From Yersinia entomophaga (lineage in GTDB: Bacteria; Pseudomonadota; Gammaproteobacteria; Enterobacterales; Enterobacteriaceae): a stretch of DNA of 64,000 bases. Shown here piece after piece: positions 1 to 64,000 of this stretch (its first letter is position 1; the number at the start of each line of letters is the position of its first letter). Made by a program: the position numbers and the translations under genes. A model generated the notes under the pieces. That model had not been told where the DNA came from, did not search any database, and saw only the letters and a list, made by a program, of their open reading frames with translations. The stretch covers positions 2,367,076 through 2,431,075 of the forward strand of contig NZ_CP010029.1 of assembly GCF_001656035.1 (NCBI RefSeq). Reading direction: 5' to 3'.

Positions 1-1560
1 GCGCAAATGGTAAAGCTCGCCGCGTTCTGCCCGTAACGCGGTTAAACGGAAGCGACGCTCCAGATTCTCTATCAGCAAGGTATTTTCGATTTCGTCTTTA
101 CTGCCAGTGCGCCGCCGCAAAGTCCCGATTACCCGCGAACTGACCTCCTTCAGCAATTGCTCGTCAATATTCTCTTCCGTACTGGCCGCCAGACGTTCTT
201 CCATCTTATTCAGGCTAACAATAGCCACTTCGGCCATTGCGGCCTTGGCGGCGCGAATTTCTTCACGGCTGACGCTTTTATCCCCAACCACGACGCCGCG
301 TAGCAACAGCGGCAAGGCAATTACCCCCATAATCAGCGAGAAGAGAATGACACCGGTTGCGATAAATACCAGTTGGTAACGCGATGGGAACGCGGTGCCA
401 TCGCTCAGTAATAACGGAATGGACAACACACCGGCCAGCGTAATCGCCCCACGCACGCCAGCAAATGAGGCGACCCATAACTCACGGGTGGTGTACTCAC
501 TAAACAACAGCGGGCGTTTTTTCATGACTCGCTTACTGATGCGTTTCATCAGCCACAGCCAGCTAAAACGCAGCATCAGCAGCGCCACATAGATAATGGC
601 GACGTCGGCAAACAGGTTCCAGGTTTGAATAGTTGGATCCAGCTCGGCCTGTAGAATCGAGGTTTCCAGAATCCCCGGCAGTTGCAGACCCAACATGATA
701 AACACCATGCCGTTGAAGACGAATTCCAGCATCGACCATACGCTATCCGCGCGCAGGCGCATTGCCAAAGGCGCATTACGAATGACGCCGGACTGACTGA
801 TGGTCATCCCCGCAGCAACCGCCGCCAGAATCCCCGATACGCCAATATGTTCAGCAATCAAATAAGAGGCAAACGGCAGTAATAGCAGGAAAACGATTTG
901 CGTCGCTGGATCGTCACCGCTCCAGCGGCTCATAATACGCAGCGATTTACTGTACAGCCAGGTTACGGCCACACCGGCCAACAGCCCGCCAATCGCCACT
1001 TTCAGGAACTCTAGCGTAGCGCCAGAAACGCTGAAGATCATGGTGCCCATCGCCACGGCAATAGCAAACTTCAACGCCACCAGACCAGAGGCATCGTTCA
1101 TCAAGGCTTCGCCTTCCAGCACGCCCATGATGGATTTTGGAATGCGCCCTTTGCCCACAATACCGGACAGCGCCACGGCATCGGTTGGCGAAAGCACGGC
1201 AGCCAGCGCGAAGGCGGCAACCAGCGGAATCCCCGGAACCATCCAATAGATCAAATAGCCAACGCCAACGACCGTAACCAGTACCAACGCCAAGGCCAGA
1301 CCGAAAATCTCCCGACCGTGATGAATAAACTCGCGGGTAGGCGTTTTCCAACCGTCGGCAAACAGCAACGGAGGAATAAACAGCACCAGGAATAGCTCGG
1401 GATCGAAATTAACGTGCAACCCAAAGTGGGGCCAGGCGAGCAAAGCACCACAAACGATTTGCATCAGAGGGAGAGGGATTTGAAACGGCAACATCCGGGT
1501 GACAACACCTGAGAGTGATACCACCAAAATCAGGATGAGGATTGTAAAAAAGATTTCCAT
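1..1560 (-). CDS. yjcE: Na+/H+ antiporter, CPA1 family (YjcE-like), 3' end outside window
   Basis: Inner-membrane monovalent cation/proton exchanger. The frame is open from an ATG at 1558-1560, preceded by a TAAGGA ribosome site, to base 1. About 520 codons are visible and the C-terminus is off the window; E. coli YjcE is about 549 residues. The N-terminal two thirds are consecutive hydrophobic helices. They contain the CPA1 signatures FIPPLLFADGW near residue 60, SPTDAVA near 105 and GEALMNDASG near 130, where the acidic residues carry the exchange function in this family. The visible C-terminal part is charged and helical (KMEERLAAS). ghxP lies upstream on the same strand with a terminator between them, so it is probably transcribed separately. 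The family is certain; the symbol rests on similarity and on the same ghxP-yjcE adjacency seen in E. coli. Confidence 0.88.
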   Translation of the reverse strand, partial: MEIFFTILILILVVSLSGVVTRMLPFQIPLPLMQIVCGALLAWPHFGLHVNFDPELFLVLFIPPLLFADGWKTPTREFIHHGREIFGLALALVLVTVVGVGYLIYWMVPGIPLVAAFALAAVLSPTDAVALSGIVGKGRIPKSIMGVLEGEALMNDASGLVALKFAIAVAMGTMIFSVSGATLEFLKVAIGGLLAGVAVTWLYSKSLRIMSRWSGDDPATQIVFLLLLPFASYLIAEHIGVSGILAAVAAGMTISQSGVIRNAPLAMRLRADSVWSMLEFVFNGMVFIMLGLQLPGILETSILQAELDPTIQTWNLFADVAIIYVALLMLRFSWLWLMKRISKRVMKKRPLLFSEYTTRELWVASFAGVRGAITLAGVLSIPLLLSDGTAFPSRYQLVFIATGVILFSLIMGVIALPLLLRGVVVGDKSVSREEIRAAKAAMAEVAIVSLNKMEERLAASTEENIDEQLLKEVSSRVIGTLRRRTGSKDEIENTLLIENLERRFRLTALRAERGELYHLR

Positions 1561-1712
1561 GCTTTCCTTAGACTCAACGCGACTTAAGTTCTGATCTTAC
1601 CCACACTCTTCAAGGGGCGGGGGGCCTGATAGGTGATAGTAGATCACTTTTTTCTTCGCGGGGAAAAAACCTGTTACTGACAGCAGCAAAAGCATAAACA
1701 GCGGGGAGTTTG

Positions 1713-1748
1713 ACTAAAAATAGCGGTAAGGAGAGGCGATTACCGCTC
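1713..1748 (-). terminator. rho-independent terminator after ghxP
   Basis: On the minus strand an 8-bp stem (AGCGGTAA / TTACCGCT, bases 1722-1729 and 1740-1747) is followed by ATTTTTAG. An overlapping 9-bp stem (1725-1733 with 1746-1754) could compete with it. It lies just past the ghxP stop codon. Confidence 0.65.
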
Positions 1749-1774
1749 CTTACCAGCCAGATGAAACAGTTAAA

Positions 1775-3142
1775 TCAGATAGCCCAGCCGCCGGCATAGA
1801 ATGCCACCAGCGCGATGGCAATAATCACGGTGCCGATATTCAGCTTACGCCATTCGCCAGAGAAAATACGGCCAATCACCAGAGAGCTGAAGCCCAGCAT
1901 AATGCCGGTAACGATGTTGCAAGTCAGTACGATAAACACCGCACACAGCAGGCCAGACATCGCATCAACAAAGTCGCTGAAATCCAGTTTGGCTACGTTG
2001 CTCAACATTAATAAACCGACGTACATCAGAGCCGGTGCCGTAGCGTAGCCAGGAACCAGATAAGACAGCGGAGACAGGAACAGAATCAGCAGGAATAAAA
2101 TACCGACTACCGTTGCCGTCAAACCTGTTTTGCCACCCGCAGCGGTACCTGCCGCAGATTCGATATACACCGCCGCCGGAGCCGCGCCGACCAAACCGGC
2201 AAAAATGCTGCTCACCGAGTCAGACGTCAAAGCTTTACCGCCGTTGATAATCTGCCCGTCTTTATCCAACAGATTAGCCTGCCCCGCCACCGCCCGAATC
2301 GTACCGGTGGCGTCAAACACCGCCGTCATCACCAGCGCCAGTACGCTTGGCAACACCACGGGCTGCAAAGCCCCCATAATATCCAGACTGAAAATCAGCG
2401 AGTCGCCGTTGGCATCAGCCAGACTTGGCATCGCAAACAGACCTTGGTAAGTCACGCTTGGATCAAAAATCAAGCCAATGATTGAAATGGCGATAATCAC
2501 CAGCAGAATGCCACCTGGCACCCGCAGTTTCTCCAGACCAAAAATCACCGCCAGACCCAATAACGTCATGATCACCGGGAAAGAGGTGAAAGCGCCCAAC
2601 GCCACAGGCAAACCTTCCAGCGGGTTTTTAATGACCAGACCGACACCGTTGGCAGCAATCAGCAGTAAAAACAGGCCAATACCAATCCCTGTACCGTGAG
2701 CGACGCCCATCGGCAAATTACGCAGAATCCAGGAACGAATGCCCGTTACCGAAATAATGGTGAACAGTACCCCCATCAGGAATACCGCGCCTAAAGCCAC
2801 GGGAATACTGATGTGTTGACCGAGAACCAGACTGAACGCGGTAAAAGCGGTCAGAGAGATGGCGCAGCCAATGGCCATCGGCAAGTTCGCCCATAAACCC
2901 ATTAACAGAGAGCCAAGCCCGGCCACCAGACAGGTTGCGACAAATACTGCCGTCGGCGGAAAACCGGCTTTGCCTAACATGGCTGGCACAACTATGACCG
3001 AGTAAACCATGGCCAAAAAGGTTGTCAGACCGGCCAGAACTTCTTGGCGCACATTGGTATTGCGTTCGCTCAGTTTAAAAAATGCATCCAACGCGCCTTT
3101 CGGCTTTATACCGTCGTTCGCTTGAGGATTGGTGCTAGACAT
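1775..3142 (-). CDS. ghxP: guanine/hypoxanthine permease (NCS2/AzgA family)
   Basis: Proton-coupled purine-base importer of the inner membrane that brings in guanine and hypoxanthine for salvage. The 455 residues match the length of E. coli GhxP (YjcD, 449) and are near-identical over long stretches: [19 protein letters not shown] near residue 31, the [19 protein letters not shown] helix, [19 protein letters not shown], and the [12 protein letters not shown] segment typical of the AzgA branch. It has about a dozen membrane segments and ends in FYAGGWAI as in E. coli. The ATG at 3142 has an AGGGGA ribosome site 7 bases upstream. Two PurR-like half-palindromes lie in the promoter region, which fits known PurR repression of the E. 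coli gene. GhxP and its paralogue GhxQ are similar; the yjcE neighbour favours ghxP. Confidence 0.92.
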
Positions 3143-3255
3143 GGTTATGTCCCCTGTGTGTCAACAAATAGCCTGCACGCGGTTCCGACAAAATCGCTTT
3201 CATTACTGAGCATCCATCGAGCTATTTCCCCGAAATAGTCACGCTGGAAAGAAAA

Positions 3256-3269
3256 GCAAACGATTAGCT
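3256..3269. promoter_or_regulatory. candidate PurR operator (distal of the pair read from ghxP: 1)
   Basis: GCAAACGATTAGCT resembles the PurR operator core GCAAACG-TT-GC. It lies 114 bases upstream of the ghxP start, and a second similar copy follows at 3309. E. coli ghxP is a PurR target. The match is imperfect in the right half. Confidence 0.45.
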
Positions 3270-3308
3270 GGCTGCGCGCATAACCGAAAAAAAGTAAGGT
3301 TTATTCAA

Positions 3309-3323
3309 GGCAAACGATTATCT
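3309..3323. promoter_or_regulatory. candidate PurR operator 2
   Basis: GGCAAACGATTATCT repeats the motif at 3256 with the same left half and a weaker right half. The two copies are 53 bases apart, about five helical turns, a spacing at which dimers could act on the same face. Confidence 0.35.
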
Positions 3324-3590
3324 AGCCATCCATAGTGACTAATCAACACCAGATAGCGACATTTAATGCATTTTATGACATTAAATAGCCATTCTCAGAA
3401 ATGTGCGGGGGATCTCATCCATAGAACGCCATTTTTATGTCGTTAAAATTGGGCAAAAGCCTGGGTGAGAATAATAACGAAAATGCCAAACGGCACGAGC
3501 GGGGAATAATCTGGATCACCGGTTTCCACAAAGTTCGGCCAAAGCCGCCAAGGGGAAACCGGTTTTTTATCACTGGCTGACGAAACGGCT
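3324..3590. other. rest of ghxP-gst intergenic region
   Basis: Together with the PurR-like sites this is a 448-base gap between two leftward genes. No convincing open frame was seen. Its right part holds a plus-strand terminator-like hairpin (separate entry) that has no obvious plus-strand gene upstream. Confidence 0.6.
3518..3569 (+). terminator. orphan plus-strand intrinsic terminator
   Basis: A perfect 10-bp stem ACCGGTTTCC / GGAAACCGGT (3518-3527 and 3554-3563) is followed by TTTTT. The 26-base loop contains a small GGC-CAAA-GCC hairpin. The U-tract reads on the plus strand, but both flanking genes are on the minus strand, so it could end a small RNA. Confidence 0.6.
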
Positions 3591-4259
3591 CTAGCGAACC
3601 AGTTCGAATTTACCGCCACGCTCTACCGCACGTTGGTATGCTGGCCGGCGGTGAATCCGCGCCAGAAAATCTTGCAGTTTCGGGTAGCGGGATAGCCCTT
3701 TTCCTGCATCGATAGCCTCAATGGGGAAACTCATCTGCACATCTGCCGCACTAAAATCTTTGCCAGCAAACCACTTATTGGTACTCAAGTGCTGTTCCAG
3801 ATAATCCAGATGCGTGGCGATCTGCTTATCCAAATAATTTTTCTGCACTCCTTTGCCGATTGCTCCCGCCACCGGACGCAGTAACCACGGCATCGGCGGG
3901 TGTCCCAGACGACCAAAGATCAACTTCATCACTAACGGCGGCATCAGTGAACCTTCGGCATAATGCATCCAGTAACGATATTGTTGGCGGTCGTAATGAT
4001 CCGTCGGCTTGAATTCACCTTGAGCATCATATGTTTCCTGCAAATACTCAATAATGGCTCCCGACTCCGCCAAAGTCATATCTCCATCGGTAATCACCGG
4101 CGCTTTTCCCAGCGGGTGAACCTTTTTCAACTCACGCGGAGCCAGCAGGCTTCCCGCATCACGCTGATAGCGTTTTAGGTCATAGGGTACTTGCAGCTCT
4201 TCCAGCATCCATAAGATACGCTGAGAGCGAGAATTATTCAGATGATGAACTATGACCAT
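3591..4259 (-). CDS. glutathione S-transferase family protein
   Basis: Cytosolic GST-fold protein of 222 residues, likely conjugating or reducing electrophiles with glutathione. The N-terminal thioredoxin-like domain (about 1-80) shows LNNSRSQRILWMLEEL, with the activating Ser/Asn cluster near residues 8-12. The cis-proline segment KAPVITDGD and the glutathione-binding LAESGAIIEYL (about 63-73) follow. The all-helical C-terminal domain carries the N-capping FSAADVQMSFPIEA motif near residue 170. It resembles the Gtt1-like bacterial GSTs, but I cannot assign a specific E. coli orthologue or substrate. The ATG at 4259 is the only good start. It stands alone, with a 220-base gap on the upstream side. 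Confidence 0.85.
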   Translation of the reverse strand: MVIVHHLNNSRSQRILWMLEELQVPYDLKRYQRDAGSLLAPRELKKVHPLGKAPVITDGDMTLAESGAIIEYLQETYDAQGEFKPTDHYDRQQYRYWMHYAEGSLMPPLVMKLIFGRLGHPPMPWLLRPVAGAIGKGVQKNYLDKQIATHLDYLEQHLSTNKWFAGKDFSAADVQMSFPIEAIDAGKGLSRYPKLQDFLARIHRRPAYQRAVERGGKFELVR

Positions 4260-4480
4260 AAGAAAACTCCAGAGTAGAAAAGCAGAGATCGGAAAAACTG
4301 AGTATAGCCGAGGATAATCGCCAACTTTTATTACCTTGCTAATCAGCTGATAAAAGATTGTTCAGCCAGTCGGCCATAAAGGAACGCCACAGGCCAATAT
4401 TCCGCTTCAATGTTATATCAGAGAGCATCGCTTTGCGGTAAACGGATTCGCCATGAGAATAAATAGGCGTTGGCGATATT

Positions 4481-4828
4481 TTACTTAGAGGAAGGAAGAT
4501 CGATAAACTCTTGCTCAATCAGGTATTTCTTGTCACTTAGCATGGTTAGCGCGCCCTGAAGCGTTGCTGATATCCCAACCAGATCACGCCATTCCACCAG
4601 ACTGTTTTTCCAGATATATTTCCACCCTTTCTTGCCTTTGATGTAGGTTAACTGGAGTAGCTCAATCTGCACCTTATCTACCGAAGCGGCTGATAAATAA
4701 ATGCGCCGACCTTTCAGTTCATAAATCAGTTTAGCCCTAAGCCCAGCCGACAAATCCGCATTAAAGCTGGCGCAAAACGATGCCAGTATCCCTTCAAGAT
4801 CATCTAATTCCTCCATACCGCTAATCAT
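4481..4828 (-). CDS. hypothetical protein, 115 residues
   Basis: I do not recognise this protein. The frame could begin at a GTG (4834), but AGGGGA sits directly against that codon. The ATG at 4828 has that site at about 6 bases and is preferred. The protein is soluble, with an acidic N-terminal helix (MEELDDLEGILASF), a basic middle (KGKKGWKYIWKN) with several aromatic residues, and an IDLPSSK tail. No membrane segment, signal peptide or cysteine motif stands out. It is divergent from the HAD gene at 5065 with a 236-base gap, so the two may share a control region. Confidence 0.6.
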   Translation of the reverse strand: MISGMEELDDLEGILASFCASFNADLSAGLRAKLIYELKGRRIYLSAASVDKVQIELLQLTYIKGKKGWKYIWKNSLVEWRDLVGISATLQGALTMLSDKKYLIEQEFIDLPSSK

Positions 4829-5064
4829 CCGCACTCCCCTTGCTTAACCTGCATGATTGAAAGCCTGTTTGCATCCTATCCTTGATGTTATTGAACTCCC
4901 GGTCTTCATCGGTCCTATCAAGATAGGGATCCTGAATACACCCGAGATGATGTTGGCCTGTTGTTATCTCTATAGTGGTTATGTCAGCCAGAGCCGCCTG
5001 AGGGTGTTATCATTGCTCAAAACTTATCATGACATCCAGCCCGATAAATGGAGTCCAGCGACCA

Positions 5065-5748
5065 ATGACTGACGATTTTAACCGCACCGCCAAGGTATTA
5101 TCCGTATTTGACTTTGACGGCACGCTGACACACCACGATAGTTTTATCCCTTTTTTGCAGTTTGCTTTCGGCAAAAGATACTTTGTCCGTCGTCTGGTAA
5201 AACTGGTATTACCTACCATTAAGTGTCTTCGACGAGAACTTACGCGGGATGAGCTGAAAGAAGTGCTGATCAAAACCTACCTGACCGAGGTTGAGGATAC
5301 ATGGGTCCGGCAAAAAGCCGAAGAGTTCTGTTCTCTTTACTGGAGCAAATTAATGCGCCCTGCCGGGCTGCTGGCAGTAGCCACGGAAGTGAACTCCGGA
5401 GCCGAAGTCACGCTATGTTCCGCTTCACCGGCAATGGTACTGCAACCTTTTGCCGACAAACTCGGCGTTAAACTTATCGGTACTCAGCTTGAGGTAAAAG
5501 ACGGTTTACTGACCGGGCGCATCAGCGGCCATAACTGTCGCTGCGCGCAGAAGATCAAACGTCTGGAAAGTGTGTATGGAAATCTGGCTGATTATCACCT
5601 GAGAGCCTGGGGAGACACCCGAGGCGATTACGAGCTGCTGGCCGCCGCTCAGGAGCCGCACTGGCGGCATTTCCATCCAGTCTGGTCTAAAAAGAAATCT
5701 CGACTGGCGAAATTACGCCAGACCAGCTTAAACCCGCCGCATCAGTAA
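5065..5748 (+). CDS. HAD-IB family phosphatase
   Basis: Haloacid-dehalogenase-type phosphohydrolase of 227 residues, subfamily IB (SerB/PgpC-like). Motif I is VFDFDGTLTHHD near residues 14-25, with the nucleophile and acid/base aspartates. Motif II is CSASPAMVLQP near 117, with the Ser. The late acidic motif is GDTRGDYELL near 190. The helical cap between residues 30 and 95 fits the IB type. This subfamily includes phosphatidylglycerophosphatase C, and HAD-IB proteins act on several small phosphomonoesters, so the substrate is open. An in-frame ATG at 5029 has no ribosome site; ATG 5065 follows GGAG and gives the usual N-terminus. The gene converges on terF. Confidence 0.78.
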   Translation: MTDDFNRTAKVLSVFDFDGTLTHHDSFIPFLQFAFGKRYFVRRLVKLVLPTIKCLRRELTRDELKEVLIKTYLTEVEDTWVRQKAEEFCSLYWSKLMRPAGLLAVATEVNSGAEVTLCSASPAMVLQPFADKLGVKLIGTQLEVKDGLLTGRISGHNCRCAQKIKRLESVYGNLADYHLRAWGDTRGDYELLAAAQEPHWRHFHPVWSKKKSRLAKLRQTSLNPPHQ

Positions 5749-5777
5749 TAGCTCATACCTATCAGATAATGCGTAAT

Positions 5778-5797
5778 GCGCCCCGACTCAGGGGCGC
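5778..5797. terminator. hairpin between convergent HAD gene and terF
   Basis: A perfect 7-bp GC stem GCGCCCC / GGGGCGC encloses GACTCA. Neither side has a clear U-run, so it may be a weak or Rho-assisted terminator. Confidence 0.4.
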
Positions 5798-5803
5798 CCA
5801 AAA

Positions 5804-7075
5804 TTATAGAATGCGCTCAGCAACAGCGGCATCGTGCCAGTCCTTAAACTCCTCTAGGAGCAGGTCATAAAGCCGGTCTTCTTTTAACGTGGCAAAGTTA
5901 TCGATAGCAAAGAAATGGGTGTTATCCATCCGACGCTCAGTAAAGCTATCCAACTTTTCCAGAATTCCGTAATTTGTCCCCCCCAGCCCAACGAACTTCC
6001 AAAAAATCGGGTAATTGGCCGAGCGTCGTATGGCATTCTTGATTTCTCGGGTTTTACTGATCCCACCGTCAGTAATAAAAACCACATACACCGGCAGCTC
6101 ACTGCTTTTAAAGAAATCGACAATTTCTTCCATTACCGGTGGCTCATTGTTGACGCCGCCCAATCCAGGCAAATTCTCCCACGTCGTACGTTTAGATGTA
6201 TTTTGAATAGAATCAATATAACCATCGAGATTATCTAGCGTGACATCCGGATATTTACGGTGCCGCTCAGCAAATCCCCAAACATCCATCGAGCCATCGT
6301 CGTCAAACTGTACGGCTAATACCGCGATACGATCTAGCACTGCCTGGACATTTCCTCGATTAAATTGCCCCTTCATCGAACCTGATGCATCCAGCACAAA
6401 AGCCACTTTTGCTTGCACTGATTGTAGTTTGTATTTATTCAGGCTAACGACGGCATTTTTTGCCAGATTGACCAAACGAGGCGCTTTTTGTTCGAGCTTT
6501 TTCTCCAGGCTTACTGTTGGCGTTGAGGTTGAGGTTGAGGTTGAACGAGCTGGCGGTGGTGTCGTTGCGATATCAACGCCAAAATTGATCGCCAGCGGTT
6601 CCAGCCCACCGTTGAATCCTTGCCCAAGTGCTCGCAGCTTCCAATGTCCGCTATATCTGTATATCTCCGCCACGATCAGTGCTTTTTCGCTACGCCCGGA
6701 GGTTTCTACAGTAAATAAAGCTACATTGTCAGTCTCTGTCTCAGCGGAAAAATGTAGTTGTTGAAGGCTGGCAATGGAGTCCTGCCCATCAATAACCAAT
6801 GTAATGGCGACCTTGCTGATTTCGGCATCAATCTTGGAAAGATCCAACGTGATTACGCTGTTTTGCGCTGCACTTTGTAAAGTCAGACTCCCATCCGCCG
6901 CTACCGGATGATTGAAAAAGAAAAAATCATCATCTCCTCTCACTTTTCCGCTGGCGGTCAATAAAAAGGCTGAGGTATCAACCTCGCTTCGGAAAGAAGG
7001 AGTTGTTGGGTAAGAAAGTGTCAGTTTGAGTGAGTTCTGAGTTAACGCGATGTTCTGGCCAGCCTGAAGATGCAT
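5804..7075 (-). CDS. terF: tellurium resistance protein TerF (TerD-like domain + VWA)
   Basis: Two-domain ter protein of 423 residues. Residues 1-172 form a TerD-like beta-sandwich (GQNIALTQ start, [17 protein letters not shown] end). A low-complexity Ser/Thr linker follows ([10 protein letters not shown] near 178-187). A von Willebrand A domain occupies about 220-415, with an intact MIDAS DASGS at 229-233 and the later FITDGG strand. The metal-dependent adhesion site suggests protein-protein assembly, as proposed for ter complexes. An upstream in-frame ATG at 7096 lacks a ribosome site; the ATG at 7075 follows AAGGA by 8 bases and is chosen. A strong terminator separates it from terE, so expression may differ from terZABCDE. 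It was long seen as dispensable for tellurite resistance itself. Confidence 0.9.
6522..6544. repeat. GTTGAG tandem repeat inside terF
   Basis: Almost four copies of the hexamer GTTGAG encode alternating Ser-Thr in the linker between the TerD-like and VWA domains. Copy-number change would stay in frame and alter the linker length. Confidence 0.8.
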
Positions 7076-7143
7076 ATCTAAAGTCCTTGGTTCCATATCA
7101 AACTACAGTGGTCATTTTCCTATTATTTACGGGTTTTACTCAT

Positions 7144-7173
7144 AAAAAACCCCGGTAATCACCGGGGTTTTTT
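7144..7173. terminator. strong bidirectional terminator between terE and terF
   Basis: A perfect 13-bp stem runs AAAAAACCCCGGT (7144-7156), loop AATC, then ACCGGGGTTTTTT (7161-7173). On the minus strand it lies between the terE stop codon and terF. Confidence 0.92.
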
Positions 7174-7186
7174 ATCACTGCGGAAA

Positions 7187-7762
7187 TTAGACGTTTACGC
7201 CGTGCTGGGAGGCCAGCGCAGATAAACCGCCAGCAAAACCCTGGCCTACCGCTTTGAATTTCCACTCGGCACCGTGACGGTACAGTTCGCCGAAGACCAT
7301 CGCCGTTTCGGTAGAAGCGTCTTCAGACAAATCGAAACGAGCAATTTCAGCGCCAGAATCGTTGTTGTAAACACGCATGAAGCTGTTGCTCACCATACCA
7401 AAGTTTTGTTTACGACCTTCGGCATCGTAAATAGTGACGGCAAAGACCAGTTTCTTCACGTCAGCCGGAACTTTGGCCAGATCGATTTTAACCTGCTCAT
7501 CATCGCCGTCGCCTTCACCGGTGCGGTTGTCGCCCTGATGTTCAACGGAAGCACAAGGGCTGAGTTTGTTATTGAAGAAAATGAAGTGAGCGTCAGACAG
7601 CACTTTACCGTCTTCACCGACCATAAATACGGATGCATCCAGATCGAATCCCTGACCGTCGGTCACACGAGAATCCCAACCCAGGCCAACCATAGCGATG
7701 TTCATGGTGGGTGCTTCTTTAGTCAGGGATACGTTGCCGCCTTTAACGAGAGAAACTGCCAT
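7187..7762 (-). CDS. terE: tellurium resistance protein TerE
   Basis: TerD-family beta-sandwich protein of 191 residues, cytosolic or membrane-associated, thought to bind calcium and take part in the stress-responsive ter complex. It is nearly identical to plasmid TerE: starts [13 protein letters not shown], has FDLDASVF near 39-46, the acidic calcium-binding motif [13 protein letters not shown] at 77-89, [22 protein letters not shown] near the end, and finishes HGVNV. The longer frame to 7813 is rejected, because the ATG at 7762 has a GGAG site 7 bases upstream and matches the family start. It lies 68 bases after terD, and a strong terminator follows. It is the last gene of the terZABCDE unit. 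Confidence 0.95.
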
Positions 7763-7830
7763 TTTAAAGCTCCTGCTTATAATTGGATTATTGGGCAACG
7801 ACTTGCTGCCCAAGTATTAAACGGTGGCGA

Positions 7831-8409
7831 TTAGAACGCGTTAATACCGTACTGTGCGCAGACGGAAGCCAGACCGCCAGCGTAACCCTGACCTACTGCA
7901 CGGAATTTCCACTCTGCGCCGTGACGGTACAGTTCGCCGAACAGCATAGCGGTTTCGGTGGAAGCATCTTCGGTTAGATCGTAACGAGCAACTTGAGTCT
8001 GGTTGTCATCATTGACCAAACGGATAAATGCGCCAGAAACCTGACCAAAGTTCTGACGGCGAGTTTGTGCGTCATGAATAGTGACTACGAAGACAATTTT
8101 GTCTACGTCAGCTGGAATATGATCCAGCTTGATTTTCAGGGATTCATCATCGCCATCGCCTTCACCGGTACGGTTATCACCGGTGTGAACCACCGAACCA
8201 TCGGCAGATTTCAGGTTGTTATAGAAAATGAAGTCTGCGTCGCCGCGTACTTTTCCGTTTGCAGCCAGCAGAAATGCTGATGCATCAAGGTCGAAATCCT
8301 GACCATCGGTAGAACGTGCATCCCAACCCAGTCCAATCAGGACATTCTTCATGGTTGGAGCCGCTTTGCTCAGGGAGACATTACCGCCTTTAGATAAAGA
8401 AACGCTCAT
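7831..8409 (-). CDS. terD: tellurium resistance protein TerD
   Basis: TerD-family protein of 192 residues and the close paralogue of the adjacent TerE. It starts [15 protein letters not shown]. It carries FDLDASAF at 39-46 and the same acidic calcium-binding loop [13 protein letters not shown] at 77-89. The conserved [18 protein letters not shown] closes the sandwich and the protein ends YGINAF. TerD and TerC are core determinants of tellurite resistance, phage inhibition and colicin resistance in ter operons. The start has an AGAGG ribosome site 8 bases upstream. The gap to terC is 53 bases with no terminator. Confidence 0.95.
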
Positions 8410-8462
8410 GTGAGTAACCTCTTGAGTTGATATTTTTCGAATTCAAATTCAGGAATCGGGGA

Positions 8463-9506
8463 TCAGTTCCCCTTTTCTTCCTCAGGGTCCGGTTTGCCAG
8501 GGAACATTACGCTGGCAATGATACCTACCGCCAGCACACCCAGAACCACAAACAGACTCGTGGTGGCTGAAATGTTGTAACCGTGGTGCCAAATGTGATC
8601 TGTTGCATTCAAACCCAGTTTCGCGGCGATGAAGAACAGCAACGCAACAACGGCCTTTTCGAGGTGAACCAGATATTGTTTCAATGCTTCCAAAACAAAA
8701 TACAGCGTACGCAGACCCAAAATAGCGAACATCATGGCGCTGTAAACAATCAGAGGCTCGCGGCTGACGGCAATAATTGCCGGTACGGAATCGAAGGCAA
8801 ACATCACGTCAGACAGCTCGACTACCGCAACACACAGCATCAGCGGGGTTGCGTACAGTGCGGCTTTGGTTCCACGCCCTACGGTAACGTCCTGATTTTC
8901 CGGCTTCGCCAGTTCTTCATCAACTTCTTTCTGATTCAGCAAGAAAGCATGACCTTTCAACTTCGGCCAAATCGGGAAGAAGCGTTTTACCATGCGATAA
9001 GCCAGATGCTGCGAATAATCTTCAATTTCATCGCTTTCGCCGCCGCTTCTCAGCATCATCACCGCTGTCCAGGCCACAATCAGCGCAAACACGATTTCAA
9101 CATAAGGCCCAAGGCTCAATAGCCCGGTACCGATAGCGACGAAAATGCCACGGAAGAAGATTGCCCCGATAATCCCCCAATAGAGAACCCGGTGACGGTA
9201 ACGGTCCGGCACCGAGAACCAGGAGAAGATCGCCATCATGACGAACAGGTTATCGACCGAGAGGACTTTCTCCAACGCATAACCCGTAACGAACAGGCTG
9301 GCAACTTCCGCGCCGTGATGAAGATATAGGAAGCCGGCAAACACCATCGCCACAAAGATCCAGAAAATAGACCATAAAGCGGCGCTTTTCAGCGAAATAG
9401 GCTTGTCATGGCGGTGCATGAACAGGTCGATAAAAATGGCTCCCACAGACAAAGCAATAAAGACAATGACTGTTTCAGTTGGGAAGCCGATATGCGTGGA
9501 TACCAT
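8463..9506 (-). CDS. terC: tellurium resistance integral membrane protein TerC
   Basis: Inner-membrane protein of 347 residues and membrane anchor of the ter system (TerC/Alx family, implicated in Mn2+ handling). It has about nine hydrophobic segments. The family signatures HHGAEVASLFVTGYALEKVLSVDN (about 64-87), whose acidic residues lie within the membrane, and LSDVMFAFDSVPAI (about 228-241) are present. A charged cytosolic loop lies between (DEIEDYSQHLAYRMVKRF and the MKEVDEELAKP-like stretch). The C-terminus is PEEEKGN. The ATG at 9506 follows AAGGG by 6 bases. It is flanked by terB (26-base gap) and terD in the same leftward unit. Confidence 0.95.
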   Translation of the reverse strand: MVSTHIGFPTETVIVFIALSVGAIFIDLFMHRHDKPISLKSAALWSIFWIFVAMVFAGFLYLHHGAEVASLFVTGYALEKVLSVDNLFVMMAIFSWFSVPDRYRHRVLYWGIIGAIFFRGIFVAIGTGLLSLGPYVEIVFALIVAWTAVMMLRSGGESDEIEDYSQHLAYRMVKRFFPIWPKLKGHAFLLNQKEVDEELAKPENQDVTVGRGTKAALYATPLMLCVAVVELSDVMFAFDSVPAIIAVSREPLIVYSAMMFAILGLRTLYFVLEALKQYLVHLEKAVVALLFFIAAKLGLNATDHIWHHGYNISATTSLFVVLGVLAVGIIASVMFPGKPDPEEEKGN

Positions 9507-9532
9507 ATATAACCCTTACCAAATACTTATAT

Positions 9533-9988
9533 TCAGAGGCCGAATTCAGCAGGCTCAAAGCCCAGTGCGACGGCGATTTCACGAACTGCCTGTTGTTCAT
9601 TCTGGTCAAAGTCACCGTCACTTTTCGCGACGGCAATCCCGACTCGAATCGCCAACTGAGCGGCTTCAGGCTGATCTTTCAGAGCAAGAATGTGCTTCAT
9701 GGTTTCCCCTTTGCCAATTTCGAGATCGAAATCGAAGCTGGAAACCAGTTTGTTAAAGAATTCAATAACCTCAGAGGTATCAAACACACTTAACTCATCG
9801 GATGCGCGCAGAAAACCAATCATCTTCTGTTTTTCTTCCGCGCTAACGCCGTCGCTGGAAACCGCAATACGTGCACACACGGCCACGGTACCTTGCATGA
9901 ATTTTTTATTTTTGAAGCGACTAACCTGCTTAGTCAGCTCCGCACGACCCGTATTGAATGCGCCTTTAACTTTGTTGAAAAAACTCAT
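9533..9988 (-). CDS. terB: tellurium resistance protein TerB
   Basis: Small helical cytosolic protein of 151 residues with the TerB fold (duplicated acidic helices). In other systems TerB associates with the inner face of the membrane and with TerC. It starts MSFFNKVKGAFN. The two acidic metal-binding segments are VSSDGVSAEEKQKM (about 44-57) and AKSDGDFDQNEQQAV (about 123-137). The frame extends 16 codons upstream, but ATG 9988 has an AAGGAAT site and is the family start. It lies 26 bases behind terA. Confidence 0.93.
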   Translation of the reverse strand: MSFFNKVKGAFNTGRAELTKQVSRFKNKKFMQGTVAVCARIAVSSDGVSAEEKQKMIGFLRASDELSVFDTSEVIEFFNKLVSSFDFDLEIGKGETMKHILALKDQPEAAQLAIRVGIAVAKSDGDFDQNEQQAVREIAVALGFEPAEFGL

Positions 9989-10014
9989 TCTGTATTCCTT
10001 ATTATTGTCTGAAA

Positions 10015-11175
10015 TTACTTTGAACCCGCTTTCCAACGGAATCCCCAGCCAAGCGCTTTATCCATATCGCTGTGGTCTTTAAAGAACTGGTTGATACGTT
10101 CAACTTTGATCGTTCCCTGCTCGTTGACCAACCGGGCAATGGCACACATGTTGCGGCTGTTTTTCCCCTCGGTCATACGCGTTTCTATCGGCGGTTGATC
10201 TGGAATATGGATAGTGACGACGCCGTCGGTATTATCCCAGCTCGCGACACCTTCGTAGATAAAGGCGAAAACCAATACCTGACGAATATTCTTCCATTCC
10301 CGACCGTTGATATGCAGCCATTCGCCCTCTGATACATCCCCGGTACGATCGTCGCCCTGCAATTGCACGAAAGGTTCCTGATGGTACGAACCAAAGCCGT
10401 TCCCCAAAGCCTGAACCACCGACTTATGGCCATCATCCAACTCGACGAAAGCGCCTAAATCCAGATCAACACCTTTCTTCGCGCTAAACATGCTGCGCAG
10501 GCCGGAGGAAGAGCTGCCGCGATGCCAGTTCAGGTTAATGCGGATTTCGCCAAAGTTGTCACGCTTCGCGAGGCTTATCGCTGGTTTATCTTTGGTGAGG
10601 GAAACTTTGCTCAGGTTGATCTTAGCCGGAGCGGGCGTGGGTGCTGGAGCCGGAATCGGCGCAGGTGCAGGTGCAGGAGTATCCGCAATATCGACGCCAA
10701 AATGCTCAGCCAATGGCTTAAGACCGCCGTTGAAGCCCTGCGCGATGAAGCGGAATTTCCATTCGCCGTTACGGCGATACAGTTCGCCCAGAATCAAAGC
10801 GGCTTCCTGACGGCCAGTCAGTTCTACGTTGCCGCAGATCAGCACGTCGTTTCCATCCTCAACCTGCACCGACAAACGTTGCAGACCAGAAACGGTCTGA
10901 TTGCCATCGCAGGTCACCGTAAACGCCACTTTCTCAACGTCTGAACGCAATCGCGTGACATCCACGGTAAACAGAGTGTCGTTGCCTTGAGCAACCAAAC
11001 TAACGGTGTTGTCGTTATTAACAGGCTGACCGTAAAACACCATATCGGCGTCACCCTGCACTTTTCCGTTGGCAAACAGCCGAAATGCAGAGGCATCGAC
11101 GGGTGCGCCGGATAACACTCTTACCGTCAATGACTTAGAAGGTACGGGGGCATTGCCCCCTGGAGTCATATTCAT
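10015..11175 (-). CDS. terA: tellurium resistance protein TerA
   Basis: Tandem TerD-like protein of 386 residues. The first domain (about 10-160) begins with SLTVRVLSGAPVDASAFRLF and ends [17 protein letters not shown]. An alternating Ala-Pro linker of about 20 residues follows (APAPAPIPAPAPTPAPA). The second domain (about 190-386) holds ISLAKRDNFGEIRINLNW, a DLDLGAF motif and a partly conserved acidic loop, GDDRTGDVSEGEW. The ATG at 11175 shares one base with the terZ stop (TAATG), and no separate ribosome site is seen, so translation is probably coupled to terZ. An ATG two codons later is an alternative start. Confidence 0.93.
   Translation of the reverse strand: MNMTPGGNAPVPSKSLTVRVLSGAPVDASAFRLFANGKVQGDADMVFYGQPVNNDNTVSLVAQGNDTLFTVDVTRLRSDVEKVAFTVTCDGNQTVSGLQRLSVQVEDGNDVLICGNVELTGRQEAALILGELYRRNGEWKFRFIAQGFNGGLKPLAEHFGVDIADTPAPAPAPIPAPAPTPAPAKINLSKVSLTKDKPAISLAKRDNFGEIRINLNWHRGSSSSGLRSMFSAKKGVDLDLGAFVELDDGHKSVVQALGNGFGSYHQEPFVQLQGDDRTGDVSEGEWLHINGREWKNIRQVLVFAFIYEGVASWDNTDGVVTIHIPDQPPIETRMTEGKNSRNMCAIARLVNEQGTIKVERINQFFKDHSDMDKALGWGFRWKAGSK
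10626..10681. repeat. low-complexity Ala-Pro linker repeat in terA
   Basis: Repeated GGTGCAG/GGAGC-type units encode the alternating Ala-Pro linker between the two TerD-like halves of TerA. It parallels the Ser-Thr repeat in terF. Confidence 0.65.
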
Positions 11176-11759
11176 TAGCGCACCACGGTAGCAACAATAT
11201 CCGAATGCATATCGTCAATAGTCCGACCGCGGCAGGCGTGACCATGAGCGGTAAAGTCCCATTGCCCGTTGTTACGGCGCAGTGACGCAATAACAATACC
11301 GGTATGAGCCCCCTGGTCGGTTAGCTGGTAACGAGCCATTTCTTTATTATTTCCCCGATCCACGACGCGGCAGAATGCGTTATCTACGTCATTAAACGTC
11401 TGGCCGCGAAAGCTGTTAACGGTGAACGCGAGGTATTCAACCTGATGTGGTAAGCGGTTCAAATCCACGCGAATGACTTCGTCATCGCCGTCGCCTTCAC
11501 CAGTCAGATTGTCGCCGGTATGAACAACGGAGCCGCAAGACGACTCTAATTTACGGAACCAGATAGTATCGATGGTATTACCGGATTTATCCATTAATAC
11601 ACAACCCGCATCAAGATCAATGGAATTATTTCCGCCAAAAAGGCTGCCTAATAACCCTTTTTTCTTAATTGGATCCCAGCCTAAACCAAATTGAAGTTGG
11701 CTAAGAGAAGAAGATTGTTTACTCAGTGAGACCGTCTGGTTTTTGCTTAATGAAACCAT
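11175..11759 (-). CDS. terZ: tellurium resistance protein TerZ
   Basis: TerD-family protein of 194 residues and first gene of the leftward terZABCDE unit. It starts MVSLSKNQTVSLSK. A family-typical insert GLLGSLFGGNN (36-45) is followed by IDLDAGC and the calcium-binding loop [13 protein letters not shown] at 82-94. The end, HACRGRTIDDMHSDI, is typical of TerZ rather than TerD/E. The ATG follows GAAGGAA by 8 bases. A promoter with a good -10 (TATGAT) lies about 70 bases upstream in the divergent control region. Confidence 0.94.
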   Translation of the reverse strand: MVSLSKNQTVSLSKQSSSLSQLQFGLGWDPIKKKGLLGSLFGGNNSIDLDAGCVLMDKSGNTIDTIWFRKLESSCGSVVHTGDNLTGEGDGDDEVIRVDLNRLPHQVEYLAFTVNSFRGQTFNDVDNAFCRVVDRGNNKEMARYQLTDQGAHTGIVIASLRRNNGQWDFTAHGHACRGRTIDDMHSDIVATVVR

Positions 11760-11827
11760 ATTTTATATTCCTTCAACAGGATATGAAAAATAACCACATT
11801 TTTTACATTAAAGTCGTGAATCCAAAA

Positions 11828-11855
11828 ATCATATCATGATGAAGTTCTTGAACAA
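11828..11855 (-). promoter_or_regulatory. predicted sigma-70 promoter of terZABCDE
   Basis: Read on the minus strand: -35 TTGTTC (11850-11855), a 16-base spacer and -10 TATGAT (11828-11833). Initiation is predicted near 11821, leaving a leader of about 60 bases. Confidence 0.55.
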
Positions 11856-12085
11856 GTTAATTTTTAGTCATTATCGTTAACAAATCATTTATTTGAATGA
11901 TATATAAGATATTTTATTTTTATACCCTTAGCGGAATAAGCTTTTTTGCCATCTAAAATCTTTTCATATCTTTACATTATAAACACAAAAAATATAAGTC
12001 ATAATATGATTGACATACAAAAATAACGTCCATAGACTCTCGGCTATTTAATTCGCCTGTCGGCCCTGCGTGGAAATAGATATCA
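11856..12085. other. AT-rich divergent control region of the two ter-linked operons
   Basis: The whole gap is 326 bases between terZ and the ATP-grasp gene and is clearly AT-richer than its flanks. It holds the two divergent promoters listed separately. TerW is known to bind such a region in plasmid ter operons; I could not identify its site by eye. Confidence 0.6.
12010..12038 (+). promoter_or_regulatory. predicted sigma-70 promoter of the ATP-grasp operon
   Basis: A perfect -35 TTGACA (12010-12015), a 17-base spacer and -10 TAGACT (12033-12038). Initiation is predicted near 12045, 40 bases before the start codon. Confidence 0.6.
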
Positions 12086-13150
12086 ATGGCACATAAAATT
12101 TGGCTTATGGAAGGTTTGTCCTCCCAACGGGATATTATTCAGGGCATTAATACTTTCGCTAAAAATAAAGATACGGACATTTTCGTTATTGCTTCCCACC
12201 GTAATGAACGTAATGAAATTCTGTCGCAGGCGGACTTGGCAGTACTGGAGCCAAAAGAAGAAGAACAGCGCCTTTCTTTTATTCTCTCACTGGTTAAAAG
12301 ACTTGATATTCAGGCCATCCATACCGGGCGCAATTCCCTATGGTTCGAATCCCATCGCAACGAAATTGAATGTTCCGGCGTAAAACTCACTACCGGAGCC
12401 CATAGCGTGGCGCGGCTTGAACTGGCGGATGACAAAGTGAGTTTTGCCCAGTTTATGGAGCAGCAAAACCTGCCGGTCGTGCCTTCTATTCGCGTGGAAT
12501 CACTGTCCGAATTATTCCATTTCATCACCCACTCTCCCTTTGGTTTAAAACCTTTGTGCGTAAAACCGGTAAAAGGGATTTATGGCATGGGATTCTGGCG
12601 CTTCGATGACAAGGTTTCGGCTATGGCGGCGTTTACGCATCCGGAAAACCGCAGGGTGAATCCGCACTTGTATCTTCGCGCCCTCGAAGAATCGGATAGT
12701 TTTGAACCGCTGGTGTTGATGCCCTATCTGCCTGGCCCGGAGTACTCCGTTGATATGTTGGTTGAGCGAGGAAAAGTGCTGGCGGCGGTGGCTCGTCGTA
12801 AAGAAGGTGCTCTTCAGTCTCTGGAAAACGCAGGGGAAGCTTACGAGCTGGGGAGAGCCTGTGCCGAGGCCATGCAGGCTGACGGACTGGTCAACGTCCA
12901 AACCCGCCACAATGACAGCGGCAAACCCGAGTTACTTGAAATCAATATGCGCCCTTCCGGCGGCATCGGCTACACGCGATTCAGCGGCGTCAACCTGCCG
13001 GGTTTGTTTGCCCTGCGCCAACTGGGATTAATGAGCCAGCAAGAAGTGATGGACGAACTCCGTAGCGCATTCACCCCCGCTATCGTTCGATCCATTACCG
13101 ACGTTGTGCGTTATAGCCCAACCTTGACCAACCTACTCCCGCAGGAATAG
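12086..13150 (+). CDS. ATP-grasp enzyme of the ter-linked biosynthetic operon
   Basis: Carboxylate-amine/thiol ligase fold of 354 residues, likely forming an amide or peptide-type bond with ATP. After an N-terminal Rossmann-like part (1-110), the ATP-grasp shows the nucleotide lysine K160 in LCVKPVKGIYGMGFWRF, the PGPEYSVD strand at 217-224, and the metal-binding LEINMRPSGG at 284-293. These match the carbamoyl-phosphate-synthase/PurK-like branch. It is the first of five tightly packed genes divergent from terZABCDE, with its own TTGACA promoter. Comparative genomics has linked this gene set to ter systems and proposed a nucleoside-like product. The substrate is unknown. Confidence 0.85.
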   Translation: MAHKIWLMEGLSSQRDIIQGINTFAKNKDTDIFVIASHRNERNEILSQADLAVLEPKEEEQRLSFILSLVKRLDIQAIHTGRNSLWFESHRNEIECSGVKLTTGAHSVARLELADDKVSFAQFMEQQNLPVVPSIRVESLSELFHFITHSPFGLKPLCVKPVKGIYGMGFWRFDDKVSAMAAFTHPENRRVNPHLYLRALEESDSFEPLVLMPYLPGPEYSVDMLVERGKVLAAVARRKEGALQSLENAGEAYELGRACAEAMQADGLVNVQTRHNDSGKPELLEINMRPSGGIGYTRFSGVNLPGLFALRQLGLMSQQEVMDELRSAFTPAIVRSITDVVRYSPTLTNLLPQE

Positions 13151-13155
13151 TCACC

Positions 13156-14298
13156 ATGAATAATCACTCTGGCCTTCAGATATACCGCAGAGAGCTTTCC
13201 TGCGGCACTCTGAGTGTGACGCCAACCGGAGGCATCACCACCTTCGACGACCTGTTCGAAATAGCAGAAAGGCGTAATCCTAAACGGGCATTTCTTTTTG
13301 TCAGCAAAGTGCTTGGCAGACATATACCGGTTTCGCCGACGGTAATGCGTTCGGTTTACCGTCAGTTAGGGGAACAAATTCCCTCCCTGACGACAGGGCC
13401 GGTGCTGTTTATTGGCATGGCTGAAACCGCCGTTGGCCTAGGAGCCGGAGTGTTTGATGAAATTCGACACCGTGTGGCCGAGCCGGTCTATCTCACCTCA
13501 ACCCGGCATCCGGTAGAGGGCGAGTTACTGTGTGAATTCAAAGAGAACCATAGCCACGCCACCGATCATTTGATTTACCTGCCGCAAGACGCCGAGCTGC
13601 GCCGCCGGGTATTACAAGCCAAAACCGTGGTTTTAATCGACGATGAAGCCACCACCGGAAATACCTTTATTAACCTGCTCGCGGCATTAAGAGAGACTGC
13701 GGGTCTACACCATATTCAGCAGGTGATTACGGTCACACTGACCGATTGGAGCGGTAGTTCCATCGCGGAACGCTGCCCGCTGCCGGTGCAAACCGTTTCC
13801 TTGGCGCAGGGAAACTGGCACTGGGAGAAAAATCCTGACGCACCTGTGCCAATCATGCCTTCTGTGAATATCACCGCTTCCGGCAACGTCCCGATAACCG
13901 GTAAACAAAGCTGGGGACGGATCGGAATGAATGAGCCTGAGAATGATCTTGGGCTATCCATTCAGACGACGGAAGGAGAAAAGCTATTGGTATTGGGAAG
14001 CAGCGAATTTGTCTGGGAACCCTTCTTACTGGCGGAGCGGCTGGAAAAACAGGGAGCAGAGGTCAAATACAGTTCAACGACCCGCTCACCGATTGCCACC
14101 AGCTTCGCGATCGAATCGGCCATTGCCTTCACCGATAATTACGGATTAGGCATCCCTAACTTTGTCTATAACGTGGCTCATCAGCGTTTTGACCGAATCT
14201 TGCTATGTATCGAAACGCCGACAGAAAGCGTCGATCCCGCACTGCTGGAGGCGCTGAAAAAAGTGGCTCCCTCCGTTGAGGTTATTTCCTATGAATAA
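13156..14298 (+). CDS. phosphoribosyltransferase with C-terminal TRSP domain
   Basis: PRTase-type protein of 380 residues (PRTase_2 + TRSP families, ter-associated). The N-terminal domain carries the PRPP-binding loop LIDDEATTGNT at about 161-170, with the paired acids and the Thr-Thr-Gly turn of type I PRTases. A linker leads to a C-terminal domain (about 255-380) with the name-giving Thr-Arg-Ser-Pro at 309-312, flanked by GSSEFVWEPFLLAE and NVAHQRFDRILLCIETP. It presumably joins or removes a base-like group on a ribose-phosphate within the pathway. It starts 5 bases after the ATP-grasp stop with an AGGAA site and overlaps the following HAD gene by 8 bases. Confidence 0.85.
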   Translation: MNNHSGLQIYRRELSCGTLSVTPTGGITTFDDLFEIAERRNPKRAFLFVSKVLGRHIPVSPTVMRSVYRQLGEQIPSLTTGPVLFIGMAETAVGLGAGVFDEIRHRVAEPVYLTSTRHPVEGELLCEFKENHSHATDHLIYLPQDAELRRRVLQAKTVVLIDDEATTGNTFINLLAALRETAGLHHIQQVITVTLTDWSGSSIAERCPLPVQTVSLAQGNWHWEKNPDAPVPIMPSVNITASGNVPITGKQSWGRIGMNEPENDLGLSIQTTEGEKLLVLGSSEFVWEPFLLAERLEKQGAEVKYSSTTRSPIATSFAIESAIAFTDNYGLGIPNFVYNVAHQRFDRILLCIETPTESVDPALLEALKKVAPSVEVISYE

Positions 14299-15064
14299 GC
14301 CGGTTATTTTTTCCGATCTGGATGACACCCTGTTTCAAACGCGCCGCAAGATGGTGAATGAGCTGGATTTGCAGCCTTACCGCACCGGTGCCTTGGATCG
14401 CAGCCTGGAACCGCGCAGTTTTATGACGGAAGAACAGACCATGCTGGTGGATTGGATGCTAGAGCATGCCGAGCTGATTCCCGTCACCGCGCGAGGAACC
14501 GAGGAAATCGCTCGGGTCACTATTCCGTTTCGTTCATGGGCCGTGACCACTCATGGTGCCGTGATTCTCGATCCTCAAGGCCAGCCGGACGAAGGCTGGA
14601 AAACGCAGATGCTGGCGGCTTTACAGCCTTACGCAGAAAAGCTAGTCACTATGCAGCGTCAAATGACCGAACTCATGGAAGCCAGAAATATCAACGGCTG
14701 GGCGCGGCTCAATTACGAATATAACCATACGCCGATCTATCTGGTGATGAAGCATCGGGACAGCACCAAACTGGATGAGCTAAACGCGATTGGCGATGAA
14801 ATTGAACAGATTTTCTCAACCGACGGTTTCTATATTCATCGCAACAGCAACAATATTGCCTGGCTACCGGAGCCGGTAGAGAAAGGGTTGGCGGTCACTT
14901 ATTTACTGAACAAACTGCGGGAGGAACGGGGCGTATTTCCGGTTATCGGGCTCGGTGACAGCCTGAGTGACCACCGTTTCATGAAACTCTGCACCTGGTA
15001 TGGATTGCCTCGCCAGAGCCAGTTTGCTGAAAGCATCGCCAGCAAAATCTTTGGAGAAAAATAA
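14291..15064 (+). CDS. HAD-superfamily phosphatase of the ter-linked operon
   Basis: HAD hydrolase of 257 residues with all four motifs: I DLDDT (9-13), II Thr66 in PVTARGTEE, III Lys198 in PVEKG, IV GDSLSD (222-227). The large insert between motifs II and III (about 85-185) is a C2-type cap like those of Cof/sucrose-phosphatase-like enzymes, which act on sugar or nucleotide phosphates. The ATG at 14291 lies inside the end of the PRTase gene and is 5 codons downstream of another in-frame start. The chosen one begins MNKPVIFSDLDDT, the usual spacing of motif I. It probably dephosphorylates a pathway intermediate. Confidence 0.83.
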   Translation: MNKPVIFSDLDDTLFQTRRKMVNELDLQPYRTGALDRSLEPRSFMTEEQTMLVDWMLEHAELIPVTARGTEEIARVTIPFRSWAVTTHGAVILDPQGQPDEGWKTQMLAALQPYAEKLVTMQRQMTELMEARNINGWARLNYEYNHTPIYLVMKHRDSTKLDELNAIGDEIEQIFSTDGFYIHRNSNNIAWLPEPVEKGLAVTYLLNKLREERGVFPVIGLGDSLSDHRFMKLCTWYGLPRQSQFAESIASKIFGEK

Positions 15065-15065
15065 T

Positions 15066-16145
15066 ATGCATGATTTCATCCCTTTTTCCGGTTCCTATCT
15101 ACCGGAAGACGTTCATTTCCTGCTGAAACCGGTCGAAATCGAAATGACACCGGTGGAACAAAAAGAACGGTTGATTCAGTCTGGCGCACGCCACTATTCG
15201 GAAATGCTGAGTCAGGAACCGGAGCCAACCTCTTGGCACTTAGATTTATTCACCCGCGCTCTCGATAACGGCGCAGATCGTCTTGCCAAAGAAGTGGTGA
15301 TGCTGGCTAAGGCCTTGATTCAACGTTTCGGCGATACGCCGATTGTATTAACCAGCCTGGTGCGGGCAGGTGTCCCTCTGGGCGTTATGCTCCACCAAAC
15401 GCTGCGGGCAATGGGAAAGGAATCTCATCATTACGGCATTAGTATTATCCGCGACCGCGGTATTGATACCGTTGCGTTAGATTGGATTGAAGCTCGCCAC
15501 GGTACCGAAGGCATTGTTTTTATTGATGGTTGGACGGGGAAAGGAGCGATTACCGGCGAGTTAGTGCGTTCGCTAAAAGATCGGCCAGGCTATCCAGAAC
15601 AGCCTCGTTTAGTGGTGCTGGCCGATCCCTGCGGATGTTCGTGGCTTGCCGCCAGCGACGACGATTGGTTGATTCCTTTCGGCATCATGGGCGCACCGGT
15701 TTCCGGCTTAATCTCTCGCTCGATCTGGTCGGCAGAAGGGCTGCACGGCTGCGTTCAATGCGATCACCTCAGCCAATATGAATGTAGCCGTAAGCTGGTG
15801 AATACCGTAGCGGCATCTCGCCAGACCTTAGATCTTGCCGCCATCCCCGCCAGCGATTGGGATTCTCAGCAAAAAACCTATCTAAAGCAGCGCAGCGCAC
15901 AAGTTATCAGTGCGCTGGCAGAAAAATATCAGATTTCCAGCGTCAACCGTATTAAGCCCGGCATTGCCGAAGCCACGCGCGCTGTATTACGTCGTGTGCC
16001 TGATCATGTTCTGGTGCGCTCCGTCAATGACCCTGATGTCGCTTTGCTGGTTTATCTCGCCCGCGAGAAAGGAATAACCATTACCGAAGTCGGTGACGAG
16101 ATTGGTCAATACCGCGCAGTCACAATCATTAAAAAGGTACTCTGA
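15066..16145 (+). CDS. StiP-type PRTase-like protein with C-terminal PELOTA-like domain
   Basis: Protein of 359 residues in the family annotated as 'cysteine protease StiP' or PRTase_1. The PRTase-like core has VLTSLVRAGVPLGVML (94-109) and the PRPP-loop-like FIDGWTGKGAIT (152-163). Conserved cysteines sit at 189 and 191 (DPCGC) and in GCVQC and YEC (about 229-240), perhaps a metal site. Residues from about 290 form a small alpha/beta domain (NRIKPGIAEATRAVLRR...EVG) resembling the PELOTA/L7Ae-like RNA-binding tail described in ter-linked proteins. The frame could begin at 15000, inside the HAD gene, but the ATG at 15066 one base after the HAD stop is natural. The cysteine-protease name is not supported by anything I can see. 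Confidence 0.82.
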   Translation: MHDFIPFSGSYLPEDVHFLLKPVEIEMTPVEQKERLIQSGARHYSEMLSQEPEPTSWHLDLFTRALDNGADRLAKEVVMLAKALIQRFGDTPIVLTSLVRAGVPLGVMLHQTLRAMGKESHHYGISIIRDRGIDTVALDWIEARHGTEGIVFIDGWTGKGAITGELVRSLKDRPGYPEQPRLVVLADPCGCSWLAASDDDWLIPFGIMGAPVSGLISRSIWSAEGLHGCVQCDHLSQYECSRKLVNTVAASRQTLDLAAIPASDWDSQQKTYLKQRSAQVISALAEKYQISSVNRIKPGIAEATRAVLRRVPDHVLVRSVNDPDVALLVYLAREKGITITEVGDEIGQYRAVTIIKKVL

Positions 16146-17101
16146 TGAACAAACGGCTCTCCCCTTGGCATTTGGGCGCGACATTGTATATGCCTGCTAC
16201 CCGCACAGACATTGCCGAGGCCATCTTACATAACAAAATTAGTGGGTTACGCTCGCTGGTTATCTGTCTGGAAGATGCGGTAAACGAAGCTGATATTCCC
16301 ACGGCTTTAATCAATTTACGTGAGCTGCTAGCGGTTCTCGCTCAGGCCAAGGCTACTGATGGCAATAGCCATTGGCCGCTGGTTTTCATTCGCCCAAGGC
16401 ATATTGAAATGGGGCAATGGCTAACGGAAAGTCTGGATCTCAGCCCGATCGATGGGTTGGTATTGCCTAAATTCACTTTGGCGTCATTGCCCGAGTGGTG
16501 GGCAATCATACGAGATAGCCATTTATGCATGATGCCCACGCTCGAAACCGAAGAGGTTTTCGACGTCGTTCAAATGCGCCAGCTTGCCAGTGAGCTACAA
16601 GCTCATCCTTGCCATCAGCGTATTATTGCTTTGCGTATTGGGGGCAACGATCTGATGAATGTGATTTCTTTGCGACGAACGCGTGATTTCACTTTGTACG
16701 ACGGCCCTATGGGTTATGTGATTAAGATGCTGGTGGCCGTTTTTTCCTCGCGGGATTTTGCCCTAACAGCGCCGGTCTGCGAACACATTGATGACCATCA
16801 GGTGATGAATAAAGAGCTGGCTCTTGATATGGCTCACGGTCTGGTTGGGAAAACAGCCATTCATCCTAATCAAATCAGTAAGATAGAACAGGCCTTAATG
16901 GTATCACCCACGGATTATGCCGATGCATTACGTATCCTGAACTCAACCCAGGCCGTATTTAAATCTCAGGGATCAATGTGTGAACCCGCAACCCACCGTC
17001 GCTGGGCCTCCGGTATCCTCGCTCGCGCTCAGGTTTATGGTATTAGTGCGGAACCGGGGCAAGACGGCGTACGTCTCATGACCGTGACTCAGAACAGCTG
17101 A
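16145..17101 (+). CDS. HpcH/HpaI aldolase / citrate lyase beta-like protein
   Basis: TIM-barrel C-C lyase of 318 residues, CitE-like. It shows GATLYMPATRTDIAEAI at the start, the acidic ICLEDAVNEADI (about 41-52), FIRPRHIEMG (about 79-88), DGLVLPKF, the ETEEVFDV metal region and LRIGGNDLMN, and ends with the family HP-Q turn (GKTAIHPNQISKIEQAL). Such enzymes cleave or form C-C bonds of acyl-CoA or keto acids, using Mg2+ held by Glu/Asp. It probably provides or adds a carbon unit in the pathway. The ATG shares its A with the TGA of the preceding gene (TGATG), so translation is coupled. Last gene of the operon. Confidence 0.85.
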   Translation: MNKRLSPWHLGATLYMPATRTDIAEAILHNKISGLRSLVICLEDAVNEADIPTALINLRELLAVLAQAKATDGNSHWPLVFIRPRHIEMGQWLTESLDLSPIDGLVLPKFTLASLPEWWAIIRDSHLCMMPTLETEEVFDVVQMRQLASELQAHPCHQRIIALRIGGNDLMNVISLRRTRDFTLYDGPMGYVIKMLVAVFSSRDFALTAPVCEHIDDHQVMNKELALDMAHGLVGKTAIHPNQISKIEQALMVSPTDYADALRILNSTQAVFKSQGSMCEPATHRRWASGILARAQVYGISAEPGQDGVRLMTVTQNS

Positions 17102-17193
17102 AGGGAACAGCATACTGATTTATCTTAAATTTAGGATCTTCCTGATATTATACACGCCGCAAAGATCGAAAATACCGAGTTGGTTGGCCTCCT

Positions 17194-17418
17194 GTGGCAC
17201 AAAAAAACAGGGGAAACCATCTTGGCTCGAAACAGGATTATCTGTTGAGGCTGGCCGGAGTCGTCATTTATGCACTACTCTTTGAAGCGGTGAACATCTC
17301 AGGATTAACCAAATGCATCAGCAAGATAACGGGAAACCATCTGGTTATCAGGAAGATGTCCACCGTCTTTATCTTCCCGGCAATAGAATTCTTGACCATG
17401 AATGCAGGCGGTAACTAA
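17194..17418 (+). CDS. doubtful small ORF (74 residues) upstream of terW
   Basis: GTG-initiated frame that ends 2 bases before terW. It has a hydrophobic stretch (LLRLAGVVIYALLFEAV) and a second weaker one near the end, with positive charges at both ends. A CCT-rich stretch, not a purine-rich ribosome site, precedes the GTG. I do not recognise it. It could be a small membrane protein coupled to terW or a chance frame in the terW leader. The surrounding 319-base gap also has a possible extended -10 (TGATATTAT, 17143-17151). Confidence 0.22.
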   Translation: MAQKNRGNHLGSKQDYLLRLAGVVIYALLFEAVNISGLTKCISKITGNHLVIRKMSTVFIFPAIEFLTMNAGGN

Positions 17419-17420
17419 CT

Positions 17421-17894
17421 ATGCAACTCAGCACAAAACAGGCTCGAATCTTCACACTGGCAAATATTCTGGGTTCGGGAAAACCAGTCTCTGCCATTCG
17501 AATTATTTCGTCCCTTGATTGTTCAGAGCCTACGCTGACCCGCGCGCTAAAAGAACTGCGTGAATCCTATTCAGCTGAAATAAAGTACAGCAAAGCCACT
17601 CATTCTTATCAGCTGGTTAGCCCCGGGAATCTGGATAAAAAAGCCTTACGTAGTATGGCCAAAGTACTAACCGCCCACGCGGAGTCAAAAAACAACGAGG
17701 TGGTTAGTCGAGTGTTTCTTGATAAGGATAAAAAGCGAGCGGTGTCGCTTTCGCTCAAAGGATCTATCTTACGTAAAATAGATAAACTGTCCCGATTGAT
17801 CGAATCCACCCGTAGCGAAGCCGTAGAAATGCTTGCCAATAACTGCATTGATGATTTGATCCGTCATCTCCAAACCGCCAAAAAAGAGAAATAA
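17421..17894 (+). CDS. terW: tellurite-resistance regulator TerW
   Basis: DNA-binding regulator of 157 residues. The winged-helix domain (about 1-70) opens MQLSTKQARIFTLANILGSGKPVSA. The recognition helix region is SEPTLTRALKELRESY. The rest (about 95-150) is a helical, basic ribbon-helix-helix-like segment (RAVSLSLKGSILRKIDKLSRLIESTRSEAVEMLA). TerW from uropathogenic E. coli and plasmids binds the ter promoter region, so it is the likely controller of the divergent 11.8-12.1 kb region. It lies 319 bases after the CitE-like gene, probably with its own promoter. The start has an AGGCGG site 8 bases upstream. Confidence 0.88.
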   Translation: MQLSTKQARIFTLANILGSGKPVSAIRIISSLDCSEPTLTRALKELRESYSAEIKYSKATHSYQLVSPGNLDKKALRSMAKVLTAHAESKNNEVVSRVFLDKDKKRAVSLSLKGSILRKIDKLSRLIESTRSEAVEMLANNCIDDLIRHLQTAKKEK

Positions 17895-18067
17895 TTGCCG
17901 GTTTCTCAAAAAGAGGATGAATTAGTCTTTGAAGGCCAATTCATCTCCCCGGTACGCCTGTAATCTGCCCGTAACCTCTAGCGCCAAAACCAAGACTCTA
18001 AAAAAAGTGAAAGCGTATTGCGGCATTTCAGTCAAAGCCCGTATCCGATTGCAACTGCCAGAAACGA

Positions 18068-18096
18068 AAAAACCCAGCGATTACGCTGGGCTTTGA
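18068..18096 (-). terminator. rho-independent terminator of ssb
   Basis: A perfect 7-bp stem CCCAGCG / CGCTGGG (18073-18079 and 18084-18090, loop ATTA) is followed on the minus strand by TTTTTTCG. It ends ssb transcription. Confidence 0.85.
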
Positions 18097-18138
18097 TGTT
18101 TTATCTGTGTTTAGATGACGCCGATAAGAACCCGAGGA

Positions 18139-18690
18139 TCAGAACGGGATATCGTCATCAAAATCCATTGGTGGCTCGTTGCCGCCCTGCTGCTGTGGCG
18201 CTGGAGCAGACTGCGCCTGACGTGGAGCCTGGCCGCCGCTGAACTGATTGCCACCCTGAGGTTGCTGAGGCTGACCCCAACCGCCCTGTGCGCCATCGTT
18301 GGAACCACCCTGCGCGCCGCCAGCAGGAGCACCGCCGCCTTGACGACCACCCAGCATTTGCATGGTGCCGCCAACGTTAACAACCACTTCCGTGGTGTAA
18401 CGTTCCTGGCCGCTTTGATCCTGCCATTTGCGAGTTTGCAGTGCGCCTTCGATATAAACCTGTGAACCTTTACGCAGATATTCACCAGCCACTTCTGCCA
18501 GCTTGCCGAACAGCACTACGCGATGCCACTCGGTTTTCTCTTTCTGCTCGCCGGTTTGCTTGTCACGCCAGCTTTCGGAGGTGGCCAGTGTGATGTTGGC
18601 AACTGCCCCACCGTTCGGCATGTAACGGACTTCCGGGTCTTGGCCCAAATTCCCGACCAAAATCACTTTGTTTACGCCTCTGCTGGCCAT
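18139..18690 (-). CDS. ssb: single-stranded DNA-binding protein
   Basis: Homotetrameric SSB of 183 residues that coats single-stranded DNA in replication, recombination and repair. The N-terminal OB fold (1-115) has [39 protein letters not shown] and the aromatic contacts [14 protein letters not shown] disordered Gly/Gln/Pro-rich stretch (about 116-170) ends in the acidic tip DFDDDIPF, which docks RecQ, PriA, ExoI and other partners. The frame runs on to 18801, but the family start MASRGVNK is the ATG at 18690 with a GGAGA site. It is divergent from uvrA, with a LexA box between them. Confidence 0.97.
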
Positions 18691-18829
18691 GTGAACTCTC
18701 CTGATGAAGTAAATTTGTACAGTATAAACGAGTAAGTTTAACACGCTAGAGCCTAAACGGCACTGCCGATCGTTACTGCGGGACACATTCCAGTTTAGCA
18801 AAACAATCAGCCTGAATTGCAGCCATATA

Positions 18830-18845
18830 CTGGATATTCATTCAG
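18830..18845. promoter_or_regulatory. LexA (SOS) box between ssb and uvrA
   Basis: CTGGATATTCATTCAG follows the SOS consensus CTGT-N8-ACAG with one mismatch in each half. It matches the E. coli uvrA operator except for one base. It probably makes uvrA, and partly ssb, DNA-damage inducible. Confidence 0.85.
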
Positions 18846-18978
18846 GTTTTTTTGTGTCATAATTATCCGTTTCGTACTGGCCGTGTCCTTTTTCTGGCGT
18901 TGCAAAGTGCATTTTTTACATTAGGCTGCGCAATAAAGGACACGGTGAGAGGCTCAGTTTAATCCGGGAAATGTTTGT

Positions 18979-21810
18979 ATGGATAATATCGAAGTTCGGG
19001 GCGCTCGCACCCATAATCTCAAGAATATCAACCTGATTATCCCGCGCGACAAACTGATTGTTGTCACCGGCCTGTCTGGCTCTGGTAAGTCTTCACTGGC
19101 GTTTGATACCTTATATGCCGAAGGCCAGCGCCGTTACGTTGAGTCTCTTTCCGCCTATGCGCGCCAGTTTCTGTCATTGATGGAAAAACCGGACGTTGAC
19201 CATATCGAAGGTCTGTCTCCGGCCATTTCTATCGAACAAAAATCTACGTCTCATAACCCGCGTTCCACTGTCGGAACCATTACCGAAATTCACGATTACC
19301 TGCGCCTGCTGTTCGCTCGTGTTGGGGAGCCGCGCTGTCCGGATCATGATGTTCCGCTGGCGGCACAGACCGTCAGCCAAATGGTTGATAACGTGCTGGC
19401 ACAGCCGGAAGGTCGTCGTCTGATGTTACTGGCTCCGGTGGTGCAGGATCGCAAAGGCGAACACACCAAAACGCTGGAAAACCTGGCGACACAAGGCTAT
19501 ATCCGCGCGCGCATCGACGGCGAGGTTTGCGATCTTTCCGATCCGCCGAAGCTGGAACTACAGAAAAAGCACACCATTGAAGTGGTCGTGGATCGTTTTA
19601 AAGTGCGGGAAGATCTGGCTCAGCGTCTGGCAGAATCCTTTGAAACGGCGCTAGAGCTATCCGGCGGCACCGCGATCGTGGCCGATATGGACGATGCAAA
19701 CGCCGAAGAACTGCTGTTCTCCGCCAATTTTGCCTGCCCAATCTGTGGCTACAGCATGAGCGAGCTGGAACCGCGCCTGTTCTCCTTTAACAACCCGGCC
19801 GGTGCTTGCCCGACCTGTGATGGCTTAGGCGTACAACAATTCTTCGATCCGGATCGCGTGCTACAAAACCCTGAGCTCTCGCTGGCTGGTGGTGCAATTC
19901 GCGGTTGGGATCGCCGCAATTTCTATTATTTCCAGATGCTGCGTTCACTGGCAGAGCACTATAAATTTGATATTGAAGCCCCGTTCAATTCCCTGAGCGC
20001 GGAAACGCAAAAAGCAGTGCTGTACGGCTCCGGCAAAGAAAGCATCGAATTCAAATACATGAACGATCGTGGCGATACCACGGTACGCCGTCATCCGTTT
20101 GAAGGCGTGTTACACAACATGGAACGCCGTTATAAAGAAACGGAATCCAGCGCAGTTCGGGAAGAACTGGCGAAATTTATCAGCAACCGCTCCTGTGCTT
20201 CTTGCCACGGTACTCGCTTACGTAGAGAAGCGCGCTATGTGTTTGTGGAAAACACCACGCTGCCGGAAATTTCCGAATTAAGCATCGGCCACGCTCTGAC
20301 CTTCTTCCAGAATATGAAACTAAGCGGCCAACGCGCCCAAATTGCGGAAAAAGTCCTGAAAGAGATCGGCGACCGGCTGAAGTTTTTGGTCAACGTCGGT
20401 CTGAACTACCTTTCCTTATCGCGTTCCGCCGATACGCTATCCGGCGGCGAAGCCCAGCGAATTCGCCTAGCTAGCCAGATTGGAGCCGGTTTAGTCGGGG
20501 TCATGTATGTGCTGGATGAGCCGTCCATCGGCTTGCATCAGCGGGACAACGAGCGCCTGCTGGAAACATTGATTCACCTGCGCAATCTGGGCAATACCGT
20601 CATTGTGGTCGAGCATGACGAAGATGCGATTCGCGCCGCAGATCATGTGATTGATATCGGCCCAGGCGCTGGCGTTCACGGTGGGCAAGTGGTGGCAGAA
20701 GGAACCGTCGATGACATTATGGCGGCTCCAGAATCCTTAACCGGCCAGTTCCTTAGCGGAAAGCGGGAAATTGCGGTTCCAGCGCAGCGTGTTCCCGGCG
20801 ATCCGAGTAAGGTGTTGAAGCTAATCGGCGCTACCGGCAACAACCTGAAAGACGTGACCTTAACTCTGCCGGTTGGCCTGTTTAGCTGTATTACCGGCGT
20901 ATCCGGTTCGGGCAAATCAACGCTGATTAACGACACTTTGTATTCCATTGCACAGCGTCAATTAAACGGCGCTACCATTACCGAACCAGCACCATACCGT
21001 GATATTCAGGGTTTGGAACATTTCGATAAAGTCATAGATATCGATCAAAGTCCTATTGGCCGGACTCCACGTTCCAACCCGGCAACCTATACCGGTATCT
21101 TTACGCCTGTGCGCGAATTATTCGCCGGGGTTCCTGAATCTCGCACCCGCGGCTATAACCCAGGCCGTTTCAGCTTTAACGTGAAAGGTGGGCGCTGCGA
21201 AGCCTGCCAGGGCGATGGCGTAATTAAGGTGGAAATGCACTTCCTGCCAGATATTTACGTCCCTTGCGATCAGTGCAAAGGTAAACGCTATAACCGTGAA
21301 ACGCTGGAAGTGAAATACAAAGGCAAAAACATTCACGAAGTATTGGAAATGACCATCGAAGAAGCGCGGGAATTCTTTGATGCGGTACCTGCGCTGGCGC
21401 GTAAGCTGCAAACCCTTATTGACGTTGGGCTATCCTATATTTGTCTGGGGCAATCAGCGACGACGCTGTCCGGCGGTGAAGCGCAGCGCGTGAAACTGTC
21501 GCGCGAGCTATCCAAACGTGGCACAGGGCAAACCCTGTATATTCTTGATGAACCGACTACCGGCCTGCATTTTGCCGATATTCAGCAATTGTTGGCGGTA
21601 TTACACCAGCTGCGCGATCAGGGCAATACCATCGTGGTAATTGAGCATAATCTGGACGTGATTAAAACCGCAGACTGGATTGTGGATCTCGGCCCGGAAG
21701 GGGGCAGCGGCGGCGGTGAGATTTTAGTATCAGGTACACCGGAAACCGTTGCTGAGTGCGAAGCTTCTCATACCGCGCGTTTCCTGAAGCCACTTTTGAC
21801 GCGTAAATAA
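18979..21810 (+). CDS. uvrA: excinuclease ABC subunit A
   Basis: Damage-sensing ATPase of nucleotide excision repair. The UvrA dimer loads UvrB at lesions. The 943 residues are the normal length. The first Walker A is GLSGSGKS (31-38) and the first zinc finger has CPIC...CPTC (about 253-280). The ABC signature [16 protein letters not shown] lies near 488 and [13 protein letters not shown] near 512. The second half repeats the plan with Walker A GVSGSGKS near 640, a second zinc module CEAC...CDQC (about 738-765), [16 protein letters not shown] and [10 protein letters not shown]. It is driven from the SOS-boxed ssb-uvrA region and converges on yjbR. Confidence 0.98.
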
Positions 21811-21833
21811 AAGCGCAATAAAACGTGCTATCG

Positions 21834-21856
21834 GGGGGCGAGTTCATCGCCTCCCG
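21834..21856. terminator. hairpin between convergent uvrA and yjbR
   Basis: A 9-bp stem with one G-U pair (GGGGGGCGA / TCGCCTCCC) encloses GTTCA. It has no clear U-run on the plus strand, so termination is plausible but not textbook. Confidence 0.4.
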
Positions 21857-21875
21857 CTCTGCTGACTCTCTAAGA

Positions 21876-22229
21876 TCAAGCGCGTAATTCTTGCCGAATC
21901 TGTTCCGATAAACCTTGTAATACCAATTGATAAGAGCCATCAATCAACGCATAGAATTGAGAATTTGGCAGCTTTCCATCCAGAAACACCGTGTTCCAGT
22001 GCGCTTTATTCAAGTGATCACTCGGCACGATCTCCGGATGCTTTCCACGCAGTTGTTCTGCTAATTCCGGACTACTTTTCAATGAAATAGCAGGACGCCC
22101 CCGTACCTCGCTAACCATGGCAAACATCACATCGCCAACCTTAATCTGATTCGCCTGCCACTCTTCATGATCGCTTTGTTCCGCTCCCGGTTTAGACATA
22201 CAGTATTCGAGTAATGTCGAATTATTCAT
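21876..22229 (-). CDS. yjbR: MmcQ/YjbR family protein
   Basis: Small cytosolic protein of 117 residues in the YjbR (CyaY-like fold, double-wing DNA-binding motif) family, function unknown. It closely follows E. coli YjbR: LLEYCMSKPGAEQS near the start, QIKVGDVMFAMVSEV, RPAISLKSSPELAE, then the family signature LNKAHWNTVFLDG near 80-92 and DGSYQLVLQGL. The frame continues 12 codons upstream, but the ATG at 22229 has AGGAGA 6 bases before it. The uvrA neighbour is shared with E. coli. The aphA and yjbQ genes that sit between yjbR and tyrB in E. coli are missing here. Confidence 0.93.
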   Translation of the reverse strand: MNNSTLLEYCMSKPGAEQSDHEEWQANQIKVGDVMFAMVSEVRGRPAISLKSSPELAEQLRGKHPEIVPSDHLNKAHWNTVFLDGKLPNSQFYALIDGSYQLVLQGLSEQIRQELRA

Positions 22230-22594
22230 TCGCTTATCTCCTGTTATCTGGCCGCATTCAGCCATAAAAACCGACTATTCCAAAGACGGATTTCCTCAGA
22301 ATAGTAGCCAGAGAGCGTTAGATTTTCGCTATCCGGTTTTCTGATCATGCAGTAATGCCGTGAGATTTACTGTGATCGATAGATAGCCCTGACATTCCTG
22401 ACATTAATGATGACACCTACTATCAGTATATTCTTTAATCATCCCACCACAACCCACGCATCAGGAATAGGCCATCACCTTCTGTTCCTCAATAGAAAAG
22501 GGCGATATCTCTATCGCCCTTAGGTACCCAACACAATCAGATCAGATCAGCGAAAATTCACTCGCCATCTGTTGAGTATTTAAACAAAACGGAT
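22230..22594. other. yjbR-tyrB intergenic region
   Basis: 365 bases without a credible gene. The left part is the yjbR promoter zone and the right part holds the tyrB terminator at 22496. I see nothing else. Confidence 0.5.
22496..22521 (-). terminator. rho-independent terminator of tyrB
   Basis: A perfect 10-bp stem AAGGGCGATA / TATCGCCCTT with loop TCTC (22498-22521). On the minus strand it is followed by TTCTATT after CCCTT. Confidence 0.8.
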
Positions 22595-23788
22595 TTACTG
22601 CACGGCGGCAAACGCAGCGGCTACCTGCTGAACATTTTGGTGATTAACCCCAGCCATGCACACACGGCCACTCGCGATCAGGTAAACACCGAATTCTTCT
22701 CGCAGACGATCCACCTGCTGTTCAGTAAAACCGGTATAGCTAAACATGCCGCGTTGAGTCAGCAAATAATCGAAGTTACGCTGCGGCAGCGCTACTTTCA
22801 GTGCCGCGACCAGAGTGTTACGCATTTCCAGAATACGGGTGCGCATTTGCTCGACTTCATTGCGCCACTGGCTGCTTAATTCTTCGTCATTCAAGACCTT
22901 AGCCACAACCTGCGCACCAAAGTTCGGTGGGCTGGAATAGTTGCGCCGAACAGTAGCTTTGAGCTGCCCCAACACGCGGCCTGCGGCTTCTTCGCTTTCA
23001 CATACCACGGATAAGCCGCCAACACGCTCGCCGTACATTGAGAAAATTTTAGAAAAAGAGTTGCTGACTAAACACGGCAAACCTTCCGCGGCCATCTGGC
23101 GAATGGCATAGGCATCTTCATTCAGACCAGCACCAAAACCTTGATAAGCAATATCGAGGAATGGGATCAATTCCCGTTCTTTGGCGATCCTGATGATCTG
23201 ATCCCACTGATCGTTAGTCAGATCCGAGCCGGTCGGGTTATGGCAGCACGGATGTAACAGCACAATGCTTCTTGCCGGTAACTGCTGCAAAGTGGCCGAC
23301 ATTGCCTCGAAATTAACGGCTAACTTTTCATTATCAAAGTACGGATAGGTGTTCACCTTAAAACCCGCACCGCTGAAAATTGCAATATGATTTTCCCAGG
23401 TTGGATCGCTGACCCACACTTGAGAATCCGGGAAGTAGTGGTACAGGAAATCAGCCCCTACATTCAACGCGCCAGACCCCCCTACGGTTTGAATAGTGGC
23501 TATACGACTTTGTTCCAGCATCGGGTGATCTTGCCCAAACAGCAAATGCTGAATAGCAGAACGATAAGCCTGCAAACCTTCCATCGGTAAATAGACCGAC
23601 GCAGCCTGTGGCTGAGCGCTCATTTGCGCTTCCGCTGTGGCTACCGCCTGCAATTGCGGGATCACACCCTGAGCATCGTAATAAAGCCCAATACTCAGGT
23701 TAACTTTATGCTCTCTGGTATCGGCTTTAAAACTTTCCATCAGCGAAAGGATGGGATCACCTGCATAGGCATCTACATTCTGGAACAC
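22595..23788 (-). CDS. tyrB: aromatic amino acid aminotransferase
   Basis: PLP-dependent transaminase of 397 residues, last step of tyrosine and phenylalanine synthesis with some leucine/aspartate activity. It is a fold-type I enzyme: [10 protein letters not shown] near 31, [26 protein letters not shown] near 105, [13 protein letters not shown] near 190, and the PLP lysine in [17 protein letters not shown] near 247. [15 protein letters not shown] and a late substrate arginine ([10 protein letters not shown]) follow. The start is a GTG at 23788 with AAGGAGAG upstream, giving [14 protein letters not shown] as in E. coli, where tyrB also begins with GTG. An out-of-frame ATG lies 5 bases earlier and is not used. 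Confidence 0.95.
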
Positions 23789-23985
23789 GGCATTACTCTC
23801 CTTAATTAGGTGCAACCAAAATAGCACTAACTTACCCTGCCAGGCTACTCAGGAATAAAAGCGTTTACTGAAAGTAATAAATAACTTTACCTCATGTTTT
23901 ATAATGTAATTATTAGGATTCTCTCTCTAAAAAACTCAGGAATGAGAAAATAATAATCAGTGAGGTATTCGGCTCTGACTAAAAC

Positions 23986-24018
23986 GAAAAAGGCGCACAT
24001 ATCGCTATGCCGCGCCTT
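23986..24018 (-). terminator. rho-independent terminator of alr
   Basis: A 7-bp stem AAGGCGC / GCGCCTT (23990-23996 and 24012-24018) is followed on the minus strand by TTTCGTTTT. It separates alr from tyrB. Confidence 0.75.
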
Positions 24019-24049
24019 CAGATGACTTGCTAAATCATGCTCGGTGAAA

Positions 24050-25129
24050 CTATTCGCCGATATATTCCATTGATACGCGAGACGTTAGTTTGGTAATCAA
24101 TTCATAAGCGCTGATACCGGTAGCGATAGCCACTTTTTCCACTGGCAAATCCGCTCCCCATAGCTCCACTTCATCACCCACTTTATCCCTAGAATCCGGG
24201 CCGAGATCGACAGAAATCATATCCATAGAAACTCGTCCAACGAGCGGCACTTCGCGACCATTCACCCACACCGGCGTGCCGGACGGCGCGCTTCGCGGAT
24301 AGCCATCGCCGTAGCCCATCGCCACTACGCCTAAACGCGTATCCCGCGGGCTGATCCAGGTTCCACCGTAGCCAACCGGTTCACCGGTTTTATGCTCGCG
24401 TACCGCAATCAGACTGGATTTCAGCGTCATCACCGGTTGCAGACCAAAATCGGCTCCGGTTTTCTGCTCCATCGGGGAAACACCATACAATATAATGCCT
24501 GGGCGAACCCAATCGCGATGGGATTCCGGCCACAGCAAGATTCCGCCGGACGCAGCAATTGACTGTTTACCCGGTTTCCCAGTGGCAAACTCATCAATGC
24601 ACTGAATTTGCAGTGTTGTTGCCGAGACTTCCGGTTCATCTGCGCGGCTAAAGTGGCTCATAATATTCACCGGCTGAACCACATTCGAGCAAGCGCTCAG
24701 GCGCTGATAAAACGCTTCGGCCTCCTCCGGACGCACACCCAGACGATGCATTCCGGTATCCAGTTTCATCCAGACATTAATCGGATAAGGTAAATCTGCC
24801 TGTTCTAATGCTTCCAATTGCTCAACGCTGTGGATGGCCGTTTCGATATGATTGACCACTAATACCGGTAAATCCTCAGCGGAAAAGAAACCTTCCAGCA
24901 ATAAGATAGGTTTCACGATCCCGCCGGAGCGCAGCATAAGTGCCTCTCCGATACGAGCGACGCCATAACAATCAGCATCTTGTAACGTGCGCGCAGTTTC
25001 TAACAGCCCGTGGCCATAAGCGTTTGCTTTCACAACGGCAATCAGGCGGCTTTGCGGCGCCAGACGCCGAACCTGTTGCAAGTTATGTCGCAGAGCGCGG
25101 CGGTCGATTACTGCGGTTGCCGCTTTCAT
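24050..25129 (-). CDS. alr: alanine racemase (biosynthetic)
   Basis: PLP enzyme of 359 residues that interconverts L- and D-alanine for peptidoglycan. The PLP Schiff-base lysine is K34 in [10 protein letters not shown], close to the N-terminus as in all Alr. [12 protein letters not shown] near 121 and [10 protein letters not shown] near 154 line the barrel. VGYGGTW near 253 supplies the catalytic tyrosine from the second domain. [13 protein letters not shown] near 297 is the C-terminal beta-domain signature. It lies 146 bases behind dnaB with no terminator seen, so a dnaB-alr unit is likely, as in E. coli. Confidence 0.96.
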
Positions 25130-25275
25130 TTTCTATCCTTAATTATCAATATGTACCCAAGAAAATTGGAGCTTCAGCTCAATTGAAGACGAACCACCCA
25201 ATAAGCTGAATTAAGCAAGAAATTCATGTAAATGAACGTTAACTAACTACCTTAAAACTCCAGATTCGCTGGGGA

Positions 25276-26682
25276 TTATTCGTCGTCGTATTGCGGACCG
25301 GCATAATTATCAAAGCGCGACCACTGACCGTTGAAGGTCAAACGAACCGAACCGATCGGACCATTACGTTGTTTACCCAAAATGATTTCTGCGATGCCCT
25401 TCATATCGCTATTTTCGTGATAAACCTCATCGCGATAAATAAACATGATCAAGTCGGCATCCTGCTCAATCGAGCCAGATTCACGTAAGTCGGAGTTCAC
25501 CGGCCGCTTATCGGCACGCTGCTCCAGGCTTCGGTTAAGCTGAGAAAGCGCCACCACCGGTACCTGTAGTTCTTTCGCCAACGCCTTGAGGGAGCGAGAA
25601 ATTTCCGCAATTTCCAAAGTACGGTTATCAGAAAGCGCAGGTACCCGCATCAATTGCAGGTAGTCGATCATAATCATGCTCAGGCCACCGTTTTCACGGT
25701 AAATTCGCCGCGCTCGCGAGCGCACTTCCGTCGGCGTCAGGCCCGAAGAGTCATCAATATACATATTGCGTTTTTCCAGCAGAATACCCATGGTGCTGGA
25801 AATACGCGCCCAATCCTCATCATCCAACTGACCGGTACGAATGCGGGTTTGATCGACGCGAGACAGGGACGCGAGCATACGCATCATAATCTGGTTTCCG
25901 GGCATCTCCAGACTGAAGATAAGCACCGGTTTGTCCTGCATCATTGCCGCGTTTTCGCAAAGGTTCATGGCGAAAGTGGTTTTACCCATCGACGGACGCG
26001 CCGCCACGATGATCAAATCTGATTTCTGTAAACCCGCGGTTTTCTTATCCAAATCCTGATAGCCGGTAGAAACGCCGGTCACGCCATCATGCGGGCGCTG
26101 ATAAAGTTGCTCAATACGCGCAACGGTATCTTCCAGAATCCGGTCGATACTTTTCGGACCTTCATCTTTATTGACGCGGTTTTCCGCAATCTGGAATACC
26201 TTGGATTCGGCCAGATCCAGTAGATCTTCACTGGTACGCCCTTGAGGATCGTAACCGGCATCAGCGATCTCGTTTGCGACCGAAATCATTTCGCGTACTA
26301 CTGCACGTTCACGAACAATATCGGCATAAGCGCCGATGTTCGCCGCACTTGGCGTATTTTTTGACAACTCGGCCAGATAAGCAAAACCGCCGACGGACTC
26401 CAGATCCCCTTTCTGTTCCAATGATTCGGAAAGAGTGATCAAGTCGATCGGCTTGCTCATTTCCAGCAAGCGTTGCATTTCAGTAAAGATCCGGCGATGA
26501 GGGCGACTGAAGAAATCGTTGCTGGTAACTCGTTCGGAAACGTTGTCCCAGCGTTCGTTATCCAGCATCAAACCGCCCAACACGGACTGCTCTGCCTCCA
26601 GCGAATGAGGCGGGAGTTTCAGCCCTTCCATCTGGCGGTCTCGTGGCTCTGTCGTATTGTTGGTTGGTTTTTTTCCTGCCAT
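25276..26682 (-). CDS. dnaB: replicative DNA helicase
   Basis: Hexameric 5'-3' helicase of the replication fork, 468 residues, as expected (E. coli 471). The N-terminal primase-interacting helical domain (about 20-165) starts PPHSLEAEQSVLGGLMLD. The RecA-like ATPase has Walker A ARPSMGKTT at 228-236, Walker B MIMIDYLQLM near 337 and the conserved SQLNRSLEQR near 380. The arginine-rich SDLRESGSIEQDAD motif near 405 follows. No intein is present. It is divergent from qorA with a 187-base gap. Confidence 0.97.
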   Translation of the reverse strand: MAGKKPTNNTTEPRDRQMEGLKLPPHSLEAEQSVLGGLMLDNERWDNVSERVTSNDFFSRPHRRIFTEMQRLLEMSKPIDLITLSESLEQKGDLESVGGFAYLAELSKNTPSAANIGAYADIVRERAVVREMISVANEIADAGYDPQGRTSEDLLDLAESKVFQIAENRVNKDEGPKSIDRILEDTVARIEQLYQRPHDGVTGVSTGYQDLDKKTAGLQKSDLIIVAARPSMGKTTFAMNLCENAAMMQDKPVLIFSLEMPGNQIMMRMLASLSRVDQTRIRTGQLDDEDWARISSTMGILLEKRNMYIDDSSGLTPTEVRSRARRIYRENGGLSMIMIDYLQLMRVPALSDNRTLEIAEISRSLKALAKELQVPVVALSQLNRSLEQRADKRPVNSDLRESGSIEQDADLIMFIYRDEVYHENSDMKGIAEIILGKQRNGPIGSVRLTFNGQWSRFDNYAGPQYDDE

Positions 26683-26869
26683 GAAGAGTGTTCTTTACCC
26701 GGTTGAGAATAGAAAATATAACGACCCAGTATACGCGATGATAGGCAGCGAGTAATTATATACCCGTTGAATTAGCTATCGCATATCGGTATTAGCCTCA
26801 TGGTTATAAAGGTGGAACCGCCAACATCTTAGCTGTAGGGTTAAATGACTTCCATTATGAGGATTTCAC

Positions 26870-27859
26870 ATGGCCAAGCGTATTCAGTTTTCCACAACCG
26901 GCGGTCCCGATGTGTTGCAATATATTGATTTTACGCCAAAGGATCCGGAAGAACATGAGGTGCAGGTGGAAAATAAAGCCATCGGCATTAACTATATTGA
27001 TACCTACATCCGCAGCGGTTTATACCCGCCAGCCCAGCTTCCAAGCAGCTTGGGAACCGAAGGGGCGGGAGTTATCAAAAAGGTCGGTTCGGCGGTGAGC
27101 ACTTTAAAAGTAGGTGATCGCGTGGTGTATGCACAATCAGCCCTTGGTGCTTACAGTGAAATTCATAATGTTCCAGCCGAAAAGATCGCTCTGTTGCCAG
27201 ATAACATTTCTTTTGAGCAAGCAGCGGCCTCATTTCTGAAAGGGTTGACGGTGCAATATTTGCTACGTCAAACCTACGAAATCAAACCAGGAGAAACCTT
27301 CCTGTTTCACGCTGCCGCCGGTGGCGTCGGGCTGATTGCCTGCCAATGGGCAAAAGCGCTGGGAGCCAGACTGATTGGAACCGTAGGCTCTGACGAAAAA
27401 GCCGAGTTGGCAAAAGCGGCAGGAGCCTGGGCCACAATAAACTACGCTAAAGAAAATATCTCGCAACGGGTTATCGAGCTGACTCAAGGGGAAAAAGTAA
27501 AGGTTGTTTATGATTCCGTCGGAAAAAGCACTTGGATTGATTCACTCAGCAGCCTGCAAAAGCGCGGCTTACTCGTAAGTTTCGGTAACGCTTCCGGCCC
27601 GGTTACCGGCGTGGATTTAGGTATTCTCAACCAGAAAGGCGGACTTTATGTTACTCGGCCATCGCTAAATTGGTATGTTACCAATCGGCAGGAACTTGAG
27701 CAGGCCAGCAGCGAGCTATTCTCACTGATTGCCTGCGGCGCGATTAACGTCGATGTAGCACCAGAGCAGAAGTTTCCACTGAGTCAAGCCCAACGGGCGC
27801 ACCTGATGCTGGAAGGCAGGAAAACCACCGGCTCCAGCCTTCTCATTCCTGGAAACTAA
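26870..27859 (+). CDS. qorA: NADPH:quinone oxidoreductase
   Basis: Zinc-free medium-chain dehydrogenase/reductase of 329 residues that reduces quinones with NADPH. It is collinear with E. coli QorA: VENKAIGINYIDTYIRSGLYPP near 32, GDRVVYAQSALGAYSE near 82, the nucleotide-binding HAAAGGVGLIACQWAKALGA near 143-162, and VVYDSVGKSTW. It ends SSLLIPGN. No structural zinc cysteines are present. The ATG follows a GAGGA site by 7 bases, and a strong terminator lies 50 bases past the stop. In E. coli it is also divergent from dnaB and convergent with pspG. Confidence 0.95.
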   Translation: MAKRIQFSTTGGPDVLQYIDFTPKDPEEHEVQVENKAIGINYIDTYIRSGLYPPAQLPSSLGTEGAGVIKKVGSAVSTLKVGDRVVYAQSALGAYSEIHNVPAEKIALLPDNISFEQAAASFLKGLTVQYLLRQTYEIKPGETFLFHAAAGGVGLIACQWAKALGARLIGTVGSDEKAELAKAAGAWATINYAKENISQRVIELTQGEKVKVVYDSVGKSTWIDSLSSLQKRGLLVSFGNASGPVTGVDLGILNQKGGLYVTRPSLNWYVTNRQELEQASSELFSLIACGAINVDVAPEQKFPLSQAQRAHLMLEGRKTTGSSLLIPGN

Positions 27860-28269
27860 CGATTAACTGACGTTTATTTTCGGCAATTATCCTGATTTCA
27901 GCCAGTAAAAAAGGGTTCCCGCAAAGGAACCCTTTTTTATAACGCATTGATACAGTGTAGGGGTACAGCAGTGTATTCCGACGGAAAAGAGTGCGGCTTA
28001 TGCCACTATTGTTATTCCCGGCGAAGATGAAAATATTGATACAAGAAACTATCGATTCGCATCCTAGCAGCCAGTTCAGGCAAAAAAAACGCTTTAACCG
28101 CAAATTAGCGGATAAATGTTTCAAGCTGTGATCACAACCGCAAAACCTCTGTTCAACTTTTCTTCAGTTGCATTTATTTCATGTGGTTTACACAAGAAAA
28201 ACTTATCTTAACATTTTGTTCTTTCTGCCATTTAGCCGACAGAAGCCGATCGATATTCCATCAATTATA
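27860..28269. other. qorA-pspG convergent intergenic region
   Basis: 410 bases. The first 80 hold the qorA terminator. The remainder is AT-rich without a credible gene; a minus-strand frame at 27843-28124 crosses the terminator and is rejected. Confidence 0.5.
27907..27938 (+). terminator. rho-independent terminator of qorA
   Basis: Stem AAGGGTTCC / GGAACCCTT (27911-27919 and 27926-27934), loop CGCAAA, flanked by A- and T-runs. It works best on the plus strand but could act both ways. Confidence 0.92.
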
Positions 28270-28488
28270 TTAGTAGCGACGAATAGTCGGATTCTGCATA
28301 GCGCGCCAGATCCATACAATCGCAACGGCTAAAATCAGCCACGGTAATAACTTAATCATCATCACAAATAACCCACCGACCATCATAAAAGCAGCCGCAA
28401 CCAGCAAAGCACCTAAAATGCCCAGCAGGGAAATACCGGTCACCATCAGCATGATGAAAAAACCGATAACAAAGAAAATCTCTAACAT
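28270..28488 (-). CDS. pspG: phage shock protein G
   Basis: Small inner-membrane effector of the Psp envelope-stress response, 72 residues. Two or three hydrophobic segments (MLEIFFVIGFFIMLMVTG, GALLVAAAFMMVGGLFVMM, LLPWLILAVAIVWIW) cover nearly the whole chain and align with E. coli PspG (80 residues). The C-terminal tail is shorter here, ending AMQNPTIRRY. The ATG at 28488 has GGAG upstream; a frame extending to 28515 is not supported. A sigma-54 promoter lies 58 bases upstream, fitting PspF control. Confidence 0.9.
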   Translation of the reverse strand: MLEIFFVIGFFIMLMVTGISLLGILGALLVAAAFMMVGGLFVMMIKLLPWLILAVAIVWIWRAMQNPTIRRY

Positions 28489-28545
28489 GGTTGGCTCCTC
28501 AATAATTGTTATCATCCAAAATATTGGATAATGCTGATTGGGTAT

Positions 28546-28561
28546 TACAAGAAGCGTGCCA
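28546..28561 (-). promoter_or_regulatory. sigma-54 promoter of pspG
   Basis: Read on the minus strand, TGGCACGCTTCTTGTA gives the -24 TGGCAC and the -12 TTGTA, with the GG and the (A)-for-GC near-match of RpoN promoters at the correct 10-base spacing. E. coli pspG is RpoN/PspF dependent. Confidence 0.85.
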
Positions 28562-28653
28562 GCTTATAGATAAGGGCTAATTGACTGAATTAAATAGAGA
28601 TGAACAATTGTAGCCCGCTAAAGAACATAACGGGCTTGGTCATTTTGACTAAC

Positions 28654-29685
28654 TTATAGTGAATTATGTTGAGGCTGTTTCACTAATGATAAGGCTTTCT
28701 CTACCACGGAAACATCGGCGCCAGGCTTATGAGCATTCTCGCTTAAATGGCGGCGCCACTGACGCGCACCGGGAATGCCCTGGAAGATGCCCAGAATATG
28801 TCGGGTGATATGGCCTAAATAAGCCCCACGCGCTAATTCTTGCTCAATGTAGGGATAGAGAGCCTCTACCGCCGCTACACTATCCGTAATCGCCGCCTGT
28901 GGATCGAAGAGTTCGCGGTCTACCTGCGTCAAAATACTCGGATTTTGATATGCCTCGCGGCCAATCATCACGCCATCGAGATATTTGAGGTGTTCTTTCG
29001 CTTCATCCAAGGTTTTCACGCCGCCGTTGATGGCGATGGTCAACTCGGGGAAATCACGCTTTAGCTGATAAACTCGCGGATAATCCAGAGGTGGCACTTC
29101 ACGATTTTCCTTCGGACTCAAACCGGATAGCCAGGCTTTACGCGCATGAATAGTAAACATATCGCAACCGCCCTGCTCTGAGACTTTCTGCACGAAATCA
29201 CACAAAAACTCGTAGCTGTCCTGATCGTCAATGCCGATTCGGGTTTTAACCGTTACCGGTATGGAAACCACATCGCGCATCGCTTTAACACAATCGGCAA
29301 CCAGCTCCGCTTCCCCCATCAAACAGGCACCAAAGCGACCGTTTTGCACCCGATCGGAAGGGCAACCAACATTCAGATTAATTTCGTTATAACCACGCTG
29401 TTCCGCTAGTTTCGCGCAATGGGCTAACGCCTGCGGATCGCTGCCGCCCAATTGTAGCGCTACCGGATGATCTTGCTCACTGTAAGCCAGATAATCAGCC
29501 TTGCCGTGGATAATGGCACCAGTGGTGACCATTTCCGTGTAAAGCAGCGCCTGTTTGGTCAGCAAACGGTGGAAATAGCGGCAGTGACGATCCGTCCAAT
29601 CGAGCATCGGCGCGACGGAGAAACGTTGTAATGGGTAGCCTGAATGACCAGTTTGGGCGTTAGATACAGTCTGATTTTCGTGCAT
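28654..29685 (-). CDS. dusA: tRNA-dihydrouridine(20/20a) synthase
   Basis: FMN enzyme of 343 residues that reduces uridine 20/20a in the D-loop of tRNA using NADPH. The TIM barrel shows [15 protein letters not shown] near 22, QLGGSDP near 78 and the catalytic C108 in [29 protein letters not shown] near 145, [23 protein letters not shown] near 180 (the DusA-specific stretch), INGGVKT and [10 protein letters not shown] for phosphate binding follow. The C-terminal helical domain binds tRNA. It is divergent from zur with a 251-base gap, as in E. coli. Confidence 0.95.
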
Positions 29686-29936
29686 GTGCGGTGAGTTTCA
29701 TCGGTTGTTATTACGTCAATTCCCGCTGTTTTGGTTGCATAGCAAATCATCAGTGGGCTGGAATGCGGGATTATACCATAGAACCTAAGGACGCATTCCA
29801 GCGCAATAATCTTACGACTTAACCTATTGATCTATGCGGAAATGTGACGCGGATAGAGGTAACTCACGGCGCCTATCGGCGATCACGCGGAGATATGTTA
29901 AAATTGCACAAATAATAATGTTGCGGGACGATTATC

Positions 29937-30446
29937 ATGACTTCAATCAACCAAGAAAAGCTGCTTGCTCAGGCCGAAAGCCTGTGTAAACAACGAAATG
30001 TACGGCTGACTCCGCAACGTTTGGAAGTTTTGCGTCTGATGGCACAGCAACCGGGCGCAATCAGCGCTTATGATCTGCTGGATTTATTGCGGGTTTCCGA
30101 GCCTCAGGCTAAGCCGCCAACCGTCTATCGCGCTTTGGATTTTCTTTTAGAACAAGGATTTATACACAAAGTTGAGTCGGCAAACAGCTATGTGCTGTGC
30201 CATCATTTTGAGGAGCCGCTGCACACCTCAGCGCTGTTTATTTGCGATCGCTGCGGTTTGGTAACGGAAAAAACCACCGTTGGTATTGAAGAAGCCTTAG
30301 CTTTGCTGGCGAAACAATCAGGTTTTGCGCTGCGTCACAGCGTGGTAGAGGCTCACGGCCTTTGCGCCACGTGCGGCGAAGTCGAAGCCTGTGATAGCCA
30401 TGAACATTGCGATCACGACCATAGTCTAGTGGCAAAAAGAAAGTAA
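29937..30446 (+). CDS. zur: zinc uptake regulator Zur (Fur family)
   Basis: Zn(II)-dependent repressor of 169 residues that shuts off znuABC and related genes when zinc is sufficient. The N-terminal winged helix has RLTPQRLEVLRLM (about 23-35) and KPPTVYRALDFLLEQGF (about 60-76). The dimer domain carries the zinc sites: HHFEEPLHTSALFICDRCG (about 98-116), with the structural CxxC, and CATCGEVEACDSHEHCDHDH near the end with the second CxxC. It is a full-length Zur rather than Fur. The ATG is 8 bases after a GGGA site. Confidence 0.95.
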   Translation: MTSINQEKLLAQAESLCKQRNVRLTPQRLEVLRLMAQQPGAISAYDLLDLLRVSEPQAKPPTVYRALDFLLEQGFIHKVESANSYVLCHHFEEPLHTSALFICDRCGLVTEKTTVGIEEALALLAKQSGFALRHSVVEAHGLCATCGEVEACDSHEHCDHDHSLVAKRK

Positions 30447-30752
30447 CCTTGGAAAAGTAACCCCTGGTGCAGAAATCATTTCTGTCGTCATACGGCGGCA
30501 GAAATAAAATAAAAAATGGTTTGTCGTCATGACTCACTGTATTAATTAACATTGTATTGATTGACATTAATTATAACCAACACTGGAAGTGTCAGCACCT
30601 CCTTGTGCTTGCAACATCTTAATATAAAACATGTAAACTTGATGATATTAAATTATATTTTAATAAATAACTCTATTTATAAAATATCGACACATTTAAT
30701 AACACCGTGGAGGGAGGTAAGTTTTATATTCATATATTAATACCAACTCAGG
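30447..30752. other. zur-yjbJ convergent intergenic region
   Basis: 306 bases. The first part holds the candidate zur terminator; the rest is AT-rich (TTTATA-type runs near 30640-30700) with no credible gene. Confidence 0.45.
30479..30504 (+). terminator. candidate terminator of zur
   Basis: A 9-bp stem with one G-U pair (TTTCTGTCG / CGGCAGAAA) is followed by TAAAATAAAA, so the U-run is weak. Confidence 0.45.
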
Positions 30753-30962
30753 TTACCAGCGATATTTGGTATGATCTTCCCAAGCTTTCACTTCTTTTTC
30801 CGCAGCTTCCTTCTGATAACCGTATTTTTCCTGAATTTTACCTACCAGCTGTTCGCGTTTCCCTTCTATCACCTTCAGGTCATCATCCGTCAGCTTGCCC
30901 CATTTCTCTTTAATTTTCCCTTTAAACTGCTTCCAGTTACCGTCGGCTTGATCTTTATTCAT
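30753..30962 (-). CDS. yjbJ: CsbD-family stress protein
   Basis: Small abundant hydrophilic protein of 69 residues in the CsbD/YjbJ family, linked to general and osmotic stress. It has the family pattern MNKDQADGNWKQFKGKIKEKWGKLTDDDL at the start. A helical, lysine/glutamate-rich middle (KREQLVGKIQEKYGYQKEAAEKEV) and an aromatic HTKYRW-like tail follow. There is no membrane segment. The ATG has a GGAG site. In E. coli it lies between dinF and zur; here dinF is absent and it directly follows lexA. Its precise function is unknown. Confidence 0.92.
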   Translation of the reverse strand: MNKDQADGNWKQFKGKIKEKWGKLTDDDLKVIEGKREQLVGKIQEKYGYQKEAAEKEVKAWEDHTKYRW

Positions 30963-31402
30963 AATATCTCCGTTAACTTTTGTTAGCTCAGTTTATTTAA
31001 TTCCTATTAATATATAGGCTAATATAATTACCAGTAAATTAATAAGACAATCTTAAATTGAATCGTTGTCTTATTCTTACCGTGAAATAACTATAGCAGA
31101 GCATTCTGCCGATGGCTAAATTAGTACTATGGAATAGTAATGAAATAGTAGGCAGGCTAAGAAAACCTCATATTATTCTGTATTTAAATCAGCAAGTAAC
31201 TCGTTATTATCGGATAGTTCTCAATATTACTAAAACACTGTCATGTGAGTGATTAACCAATATATATGCCTTCATTTCTGATGAGATACAGGATTATTTG
31301 AGTCGTAGCACACATAATAAAACCCCAATGAAGGGGCTTTATTTAAGGGATAAAATCAATTGCTATTAACGCTAACTACCGCAGGTAGGAATACGTGGTT
31401 CG
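30963..31402. other. lexA-yjbJ intergenic region
   Basis: 440 AT-rich bases at the place where E. coli carries dinF. I find no dinF remnant and no credible gene. The lexA terminator lies at its right end, and the yjbJ promoter should lie in the left part. Confidence 0.5.
31317..31345 (-). terminator. probable terminator of lexA
   Basis: On the minus strand a short GC stem CCCC-TTCATT-GGGG extends into A/T pairs and is followed by TTTTATT. It lies about 60 bases past the lexA stop. Confidence 0.6.
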
Positions 31403-32011
31403 TTAAATCCAGTCGCCATTGCGGATAACGCCAACGGCTAAACCTTCGATAGTAAATGTTTGCTCGCGCAGATCGACGACGATGGGCTGAAATTCACTGT
31501 TTTCAGGCAGCAACTGAACAATATTACCTTGTTTTTTCAGACGCTTAACAGTAACTTCATCATCAATACGCGCCACCACAACCTGCCCATTGCGCACATC
31601 CTGAGTTTTATGAACCGCAAGCAAATCACCGTCCAGAATACCGATATCTCTCATAGACATACCGTTTACCCGCAGCAGAAAATCAGCATTAGGCTTAAAC
31701 AGCGAAGGATCAACTTTATAGTGACCTTCAATATGCTGCTGCGCTAACAGCGGTTCGCCCGCAGCAACCCGGCCAATCAGCGGCAGGCCTTCTTCGTCTT
31801 CCATTAATAGGCGAATACCACGAGAAGCGCCGGAGACGATCTCAATCACCCCTTTACGCGCCAACGCCTTTAGATGCTCTTCTGCGGCATTAGGCGAACG
31901 GAACCCCAGACGCTGCGCGATCTCGGCACGTGTCGGTGGCATGCCCGTTTGCGAGATGTGATCGCGAACCAAGTCGTAGACCTGTTGCTGTCTGGTAGTA
32001 AGTGCTTTCAT
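31403..32011 (-). CDS. lexA: SOS repressor LexA
   Basis: Transcriptional repressor of the SOS regulon that self-cleaves on RecA filaments, 202 residues as in E. coli. The N-terminal winged helix (1-70) has [24 protein letters not shown]. The cleavage bond is Ala84-Gly85 in RVAAGEP. The catalytic dyad is Ser119 (NGMSMRD) and Lys156 (TVKRL). The ends [12 protein letters not shown] match. Two perfect LexA boxes lie directly upstream (autoregulation). dinF does not follow as it does in E. coli. The window also has an SOS box at uvrA/ssb. Confidence 0.98.
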
Positions 32012-32019
32012 TCCGCCCC

Positions 32020-32035
32020 CTGTTTGTTTATACAG
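32020..32035. promoter_or_regulatory. LexA box 1 of lexA
   Basis: CTGTTTGTTTATACAG, a perfect CTGT-N8-ACAG palindrome just upstream of the start codon, overlapping the ribosome-binding region. Confidence 0.96.
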
Positions 32036-32040
32036 TTTAG

Positions 32041-32056
32041 CTGTGAGTATATACAG
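32041..32056. promoter_or_regulatory. LexA box 2 of lexA
   Basis: CTGTGAGTATATACAG, a second perfect palindrome 21 bases (two helical turns) from box 1. This tandem arrangement is the same as at E. coli lexA. Confidence 0.96.
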
Positions 32057-32143
32057 CCAAACCCCTATTGGGAACCGAAGAGTGAATAAAAACAGGGATT
32101 AATGGCTGTATTGTTCTTCACCACTATTTGCTCTTTCCCTGAA

Positions 32144-32518
32144 CTATGCCAAATTCAAGTATTGCCACAGCACAGTAGCCCAAATAAATACCGCCAGCAG
32201 GATAGTGATGAGCACTGCGGCGGACCCCATATCCTTTGCCCGACCTGAAAGGTCATGCAGCTCGCTGCCAATCCGGTCAACAACCGCTTCAATCGCACTG
32301 TTGATAATTTCAACCACCACCACCAAGACGACAGATCCGATCAATAAAATTCGCTCTATGACTCCCACATCAAGCCAGAAGGCCAGTATGATAGCGATGA
32401 CGGCCACCACGGCCTCCTGCCGGAAAGCGGCTTCATTTTTCCAAGCAGCGGTTAACCCTTTCACAGAATAACCTGCCGCTTTATAGATACGGGTTAGTCC
32501 TGTTGATTGATTAGCCAT
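32144..32518 (-). CDS. dgkA: diacylglycerol kinase
   Basis: Small trimeric inner-membrane kinase of 124 residues. It phosphorylates diacylglycerol left over from membrane-derived oligosaccharide synthesis, recycling it to phosphatidic acid. Three membrane helices are visible (AVVAVIAIILAFWLDVG, ILLIGSVVLVVVVEIINSAIEAVVDR, AVLITILLAVFIWATVL). The conserved amphipathic N-terminus AAGYSVKGLTAAWKNEAAFRQE and the catalytic ELHDLSGRAKDMGSAAV loop are intact. It is divergent from plsB, which makes the other route to phosphatidic acid. Confidence 0.96.
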   Translation of the reverse strand: MANQSTGLTRIYKAAGYSVKGLTAAWKNEAAFRQEAVVAVIAIILAFWLDVGVIERILLIGSVVLVVVVEIINSAIEAVVDRIGSELHDLSGRAKDMGSAAVLITILLAVFIWATVLWQYLNLA

Positions 32519-32644
32519 GAGTTATGTACCTTTTTATTGGATTGATAATAGTTTCGCTGCTTCCATCAGTCTGATCACCACAGATCTCAAAACGAGTTTC
32601 TGGTATCCTTGCGGCGAATTGCTAACAAGAGGCTTCACGTTGTT

Positions 32645-35101
32645 ATGTCAGGTTGGCGTAAAATATATTATAAGTTACTGAATTTACCACTTAAATTGTT
32701 GGTAAAAAGCAAGGTAATCCCCGCAGATCCTGTGACTGAACTGGGGTTAGACCCGTCACGTCCAATTTTGTATGTTTTACCTTATAACTCTAAGGCTGAT
32801 TTGCTGACATTGCGAGCGCAGTGCCTGGCACAAGATCTTCCCGATCCGTTGATTCCACTGGAAATAGACGGTGCACAGCTGCCAAGTCACGTTTTCATCG
32901 ATAATGGCCCACGGGTATTTCGCTATTATGCCCCGAAGCAGGAATCGGTAAAATTATTCCACGATTATCTGGATCTGCATCGCAATAATCCTGAGCTGGA
33001 TATTCAGATGCTACCGGTATCAGTAATGTTTGGCCGCTCTCCGGGCCGGGAAGGTCACGGTACACCACATCTGCGCGTACTGAACGGCGTACAAAAATTC
33101 TTTGCCGTACTGTGGCTGGGTCGCGATAGCTTTGTGCGATTCTCGACTACCGTTTCCCTGCGCCGCATGGCCAGTGAGCACGGCACTGACAAAACCATCG
33201 CCCATAAGCTGGCCAGAGTCGCGCGTATGCACTTCTCTCGTCAGCGTTTAGCTGCCGTTGGCCCAAGTCTGCCGGCACGTCAGGAGCTATTTAAAAAGCT
33301 GCTGGCGTCAAAAGCTATCGAAAAAGCGGTGGCTGATGAAGCGCGTACCAAGAAAATTTCCCACGAAAAAGCGCAGCAAAATGCCATCAATTTGATGGAA
33401 GAGATTGCGGCAAACTTCTCTTATGAAGCCGTGCGTTTATCCGATCGCGTGTTGAGTTGGACCTGGAACCGTCTGTATCAGGGCATCAATGTTCATAACG
33501 CCGAGCGCGTGCGCCAATTGGCACAAGATGGCCACGAAATCGTGTATGTCCCCTGCCATCGTAGCCACATGGACTATCTGTTGCTGTCCTACGTGCTTTA
33601 TCATCAAGGCCTGGTACCGCCGCATATTGCTGCCGGTATCAACCTGAACTTCTGGCCGGCTGGCCCGATTTTCCGTCGTTTAGGTGCCTTCTTTATTCGC
33701 CGTACCTTTAAGGGCAACAAGCTGTATTCCACCGTGTTCCGTGAATACCTAGGTGAGCTATTCACCCGTGGTTATTCCGTTGAATACTTTGTGGAAGGTG
33801 GCCGTTCACGCACCGGTCGGCTGCTGGAACCCAAAACTGGCACCCTGTCGATGACAATACAGGCCATGCTACGCGGCGGCTCCCGCCCTATTACTCTGGT
33901 GCCAATTTACATCGGTTACGAGCACGTAATGGAAGTTGGGACATACGCCAAAGAACTGCGCGGCGCGACCAAAGAGAAAGAAAGCCTGATGCAAATGCTG
34001 CGCGGTCTGCGCAAACTTCGCAATTTGGGTCAGGGCTATGTGAACTTTGGCGAACCTTTGCCATTGACTACTTATCTCAACAACAACGTGCCAGACTGGC
34101 GTGATGCTATCGATCCAATCGAAGCTCAGCGCCCAAGTTGGCTGACTCCGGCGGTTAACGATTTAGCCGCTAAAATTATGGTTCGTATCAATAATGCCGC
34201 AGCGGCTAACGCAATGAACTTATGTTCTACCGCGCTGCTGGCATCGCGTCAGCGTTCATTGACTCGCGAGCAACTGTTGGAGCAACTCGATTGCTACCTG
34301 CAACTGCTACGCAATGTGCCTTACGCCAAAGATGTGACCGTACCGGATAAAACGCCGGAAGAGTTGCTGAACCACGCGTTGAAAATGAATAAGTTCGAGG
34401 TAGAGAAAGACAACATCGGTGACATCATAATCCTGCCACGTGAGCAGGCGGTGTTAATGACTTACTACCGTAATAATATTCAGCACTTGCTGATGCTGCC
34501 TTCACTGATTGCTAGCATGGTGATGTACCATCGCCGTATTACTCGTTCCGAGTTATTACGCAAGATCGGTATGATTTACCCAATGCTGAAAGCCGAGCTT
34601 TTCCTGCATTATACCAAGGAAGAACTTGCGCCAACGCTGGATACGCTGGTTAACGAACTGGCGCGCCAACAGTTGATTTGCGATAAAGGCGATGAATTAG
34701 TGTTGAATCCAGCGCGTATTCGTCCGTTGCAGCTGCTGGCCGCTGGCGTGCGTGAAACTCTGCAACGCTACGCAATTACGCTCTCTTTGCTCAGCGCAAA
34801 CCCAAGCATCAATCGGGGCGCGCTGGAGAAAGAGAGTCGCATCATGGCGCAGCGTCTTTCCGTACTGCATGGTATTAACGCGCCGGAATTCTTTGATAAG
34901 GCCGTATTCTCCACGCTGGTTGCAACTCTGCGCGAAGAAGGCTATATCAACGATATTGGCGATGCGGTGCAGGAACATACGCTGGAAGTTTACAATATGC
35001 TAAGCAACCTGATGACGCCGGAAGTGAAGCTGACGATTGAAAGCGTCAGTATGCCTGCCGAGACAAATCAGTTACCTGCTCCAGATAAACCAGCAGAATA
35101 A
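32645..35101 (+). CDS. plsB: glycerol-3-phosphate 1-O-acyltransferase
   Basis: Inner-membrane acyltransferase that attaches the first fatty acyl chain (from acyl-ACP or acyl-CoA) to glycerol-3-phosphate, 818 residues (E. coli 807). The acyltransferase block holds motif [14 protein letters not shown] near 305 (His-x4-Asp), motif [18 protein letters not shown] near 348, motif [21 protein letters not shown] near 383 and motif [14 protein letters not shown] near 417. The start at 32645 ([17 protein letters not shown]) matches E. coli; a frame from 32609 is 12 codons longer and less well supported. The 5' region is shared with divergent dgkA. Confidence 0.96.
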
Positions 35102-35120
35102 TTTCCAGATAGCTGAATAA

Positions 35121-35155
35121 GCAAAGGGCCAGATAATATCTGGCCCTTTCTATTT
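35121..35155. terminator. bidirectional terminator between plsB and ubiA
   Basis: A perfect 12-bp stem AAAGGGCCAGAT / ATCTGGCCCTTT (35123-35134 and 35138-35149) with a 3-base loop AAT, followed by CTATTTG on the plus strand. It serves both convergent genes. Confidence 0.85.
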
Positions 35156-35169
35156 GTATCATTTGGGGT

Positions 35170-36045
35170 TTAATTCAATGACCAATAGCTCAACAGAATC
35201 CCAAGGAACAGAACCAAACCAACGTAATTATTATTCAGGAAAGCCTGGAAACAAGGTTCACGCTGACGTTTAGCAATCATTTTCTGCTGATGAATAAATA
35301 GAGCGCCGGCTAATAAAACGGACCAATAGAACGCCCCGCCTAAATGCATCAGATAACCGATAATCACCATCAATAACAACGTAGCCAGTTGCAGCAACCC
35401 GACGATGAGGCGGTCATACTGACCGAATAGAATAGCCGTGGATTTGACGCCAATTTTTAGGTCATCGTCCCTATCTACCATCGCATACAGCGTGTCATAA
35501 GCGACGGTCCAGCAAATATTCGCCAACAGCAACAACCAACATACCAGCGGCAGGCTTTCGCTTACTGCGGCAAAACCCATTGGAATCGACCAGCCAAATG
35601 CCGTGCCTAACACCACCTGCGGCAAGTTGGTTACCCGCTTCATAAAGGGATAAATCCAGGCCAGTGCCAGCCCCACCAGAGATAGCCAGATGGTCATACT
35701 GTTTAAGGTCAGAACCAGCCCGAACGAGATCAGCACCAGTACGCCAAACAGGATTTTGCTTTCTTTTTCGCTCACAGCGCCACTGGGCAATGGCCGTGAA
35801 GCGGTGCGTTTTACGTGTCCATCGATTTTACGATCGGCGAAATCATTCACCACACAGCCTGCGGCACGCATCATAAACACGCCCAGCACGAACACGATCA
35901 GAATTTTTGCATCAGGAATACCGCGTCCTGCCAGCCATAACGCCCATAATGTTGGCCACAGTAACAGCAGTGAACCAATAGGCTTATCAATTCGCATCAA
36001 ACGGCAATAGGCGCGCCATTTGCTTTGAAGAACACTTCCATCCAA
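35170..36045 (-). CDS. ubiA: 4-hydroxybenzoate octaprenyltransferase
   Basis: Inner-membrane prenyltransferase of 291 residues that joins the polyprenyl chain to 4-hydroxybenzoate in ubiquinone synthesis. The two aspartate motifs that bind Mg-diphosphate are [19 protein letters not shown] near 68 and [22 protein letters not shown] near 185. About nine membrane helices follow. It starts [32 protein letters not shown] like E. coli UbiA. It lies 30 bases behind ubiC, forming the ubiCA pair. Confidence 0.96.
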
Positions 36046-36075
36046 TTTATTTATCTCCCAAATCTTTGCTCATAG

Positions 36076-36591
36076 TCACACCCTGGAAAGCTGATATAAC
36101 GGCGACGCTGGCAAGAATACTTCCGTCAGTAACAGGGGTTTCCCAGACAGGCGTAAAAGTGAACGGCGCGCCCAAAGCTTTTCCTGTAACCCCGTTTGGA
36201 TATAGTCTCGCGTCAGAGCATCGCCACTGAACAGATAGCGCCCTAGAGGCACCGTTCCCAGATCCACCAGCGCACGATCGGAGCCAGAAAGGGTTTCTTC
36301 TGGCACCACCGTCCGCCCCAATAACCAAGGCTGAGCATCACCGAACAAAATAACTTCTCTCAGCCAATAACGCTGGCTTATCGGCAAATGTTCCGCCTCT
36401 TCACCCAGTTCATCGCGAGTAATAAAACATTCCAGCTTTGGTTCGATATGTACCCGTTGGCAATGTTGCTCAAAACGGCGGGTCATTGACCCCAGCTCCA
36501 TCAACCAATCGGCAATATCGGCACTGAGATTAGGCTGATCAATAGATCGCCATTGAATAGGTTTTAGAATTGATACCTCGCCGTATGACAT
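36076..36591 (-). CDS. ubiC: chorismate pyruvate-lyase
   Basis: Cytosolic enzyme of 171 residues that cleaves chorismate to 4-hydroxybenzoate and pyruvate, first step of the ubiquinone ring. Family residues are present: [16 protein letters not shown] near 35, [24 protein letters not shown] near 76-99, with the substrate Arg and Leu contacts, LGRYLF near 119 and [19 protein letters not shown] at the end, with the catalytic Glu. E. coli UbiC is 165 residues. The frame continues to 36702, but the ATG at 36591 has a GGGAG site and gives the expected N-terminus. It is followed by ubiA in the same unit. Confidence 0.93.
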
Positions 36592-36963
36592 TCGGCTCGC
36601 TCCCGCCGGGGATACATCTGGCTCCCCGCAATTGGTCAACATGGGGCTATTGTAGCGCAGAAAGCCCTTGGGGTAACACGTCGAGTAGCATCTGATGATC
36701 ATAACGACAACAGTGAGTTAACTGCGTCACATTTGCAGAATGCATTAGGTAAATTGATCTAATTAAGAGAAATAAGGTTTAGAAAGGGAAGAACGCGATA
36801 ACCATCATAAATCATCGCCAAAGATGTCGCAGATAAAATCAGTCGGGGTATACATTCGTACGTAAACCAAAATCCACACGCGCAGTAGCCGCCATAGATC
36901 ACAAAGAAAAAAGGTGCGCCACGGCGCACCAATCATCCAGCCACATTCGGCAGCGCTGGGTAT
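36592..36963. other. ubiC-malM intergenic region
   Basis: 372 bases between two leftward units. The malM terminator (36905) is in the left part; the right part is the ubiCA promoter zone. Nothing else is seen. Confidence 0.45.
36905..36930 (-). terminator. terminator after malM
   Basis: An 8-bp stem GGTGCGCC / GGCGCACC (36913-36930) is followed on the minus strand by TTTTTTCTTTG. It ends the malK-lamB-malM operon. Confidence 0.88.
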
Positions 36964-37872
36964 CTAGCCCTTGCCTTTGACGCTGCCAATAAAGGTTTGA
37001 CGCGCGGAGGTTGAGCCTAGTTTTTCCGCTTCATTCAGCAGTTTCAGCGCTTTATCCACATCGCCCGCTTTTACCGCATCTTTGATCGCCTGATTGAAAT
37101 AGCTTTCGGTATCGTTAAGCATTGGCTCGGTCGGTTTACTCACCGTAGCCGGTGCGGCTGCCACTACGGGCTGAGTATTTCCGACCACGACAGGAGCGGG
37201 CGCGGCTGGCTGAGTGAAACCAATCATAATGTTGCCCATGCTTTGTTCCGCAGTGGCTTTGATTTTCAGCACACCAGTCGGAGCATGGCTGGCGATAGGA
37301 TCGGGAATATTTGGTACTGCGTTACCTACGCCTTGGGCATAGGCTTTGGCCGGATCGAGCAGTTGAGTCGTTTTTGCCAGATCCTGTTTGGTGGTGTACA
37401 CCAGCAGGTAGATTTGTTTTTGGCCTAATGCTGGAGTCAGTTTCAGTACGCCTTCAAGACGATCGAAACTCATGATGCCGGCTTTTTCGTAGGTAAAATA
37501 GCTGGCTGGATAGTAGGCCGCCGGGCGCATTTGTTCGTCCAGCACCACGACGCTTGGAGAGTAGAGTTTATTATCCACCACCTGACTACTCAGCGTGACT
37601 TCCATCGAACCGCGATCGGCTGGCAACGCGAAAGCGGCTACCGCACCTTCAATTTCACCCTGAGAAATATGCGGGCTGGCGTTGGTCAGTTTGATTTCCT
37701 GCGACGCCGGTGGAACTAACGGTTGCCACGGCAAGCTTTGTAAAGTCGATGGACTAATGCTCGGTGCAACCGAAACATTGGCCGGAGAAATAGTAGAAGC
37801 GGCCTGCACTGCCAGCGGCGCAGTCAAACCCAAGGCCAGAGACAAACAGAGTGACAGCAGATTCTTTTTCAT
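36964..37872 (-). CDS. malM: periplasmic protein MalM
   Basis: Periplasmic maltose-regulon protein of unknown biochemical role, 302 residues. It has a signal peptide of about 24 residues (MKKNLLSLCLSLALGLTAPL, cleavage after AVQA). The MalM pattern follows: INPA-like repeats (STISPANVSVAPSISPSTLQSLPWQPLVPP), then a beta-rich domain with YLLVYTTKQDLAKTTQLLDPAKAYAQG near 155-180. A Pro/Ala linker (about 215-245) leads to a C-terminal helical piece (TESYFNQAIKDAVKAGDVDKALKLLNEAEKLG). It is the last gene of the operon, 187 bases from lamB across a terminator-like hairpin, so it may be expressed at a lower level. Confidence 0.93.
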   Translation of the reverse strand: MKKNLLSLCLSLALGLTAPLAVQAASTISPANVSVAPSISPSTLQSLPWQPLVPPASQEIKLTNASPHISQGEIEGAVAAFALPADRGSMEVTLSSQVVDNKLYSPSVVVLDEQMRPAAYYPASYFTYEKAGIMSFDRLEGVLKLTPALGQKQIYLLVYTTKQDLAKTTQLLDPAKAYAQGVGNAVPNIPDPIASHAPTGVLKIKATAEQSMGNIMIGFTQPAAPAPVVVGNTQPVVAAAPATVSKPTEPMLNDTESYFNQAIKDAVKAGDVDKALKLLNEAEKLGSTSARQTFIGSVKGKG

Positions 37873-38013
37873 TGTTATACCCTCATAGATTGAGCGTCAG
37901 CGCTAACTCCGCACGGGCAAGGTCGGCAAAGTTAACCAATCCATAACCCTTTATGTTTCAATCGGCTTTAAGGTGGCGATTTGAAATTTATCGGGTTATC
38001 ACTTGATCTTGCT

Positions 38014-38048
38014 TTAAAAAATCAAACAGCCGCCCCGAAGGACGGCTG
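38014..38048 (-). terminator. hairpin/attenuator between lamB and malM
   Basis: A 9-bp GC-rich stem with a TTCG tetraloop (38027-38035 and 38040-38048) is followed on the minus strand by TTTGATTTTTT. It probably sets the drop in expression from lamB to malM. Confidence 0.8.
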
Positions 38049-38059
38049 CGTCACTGCTG

Positions 38060-40503
<2,444 letters not shown>

Positions 40504-40511
<8 letters not shown>

Positions 40512-41511
40512 GCGTTACTCCTTTGCTTGCGCAAACAACTTTTTCATGTGAATCCGATTGAAGAAAAATGGCGGAAGCAAAACCCGGCATAACCCAGCGA
40601 TGACTCCCAGCACTCTGATGACTTTCTCTCTGCGCGCCGTGCCGCCATGCCACTGGCAAGGTTGCCTCGGACGGCGTCGCCGTCTGAGTATAAGGCTGCA
40701 AATTGATCAGCGCTTCAACACATTGATCTTGCTGGGTAATAAATAATCTGATTACGCCGTTCTGCTGGCTGATTTCAGCCAGTTGCCCTTGTTGAATCAC
40801 CGGCTGACGGCGTAGAGCCAACAACGTTTGGCAAAAGCGCAGGGTGGAATCAGGATCCTGCTGCTGGCGGCTGATGGCCATAGCGCGATGTTCAATAGCC
40901 ACACGCTGATACCAATGAATCTCTCCGGACGTAGCCTGCTCTGGCGCTTCGTGCCACGGCATCGGCGTCTGCGCACCTTGTGGTTCCTGTAGCGAAGCGG
41001 CGTGAGGCAAGCCCAGCTCTTCCCCTTGGTACAGCGCTATAGGCGCGGGCAATAGCGCCAGCAAGGTCAGAAAAGCGTCTGCGGAGCGAAGATCGCCCTG
41101 CCCCCAGTTGCTCACTACCCGTGGCCGCTCGGCGTCGCCGGTGCTCCACACGGACTGAGAAAGCGTGGCCCGACGCTCGGCTAATACCGACACCAGTTTT
41201 TCCGAACTGAACGGCACCACCTGCTGAGCCAAGGCACCTTGCAATAGCGGTTGCTGTAACGCCTCGGAGCCTGCGTTGCTCTGTGGGTTAATCCACACCG
41301 CCAGGCCTTGTTCGGCTAACCGCCGAGCCGTCTGCTCGCAGGGTTGCATATCCTGTGGCACAACCAGCCCATCAATCGATAAGGCGTTCAGATAAGTCAG
41401 TGCTCTCAACAGGCCGCGATAATCCCCCATGCCGTCGCCGTTTCCGTCACGGAAACTGATCGGGTGAACCCGATACAACGTAGGATGAGGAACGGCACGC
41501 GCTGGCAACAT
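40504..41511 (-). CDS. shortened GH13 (alpha-amylase family) protein lacking the catalytic core
   Basis: 335 residues that align with the two ends of an alpha-glucosidase-type GH13 enzyme (normally about 550). Residues 11-56 copy the first barrel strands ([22 protein letters not shown]), with the calcium-type NGDG loop. The stretch from 120 covers the late barrel ([23 protein letters not shown] at 161-170, QTPMPW) and the C-terminal beta domain ([14 protein letters not shown]). Roughly 180-200 residues between barrel strands 2 and 7 are absent, and with them the catalytic nucleophile Asp and acid Glu. The third carboxylate region NHDxPR is here GDAERPR. The frame is intact and it sits between the mal promoter and malK, so it is likely translated, but activity is not expected. 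Role unknown. Confidence 0.8.
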
Positions 41512-41603
41512 AGTCCTGGCCCTGCAAACTGTGGTTAAAATTGATGCTGCTGATACTGCGGGAATGCCGCAATTTGGTAATCATCCGTAACAAAGTTTTT
41601 CAT

Positions 41604-41613
41604 GGGGGAGGAG
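41604..41613 (+). promoter_or_regulatory. MalT box
   Basis: GGGGGAGGAG, matching the MalT consensus GGGGA(T/G)GAGG in its core. It forms a close pair with the next box. Confidence 0.65.
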
Positions 41614-41615
41614 AT

Positions 41616-41626
41616 GGGAGGATGAG
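41616..41626 (+). promoter_or_regulatory. MalT box
   Basis: GGGAGGATGAG, 3 bases after the previous box in the same orientation. Confidence 0.6.
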
Positions 41627-41732
41627 AGAGGTAAGGGGGTAAGCGAAAGTTCCCACCGAAAGACAAATTCGTGATCCTGCTTACAAATTTCGACCGGTAT
41701 TTTTGTGGCTAACCCCACAGAATAGGCAGCAG

Positions 41733-41748
41733 TGTTAACTGGGTCACA
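41733..41748. promoter_or_regulatory. CRP (cAMP receptor protein) site
   Basis: TGTTAACTGGGTCACA matches TGTGA-N6-TCACA with one mismatch. Confidence 0.7.
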
Positions 41749-41771
41749 ATAACCTTGTCGGGGGCGTAGAC

Positions 41772-41785
41772 GGGGGGAGGATGAG
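41772..41785 (+). promoter_or_regulatory. MalT box near malE
   Basis: GGGGGGAGGATGAG, the strongest match in the region, about 165 bases upstream of the malE start. Confidence 0.7.
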
Positions 41786-41949
41786 ACTGTGTCCGGTTGT
41801 GACCCAATATGACAGCGTACTAAATTGCAGCGCACCCACATTATGACGCTGTCGCTGCCACCTCGCACTGTGACTCACAGCTACCCGATAAGCGGCTATT
41901 GATTCACACGAAAGTCGGTGCCCACAAAATTGGATAAAAGGATTGGATT

Positions 41950-43161
41950 ATGACTCACAGTTTCATGAAGTCCGGCGTTGGTAAGACCGCTCGAGTCCTG
42001 GCGCTTTCCGCGCTGACCACGCTGGTACTTTCCTCTTCCGCTTTTGCCAAGATTGAAGAAGGTAAGCTGGTTATCTGGATCAATGGCGATAAAGGCTATA
42101 ACGGTCTGGCAGAAGTGGGTAAAAAATTCGAGAAAGATACCGGTATTAAAGTCACCATCGAACATCCCGATAAACTGGAAGAGAAATTCCCGCAGGTTGC
42201 GGCCACCGGCGACGGCCCTGACATTATCTTCTGGGCTCACGACCGTTTCGGCGGCTACGCGCAATCCGGCCTGCTGGCCGAAGTCCATCCATCCAAAGCC
42301 TTCCAGGACAAACTGTTCCCATTCACCTGGGACGCGGTGCGTTTCAACGGTAAGCTGATCGCCTACCCAATCGCGGTGGAAGCGCTATCGCTGATTTATA
42401 ACAAAGACATTATTAAAGACGCGCCAAAAACCTGGGAAGAAATCCCAGCGCTGGATAAAGAACTGCGGGCCAAAGGCAAAAGCGCCATCATGTGGAACCT
42501 GCAAGAACCCTACTTCACTTGGCCGGTTATTGCCGCTGACGGCGGTTATGCCTTCAAGTTTGAAAACGGCATCTATAACGTGAAAGACGTCGGTGTTAAC
42601 AATGCCGGAGCCAAAGCTGGCCTGCAATTCATCGTCGATTTGGTGAAAAACAAGCATATCAATGCCGATACTGACTATTCCATCGCTGAAGCCGCCTTTA
42701 ACAAAGGCCAAACCGCGATGACCATCAACGGCCCGTGGGCGTGGTCAAATATCGACAAGAGTAAAATCAACTACGGCGTCACGCTATTGCCGACTTTCCA
42801 CGGCCAGCCGTCTAAACCTTTCGTCGGAGTATTAAGTGCCGGTATCAACGCCGCCAGCCCGAATAAAGAGTTAGCCACTGAATTCCTGGAAAACTACCTG
42901 TTGACCGACCAAGGCCTGGCTGAAGTAAATAAAGACAAGCCGCTGGGCGCCGTGGCGCTGAAATCCTTCCAAGAGCAGTTGGCGAAAGATCCGAAGATTG
43001 CCGCCACCATGGATAACGCCACCAAAGGCGAAATCATGCCGAATATCCCGCAGATGAGCGCATTCTGGTACGCCACGCGCAGCGCGGTATTGAACGCAAT
43101 CAATGGTCGACAAACTGTAGAAGCCGCATTGAACGATGCCGCGACTCGTATTACCAAGTAA
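41950..43161 (+). CDS. malE: maltose-binding periplasmic protein MalE
   Basis: High-affinity periplasmic receptor for maltose and maltodextrins and the substrate donor of the MalFGK2 importer. 403 residues with a 33-residue signal peptide (hydrophobic [12 protein letters not shown], cleavage after SAFA). The mature chain begins [20 protein letters not shown] as in E. coli. It has the ligand aromatics ([25 protein letters not shown] near 90, [22 protein letters not shown] near 185, and [18 protein letters not shown] near the end). It is the first gene of the rightward malEFG operon, preceded by AAAGGA. A stem-loop follows the stop. Confidence 0.97.
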
Positions 43162-43179
43162 CGGCTCTGCTCGTTAAAG

Positions 43180-43198
43180 GGGCACGGATTCCGTGCCC
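43180..43198 (+). other. malE-malF intergenic stem-loop
   Basis: A perfect 8-bp stem GGGCACGG / CCGTGCCC with loop ATT in the 112-base gap. In E. coli, REP elements here stabilise malE mRNA so the binding protein is made in excess; this hairpin may do the same. No long U-run follows. Confidence 0.65.
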
Positions 43199-43273
43199 TG
43201 ATAAATTCTTCACGTCAGATCGCAGTGCTGTAGTCGCTACAGAATGGCCAAATAGTCACAAAAGGGACCCGTT

Positions 43274-44851
43274 ATGCAGTTATCCCAAACCGAAAGTTAT
43301 GGACGCAAAAAGAAAGTCGCCTGGTGGCAGAGTGATGCGCTGAAGTGGCTGGCTATTGGCCTTATCAGCCTGTTTACCTGCTATCTGATCATATTAATGT
43401 ATGCGCAAGGTGAATATCTTTTTGCCATAGTGACGCTGATTCTGGTTAGCCTTGGGCTGTACGTGTTTGCCAACCGTCGCGCCTATGCCTGGCGCTATGT
43501 TTACCCCGGCGTGGCCGGTATGGGGCTATTCGTCCTGTTCCCGCTGATTTGTACCATCGCCATCGCCTTTACCAACTACAGCAGCACCAACCAGTTAACC
43601 TTTGAGCGGGCGCAATCCGTATTGATGGATCGTCAGTTCCAGACCGGAAAAACCTACGGCTTCGGCCTCTATCCTGCGGGCAATCAATGGCGTTTACAGC
43701 TCACCACGCCGGATAGCGATCAACTTTTGATATCTGAGCCTTTCAGCCTCGATGGGCTGAGCGAGCAGCGAGTTAACGTCGCTCCGGCCAACACTGAAGC
43801 ACAGGGTGAACGCGCCTCTTTGCGAGTGATTACTCAAAACCGTCAGGCGCTAAACCAATTGGTCGCGGTATTGCCTGATGGCGGCGAACTGCGCATGAGT
43901 TCACTGCGCCAATTTGCCGGAACCAGCCCGCTGTATGCGCTTGGTGCAGACGGCAGGGAGCTGATTAATAAGCAAACAGGCGTTATTTATCGGCCCAATA
44001 TTGCAGAAGGCTTTTATCAGGCCGTCAACGCCGATGGACAGTGGGAAAATGAAAAACTCAGCCCCGGCTTTACCGTCACTATTGGCTGGAAAAACTTCCT
44101 GCGCGTGCTGCACGATGAAGGCATCCAAAAACCGTTTATCTCAATCTTTGTCTGGACCATTATTTTCTCGGTTCTGAGCGTGACCTTTACTGTCGCCGTG
44201 GGCATGGTGCTGGCGTGCGCAGTACAATGGGACGCATTGAAAGGCAAAGCTATTTACCGAGTGATGCTGATTCTGCCCTATGCGGTGCCGTCCTTTATCT
44301 CCATTTTGATTTTCAAAGGGTTATTCAACCAAAGCTTCGGTGAAATTAACCTGATGCTGAGCCACCTGTTTGGTATCAAACCGGCGTGGTTTAACGATCC
44401 TCTGACCGCCAAGAGCATGATTTTAATCGTCAATACCTGGCTGGGTTATCCCTACATGATGATTCTGTGCATGGGATTATTGAAAGCCATCCCTGACGAT
44501 TTATACGAGGCTTCCGCAATGGACGGTGCCGGGCCGTGGCAGAACTTCACCAAAATCACCTTCCCGCTGCTGATCAAACCGCTCACGCCGCTGATGATCG
44601 CCAGTTTTGCCTTTAACTTTAACAATTTCGTATTGATTCAGTTATTGACTAACGGCGGCCCGGATATGATCGGCACCACAACGCCGGCAGGGTACACCGA
44701 CTTGCTGGTCAACTACACCTACCGAATCGCTTTTGAAGGCGGCGGCGGGCAGGACTTCGGCCTCGCGGCGGCAATTGCCACCCTGATTTTCATATTGGTA
44801 GGCGCGTTAGCGATACTGAATCTGAAAGCCAGCAAAATGAATTTTGATTAA
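43274..44851 (+). CDS. malF: maltose ABC transporter permease MalF
   Basis: Inner-membrane permease of the MalFGK2 importer, 525 residues (E. coli 514). Eight membrane helices. The large periplasmic P2 loop (about 105-275), which contacts MalE, contains [25 protein letters not shown]. The cytoplasmic EAA loop that docks MalK is [22 protein letters not shown] near 415-436. The start is the ATG at 43274 after AAAGGGA. The malG start lies 13 bases past its stop. Confidence 0.96.
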
Positions 44852-44864
44852 GGAGGAGAGGCAG

Positions 44865-45755
44865 ATGGCCATGGTTCAACCTAAATCCCAGCGTTTGCGT
44901 CTATTGGGTACCCATTTTCTGATGCTCTGCTTTATCGCGCTGATTATGTTCCCGTTATTGATGGTTATTGCCATTTCACTGCGACCCGGCAACTTTGCTA
45001 CCGGTAGCCTGATTCCAGACCAGATTTCCTGGGAGCACTGGAAGCTGGCATTGGGGATGAGCGTGACTCACGCCGATGGCAGCGTGACGCCGCCGCCGTT
45101 CCCCGTGATGCTGTGGTTGTGGAACTCGATTAAGATCGCGGTGATTACCGCCGCCGGTATTGTCACCCTTTCCACCACCTGCGCCTATGCCTTTGCGCGT
45201 ATGCGTTTCAAAGGAAAAAGTAGCCTATTGAAAGGAATGCTGATTTTTCAGATGTTCCCTGCAGTGTTGTCACTGGTAGCGCTGTATGCGTTGTTTGACC
45301 GACTCGGCCAATATTTACCGTTTATTGGGCTGAATACCCACGGCGGCGTGATTTTCGCCTACATGGGCGGTATCGCGCTGCACGTTTGGACCATTAAAGG
45401 CTATTTTGAAACTATCGATAACTCGCTGGAAGAAGCAGCCGCGCTGGATGGTGCGACGCCCTGGCAAGCATTCCGATTGGTGCTGTTGCCGCTGTCGGTA
45501 CCGATTCTGGCGGTGGTGTTTATCCTGTCGTTTATTGCCGCCATTACCGAAGTACCGGTGGCCTCTCTATTGCTGCGAGATGTGAACAGTTACACGCTGG
45601 CGGTCGGTATGCAGCAATACCTCAATCCACAAAACTACTTGTGGGGTGACTTCGCCGCGGCGGCAGTCCTGTCGGCCATTCCAATTACCGCGGTGTTCCT
45701 ACTGGCACAGCGCTGGCTGGTGGGCGGATTAACCGCTGGCGGGGTGAAAGGTTAG
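44865..45755 (+). CDS. malG: maltose ABC transporter permease MalG
   Basis: Second inner-membrane permease of MalFGK2, 296 residues (E. coli 296). Six helices. The EAA loop [23 protein letters not shown] near 189-211 contacts MalK. It starts [23 protein letters not shown]. Seven codons upstream an in-frame start overlaps malF, but the ATG at 44865 has the excellent GGAGGAGAG site and is chosen. Last gene of the operon, followed by a strong terminator. Confidence 0.96.
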
Positions 45756-45863
45756 TCAGAATCGTTTTGCTGGTACAGGTGTCTGTGTCGGGTGACTGCA
45801 CCAGTTGGTTACAAAGCATGCCACTGCTTACTTTGCTGTAATTTACCCTGGTACTGTGTCTTT

Positions 45864-45892
45864 ATGGCGGCCTATATGGCCGCCATTTTTTA
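45864..45892 (+). terminator. rho-independent terminator of malEFG
   Basis: A perfect 9-bp stem ATGGCGGCC / GGCCGCCAT, loop TATAT, followed by TTTTTATG on the plus strand. On the minus strand there is no U-run, so psiE is not ended here. Confidence 0.92.
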
Positions 45893-45905
45893 TGCCTATT
45901 ATTGT

Positions 45906-46313
45906 TTACTCGCGTTTTAGTCGCTCGGTATTGGCCAGATATAACGTCACCACCAGCAGCAGAATCGACGCCGAATACACCAGCGTATCAATAGGGTTCT
46001 CGTGATCGACAATAATCAGCCGGATAATGGCAGTTATTCCGATATAGATAAAATAGCGTAGAGGGAAGTGATAACCTGACTCAAAGTACTTCACTATCAA
46101 TGCGATAAACTCGAAGTACAGGAAGTAGATCACTATTCCTTCGATCAACTTATAGGATGAGGTTTCCTGATTATTGGTAAACAAAACCTGCCCAAGATGA
46201 AACGTCTCTTTAATCAGAAAGACCACCAAAATAGCGGCCAACGCGATCAAGCCAACGTTTAATAAACGCTGTAGATTTTTAGCTACCCATTGAGAACGCG
46301 AATTTTTCGCCAT
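45906..46313 (-). CDS. psiE: phosphate-starvation-inducible protein PsiE
   Basis: Inner-membrane protein of 135 residues with four hydrophobic helices ([75 protein letters not shown]). PsiE family signatures such as [31 protein letters not shown] are present. In E. coli it is induced by phosphate limitation (PhoB) and repressed by cAMP-CRP. The role is unknown. Position after malG is shared with E. coli. Confidence 0.92.
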
Positions 46314-46376
46314 AGATACACCCAGAGAAAGAGGGGGAAACAGTCTGAGGCTAACACAAGGCCAAGCCTCAGACCG

Positions 46377-46410
46377 AAAAAAGGCCCCTTACATCAGTAA
46401 GAGGCCAATA
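46377..46410 (-). terminator. rho-independent terminator of pgi
   Basis: A 10-bp stem GGCCCCTTAC / GTAAGAGGCC with one C-A mismatch (46383-46392 and 46397-46406, loop ATCA) is followed on the minus strand by TTTTTT. Confidence 0.88.
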
Positions 46411-46444
46411 ATAAGCACGGATCAAAGAGCTTTAGCTCTCTAGC

Positions 46445-48103
<1,659 letters not shown>

Positions 48104-48339
48104 CTAGGCTTAAGGATAATGAAACGAATGCGTTAATTGTATCCTGTTAACCTGTGATTGAGATCTCTTTTCTTGCGATAGGTAATAACTCTCGATCAGA
48201 AAAGATCCCCATTCCCTTTTTAAGGGCAAAATTCCTATACTTCAGGATAACAACCTGTTACTGAGGTTGTGTAACTGTCACAGGTATGTGGCAGATTAAA
48301 ACATACCCACTTTTGCTTAAGATTAAAAAGGTTGTCGCT

Positions 48340-50142
48340 ATGGAATTATCTCCCCCGCTAATGTTGGTGGTGATTGGTCTGAGTTCATTATTGGCGCAGT
48401 GGGTCGCCTGGTTATTACGCTTACCGGCGATTCTTCCGCTGTTATTGATGGGTATTGTACTTGGCCCGCTGGTGCACTGGGTGCAGCCCGATTTGCTGTT
48501 TGGCGATTTGCTGTTCCCGCTTGTTTCCCTGTCCGTTGCCATCATTTTATTTGAAGGCGCGTTAACTCTGCGAGTGGAAGAGATTCGCGGTTTGGGCGGC
48601 GTGGTACGCAATCTGGTTACCGTGGGAATGTTGGTGACATTTTCGGTTATCAGCGTGGCCTGTTGGTGGCTACTGAATTTCCCTCCAGAATTGGCCGCGC
48701 TAATCGGAGCCGTCACAGTGGTGACCGGCCCGACGGTTATTGCTCCGTTAATGCGAGTGGTGCGCCCAAAATCTACGATTAATCAGGTGCTACGCTGGGA
48801 AGGGATTGTCATCGATCCGGTTGGGGCGATATTCACTCTGCTGGTTTTTGAATTTATTGTCCTGAAACAGAATGCAGAATCTTACACTCACCTGTTCTGG
48901 ACGCTGGGTATTACCGCCGCGGTGGGTTTGATCGCCGGCGCGCTATTTGGCTATTTATTAGGATTGGCGCTGCGCCGCGTCTGGCTACCTCGCTATTTGC
49001 AAAACCTGGCGGTACTGGCAATTATGTTGGCCGCGTTTGGTATTTCTAACGCCATTGCCGATGAGTCCGGCCTGCTTACCGTCACGGTAATGGGCATCTG
49101 GCTGGCAAATATGCGCGATGTCGATACCAGCGATATTCTGGCTTTCAAGGAAGAATTATCTGCGATTCTGATTTCCGCTCTGTTTATTATTCTGGCGGCG
49201 CGGTTGGATATTCATGCTCTATGGAACATGGGTTGGCCGCTACTGATTTTACTGGCGGTAGTGCAGTTTATTGCCCGTCCGCTGTGTATCGCCGTTTCGA
49301 CCTGGCGATCCAGTCTCCATTGGCGCGATCGTCTGCTGTTGTGCTGGATCGCTCCGCGAGGTATTGTCGCGGCGGCGGTCAGCTCATTATTTGCCCTAAC
49401 TTTACAGCGTAATGGCTACGAAGGAGCGGATAAGCTGGTTACGGTGGTTTTTGCGATTATTATCGGCACCGTCGTGCTGCAAAGCCTGACCAGCGGAATG
49501 ATGGCGCGCTGGCTGAGGGTTCAGCAGCAGAAGCCGCGCGGCGTACTGATTGTCGGGGCCAATAGCGTGGCGCGCATGCTGGCGCAGGCGTTGCTTAAAC
49601 TGAATATTCCAGTGCTGGTCACGGATAGCAGTTGGGAATATTACCGCCTGGCGCGTATGGAAGGCATTCCGGCCTATTATGGTCACGCTTACTCAGAACA
49701 TGCTGAAAACTATCTCGATCTGAGCGAAACCGCGCAGGTTTTGGCGCTATCTCCCAATCGCCACCAGAATGCGCTAGCGGTGTACCATTTTGGCCATATC
49801 TTTGGCGATAGCCATGTGTTCGCCATTCGTTCCGGCACGCTACAAAAAGGGCGAACCAATGCGGAAAGTAGCCGATTCCGCCGCCACGAAGTGCTGTTCG
49901 CGCCAGAAGCCACTTATGGCCGCTTAAGCAGCCAGATTGCCAAAGGTGCCACCATCAAAGCGACCAAACTCAGTGAAAACTTTGGCTGGCTGGAATATCT
50001 GGAGAAACATCAGGGCATTATTCCACTATTTTATCAGCGGGAAGACGGCACTTTGCAGCCAATTAGTGCCGGCGTGGCTCCCGCTGTGCCCTGCACTTTG
50101 ATAGCCTTGGTACAGGACGATAATTCATCGGCAAGCCGCTGA
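48340..50142 (+). CDS. CPA1-type Na+/H+ antiporter with Rossmann-like C-terminal domain
   Basis: Inner-membrane cation/proton antiporter of 600 residues, second of two in the window. About 12 helices (1-390) with the CPA1 signatures ILLPAILPLLLMG, ILFEGALTLRVEEIRG near 80, GAVTVVTGPTVIAPLM near 130 and RWEGIVIDPVGAI near 158, containing the functional acids. WIAPRGIVAAAVSSL near 345 follows. The cytosolic tail (about 400-600) has RGVLIVGANSVARMLAQALL, a TrkA-N-like nucleotide fold that may gate it. The glycine pattern is degenerate (GANSVA). The start ATG 48340 follows AAAAGG; a frame from 48286 is 18 codons longer. Not an E. coli YjcE orthologue; no symbol given. Confidence 0.85.
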   Translation: MELSPPLMLVVIGLSSLLAQWVAWLLRLPAILPLLLMGIVLGPLVHWVQPDLLFGDLLFPLVSLSVAIILFEGALTLRVEEIRGLGGVVRNLVTVGMLVTFSVISVACWWLLNFPPELAALIGAVTVVTGPTVIAPLMRVVRPKSTINQVLRWEGIVIDPVGAIFTLLVFEFIVLKQNAESYTHLFWTLGITAAVGLIAGALFGYLLGLALRRVWLPRYLQNLAVLAIMLAAFGISNAIADESGLLTVTVMGIWLANMRDVDTSDILAFKEELSAILISALFIILAARLDIHALWNMGWPLLILLAVVQFIARPLCIAVSTWRSSLHWRDRLLLCWIAPRGIVAAAVSSLFALTLQRNGYEGADKLVTVVFAIIIGTVVLQSLTSGMMARWLRVQQQKPRGVLIVGANSVARMLAQALLKLNIPVLVTDSSWEYYRLARMEGIPAYYGHAYSEHAENYLDLSETAQVLALSPNRHQNALAVYHFGHIFGDSHVFAIRSGTLQKGRTNAESSRFRRHEVLFAPEATYGRLSSQIAKGATIKATKLSENFGWLEYLEKHQGIIPLFYQREDGTLQPISAGVAPAVPCTLIALVQDDNSSASR

Positions 50143-50167
50143 TTACCCAAGAAATCACTTCAACCAG

Positions 50168-50195
50168 AGGGAAGGCCAGGCGTCTTCCCTTTTTA
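50168..50195 (+). terminator. rho-independent terminator of the CPA1 antiporter
   Basis: A perfect 7-bp stem AGGGAAG / CTTCCCT followed by TTTTATTA. Confidence 0.88.
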
Positions 50196-50407
50196 TTATA
50201 AAATTGACGAATAAGCGCTCGGTCAGAAAAAATTTTTATTGTTAACAATTGGTGACATCGTTGGAAAAACCGCTATTTTGCAGATAATCCCAATACATTG
50301 CCCTCGCCACGCCACAGATTCCCCCACTAGGCTGAAAACCGGCAGTATGAAGGTGAAAAAACCTCATTGTGCCGCCGTTGACAGCGGCCCGAGAACCCGT
50401 TATTCCT
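50196..50407. promoter_or_regulatory. region preceding the lysine riboswitch (lysC promoter zone)
   Basis: 212 bases with an AT-rich start (TTTTTATTGTTAACAATTGG near 50235) and a G/C-rich stretch. It should contain the lysC promoter; I did not fix its -35/-10. Confidence 0.5.
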
Positions 50408-50630
50408 AAACACCTACTTACGCAGCATTGCGTAAGCCAGAAGAGGTGCGTCGCCCAGGTAGAGTGTCGGAGGAGCCGTAATCCGCTGAAGACATTTGAG
50501 GGGGAGCGACGCCGAGACGTGATGACTTCGGCTATCACCACGTCGACTACAGGGGCTGAATCCCCTGGGTTGTCACCGGAAACCGTTCATTTAGAATGGT
50601 TAGCAAGGTGGAGCGCTTCTGGGTGTACCC
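50408..50630 (+). ncRNA. lysine riboswitch (L box) of lysC
   Basis: Conserved lysine-aptamer blocks in order: GCCAGAAGAGGTGCG (50437-50451), TGTCGGAGGAGCCG, GAGGGGGAGCGACGCCGAGA, CGGCTATCAC, the hallmark ACAGGGGCTGAATCCCCTGG (50550-50569), TTGTCACCGG and the terminal CGCTTCTGGGTG. The order and sequence match the E. coli lysC leader. Lysine binding should sequester the lysC start region and reduce translation. Confidence 0.96.
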
Positions 50631-50741
50631 TAGCGTAACTCTTATGCTTGTGCCCCCTGTCTCCCGCTCTTCCCTTGTGCCAAGGCTTATGTATTTAGAT
50701 GACCACCCTGCGCGGTGCATCCCTGACACGAGGTTTTTTAG
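50631..50741 (+). promoter_or_regulatory. expression platform of the lysine riboswitch
   Basis: Holds the CTCCCGCTCTTCCCTTGTGC segment (50661-50680) and CCCTGACACGAGG before the start codon, both conserved with E. coli lysC. GAGG, 9 bases before the ATG, is the ribosome site that lysine-bound pairing should hide. Confidence 0.85.
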
Positions 50742-52109
50742 ATGATTCATGCAGCATCCCAACAGGCTACCGTCGTCGCCAAATTTGGTGGAACCAGCGT
50801 CGCCGATTTTACCGCCATGAGCCGCAGCGCTGACGTGGTTCTGTCTCATCCCGATGTTCGCCTGGTCGTTCTCTCGGCCTCCGCCGGTGTTACTAATCTG
50901 TTGGTCGCCCTTGCCGAAGGTTGCGAGCCAGAACAGCGCGCCTTTCATCTGGATGAAATTCGCCATATTCAATATGCCATTCTCGATAACCTGAAAGAAT
51001 CCAGCGTAGTACGTGATGAAATTGACCGTATGCTGGACAATATCGCCATGTTGTCCGAGGCCGCCAGCCTGGCGACATCCACGGCGCTGACGGACGAATT
51101 GGTTAGCCACGGCGAACTGATGTCTACGCTGCTGTTCGTTGAAATCATTCGCCAACGCGACGTTGCCGTGGAATGGTTCGACGTGCGTAAAGTGATGCGC
51201 ACCAATGATCGCTTTGGTCGAGCAGAACCCGATACTCAGGCATTGGCCGAACTGGCTCGAGCCCAGCTGGCGCCGCGTCTGGCCGAAGCTATTATTGTCA
51301 CCCAAGGCTTTATCGGCAGCGAAGCTAAAGGCCGCACCACCACTCTTGGCCGGGGCGGCAGTGACTATACCGCCGCATTGCTAGGTGAAGCTTTGAGCCT
51401 CAGCCGCGTTGATATCTGGACTGACGTTCCAGGCATTTACACTACGGATCCGCGCGTGGTGCCTCAAGCTCAGCGCATCGATAAAATCGCTTTTGAAGAA
51501 GCCGCTGAAATGGCAACTTTTGGCGCTAAAGTCTTGCATCCCGCCACCTTATTGCCCGCCGTTCGCAGCGATATTCCCGTGTTTGTTGGTTCGAGCAAAG
51601 ATCCGGCCGCCGGTGGCACCTTAGTCTGCAATAAAACCGAAAATCCGCCGCTGTTCCGCGCGCTGGCATTACGTCGTAAACAAACGCTGGTGACCCTACA
51701 CAGCCTGAATATGCTTCACGCTCGCGGTTTTCTGGCGGAGGTTTTCAATATTCTGGCGCGCCATAATATTTCCGTTGATTTGATCACGACCTCGGAGGTC
51801 AGCGTGGCGCTAACGCTGGATACCACTGGCTCCACGTCAACCGGCGAAAGTCTGCTGACCACGTCTTTACTGACCGAGCTATCCTCCCTCTGTCGGGTGG
51901 AAGTCGAGGAAAATCTGGCTCTGGTGGCGATTATCGGCAATCAGCTTTCTCAGGCTTACGGCGTTGGGAAAGAAGTATTTGGCGTATTAGATCCATTCAA
52001 TATTCGTATGATTTGCTACGGTGCCAGCAGCAACAATCTGTGCTTCCTGGTTCCTGGCGACGATGCCGAACAAGTAGTCAAAACCCTGCACCATAATCTG
52101 TTCGAATAG
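50742..52109 (+). CDS. lysC: lysine-sensitive aspartokinase III
   Basis: Phosphorylates aspartate, first step of lysine, methionine and threonine synthesis; this isozyme is inhibited by lysine. 455 residues (E. coli 449). The kinase domain has KFGGTSVADF near 13-22, with the ATP lysine. LGRGGSDYTAALLGEAL near 205 and SRVDIWTDVPGIYTTDPRVVP near 222 follow. The tandem ACT regulatory domains (about 300-455) contain LNMLHARGFLAEVFNILARHNISVDLITTSEVSVALTLD near 325, with the lysine-binding region, and PFNIRMICYGASSNNLCFLV. Expression is set by the upstream lysine riboswitch. Last gene before a decayed transporter. Confidence 0.97.
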   Translation: MIHAASQQATVVAKFGGTSVADFTAMSRSADVVLSHPDVRLVVLSASAGVTNLLVALAEGCEPEQRAFHLDEIRHIQYAILDNLKESSVVRDEIDRMLDNIAMLSEAASLATSTALTDELVSHGELMSTLLFVEIIRQRDVAVEWFDVRKVMRTNDRFGRAEPDTQALAELARAQLAPRLAEAIIVTQGFIGSEAKGRTTTLGRGGSDYTAALLGEALSLSRVDIWTDVPGIYTTDPRVVPQAQRIDKIAFEEAAEMATFGAKVLHPATLLPAVRSDIPVFVGSSKDPAAGGTLVCNKTENPPLFRALALRRKQTLVTLHSLNMLHARGFLAEVFNILARHNISVDLITTSEVSVALTLDTTGSTSTGESLLTTSLLTELSSLCRVEVEENLALVAIIGNQLSQAYGVGKEVFGVLDPFNIRMICYGASSNNLCFLVPGDDAEQVVKTLHHNLFE

Positions 52110-52121
52110 ATAATAACAATC

Positions 52122-52144
52122 AGCCGGGTGGATACCGCCCGGCA
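52122..52144 (+). terminator. possible terminator of lysC
   Basis: A hairpin around GCCGGG / CCCGGC (52123-52128, 52138-52143) just past the stop. The following ACCTTCTCTG has only a weak U content. Confidence 0.5.
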
Positions 52145-52182
52145 CCTTCTCTGCACAACATCACCAGATAACAGGACATCGC

Positions 52183-53116
52183 ATGCTTGCCAAAGTCACT
52201 CGCTTGTTCCCGCTCTGGCCGGTTTTACTGTCTATCGCTGCCTATTACACTCCCAGCACCTTTACGCCGATCGGCCCCTATATCGGGCCATGACTTATGC
52301 TAATCATGTTTGCCATGGGCGTAACGCTGCGGTTAGAAGACTTCAAACAAGTGCTTTCGCGGCCTGCCCCGGTGGCTGCGGCAACTTTTTTGCATTATCT
52401 GATTATGCCGCTGGCAGCCTAGATACTGGCAATGCTATTCCGCATGCCGCCGGATCTTTCCGCTGGAATGGTTTTGGTAGGTTAGCGGAACAGCATCTAA
52501 CGTTATGATTTATCTGGCCAAAGGTGATGTGGCTTTATCTGTCACTATCTCTGCGGTTTCAACGTTGGTTGGCGTATTCGCTACGCCGCTGCTCACCCGT
52601 TTATACGTCGATGCCACAATCAGCGTAGACGTAATGGGTATGCTGAAAAGCATCCTGCAAATCGTAGTCATTCCGATAACTGCCGGATTGGTTATCCATC
52701 ACTGTTTTACCAAGACAGTTAAACGTATCGAACCCTACCTGCCCGCTCTCTCGATGGTATGCATTCTGACCATCATCAGCGCTGTAGTTGCGGGTAGTCA
52801 GGGACATATTGCATCTGTTGGATTCGTGGTGATTATGGCCGTTATTCTGCATAACGGTATCGGCTTGCTCAGTGGCTATTGGGGCGAAAAACTATTCGGC
52901 TTTGACGAATCAACCTGCCGCACATTAGCTATTGAAGTTGGTATGCAAAACTCTGGGCTAGCGGCCACATTAGGCAAAATCTACTTCTCTCCATTAGCTG
53001 CGTTTCCGGGGGCTCTTTTCTCCGTCTGGCACACTCTTTCCGGTTATCTCCTCGCCGGTTATTGGTCAGGACGAGCAATCAAAAAAGCAGCATCAAATGA
53101 TAAATTAACTAAATAA
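52183..53116 (+). pseudogene. bile acid:sodium symporter (BASS) family transporter, degraded
   Basis: A BASS-type carrier (about 310 codons) broken by several mutations. From the ATG at 52183 the frame reads [20 protein letters not shown] and GPYIGP, then meets TGA at 52291 where a Trp is expected. It continues in frame with [20 protein letters not shown] and meets TAG at 52420, again at a Trp position. At 52483 a third stop coincides with a shift to the next frame, with about 8 bases apparently lost inside the family motif VG-CPGGTASN-V; GTASNV resumes there. The rest, from about 52487 to the stop at 53116, is an intact frame ([60 protein letters not shown]). A product starting at 52505 would lack the first four helices. 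The two TGG-to-stop changes suggest recent loss. Confidence 0.85.
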
Positions 53117-53644
53117 AGTTGTCGTACCCGATAAATTTCAGGTGCGTTCTCGATCTAAATACAAAGACTTACGCGCGTTTACCTTAAATGTCCTCTACGA
53201 AATTTCACATTCCCATCTGCACGGGTTGTCAGCTATTACCATTTCCCCTATTATCCACCCCATAGAAATGAGTTAGGATTCTTCTGACTACAAAGAATAA
53301 GATTAATAGTAAAAACAAAATTAATCTTTATAAGAAAAAATAATACTTACTTTTCAATTTTTATAAATTTTACAAACACCATGGAATTAACCCTTCTAAA
53401 AAGAGTCATTCCATTTAGTCATTCTACGCATTTAATAAGTCATTAATTATCTGCGCCAACATCGCAGATAAAGGCTACCTGAAAAAGGTGAACTGACGCT
53501 TCAAGCCATTTGAGGCTTCTCTGTTATTTGCTATTTAACCTTTTCGAGCAAGAGGTAGTCTTGCCCCGACGCATTAAATAAAGGACAGAAACAGTACCAA
53601 CGTCTTTATATGGCGTGACAGACTGTCTCTCATAATAGGATTAA
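53117..53644. other. AT-rich leader region upstream of the two-partner hemolysin
   Basis: 528 bases, strikingly AT-rich between 53290 and 53450 and unlike its flanks, as expected of horizontally acquired, H-NS-bound promoters. The right half carries a 9-bp hairpin at 53447, a smaller AAGCC-ATTTGA-GGCTT hairpin near 53506-53521 and a CAAGA-GGTAG-TCTTG hairpin at 53549. No credible gene. The promoter was not fixed by eye. Confidence 0.6.
53447..53471 (+). other. 9-bp leader hairpin
   Basis: A perfect stem TTATCTGCG / CGCAGATAA around CCAACAT. No U-run follows (AGGCTACCTG). Possibly an RNA regulatory structure or operator in the leader. Confidence 0.5.
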
Positions 53645-55330
53645 ATGATTAAAAGATACTCCGCATTTTTATTGCTTTTGAGCGCCAGCGCTCAGGGGAA
53701 TACTTTGCCTAATATGGGTGACTTCTCCCCTATGAGCGAATCTCGTCGTGCATTGCAGGATAGCTCGCGTACCGTTCACGAAATAATGGATGAACGTCGC
53801 TACCAACAGTTAAAGAAACAAAACCTGTTGGATTCCGAAGCTGAAATGCATCACATGGCTTTACCTATGTCGGCGCAATGTTTACCGATCAATGGCGTTT
53901 ATTTACGCGGCGTCACTCTATTAAAAAACAGTGACTTAGAATCGATCGCTACTTTACCTGAAAATTGCATCAGTAGTAACGATATTAATCAACTTACCCG
54001 TGAAATCACGCACTTATATATAAGCAAAGGTTACGTTACTGCCAGAGTTCAATTTATCCAGCCTAATCAGGATGGTGAACTGGGTATTAATGTCACCGAA
54101 GGTTTTATCGAGAAAATTATCGGTGGTGACCACTGGGTTAATAGTGATTTATTATTTCCTGATTTAGTCGGAAAACCGCTTAATCTGACACAGCTTGATC
54201 AAGGATTAGATCAGGCGAACAGGCTGCAATCCAATACAACTAAATTAGATATTTTACCCGGTAAAAAAGACGGTGGTTCTATTGTTCGATTGAACAATGT
54301 ACATACCAAATCATGGCTTTTATCTGGAAGTATGGATAATTACGGCCAGAAAAATACCGGAAAATGGCTGGCTCGGACTTCTGCCAGTTATGATAGCCCA
54401 TTGGGTTTATCTGACTTCGTTAGCTTAAATGTCAGTAGCACATTAAAAGATCCGCAGCAGCGCTATAGCCGTGCCTACACCATGCTGTATTCCATACCTT
54501 ACGGTGCCTGGACATTTAGCGGATTTGCCAGTTTCTCTGATTATTTAAATCATCAGAAACTAGCGATTAATACCGTTAAATTAGACGGAAATACAAAACA
54601 ATACGGCCTGCGTACGGATTATGTGTTTCACCGGGATCAAGACCAAATTGACTCACTGAGCGCACAACTTACCTACAAAAACGTTAATAACTATTTTGAG
54701 TCATCCAAGCTACATATCAGCAGCCCAACGCTGACGGTGCTGGAATTGGGTGCCAGTCATATGCAAATTCTACCGCGCGGCCTGCTTAGCCTGAATGCCA
54801 CGGTAGAGCAAGGCATGCCGTGGTTTGGCTCAGAGCGGAGTAGTGGCCGCAAACCTGCCGGTTATCCGGACGCACAGTTTACCAAAGCCAAGGTTTTCGC
54901 CAGTTTAAGCCAGCGCTTTACCCTGTTTGATAACCCGTACCAATTGACTAACTCGTTCTACGGCCAGCACAGCAAAAACTCTCTACCGGGCGTGGAATGG
55001 ATCAGCCTGACTGACCGCAGCGCAGTACGCGGCTTTAGTCATAGCACCCTTTCCGGCGATAACGGTTGGTATCTGCAAAATACGCTGTCTCGCACAGTTC
55101 CAGTGGGCAATACCACTTTTACTCCACGTTTAGGGGCAGATGTAGGGCGAGTACAGGCACGTCTTAGTCAGCAAAGCTGGCAAAGCAGCGCAGGCCTCAG
55201 CGCCGGAGTGACCTTCCGTTATCAACGGTCATTAATTGATGTGGAAGCCAGCCGTGGCTGGATTCTTTCCGAGCATAAAACCCCCGTTGATCCGGTACAG
55301 GTTCTGGCCCGTTTCTCGTACACCTTTTAA
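53645..55330 (+). CDS. ShlB/FhaC-type two-partner secretion transporter
   Basis: Outer-membrane Omp85/TpsB pore of 561 residues that exports and activates the hemolysin encoded next. Signal peptide of about 16-20 residues (FLLLLSASA). A helical plug and linker (about 20-75) precede two POTRA domains (about 78-230; LPINGVYLRGVTLLKNSDLESI and VTEGFIEKIIGGDHWVNSDL). A 16-strand barrel follows, with the Omp85 signature VRGF near residue 461 (DRSAVRGFSHSTLSGDNGW). The end, LARFSYTF with terminal Phe, is needed for assembly by Bam. It closely resembles ShlB of Serratia. No exact symbol is given. It lies 70 bases before its partner. Confidence 0.9.
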   Translation: MIKRYSAFLLLLSASAQGNTLPNMGDFSPMSESRRALQDSSRTVHEIMDERRYQQLKKQNLLDSEAEMHHMALPMSAQCLPINGVYLRGVTLLKNSDLESIATLPENCISSNDINQLTREITHLYISKGYVTARVQFIQPNQDGELGINVTEGFIEKIIGGDHWVNSDLLFPDLVGKPLNLTQLDQGLDQANRLQSNTTKLDILPGKKDGGSIVRLNNVHTKSWLLSGSMDNYGQKNTGKWLARTSASYDSPLGLSDFVSLNVSSTLKDPQQRYSRAYTMLYSIPYGAWTFSGFASFSDYLNHQKLAINTVKLDGNTKQYGLRTDYVFHRDQDQIDSLSAQLTYKNVNNYFESSKLHISSPTLTVLELGASHMQILPRGLLSLNATVEQGMPWFGSERSSGRKPAGYPDAQFTKAKVFASLSQRFTLFDNPYQLTNSFYGQHSKNSLPGVEWISLTDRSAVRGFSHSTLSGDNGWYLQNTLSRTVPVGNTTFTPRLGADVGRVQARLSQQSWQSSAGLSAGVTFRYQRSLIDVEASRGWILSEHKTPVDPVQVLARFSYTF

Positions 55331-55400
55331 CGATCCTTTTATTGATTAATAACACCAGTAGTTAACGTTATAAAAACGGAAATATCTAGGAGATACACGG

Positions 55401-58400
55401 ATGAAAACTAAAAAATTCAAACTGTCACCCGCAGGAAAACTGGTTGCCTCTTTGGCGATTATTTTCGCCTCATTGGGTGCAGCCTACGCCGCCGATATCG
55501 TCGGGGCCGGTGACGCAGCCCATAACCCAACCATCAGCAGCGCTGCCAACGGCGCTGCGGTAGTCGACATTGTTGCTCCTTCAGCATCAGGTTTGTCTCA
55601 TAACCAATACGATAGCTTTAACGTCAATAAACCCGGCGCAGTGCTAAATAACTCCTTAACCGACGGCACCTCTCAACTGGCCGGTCAGCTTAATGCCAAC
55701 GCCAATCTGGGCAGTAACGCTGCAAAAATCATTCTGAATGAAGTGATTAGCCGTAATCCTTCTTTACTATTAGGGAAACAGGAAATCTTCGGCATGGCCG
55801 CTGATTATGTGCTTGCTAACCCGAACGGTATCACCTGTGATGGCTGCGGTTTTATCAATACCAACCGCTCTTCGTTGGTGGTAGGGAATCCGCTGGTTGA
55901 AAAAGGGGAGCTGAATGGCTTTAACACCTTCAACAATACCCATGCGCTCTCAATAGGCAAAGGCGGACTGGATGCGGATAGCGCTCTGGATCTGATTGCA
56001 CCACGCATCAGCGCCGAAGGCCATATTTCCTCACCGGAGCAGGTTTATGCTCTGACCGGCGAAAACCGTGTCTCAGCCAAAGGCGAGATTCTGGAAAGCA
56101 GAAACACTCAAAAAGCGGGCGCATTAGACAGCTACTACCTTGGTAGTATGCAAGCTGGCCGTATTCGCCTGATCAGCACAGCCGAAGGAAGCGGTGTCAA
56201 AATCGGCAATGAAATCGATACCTTTCGTTTAGCTAACGGTCAGGTCACCGTTGGGGATATCGATGTTGCATCGAAAGGCAATCTCGAGTTAGAGGCAGCC
56301 AAATTAAAAGGCGCCGATATCAGATTAACGGGTAAAAACATCGTATCCAAAGGCAAAATCATCTCCGATAGTCACAGCCGTAATGATAGCGATAACTACG
56401 ATACCTGGTGGAGCGGCAAATACGTTAACAACCGCGATAGCAGCCAGCGCCTTCAGGAAACCAGCATTTCAGGTAATGATATTTCGATTGTTGCCAAGCA
56501 AAACAATACGCTGACCGGCGCATATGTCCAAGGCCGCGATGTCACTCTGCAAGGCGCTAACCTTAAGCTAGATGGGCAAAAACTCACACAAACCGACGGC
56601 CATACTGATAATCGGGATCGTGGTGCCTGGCGTCGCAATACCAATAAAGAAAACGAGAAAGTTGAACAAGTTGGCACTGAGATTCATGCACATCGAAATG
56701 CAAAATTAATGGCTGACGAAGGCGATATCGTGATCAGCGGTAGCCAGGTCTATGCCAACAACGATCTCAGCATCAATGCAAAAAACGATCTGCATCTATC
56801 GGGTTTAACTGAATCACAAACCGTCCGCGAAAATGGCAAACGTAAAAATGACACCAGCAAATTACTGACGGGTAGCTGGTCCAATAGCACTACGACGGAA
56901 AATCTTAAAACCGCAAAACTCAACGCCGTAACCGGTAATTTAGGCCTCTCCGCGGGCGGTAATATCACCAGTAAAGGCGCGGAAGTTCGAGCTAAAAAAG
57001 ACCTGATTGTCACCGCAGACAAACAAATCAATATCGATGTACAGAAAACAGCCAACCAGAAAACCGTGAAGAACGATATCGTGGTTTGGGGCGGTATCGG
57101 CGGCGGAGATGATAAGGATAATGGCAATAAGAAAGAAGTCAGCCATGCCTCTGATTTTTCTAGCAATGGGAAACTTCTGGTATCCGGTAATCAAGGCGTT
57201 AAGGTTACTGGTAGTAAAGTCACCGCCAAAGAAGGCGCATTCGTTGAAACCAAGAATGGCGGTCTGGTCATTGATAACGCCATTAGCTTAACCACCGAGA
57301 AAGTGGATCAACGCACCGGTACCGTTTTCAATATCACTAAAGATTCGAAGAAAGCGAATAACTCTACCGAGCAATCTACCGGTAGCGAACTGAAATCTGA
57401 TGCAGATTTAAAACTGTTTAGTCAGCAAGATACGACTATCGTTGGCAGTCTGGTCAATAGCGCCGATGAGTTAGGGATTAAAACGCTGGGCAATCTGAAT
57501 GTTAAATCAGCCGTTGAACAGCAAAAGATTGACGAAAAAACCACATCGCTGAAAGTCGATGCCTATGCCAAAGAACATAGCGATAAACAATATCGTGCCG
57601 GCCTGCGCATTGAGCATACCAGCGAAACAGAAAAAACCGACAGCACCAAGAATAAAGCGGCAACCCTCAGCGGCGGCAGCGTAAAAATCGAATCCGATAA
57701 AGACGTTACCTTTACTGGCTCGAAACTGGAAACGACCAAAGACGACGCTAAAATCAGCGGTAATAACGTTGCTTTTCTGGCTGCAGAAGACAAAACCACC
57801 AGCGACAAAACCAGCACAAAAGTTGGCGGCGGCGTTTACTACACTGGCGGTATTGATAAAGCGGGCAGCGGTGTAGAAGTTGGCTATGAAAATAGCAAAA
57901 CTCACACTGACGCGAACAAAGCCGCGGCATCCAGCTCCAACGTAGCGGGAAACTTTACCGTTGAGGCAAAAGGCGATCTGACCAACCAAGGCACTCAGCA
58001 TAAAGTGGGGGAGAAACTGACGCAGGAAGCAGCGAATGTGAATAACCTCGCAGCTAAAAATACCAAAAACAGCAAAACTGAAACGTTAACAATCGGTGCT
58101 GAAGTCGGCGCTAACGTTGATTACAGCGGCATTACTCGTCCGGCAGAAAAAGCGATTGATAAGATTGCTAAACTGGACATTCTCGGTGCCGCTAACGATT
58201 TGGGTGATATTGGCCTGCCGAACCTTGGTATCGATGTCGGAGCCAACGGCAGCAGCAGCGATGTCACTAAAAACAGCTCAAAAGCGCTCGTTACTTCCGT
58301 TCAGGCTGGCAGCGTTGCCACGAAAACCACAGGCACAGTGAAAGATCAGGGCACGCAATACGAAGCCACTAAAGGCGGCGTAACCATTGAAGCCCAAAGC

Positions 58401-60338
58401 CACACCAGCGAAGCGGCAGCCAATACTGAAACCGTTAATAGCCGTGAGACCAAAGGTAACGCAGATCTACGTGTTTATACCTCCACTGGCAGCGATATCA
58501 GTGCCGATGCTAAAGGCGAAGGCGGTACTACCCGTAGCGAAAAAGACGCCAGCAACGCGGTCACCGGCAAGATTAAAGCGGCCGATGGCATTAGTATCAA
58601 GGTCAAAGAGGACGCGACTTATCAGGGCACCTCTCTGGACGCAGGCGCGGGTAAAACCAGCGTCAAAGCCGGCGGGGACATCAAATTCGATCAGGCCACG
58701 GATACCAGCAGCGAGAACCATAAAGGCTTTAACGTTAAGCTTTCTGCCAAAGGCGGCAGCACGCCAGAGAGCAACAACTTCGGCATTGGTTTGGGCGGCG
58801 GTATAGACAACGGCAGCAGCAGCACTTCCGATGCCAAAGTGAGTCAGTTGGCGGGTAAACAAGGCGTAGAACTGGATTCCGGCCGTGATTTAACGCTGAA
58901 AGGCAGCCAGATTGGTAGCAAAGAGCAGCCAACCGGCAATGTCACGCTGAAAGCCGCGGGCAAGGTTGATTTGCAAGCAGCTGAATCCACCAGCAGCAAG
59001 GAAAATACCAAGCTGTCTGGCAACATCAATGTCGGCACCAGCAGTACCGATTCTGAAACCAAGAGCGGCGGTGGTTTCAATCTGGGCGGCGACGTTAACT
59101 TCGATAAAGTTGATGAATCAGCCACGACTCGTCAGGGTAGTAAAATCGACAGCAAAGGGACGCTGAAGATTGAATCCGGCAGCGATGACAAACAGGCTAT
59201 CCATTTGCAAGGCACCGAAGTCACCAGTAAAGCAACGGTTCTGGATGCTAAAAAAGGTGGCATAGTGCTGGAGTCAGCGCAAAACGAAGAGAAGAAAAAC
59301 AACTGGAATTTGGGTCTGAAAGGCAGCGCAGGCATTTCTCAATCTTATGATAAGAATGACAAAGGCGTAGTCGACAGCGAATCTGGCAAAGACTCTCATA
59401 ACGTTAGCGCGGGTATCAACGTCGGCGTTGAGAAAAAAGATGCGGTTAAACAACAGAATACCAAGATTAATACCGGTAATCTGACGTTGAACAGCGGAAA
59501 AGACACCACGCTGGCTGGTGCCACAGTGACTGCGGATAAAGTGAGCGGGGATGTAGGTGGCGATCTGCGTGTCGAAAGCCGCAAAGATCGTGAAACCGGT
59601 GTCAACGTTGGCGTGGATTTAGGTTTAAGCCACACCAATAAAAAAGAAGATAATCTGGTAACTCGCGTTTCTGATGCCAGCCCGGTAGGGAAGGAAAAAA
59701 TCAAAAACGCCTTGGAAACCAAAGCTAACAAAGCCTTTGATAAGGTTGAAGATAAGTACAATAAGTTCGCTCACAAAAACGACCCTAAGCAAGACACCAC
59801 CAATGCCGTGAGCTTTAGTAAAGCCAACGATAAAGTGACCTTGCCAGAGAAATTGGTTGAGGAAAAAACTGACAGCGCGGTTTGGGATAAAGGCGCTCGT
59901 TGGGCGGGTAACAAAGTGAAAAACAAAGTCGTTGGCCCGGCAGAAGAAATTGGTCTGGATGGTCACTTCAAAGTTAACGCTAACGTGGTAAATAACGATG
60001 CCATTAACGAAACCTCAGCGATCAGCGGTAAAGAAGGCGTAACGCTGAACGTGAAAGGTAACACCTTGTTAAACGGCGGAAAACTGAGCAGTGATCAAGG
60101 CAAAGTTGAACTGAAAACCAAAGCTCTTGAGTTACAGGAAGTCAAAGGTAACAACTATCAGGGCGGCGGCGGCTTTAACCTTGCGCCAACCGTTTCTGGT
60201 TTGCTCACCGGCGGTGCGAAAGATGTATTGAGTGGCAACACTCCGTTTATTCAGGCCCATACCAAGTCTGAAAACCGTGATGTAAAGGGTGGAATTGAAG
60301 AAGGCAAAAAGGATGATAAGGCTGAAGAAACCGAGTAA
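55401..60338 (+). CDS. ShlA-type pore-forming hemolysin (TpsA)
   Basis: Secreted cytolysin of 1645 residues, collinear with Serratia ShlA (1608). Signal peptide to about residue 30 (SLGAAYA). The secretion (TPS) domain (about 35-260) has SHNQYDSFNVNKPGAVLNNS, the NPSLLLGKQEIFGMAADYVLANPNGI motif (140-144), whose asparagines ShlB needs for activation, and the CDGC pair at 146-149. LDSYYLGSMQAGRI near 237 follows. The rest is a repetitive beta-helix of G-rich short repeats, with two long disordered Lys/Ser stretches near 800-1000. No VENN motif or C-terminal toxin with immunity gene is seen, so it is a pore former rather than a contact-dependent inhibition protein. It is very long and lies in an accessory-type position, but GC is close to the flanks from 55500 on. 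Confidence 0.9.
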   Translation: MKTKKFKLSPAGKLVASLAIIFASLGAAYAADIVGAGDAAHNPTISSAANGAAVVDIVAPSASGLSHNQYDSFNVNKPGAVLNNSLTDGTSQLAGQLNANANLGSNAAKIILNEVISRNPSLLLGKQEIFGMAADYVLANPNGITCDGCGFINTNRSSLVVGNPLVEKGELNGFNTFNNTHALSIGKGGLDADSALDLIAPRISAEGHISSPEQVYALTGENRVSAKGEILESRNTQKAGALDSYYLGSMQAGRIRLISTAEGSGVKIGNEIDTFRLANGQVTVGDIDVASKGNLELEAAKLKGADIRLTGKNIVSKGKIISDSHSRNDSDNYDTWWSGKYVNNRDSSQRLQETSISGNDISIVAKQNNTLTGAYVQGRDVTLQGANLKLDGQKLTQTDGHTDNRDRGAWRRNTNKENEKVEQVGTEIHAHRNAKLMADEGDIVISGSQVYANNDLSINAKNDLHLSGLTESQTVRENGKRKNDTSKLLTGSWSNSTTTENLKTAKLNAVTGNLGLSAGGNITSKGAEVRAKKDLIVTADKQINIDVQKTANQKTVKNDIVVWGGIGGGDDKDNGNKKEVSHASDFSSNGKLLVSGNQGVKVTGSKVTAKEGAFVETKNGGLVIDNAISLTTEKVDQRTGTVFNITKDSKKANNSTEQSTGSELKSDADLKLFSQQDTTIVGSLVNSADELGIKTLGNLNVKSAVEQQKIDEKTTSLKVDAYAKEHSDKQYRAGLRIEHTSETEKTDSTKNKAATLSGGSVKIESDKDVTFTGSKLETTKDDAKISGNNVAFLAAEDKTTSDKTSTKVGGGVYYTGGIDKAGSGVEVGYENSKTHTDANKAAASSSNVAGNFTVEAKGDLTNQGTQHKVGEKLTQEAANVNNLAAKNTKNSKTETLTIGAEVGANVDYSGITRPAEKAIDKIAKLDILGAANDLGDIGLPNLGIDVGANGSSSDVTKNSSKALVTSVQAGSVATKTTGTVKDQGTQYEATKGGVTIEAQSHTSEAAANTETVNSRETKGNADLRVYTSTGSDISADAKGEGGTTRSEKDASNAVTGKIKAADGISIKVKEDATYQGTSLDAGAGKTSVKAGGDIKFDQATDTSSENHKGFNVKLSAKGGSTPESNNFGIGLGGGIDNGSSSTSDAKVSQLAGKQGVELDSGRDLTLKGSQIGSKEQPTGNVTLKAAGKVDLQAAESTSSKENTKLSGNINVGTSSTDSETKSGGGFNLGGDVNFDKVDESATTRQGSKIDSKGTLKIESGSDDKQAIHLQGTEVTSKATVLDAKKGGIVLESAQNEEKKNNWNLGLKGSAGISQSYDKNDKGVVDSESGKDSHNVSAGINVGVEKKDAVKQQNTKINTGNLTLNSGKDTTLAGATVTADKVSGDVGGDLRVESRKDRETGVNVGVDLGLSHTNKKEDNLVTRVSDASPVGKEKIKNALETKANKAFDKVEDKYNKFAHKNDPKQDTTNAVSFSKANDKVTLPEKLVEEKTDSAVWDKGARWAGNKVKNKVVGPAEEIGLDGHFKVNANVVNNDAINETSAISGKEGVTLNVKGNTLLNGGKLSSDQGKVELKTKALELQEVKGNNYQGGGGFNLAPTVSGLLTGGAKDVLSGNTPFIQAHTKSENRDVKGGIEEGKKDDKAEETE

Positions 60339-60354
60339 TCAAAGCTGAATCAAA

Positions 60355-60389
60355 GGGGTTTTAGGGACATTATCTGCGCCTAAAACCCC
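60355..60389. repeat. 10-bp inverted repeat after the hemolysin gene
   Basis: GGGGTTTTAG / CTAAAACCCC (60355-60364 and 60380-60389) with a 15-base loop, without a U-run. A possible RNA-stabilising or weak terminator structure. Confidence 0.55.
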
Positions 60390-60400
60390 ACCTGAACATG

Positions 60401-60440
60401 AAAAACCGGCGCTGCCTATCTGGCACGCCGGTTTCTTTTA
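60401..60440. terminator. bidirectional terminator between hemolysin and metH
   Basis: A 13-bp stem with one bulged C (AAACCGGCG-TGCC / GGCA-CGCCGGTTT) flanked by AAAA and TTCTTTTA. It ends both convergent genes. Confidence 0.85.
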
Positions 60441-60457
60441 GCACTCACACTCATTTA

Positions 60458-63400
60458 TCAATCTGCATCGTAACCCAGATTAGGGGCCAGCCAGCGCTCG
60501 ACTTCGGCTATCGGCATCCCTTTTCGCGCCGCGTAGTCTTCTACCTGATCTCGCTGAATCTGCGCTACGGCAAAGTATTTGCTTTCTGGATGGCTGAAAT
60601 ACCAGCCTGAAACCGAGGCTCCTGGCCACATGGCGTAGGATTCAGTCAGTTTCATTCCGGTGTGAGTCTCCACGTCCAGCAGCTTCCAGATTTGCCCTTT
60701 TTCCGTGTGTTCCGGACAGGCCGGATAACCCGGAGCCGGACGAATCCCCTGATAGTTTTCCCGCACCAATTCTTCATTACTCAGGTTTTCATTTGGCGCA
60801 AAGCCCCAGTACACCTTGCGCACCCGCTCATGCAGATATTCGGCAAAAGCCTCCGCCAAACGATCGGATAAGGCTTTAATCATGATTTTATTGTAATCAT
60901 CATGCTGAGCATCGTAAGCCTCCGCCAGAGCATCTTCCTCCAGTCCACCGGTCACGGCAAAAGCGCCGATGTAGTCAGCTTTACCGCTGGTTTTTGGCGC
61001 AACGTAATCCGCCAGACAATAATTAGGGAAGTCATTTTTTTCCGTTTGCTGCCGCAAATGGTGGCTCACCAGCAGCACGTCATCGCGACGTTCATCCCGA
61101 TAAATCTCAATATCATCACCCACCCGATTGGCAGGGAACAGACCCACCACGCCTTTAGGATGCAATGATCCTTCTGATGAGAGCTTATCCAGCATCTGAT
61201 TTGCATCAGCAAACAGACGCTTAGCCTCTTCTCCCACCACTTCATCTTCCAAAATGCGCGGATACTTGCCGGCCAACGACCAGGTCATAAAGAATGGTGT
61301 CCAATCGATATAATTTCGCAGTGTTTCAATGCTGGCTTCGACCTGCTGAACCCCAAGCTTATGGACTACCGGCGGCGTATAATTTTCCCAGTCAATCACC
61401 GTAGCGTTATCCCGCGCAGCTTGCAGGCTGACCGGCGGCGTCCGCGGTTTTTTACGCGCATGCTGAATACGGACGGTTTCATACTCTTTGCGAGTTTTAG
61501 CAATAAATTCGTCCCGTTGCGCGTCCGAAAGCAACGCCGATACCACCCCAACACTACGAGAAGCATTAGAAACGTAAGTGGTTGAGCCGCTGTAGTTTTG
61601 CTCAATCTTAACCGCCGTATGCGCTTTGGACGTGGTTGCGCCACCAATGAGCAACGGCAAGGTAAAGCCCTGGCGTTCCATCTCTTTGGCTACGTTAACC
61701 ATTTCATCCAGCGACGGGGTAATCAGACCGGATAAACCGATAATATCGACTTTTTCCTCTCGCGCAGTGCGCAGGATTTTCTCGGTTGGCACCATGACAC
61801 CCAAATCGATAATTTCGTAGTTATTACACTGTAGAACCACGCCAACAATGTTTTTACCGATGTCATGCACATCGCCTTTAACCGTCGCCAGCAGGATCTT
61901 GCCGGCGGTGGTGCCTTTCTGCTTACTGGCCTCAATATAAGGTTCCAAATAGGCCACGGCCTGTTTCATCACCCGGGCGGATTTCACCACCTGTGGCAGA
62001 AACATTTTGCCCTCGCCAAACAAATCACCCACCACGTTCATGCCGGCCATTAACGGGCCTTCAATCACTTCAATCGGTCTGTCGGCTTCCTGACGAGCCT
62101 CTTCGGTATCCAGTTCGATAAATTCGGTAATGCCTTTCACCAACGAATATTCCAACCGTTTCACCACCGGCCAGCCTCGCCATTCCGCCTGCTGCACCGC
62201 AACTTCATCACTTTTGCTGCCACGAAACTTTTCGGCGATATCCAGCAGTCGCTCGGTGCTGTCATTACGGCGGTTCAGAATCACATCTTCAACCGCATCA
62301 CGCAATTCATCGGATAAATCGTCGTAAATTGCCAATTGACCTGCGTTGACTATCCCCATATCCATGCCGCTGCGAATGGCGTAATACAGGAAAACCGCAT
62401 GGATCGCTTCACGTACCGGGTCGTTGCCACGGAACGAGAAAGAAACGTTGGAAACGCCGCCTGAAATGAGGGCGTGAGGCAGCTCGCCTTTAATATCCGC
62501 ACAGGCCTCAATAAAATCAACGGCATAGTTATTATGTTCTTCAATACCAGTAGCAACAGCAAAGATATTTGGGTCAAAAATAATATCTTCCGGCGGGAAG
62601 CCGACGGTTTCCGTCAGCAGCTTATAGGCGCGACGACAAATCTCGATTTTGCGCGCGCGAGTATCGGCCTGCCCAGCTTCATCAAAAGCCATCACTACCA
62701 TGGCCGCACCGTAACGACGTACCAATTTAGCGTGATGAATAAAGGCTGCCTCGCCTTCCTTCATCGAAATCGAGTTAACAATTCCTTTGCCCTGAATGCA
62801 CTTAAGCCCCTTTTCGATCACGTCCCATTTCGAGGAATCGATCATGATAGGTACGCGGGCAATATCCGGTTCACCGGCAATCAGATTCAGGAAACGCACC
62901 ATCGCCGCTTCCGCATCCAACATGCCTTCATCCATATTGATATCAATGATTTGCGCACCGCTTTCTACCTGCTGGCGAGCCACATCTAAAGCTTCAGCGT
63001 ATTTCTCTTCCTTAATCAGCCGTTTGAAACGAGCAGAGCCGGTCACGTTGGTTCGTTCGCCCACGTTGACAAATAACGTATTGGCATCAATGGTTAAGGG
63101 TTCCAACCCAGCCAGACGGCAGGCGACCGGAATCTGCGGTAATGCGCGCGGCGGCATGCCAGCGACGGCTTTTACCATCGCGGCAATATGACGCGGCGTA
63201 GTCCCACAGCAGCCACCAACGATATTCAGAAAGCCTGATCGCGCCCATTCAGCGATATGCTCAGCCATTTCTTTGGCGTCCAGATCGTATTCACCAAAAG
63301 CATTCGGTAAGCCAGCGTTGGGATGAGCACTAACGTAACACTCTGAAATTCTGGATAACTCAGCCACATACTGGCGTAACTCATCCGGCCCCAAAGCGCA

Positions 63401-64000
63401 GTTCAGGCCGAATGACAGCGGTTTTACGTGGCGCAATGAATTATAAAAAGCTTCGGTGGTTTGCCCGGAAAGCGTGCGGCCAGAGGCATCGGTGATGGTG
63501 CCAGATACCATTACCGGCAGCACCACGCCCAAGGCTTCAAATTCGGTTTCTACCGCAAAAGTTGCGGCTTTGGCGTTCAGGGTATCGAACACCGTTTCAA
63601 TCATAATAATATCGACGCCGCCCTCCACCAGCGCTCGGGTGGATTCGCGGTAGGCTTCCACCAATTGATCGAAGCTAACGTTACGGAAAGCCGGATCGTT
63701 AACCTTGGGAGAAATAGAGGCAGTTCGGTTAGTCGGGCCAAGCACACCGGCAACGTAGCGCGGTTTATCCGGCGTTCGGGCGGTCCATTCATCGGCGCAG
63801 AGTCGGGCTAGTCGGGCGGCCTCGTAGTTAATCTCTGCCGAGAGCGACTCCATTTGATAATCCGCCATAGCAATGGTGGTGGAGTTAAAGGTATTGGTTT
63901 CAAGAATATCCGCACCGGCTTCAAGATAAGCATTGTGAATGGCGGTAATCACTTCGGGCTTGGAGAGAACCAATAGATCGTTATTTCCTTTCAGATCGCT
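60458..64000 (-). CDS. metH: cobalamin-dependent methionine synthase, 5' end outside window
   Basis: Transfers a methyl group from 5-methyl-tetrahydrofolate through cobalamin to homocysteine. 1180 codons are visible; about 46 N-terminal residues lie beyond base 64000, judging from E. coli (1227). Order: the homocysteine domain with zinc cysteines (GLNCALGP and GGCCGTTP), the folate domain ([23 protein letters not shown]), the cobalamin domain with the B12-binding DVHDIGKN near 760, then the SAM-reactivation domain ([16 protein letters not shown] near the end). It ends [11 protein letters not shown]. It is convergent with the hemolysin gene. The TGA of metH lies 18 bases past the shared terminator. 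Confidence 0.97.

Follow-up and report, generated by a model that had tools for sequence, protein, structure and literature searches.

The window, by which we mean the whole 64,000-nucleotide stretch of DNA that was analysed, comes from a Yersinia close to Y. nurmii and carries five plus-strand gene families together in one predicted operon, divergent from terZABCDEF (5804..11759, minus strand; PF02342, PF05099, PF03741, PF10138). The genes encode, in order, an ATP-grasp ligase of the carbamoyl-phosphate-synthase-like ATPgrasp_Ter family (12086..13150; PF15632, 3e-41), a PRTase_2 protein with a C-terminal TRSP domain (13156..14298; PF15609, 3e-62; PF12500, 6e-22), a predicted HAD phosphatase of the family of PDB 6d3v, “Trehalose phosphatase” (14291..15064), StiP, in which a PRTase-fold domain with an altered PRPP loop is joined to a PELOTA/L7Ae-like C-terminal domain (15066..16145; PF11202, 3e-90; PF15608, 4e-28), and a CitE-like C-C bond lyase (16145..17101; PF15617, 5e-111). 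In the list of open reading frames, the HAD frame starts at 14276 (TTG) or 14291 (ATG) and ends at 15064, and the StiP frame has a mechanical start at 15000, an ATG at 15066 and its end at 16145. With the two ATG starts, the near-touching spacings of +5, -8, +1 and -1 given in the sequence-only reading were reproduced. Its families and their ter linkage were also correct: PF12500, PF15608, PF15609 and PF11202, which it had proposed for a profile check, all matched window proteins, as did PF15632 and PF15617, the HAD was assigned through its solved phosphatase relatives, and Pfam links the window to terD-family, terB and terC genes.

The comparison drew on the 80 best loci out of 596 or more candidates; these 80 lean towards Pseudomonadota and were counted without thinning for relatedness. 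The gene order ATP-grasp, PRTase_2, HAD, StiP, lyase is retained in 52 of the 69 loci in which StiP is flanked by 9 kb or more on each side, the other 11 being shorter on one or both sides. Since this order is kept and dN/dS against Y. nurmii is 0.06-0.13 across all five genes, the set is not a chance assembly. Clustering of 876 unassigned ORFs, with families listed down to four loci, revealed no recognisable sixth pathway enzyme; the conserved neighbour families are presumably TerY/kinase/phosphatase, TelA and AIM24-type proteins.

All key motifs described earlier as intact are present and conserved in the aligned relatives (alignments A2-A6, a hand-thinned choice), but FIDGWTGKGAIT, although conserved, is no canonical PRPP motif. 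This affects the claim of two PRTases, which holds in full for PRTase_2 only. Its loop DDEATTGNT is canonical, with two acids followed by T-G-x-T; D162, D163, E164, G168 and T170 occur in 50/50 relatives and T167 in 49/50, and the structure model of PRTase_2-TRSP has a pLDDT of 92.9. StiP has the PRTase fold, with fold matches mainly over residues 52-335, but lacks the canonical loop. Instead, it carries D154 G155 W156 x x K159 G160 x I162 (G155 in 48/49, the other named positions in 49/49), in which K159 and I162 occupy the place of the PRTase_2 T-G-x-T according to a weak profile alignment (probability 13, E 0.002). A reading of the locus as a defence system was discarded, as PADLOC gave only weak matches, all to gene 2 (PRTase_III-A, 7e-4; ShosT, 1.6e-3).

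The HAD protein has no Pfam match at 0.001 but is not a blank, a point on which the sequence-only reading did not hold as written. Its relatives of solved structure, all phosphatases that act on glycosidic sugar phosphates, are 6d3v (1e-100) and, as weak matches, the phosphatases of mannosyl-3-phosphoglycerate (1.7e-5) and of sucrose (0.0017). The window protein matches 6d3v, 6d3w and 6cj0 at 5.5e-42, with 36% identity to 6d3v, and the HAD of a ter operon on a Pseudomonas aeruginosa plasmid is identical to 6d3v, the protein crystallised as trehalose phosphatase, at 233 of 251 positions (93%). The catalytic residues D9, D11, T66, K198, D223 and D227 are kept in 40/40 aligned relatives. A phosphatase assay has been published for the P. 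aeruginosa extrachromosomal trehalose-6-phosphate phosphatase, and Cys85 and Cys231 agree with the cysteines named for that enzyme in the available text (PMC6838324). No published statement linking this HAD to ter genes was found in the openly licensed literature on trehalose, tellurite/ter and phosphatases.

ATP-grasp K160, E285 and N287 are invariant in 30/30 aligned relatives, and in profile searches the protein aligned with PDB 2pn1 and with carbamoyl-phosphate synthase. In the lyase, E43, D44, E134, D169, H240, P241 and Q243 are invariant in 31/31 relatives, as is R83; the acidic residues E43, E134 and D169 and the Arg R83 we take to belong to the active site. The lyase profile matches PDB 3qll (7e-17) and CitE-family lyases, and the RipC model scores 37 bits on it, far under its cut-off of 375 bits. 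The lyase gene is found in 77 and the ATP-grasp gene in 62 of the 80 best of at least 596 loci. In a search of 299 Pseudomonadota genomes, with a threshold of 100 bits that was our own choice, a lyase match was obtained in six and an ATP-grasp match in three of the ten StiP-bearing genomes. Weaker matches of some kind exist for ATP-grasp in all ten, and genomes G099 and G209 have only a weaker lyase match; such matches below 100 bits in the remaining StiP genomes look like generic paralogues. Because of these counts, the earlier five-step scheme, with the lyase as obligatory first and ATP-grasp as obligatory last step, cannot be maintained. The core is the trio of PRTase_2-TRSP, StiP and HAD, to which lyase and ATP-grasp are, on the best reading, accessories. 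PRTase_2 and StiP pass their cut-offs in the same ten of the 299 genomes (Fisher 7e-19, kinship ignored), and the HAD profile is matched in nine of these; the HAD gene is present in all 80 of the best of at least 596 loci and missing in genome G114 and locus L109.

Operon relatives occur in 2472 of 72,556 plasmid records. TerD accompanies StiP in nine of the ten StiP genomes, and TerD-family genes lie in 73 of the 80 best of at least 596 candidate loci. The converse does not apply, as StiP is absent from 22 of the 31 TerD genomes, and the core genes occur without TerD-family genes in genome G209 and in three loci from rhizobia.

A further connection with terZABCDEF lies in the intergenic region. 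A palindromic site with one mismatch to ATCATANNATGAT, a likely TerW site by prediction, is located at 11998..12010 and overlaps the first base of the -35 element of the operon; a second palindrome, ATCATATCATGAT, lies 170 bp away on the terZ side (11828..11840). The promoter-like site of the operon, TTGACA-17-TAGACT (12010..12038, plus strand), is a consensus match and the best of six sites, with a mean of 2.7 in shuffled sequences. Downstream, terW (17421..17894, plus strand) encodes a putative regulator that matches Pfam HTH models only below threshold and has homologues in 23 of the 80 best of at least 596 loci. In 21 of these 23, the first and last palindromes (at most one mismatch) are spaced 155-171 bp apart, and in one of the 23, L026, both sites carry one mismatch. 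Both divergent promoters of TerW-bearing loci are marked by the palindrome. This co-regulation is not general, because the exact palindrome occurs in 0/57 TerW-less loci; in L043, L045 and L048, three Enterobacterales loci that lack TerW, no site with up to one mismatch lies between ter and operon, and the association of TerW with the palindrome is confounded with Enterobacterales descent. The TerW palindrome was already proposed in Pectobacterium, where, in the available part of the study, PhoP represses terZABCDE and the first operon gene more than 2-fold and the next four genes 1.7-1.9-fold (PMC7843439).

We propose, with about even confidence, that the operon encodes a ribosylation pathway that depends on PRPP and serves the ter stress system; its substrates, order, product and role are inferred. 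PRTase_2-TRSP would transfer 5-phosphoribosyl from PRPP onto an acceptor, and HAD would then strip the 5'-phosphate, leaving a nucleoside- or glycoside-like compound; the BtrL/BtrP proteins of butirosin/ribostamycin biosynthesis are a precedent for such a pair of PRTase and phosphatase. StiP could perform a second transfer, or sense or dock the product. In operons that have them, the CitE-like lyase may supply or trim a carbon unit and ATP-grasp may attach a group through an amide bond. TerW-bearing Enterobacterales would have the operon and terZABCDEF under common TerW-type operators, and Ter proteins probably bind the product as a ligand. The pathway is favoured by the intact PRPP loop of PRTase_2, the co-occurrence of two PRTase-fold proteins with each other and largely with the HAD, the solved HAD relatives that act on glycosidic sugar phosphates, the palindromes in both divergent promoters, the joint PhoP repression in Pectobacterium and the presence of TerD in most StiP genomes. 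Against it stand the non-canonical StiP loop, the HAD relative reported as a trehalose-6-phosphate phosphatase, not as an enzyme of ribosyl phosphates, the two cases without HAD, the four with a core but no TerD-family genes, the TerD genomes without StiP, the missing exact palindrome in TerW-less loci and the tellurite resistance that terZ-F provides by itself. The ribosylated small molecule of the sequence-only reading thus remains the best guess, shorn of its obligatory five-step order and corrected as to StiP and the HAD.

The names of the HAD's solved relatives, the near-identity of the plasmid copy to 6d3v and the shared cysteines could instead mean that its true substrate is trehalose 6-phosphate. 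We regard this as very improbable: OtsA has no match in the window genome and was not found in nine of the ten StiP genomes, the window's included, and no trehalose gene is among the conserved neighbours of the loci. As a main role, it was rejected on the absence of OtsA, with the caveat that a trehalose PTS is encoded in the window genome, and import through it yields trehalose 6-phosphate. Salvage or detoxification, in which a ribosyl or CoA adduct formed under stress is degraded or repaired, is somewhat less unlikely. Members of the HAD, lyase and PRTase families can serve in catabolism or repair, and in the viral-classed contig L104 a macrodomain protein and an ADP-ribosylglycohydrolase neighbour the operon genes; however, ATP-grasp enzymes are typically ligases, co-occurrence with ter genes is tight, and the macrodomain context amounts to this contig and a gene of phage ME3 annotated as Appr-1-p processing, which has no Pfam match.

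A comparably small probability is given to StiP working on RNA, with its L7Ae/PELOTA-like domain docking a structured RNA, its PRTase-fold domain exchanging or adding a ribosyl group or base, and the other enzymes making the donor. The PELOTA motif (K297, E302, T304, R305, R309, P312) is kept in 49/49 relatives, the altered loop would suit such a role, and the best fold matches listed include PyrR (the name given to 1ufr), which has a PRTase fold and binds pyr mRNA. However, the L7Ae profile match is weak (best archaeal E 0.0022), the position that we take to be the Asn of the L7Ae N-E pair is Ala in 45/49, and no RNA element exceeds Rfam cut-offs near the operon, the sole match in the window being a lysine riboswitch elsewhere. 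The more specific idea that the K-G-x-I loop holds a ribose that is part of an RNA chain, instead of free PRPP, and that the operon marks RNA with a ribosyl group or a modified base in the ter stress or phage response, is more doubtful still. The cysteine protease of the Pfam and RefSeq names has next to no likelihood, being rejected on the PRTase fold and the absence of an invariant Cys (best column 41/49), a correction that matters for annotation.

The operon bears on a long-standing question, namely what the ter genes produce or detect. It is not needed for tellurite resistance, since terZ-F alone confers this in E. coli MG1655, as stated in the available text (PMC8115787). The core trio narrows the biochemistry to three proteins; as one of them is a sugar phosphatase whose family has crystal structures and a published assay, substrate screening and the search for the product can begin from the HAD end.

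The five-gene ter-linked set is a real and already described system. As the sequence-only reading had noted, its families and ter linkage are known from comparative genomics: Anantharaman, Iyer and Aravind predicted a ter-linked operon for a nucleoside-like metabolite in 2012 (PMC4104200), with the same families and linkage as far as the citing papers go, and the operon is mentioned in Pectobacterium and Klebsiella papers. In the accessible portions of these sources, nothing distinguishes the window copy from the 2012 system and no nucleoside-like product is reported; the core/accessory ranking, the solved relative of the HAD and the StiP loop are added here. The P. aeruginosa trehalose-6-phosphate phosphatase (6d3v, 6d3w, 6cj0) is a homologue of gene 3, which differs from it in its identity of 36% and in a genome where OtsA was not found. 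In the ter locus of Acinetobacter phage ME3 (PMC7824862), PRTase_2, HAD and StiP are adjacent near ter genes as in the window, but lyase and ATP-grasp were not found in the 21 kb examined of 235 kb. The Pectobacterium versatile operon from OA04_37930 (PMC7843439, as far as available) differs in its host and in PhoP repression, demonstrated in Pectobacterium, and shares with the window five genes divergent from terZABCDE and two proposed TerW sites between ter and operon.

The window spans positions 2367076-2431075 of a single-contig genome of 4.28 Mb, and gene calls together with profile matches place the five-gene operon on its forward strand at 12086-17101, divergent from terZABCDEF on the reverse strand (5804-11759) and followed by terW, the gene for a TerW homologue (17421-17894, forward strand). 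The sequence-only reading had described closely spaced genes for an ATP-grasp enzyme, PRTase_2, a HAD phosphatase, StiP and a CitE-like lyase, and its coordinates, spacings, families and motifs were all borne out by ORF calls, profile searches and alignments of relatives. Each of the five genes is under purifying selection compared with Yersinia nurmii, the dN/dS values being 0.126 (ATP-grasp), 0.094 (PRTase_2), 0.121 (HAD), 0.091 (StiP) and 0.063 (lyase); the StiP protein of the window is 97% identical to that of Y. nurmii, which makes the host a Yersinia close to this species. The GC content is 0.489 for the ter set, 0.516 for the operon and 0.497 for the window, values that do not point to recent import. 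A second HAD-family gene (PF12710, 5029-5748) adjoins terF; of the 87 sources searched with its profile, 29 gave a match. The sole Rfam match above the gathering score in the window is a lysine riboswitch (50433-50626).

Upstream of the operon, the palindrome ATCATANNATGAT occurs exactly at 11828-11840 and with one mismatch at 11998-12010, a spacing of 170 bp, and the first base of a promoter-like TTGACA-17-TAGACT (12010-12038) lies within the second copy. Among the best 80 of at least 596 related loci, the exact palindrome was present in 22 of the 23 that bear TerW, as opposed to none of the 57 others and 1 of 400 shuffled loci. Sites of this kind have already been proposed for TerW in Pectobacterium, where both the ter and the five-gene operon are reported to be PhoP-repressed (PMC7843439).

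In a sample of 299 Pseudomonadota genomes, profile searches detected StiP above the cut-off in 10 and PRTase_2 in the identical 10. TerD was found in 31, 22 of them without StiP; it accompanies StiP in nine genomes, and a genome-wide search of the tenth, G209, gave no TerD match. The HAD profile matched in all StiP genomes except G114, the lyase exceeded 100 bits in six (not in G080, G099, G104 and G209) and ATPgrasp_Ter in three (G000, G022, G280). Weaker matches, to ATP-grasp in every one of the 10 and to the lyase in G099 and G209, are taken for paralogues. The best 80 of the at least 596 loci contain HAD in 80, PRTase_2 in 79, lyase in 77, TerD-family genes in 73 and ATP-grasp in 62. Four Gram-positive plasmid loci (L107-L110) show the order lyase, PRTase_2, StiP, HAD, with no HAD found in L109, and the Acinetobacter phage ME3 carries PRTase_2, HAD and StiP. 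PRTase_2, StiP and HAD are present in Rhizobium and Mesorhizobium loci and in G209 (L081, L082, L106, L114), with no ter-family match within the stretch examined. On these findings the core consists of the two PRTase-fold proteins, HAD is almost part of it, and the lyase and ATP-grasp are accessories.

Several loci show further neighbours. The Rhizobium plasmid L106 has type III secretion genes close to the set. On a contig classed as viral, L104 (7901-16360) encodes lyase, PRTase_2, StiP, HAD and ATP-grasp, followed by genes for a macrodomain protein and an ADP-ribosylglycohydrolase, with no TerD-family match within the 21 kb examined. In two genomes of about 2 Mb (L115, L116), two TerD-family genes, PRTase_2, HAD, StiP and TerB form a compact cluster together with a membrane protein that by eye resembles an exchanger, with no lyase or ATP-grasp match in that stretch. 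In L065, HAD is found as a pair of neighbouring frames flanked by PRTase_2 and StiP, possibly a broken copy.

The HAD family profile matched the PDB entries 6d3v, 6d3w and 6cj0, annotated 'Trehalose phosphatase', with E ~1e-100, and the window protein matched them at 5.5e-42 and 36% identity. A Pseudomonas aeruginosa extrachromosomal enzyme, for which cysteines 85 and 231 are named, had its phosphatase activity measured and inhibited (Ki 2.1 uM), and trehalose 6-phosphate is named as substrate for nematode enzymes in the same part of the source (PMC6838324). Since the HAD from the ter operon of a P. aeruginosa plasmid (L112) is identical to 6d3v at 233 of 251 positions and also has its cysteines at residues 85 and 231, it probably belongs to one enzyme family with the protein that was crystallised and the enzyme that was assayed. 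The P. aeruginosa enzyme reportedly hydrolyses trehalose 6-phosphate, as work of Cross et al. from 2018 is said to have found. As a general substrate, trehalose 6-phosphate is unlikely, since OtsA, the partner expected for such a role, was not found in the window genome (the search control was positive in E. coli) or in nine of the 10 StiP genomes; a trehalose PTS is present in the window genome. If the reported hydrolysis of trehalose 6-phosphate is right, the enzyme can use a glycoside that carries a phosphate, and a 5-phosphoribosyl intermediate would fit this.

In what we regard as the best reading, PRTase_2 would move phosphoribosyl from PRPP, HAD would dephosphorylate, StiP would perform a second, non-canonical step, and the lyase and ATP-grasp would tailor the molecule in loci that have them; we infer the step order, substrates and product. 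We give this reading about an even chance, mainly because the role of StiP is putative.

Of 72,556 plasmid records, 2472 carry a relative of the five-gene stretch with a DNA identity of 60-80%, and in 2340 of these the match covers 80% or more of it. Published work describes 14 potentially biosynthetic genes lying opposite terZABCDEF in Klebsiella, with a nucleoside-like metabolite as predicted product (PMC8115787), and terZABCDE with a divergent operon of five uncharacterised genes in Pectobacterium (PMC7843439), and the system is also described for phages (PMC7824862) and for PELOTA_1 (PMC5571608); Anantharaman et al. (2012) is cited in all four. Given these plasmid relatives and earlier descriptions, the five-gene ter-linked operon is already known.
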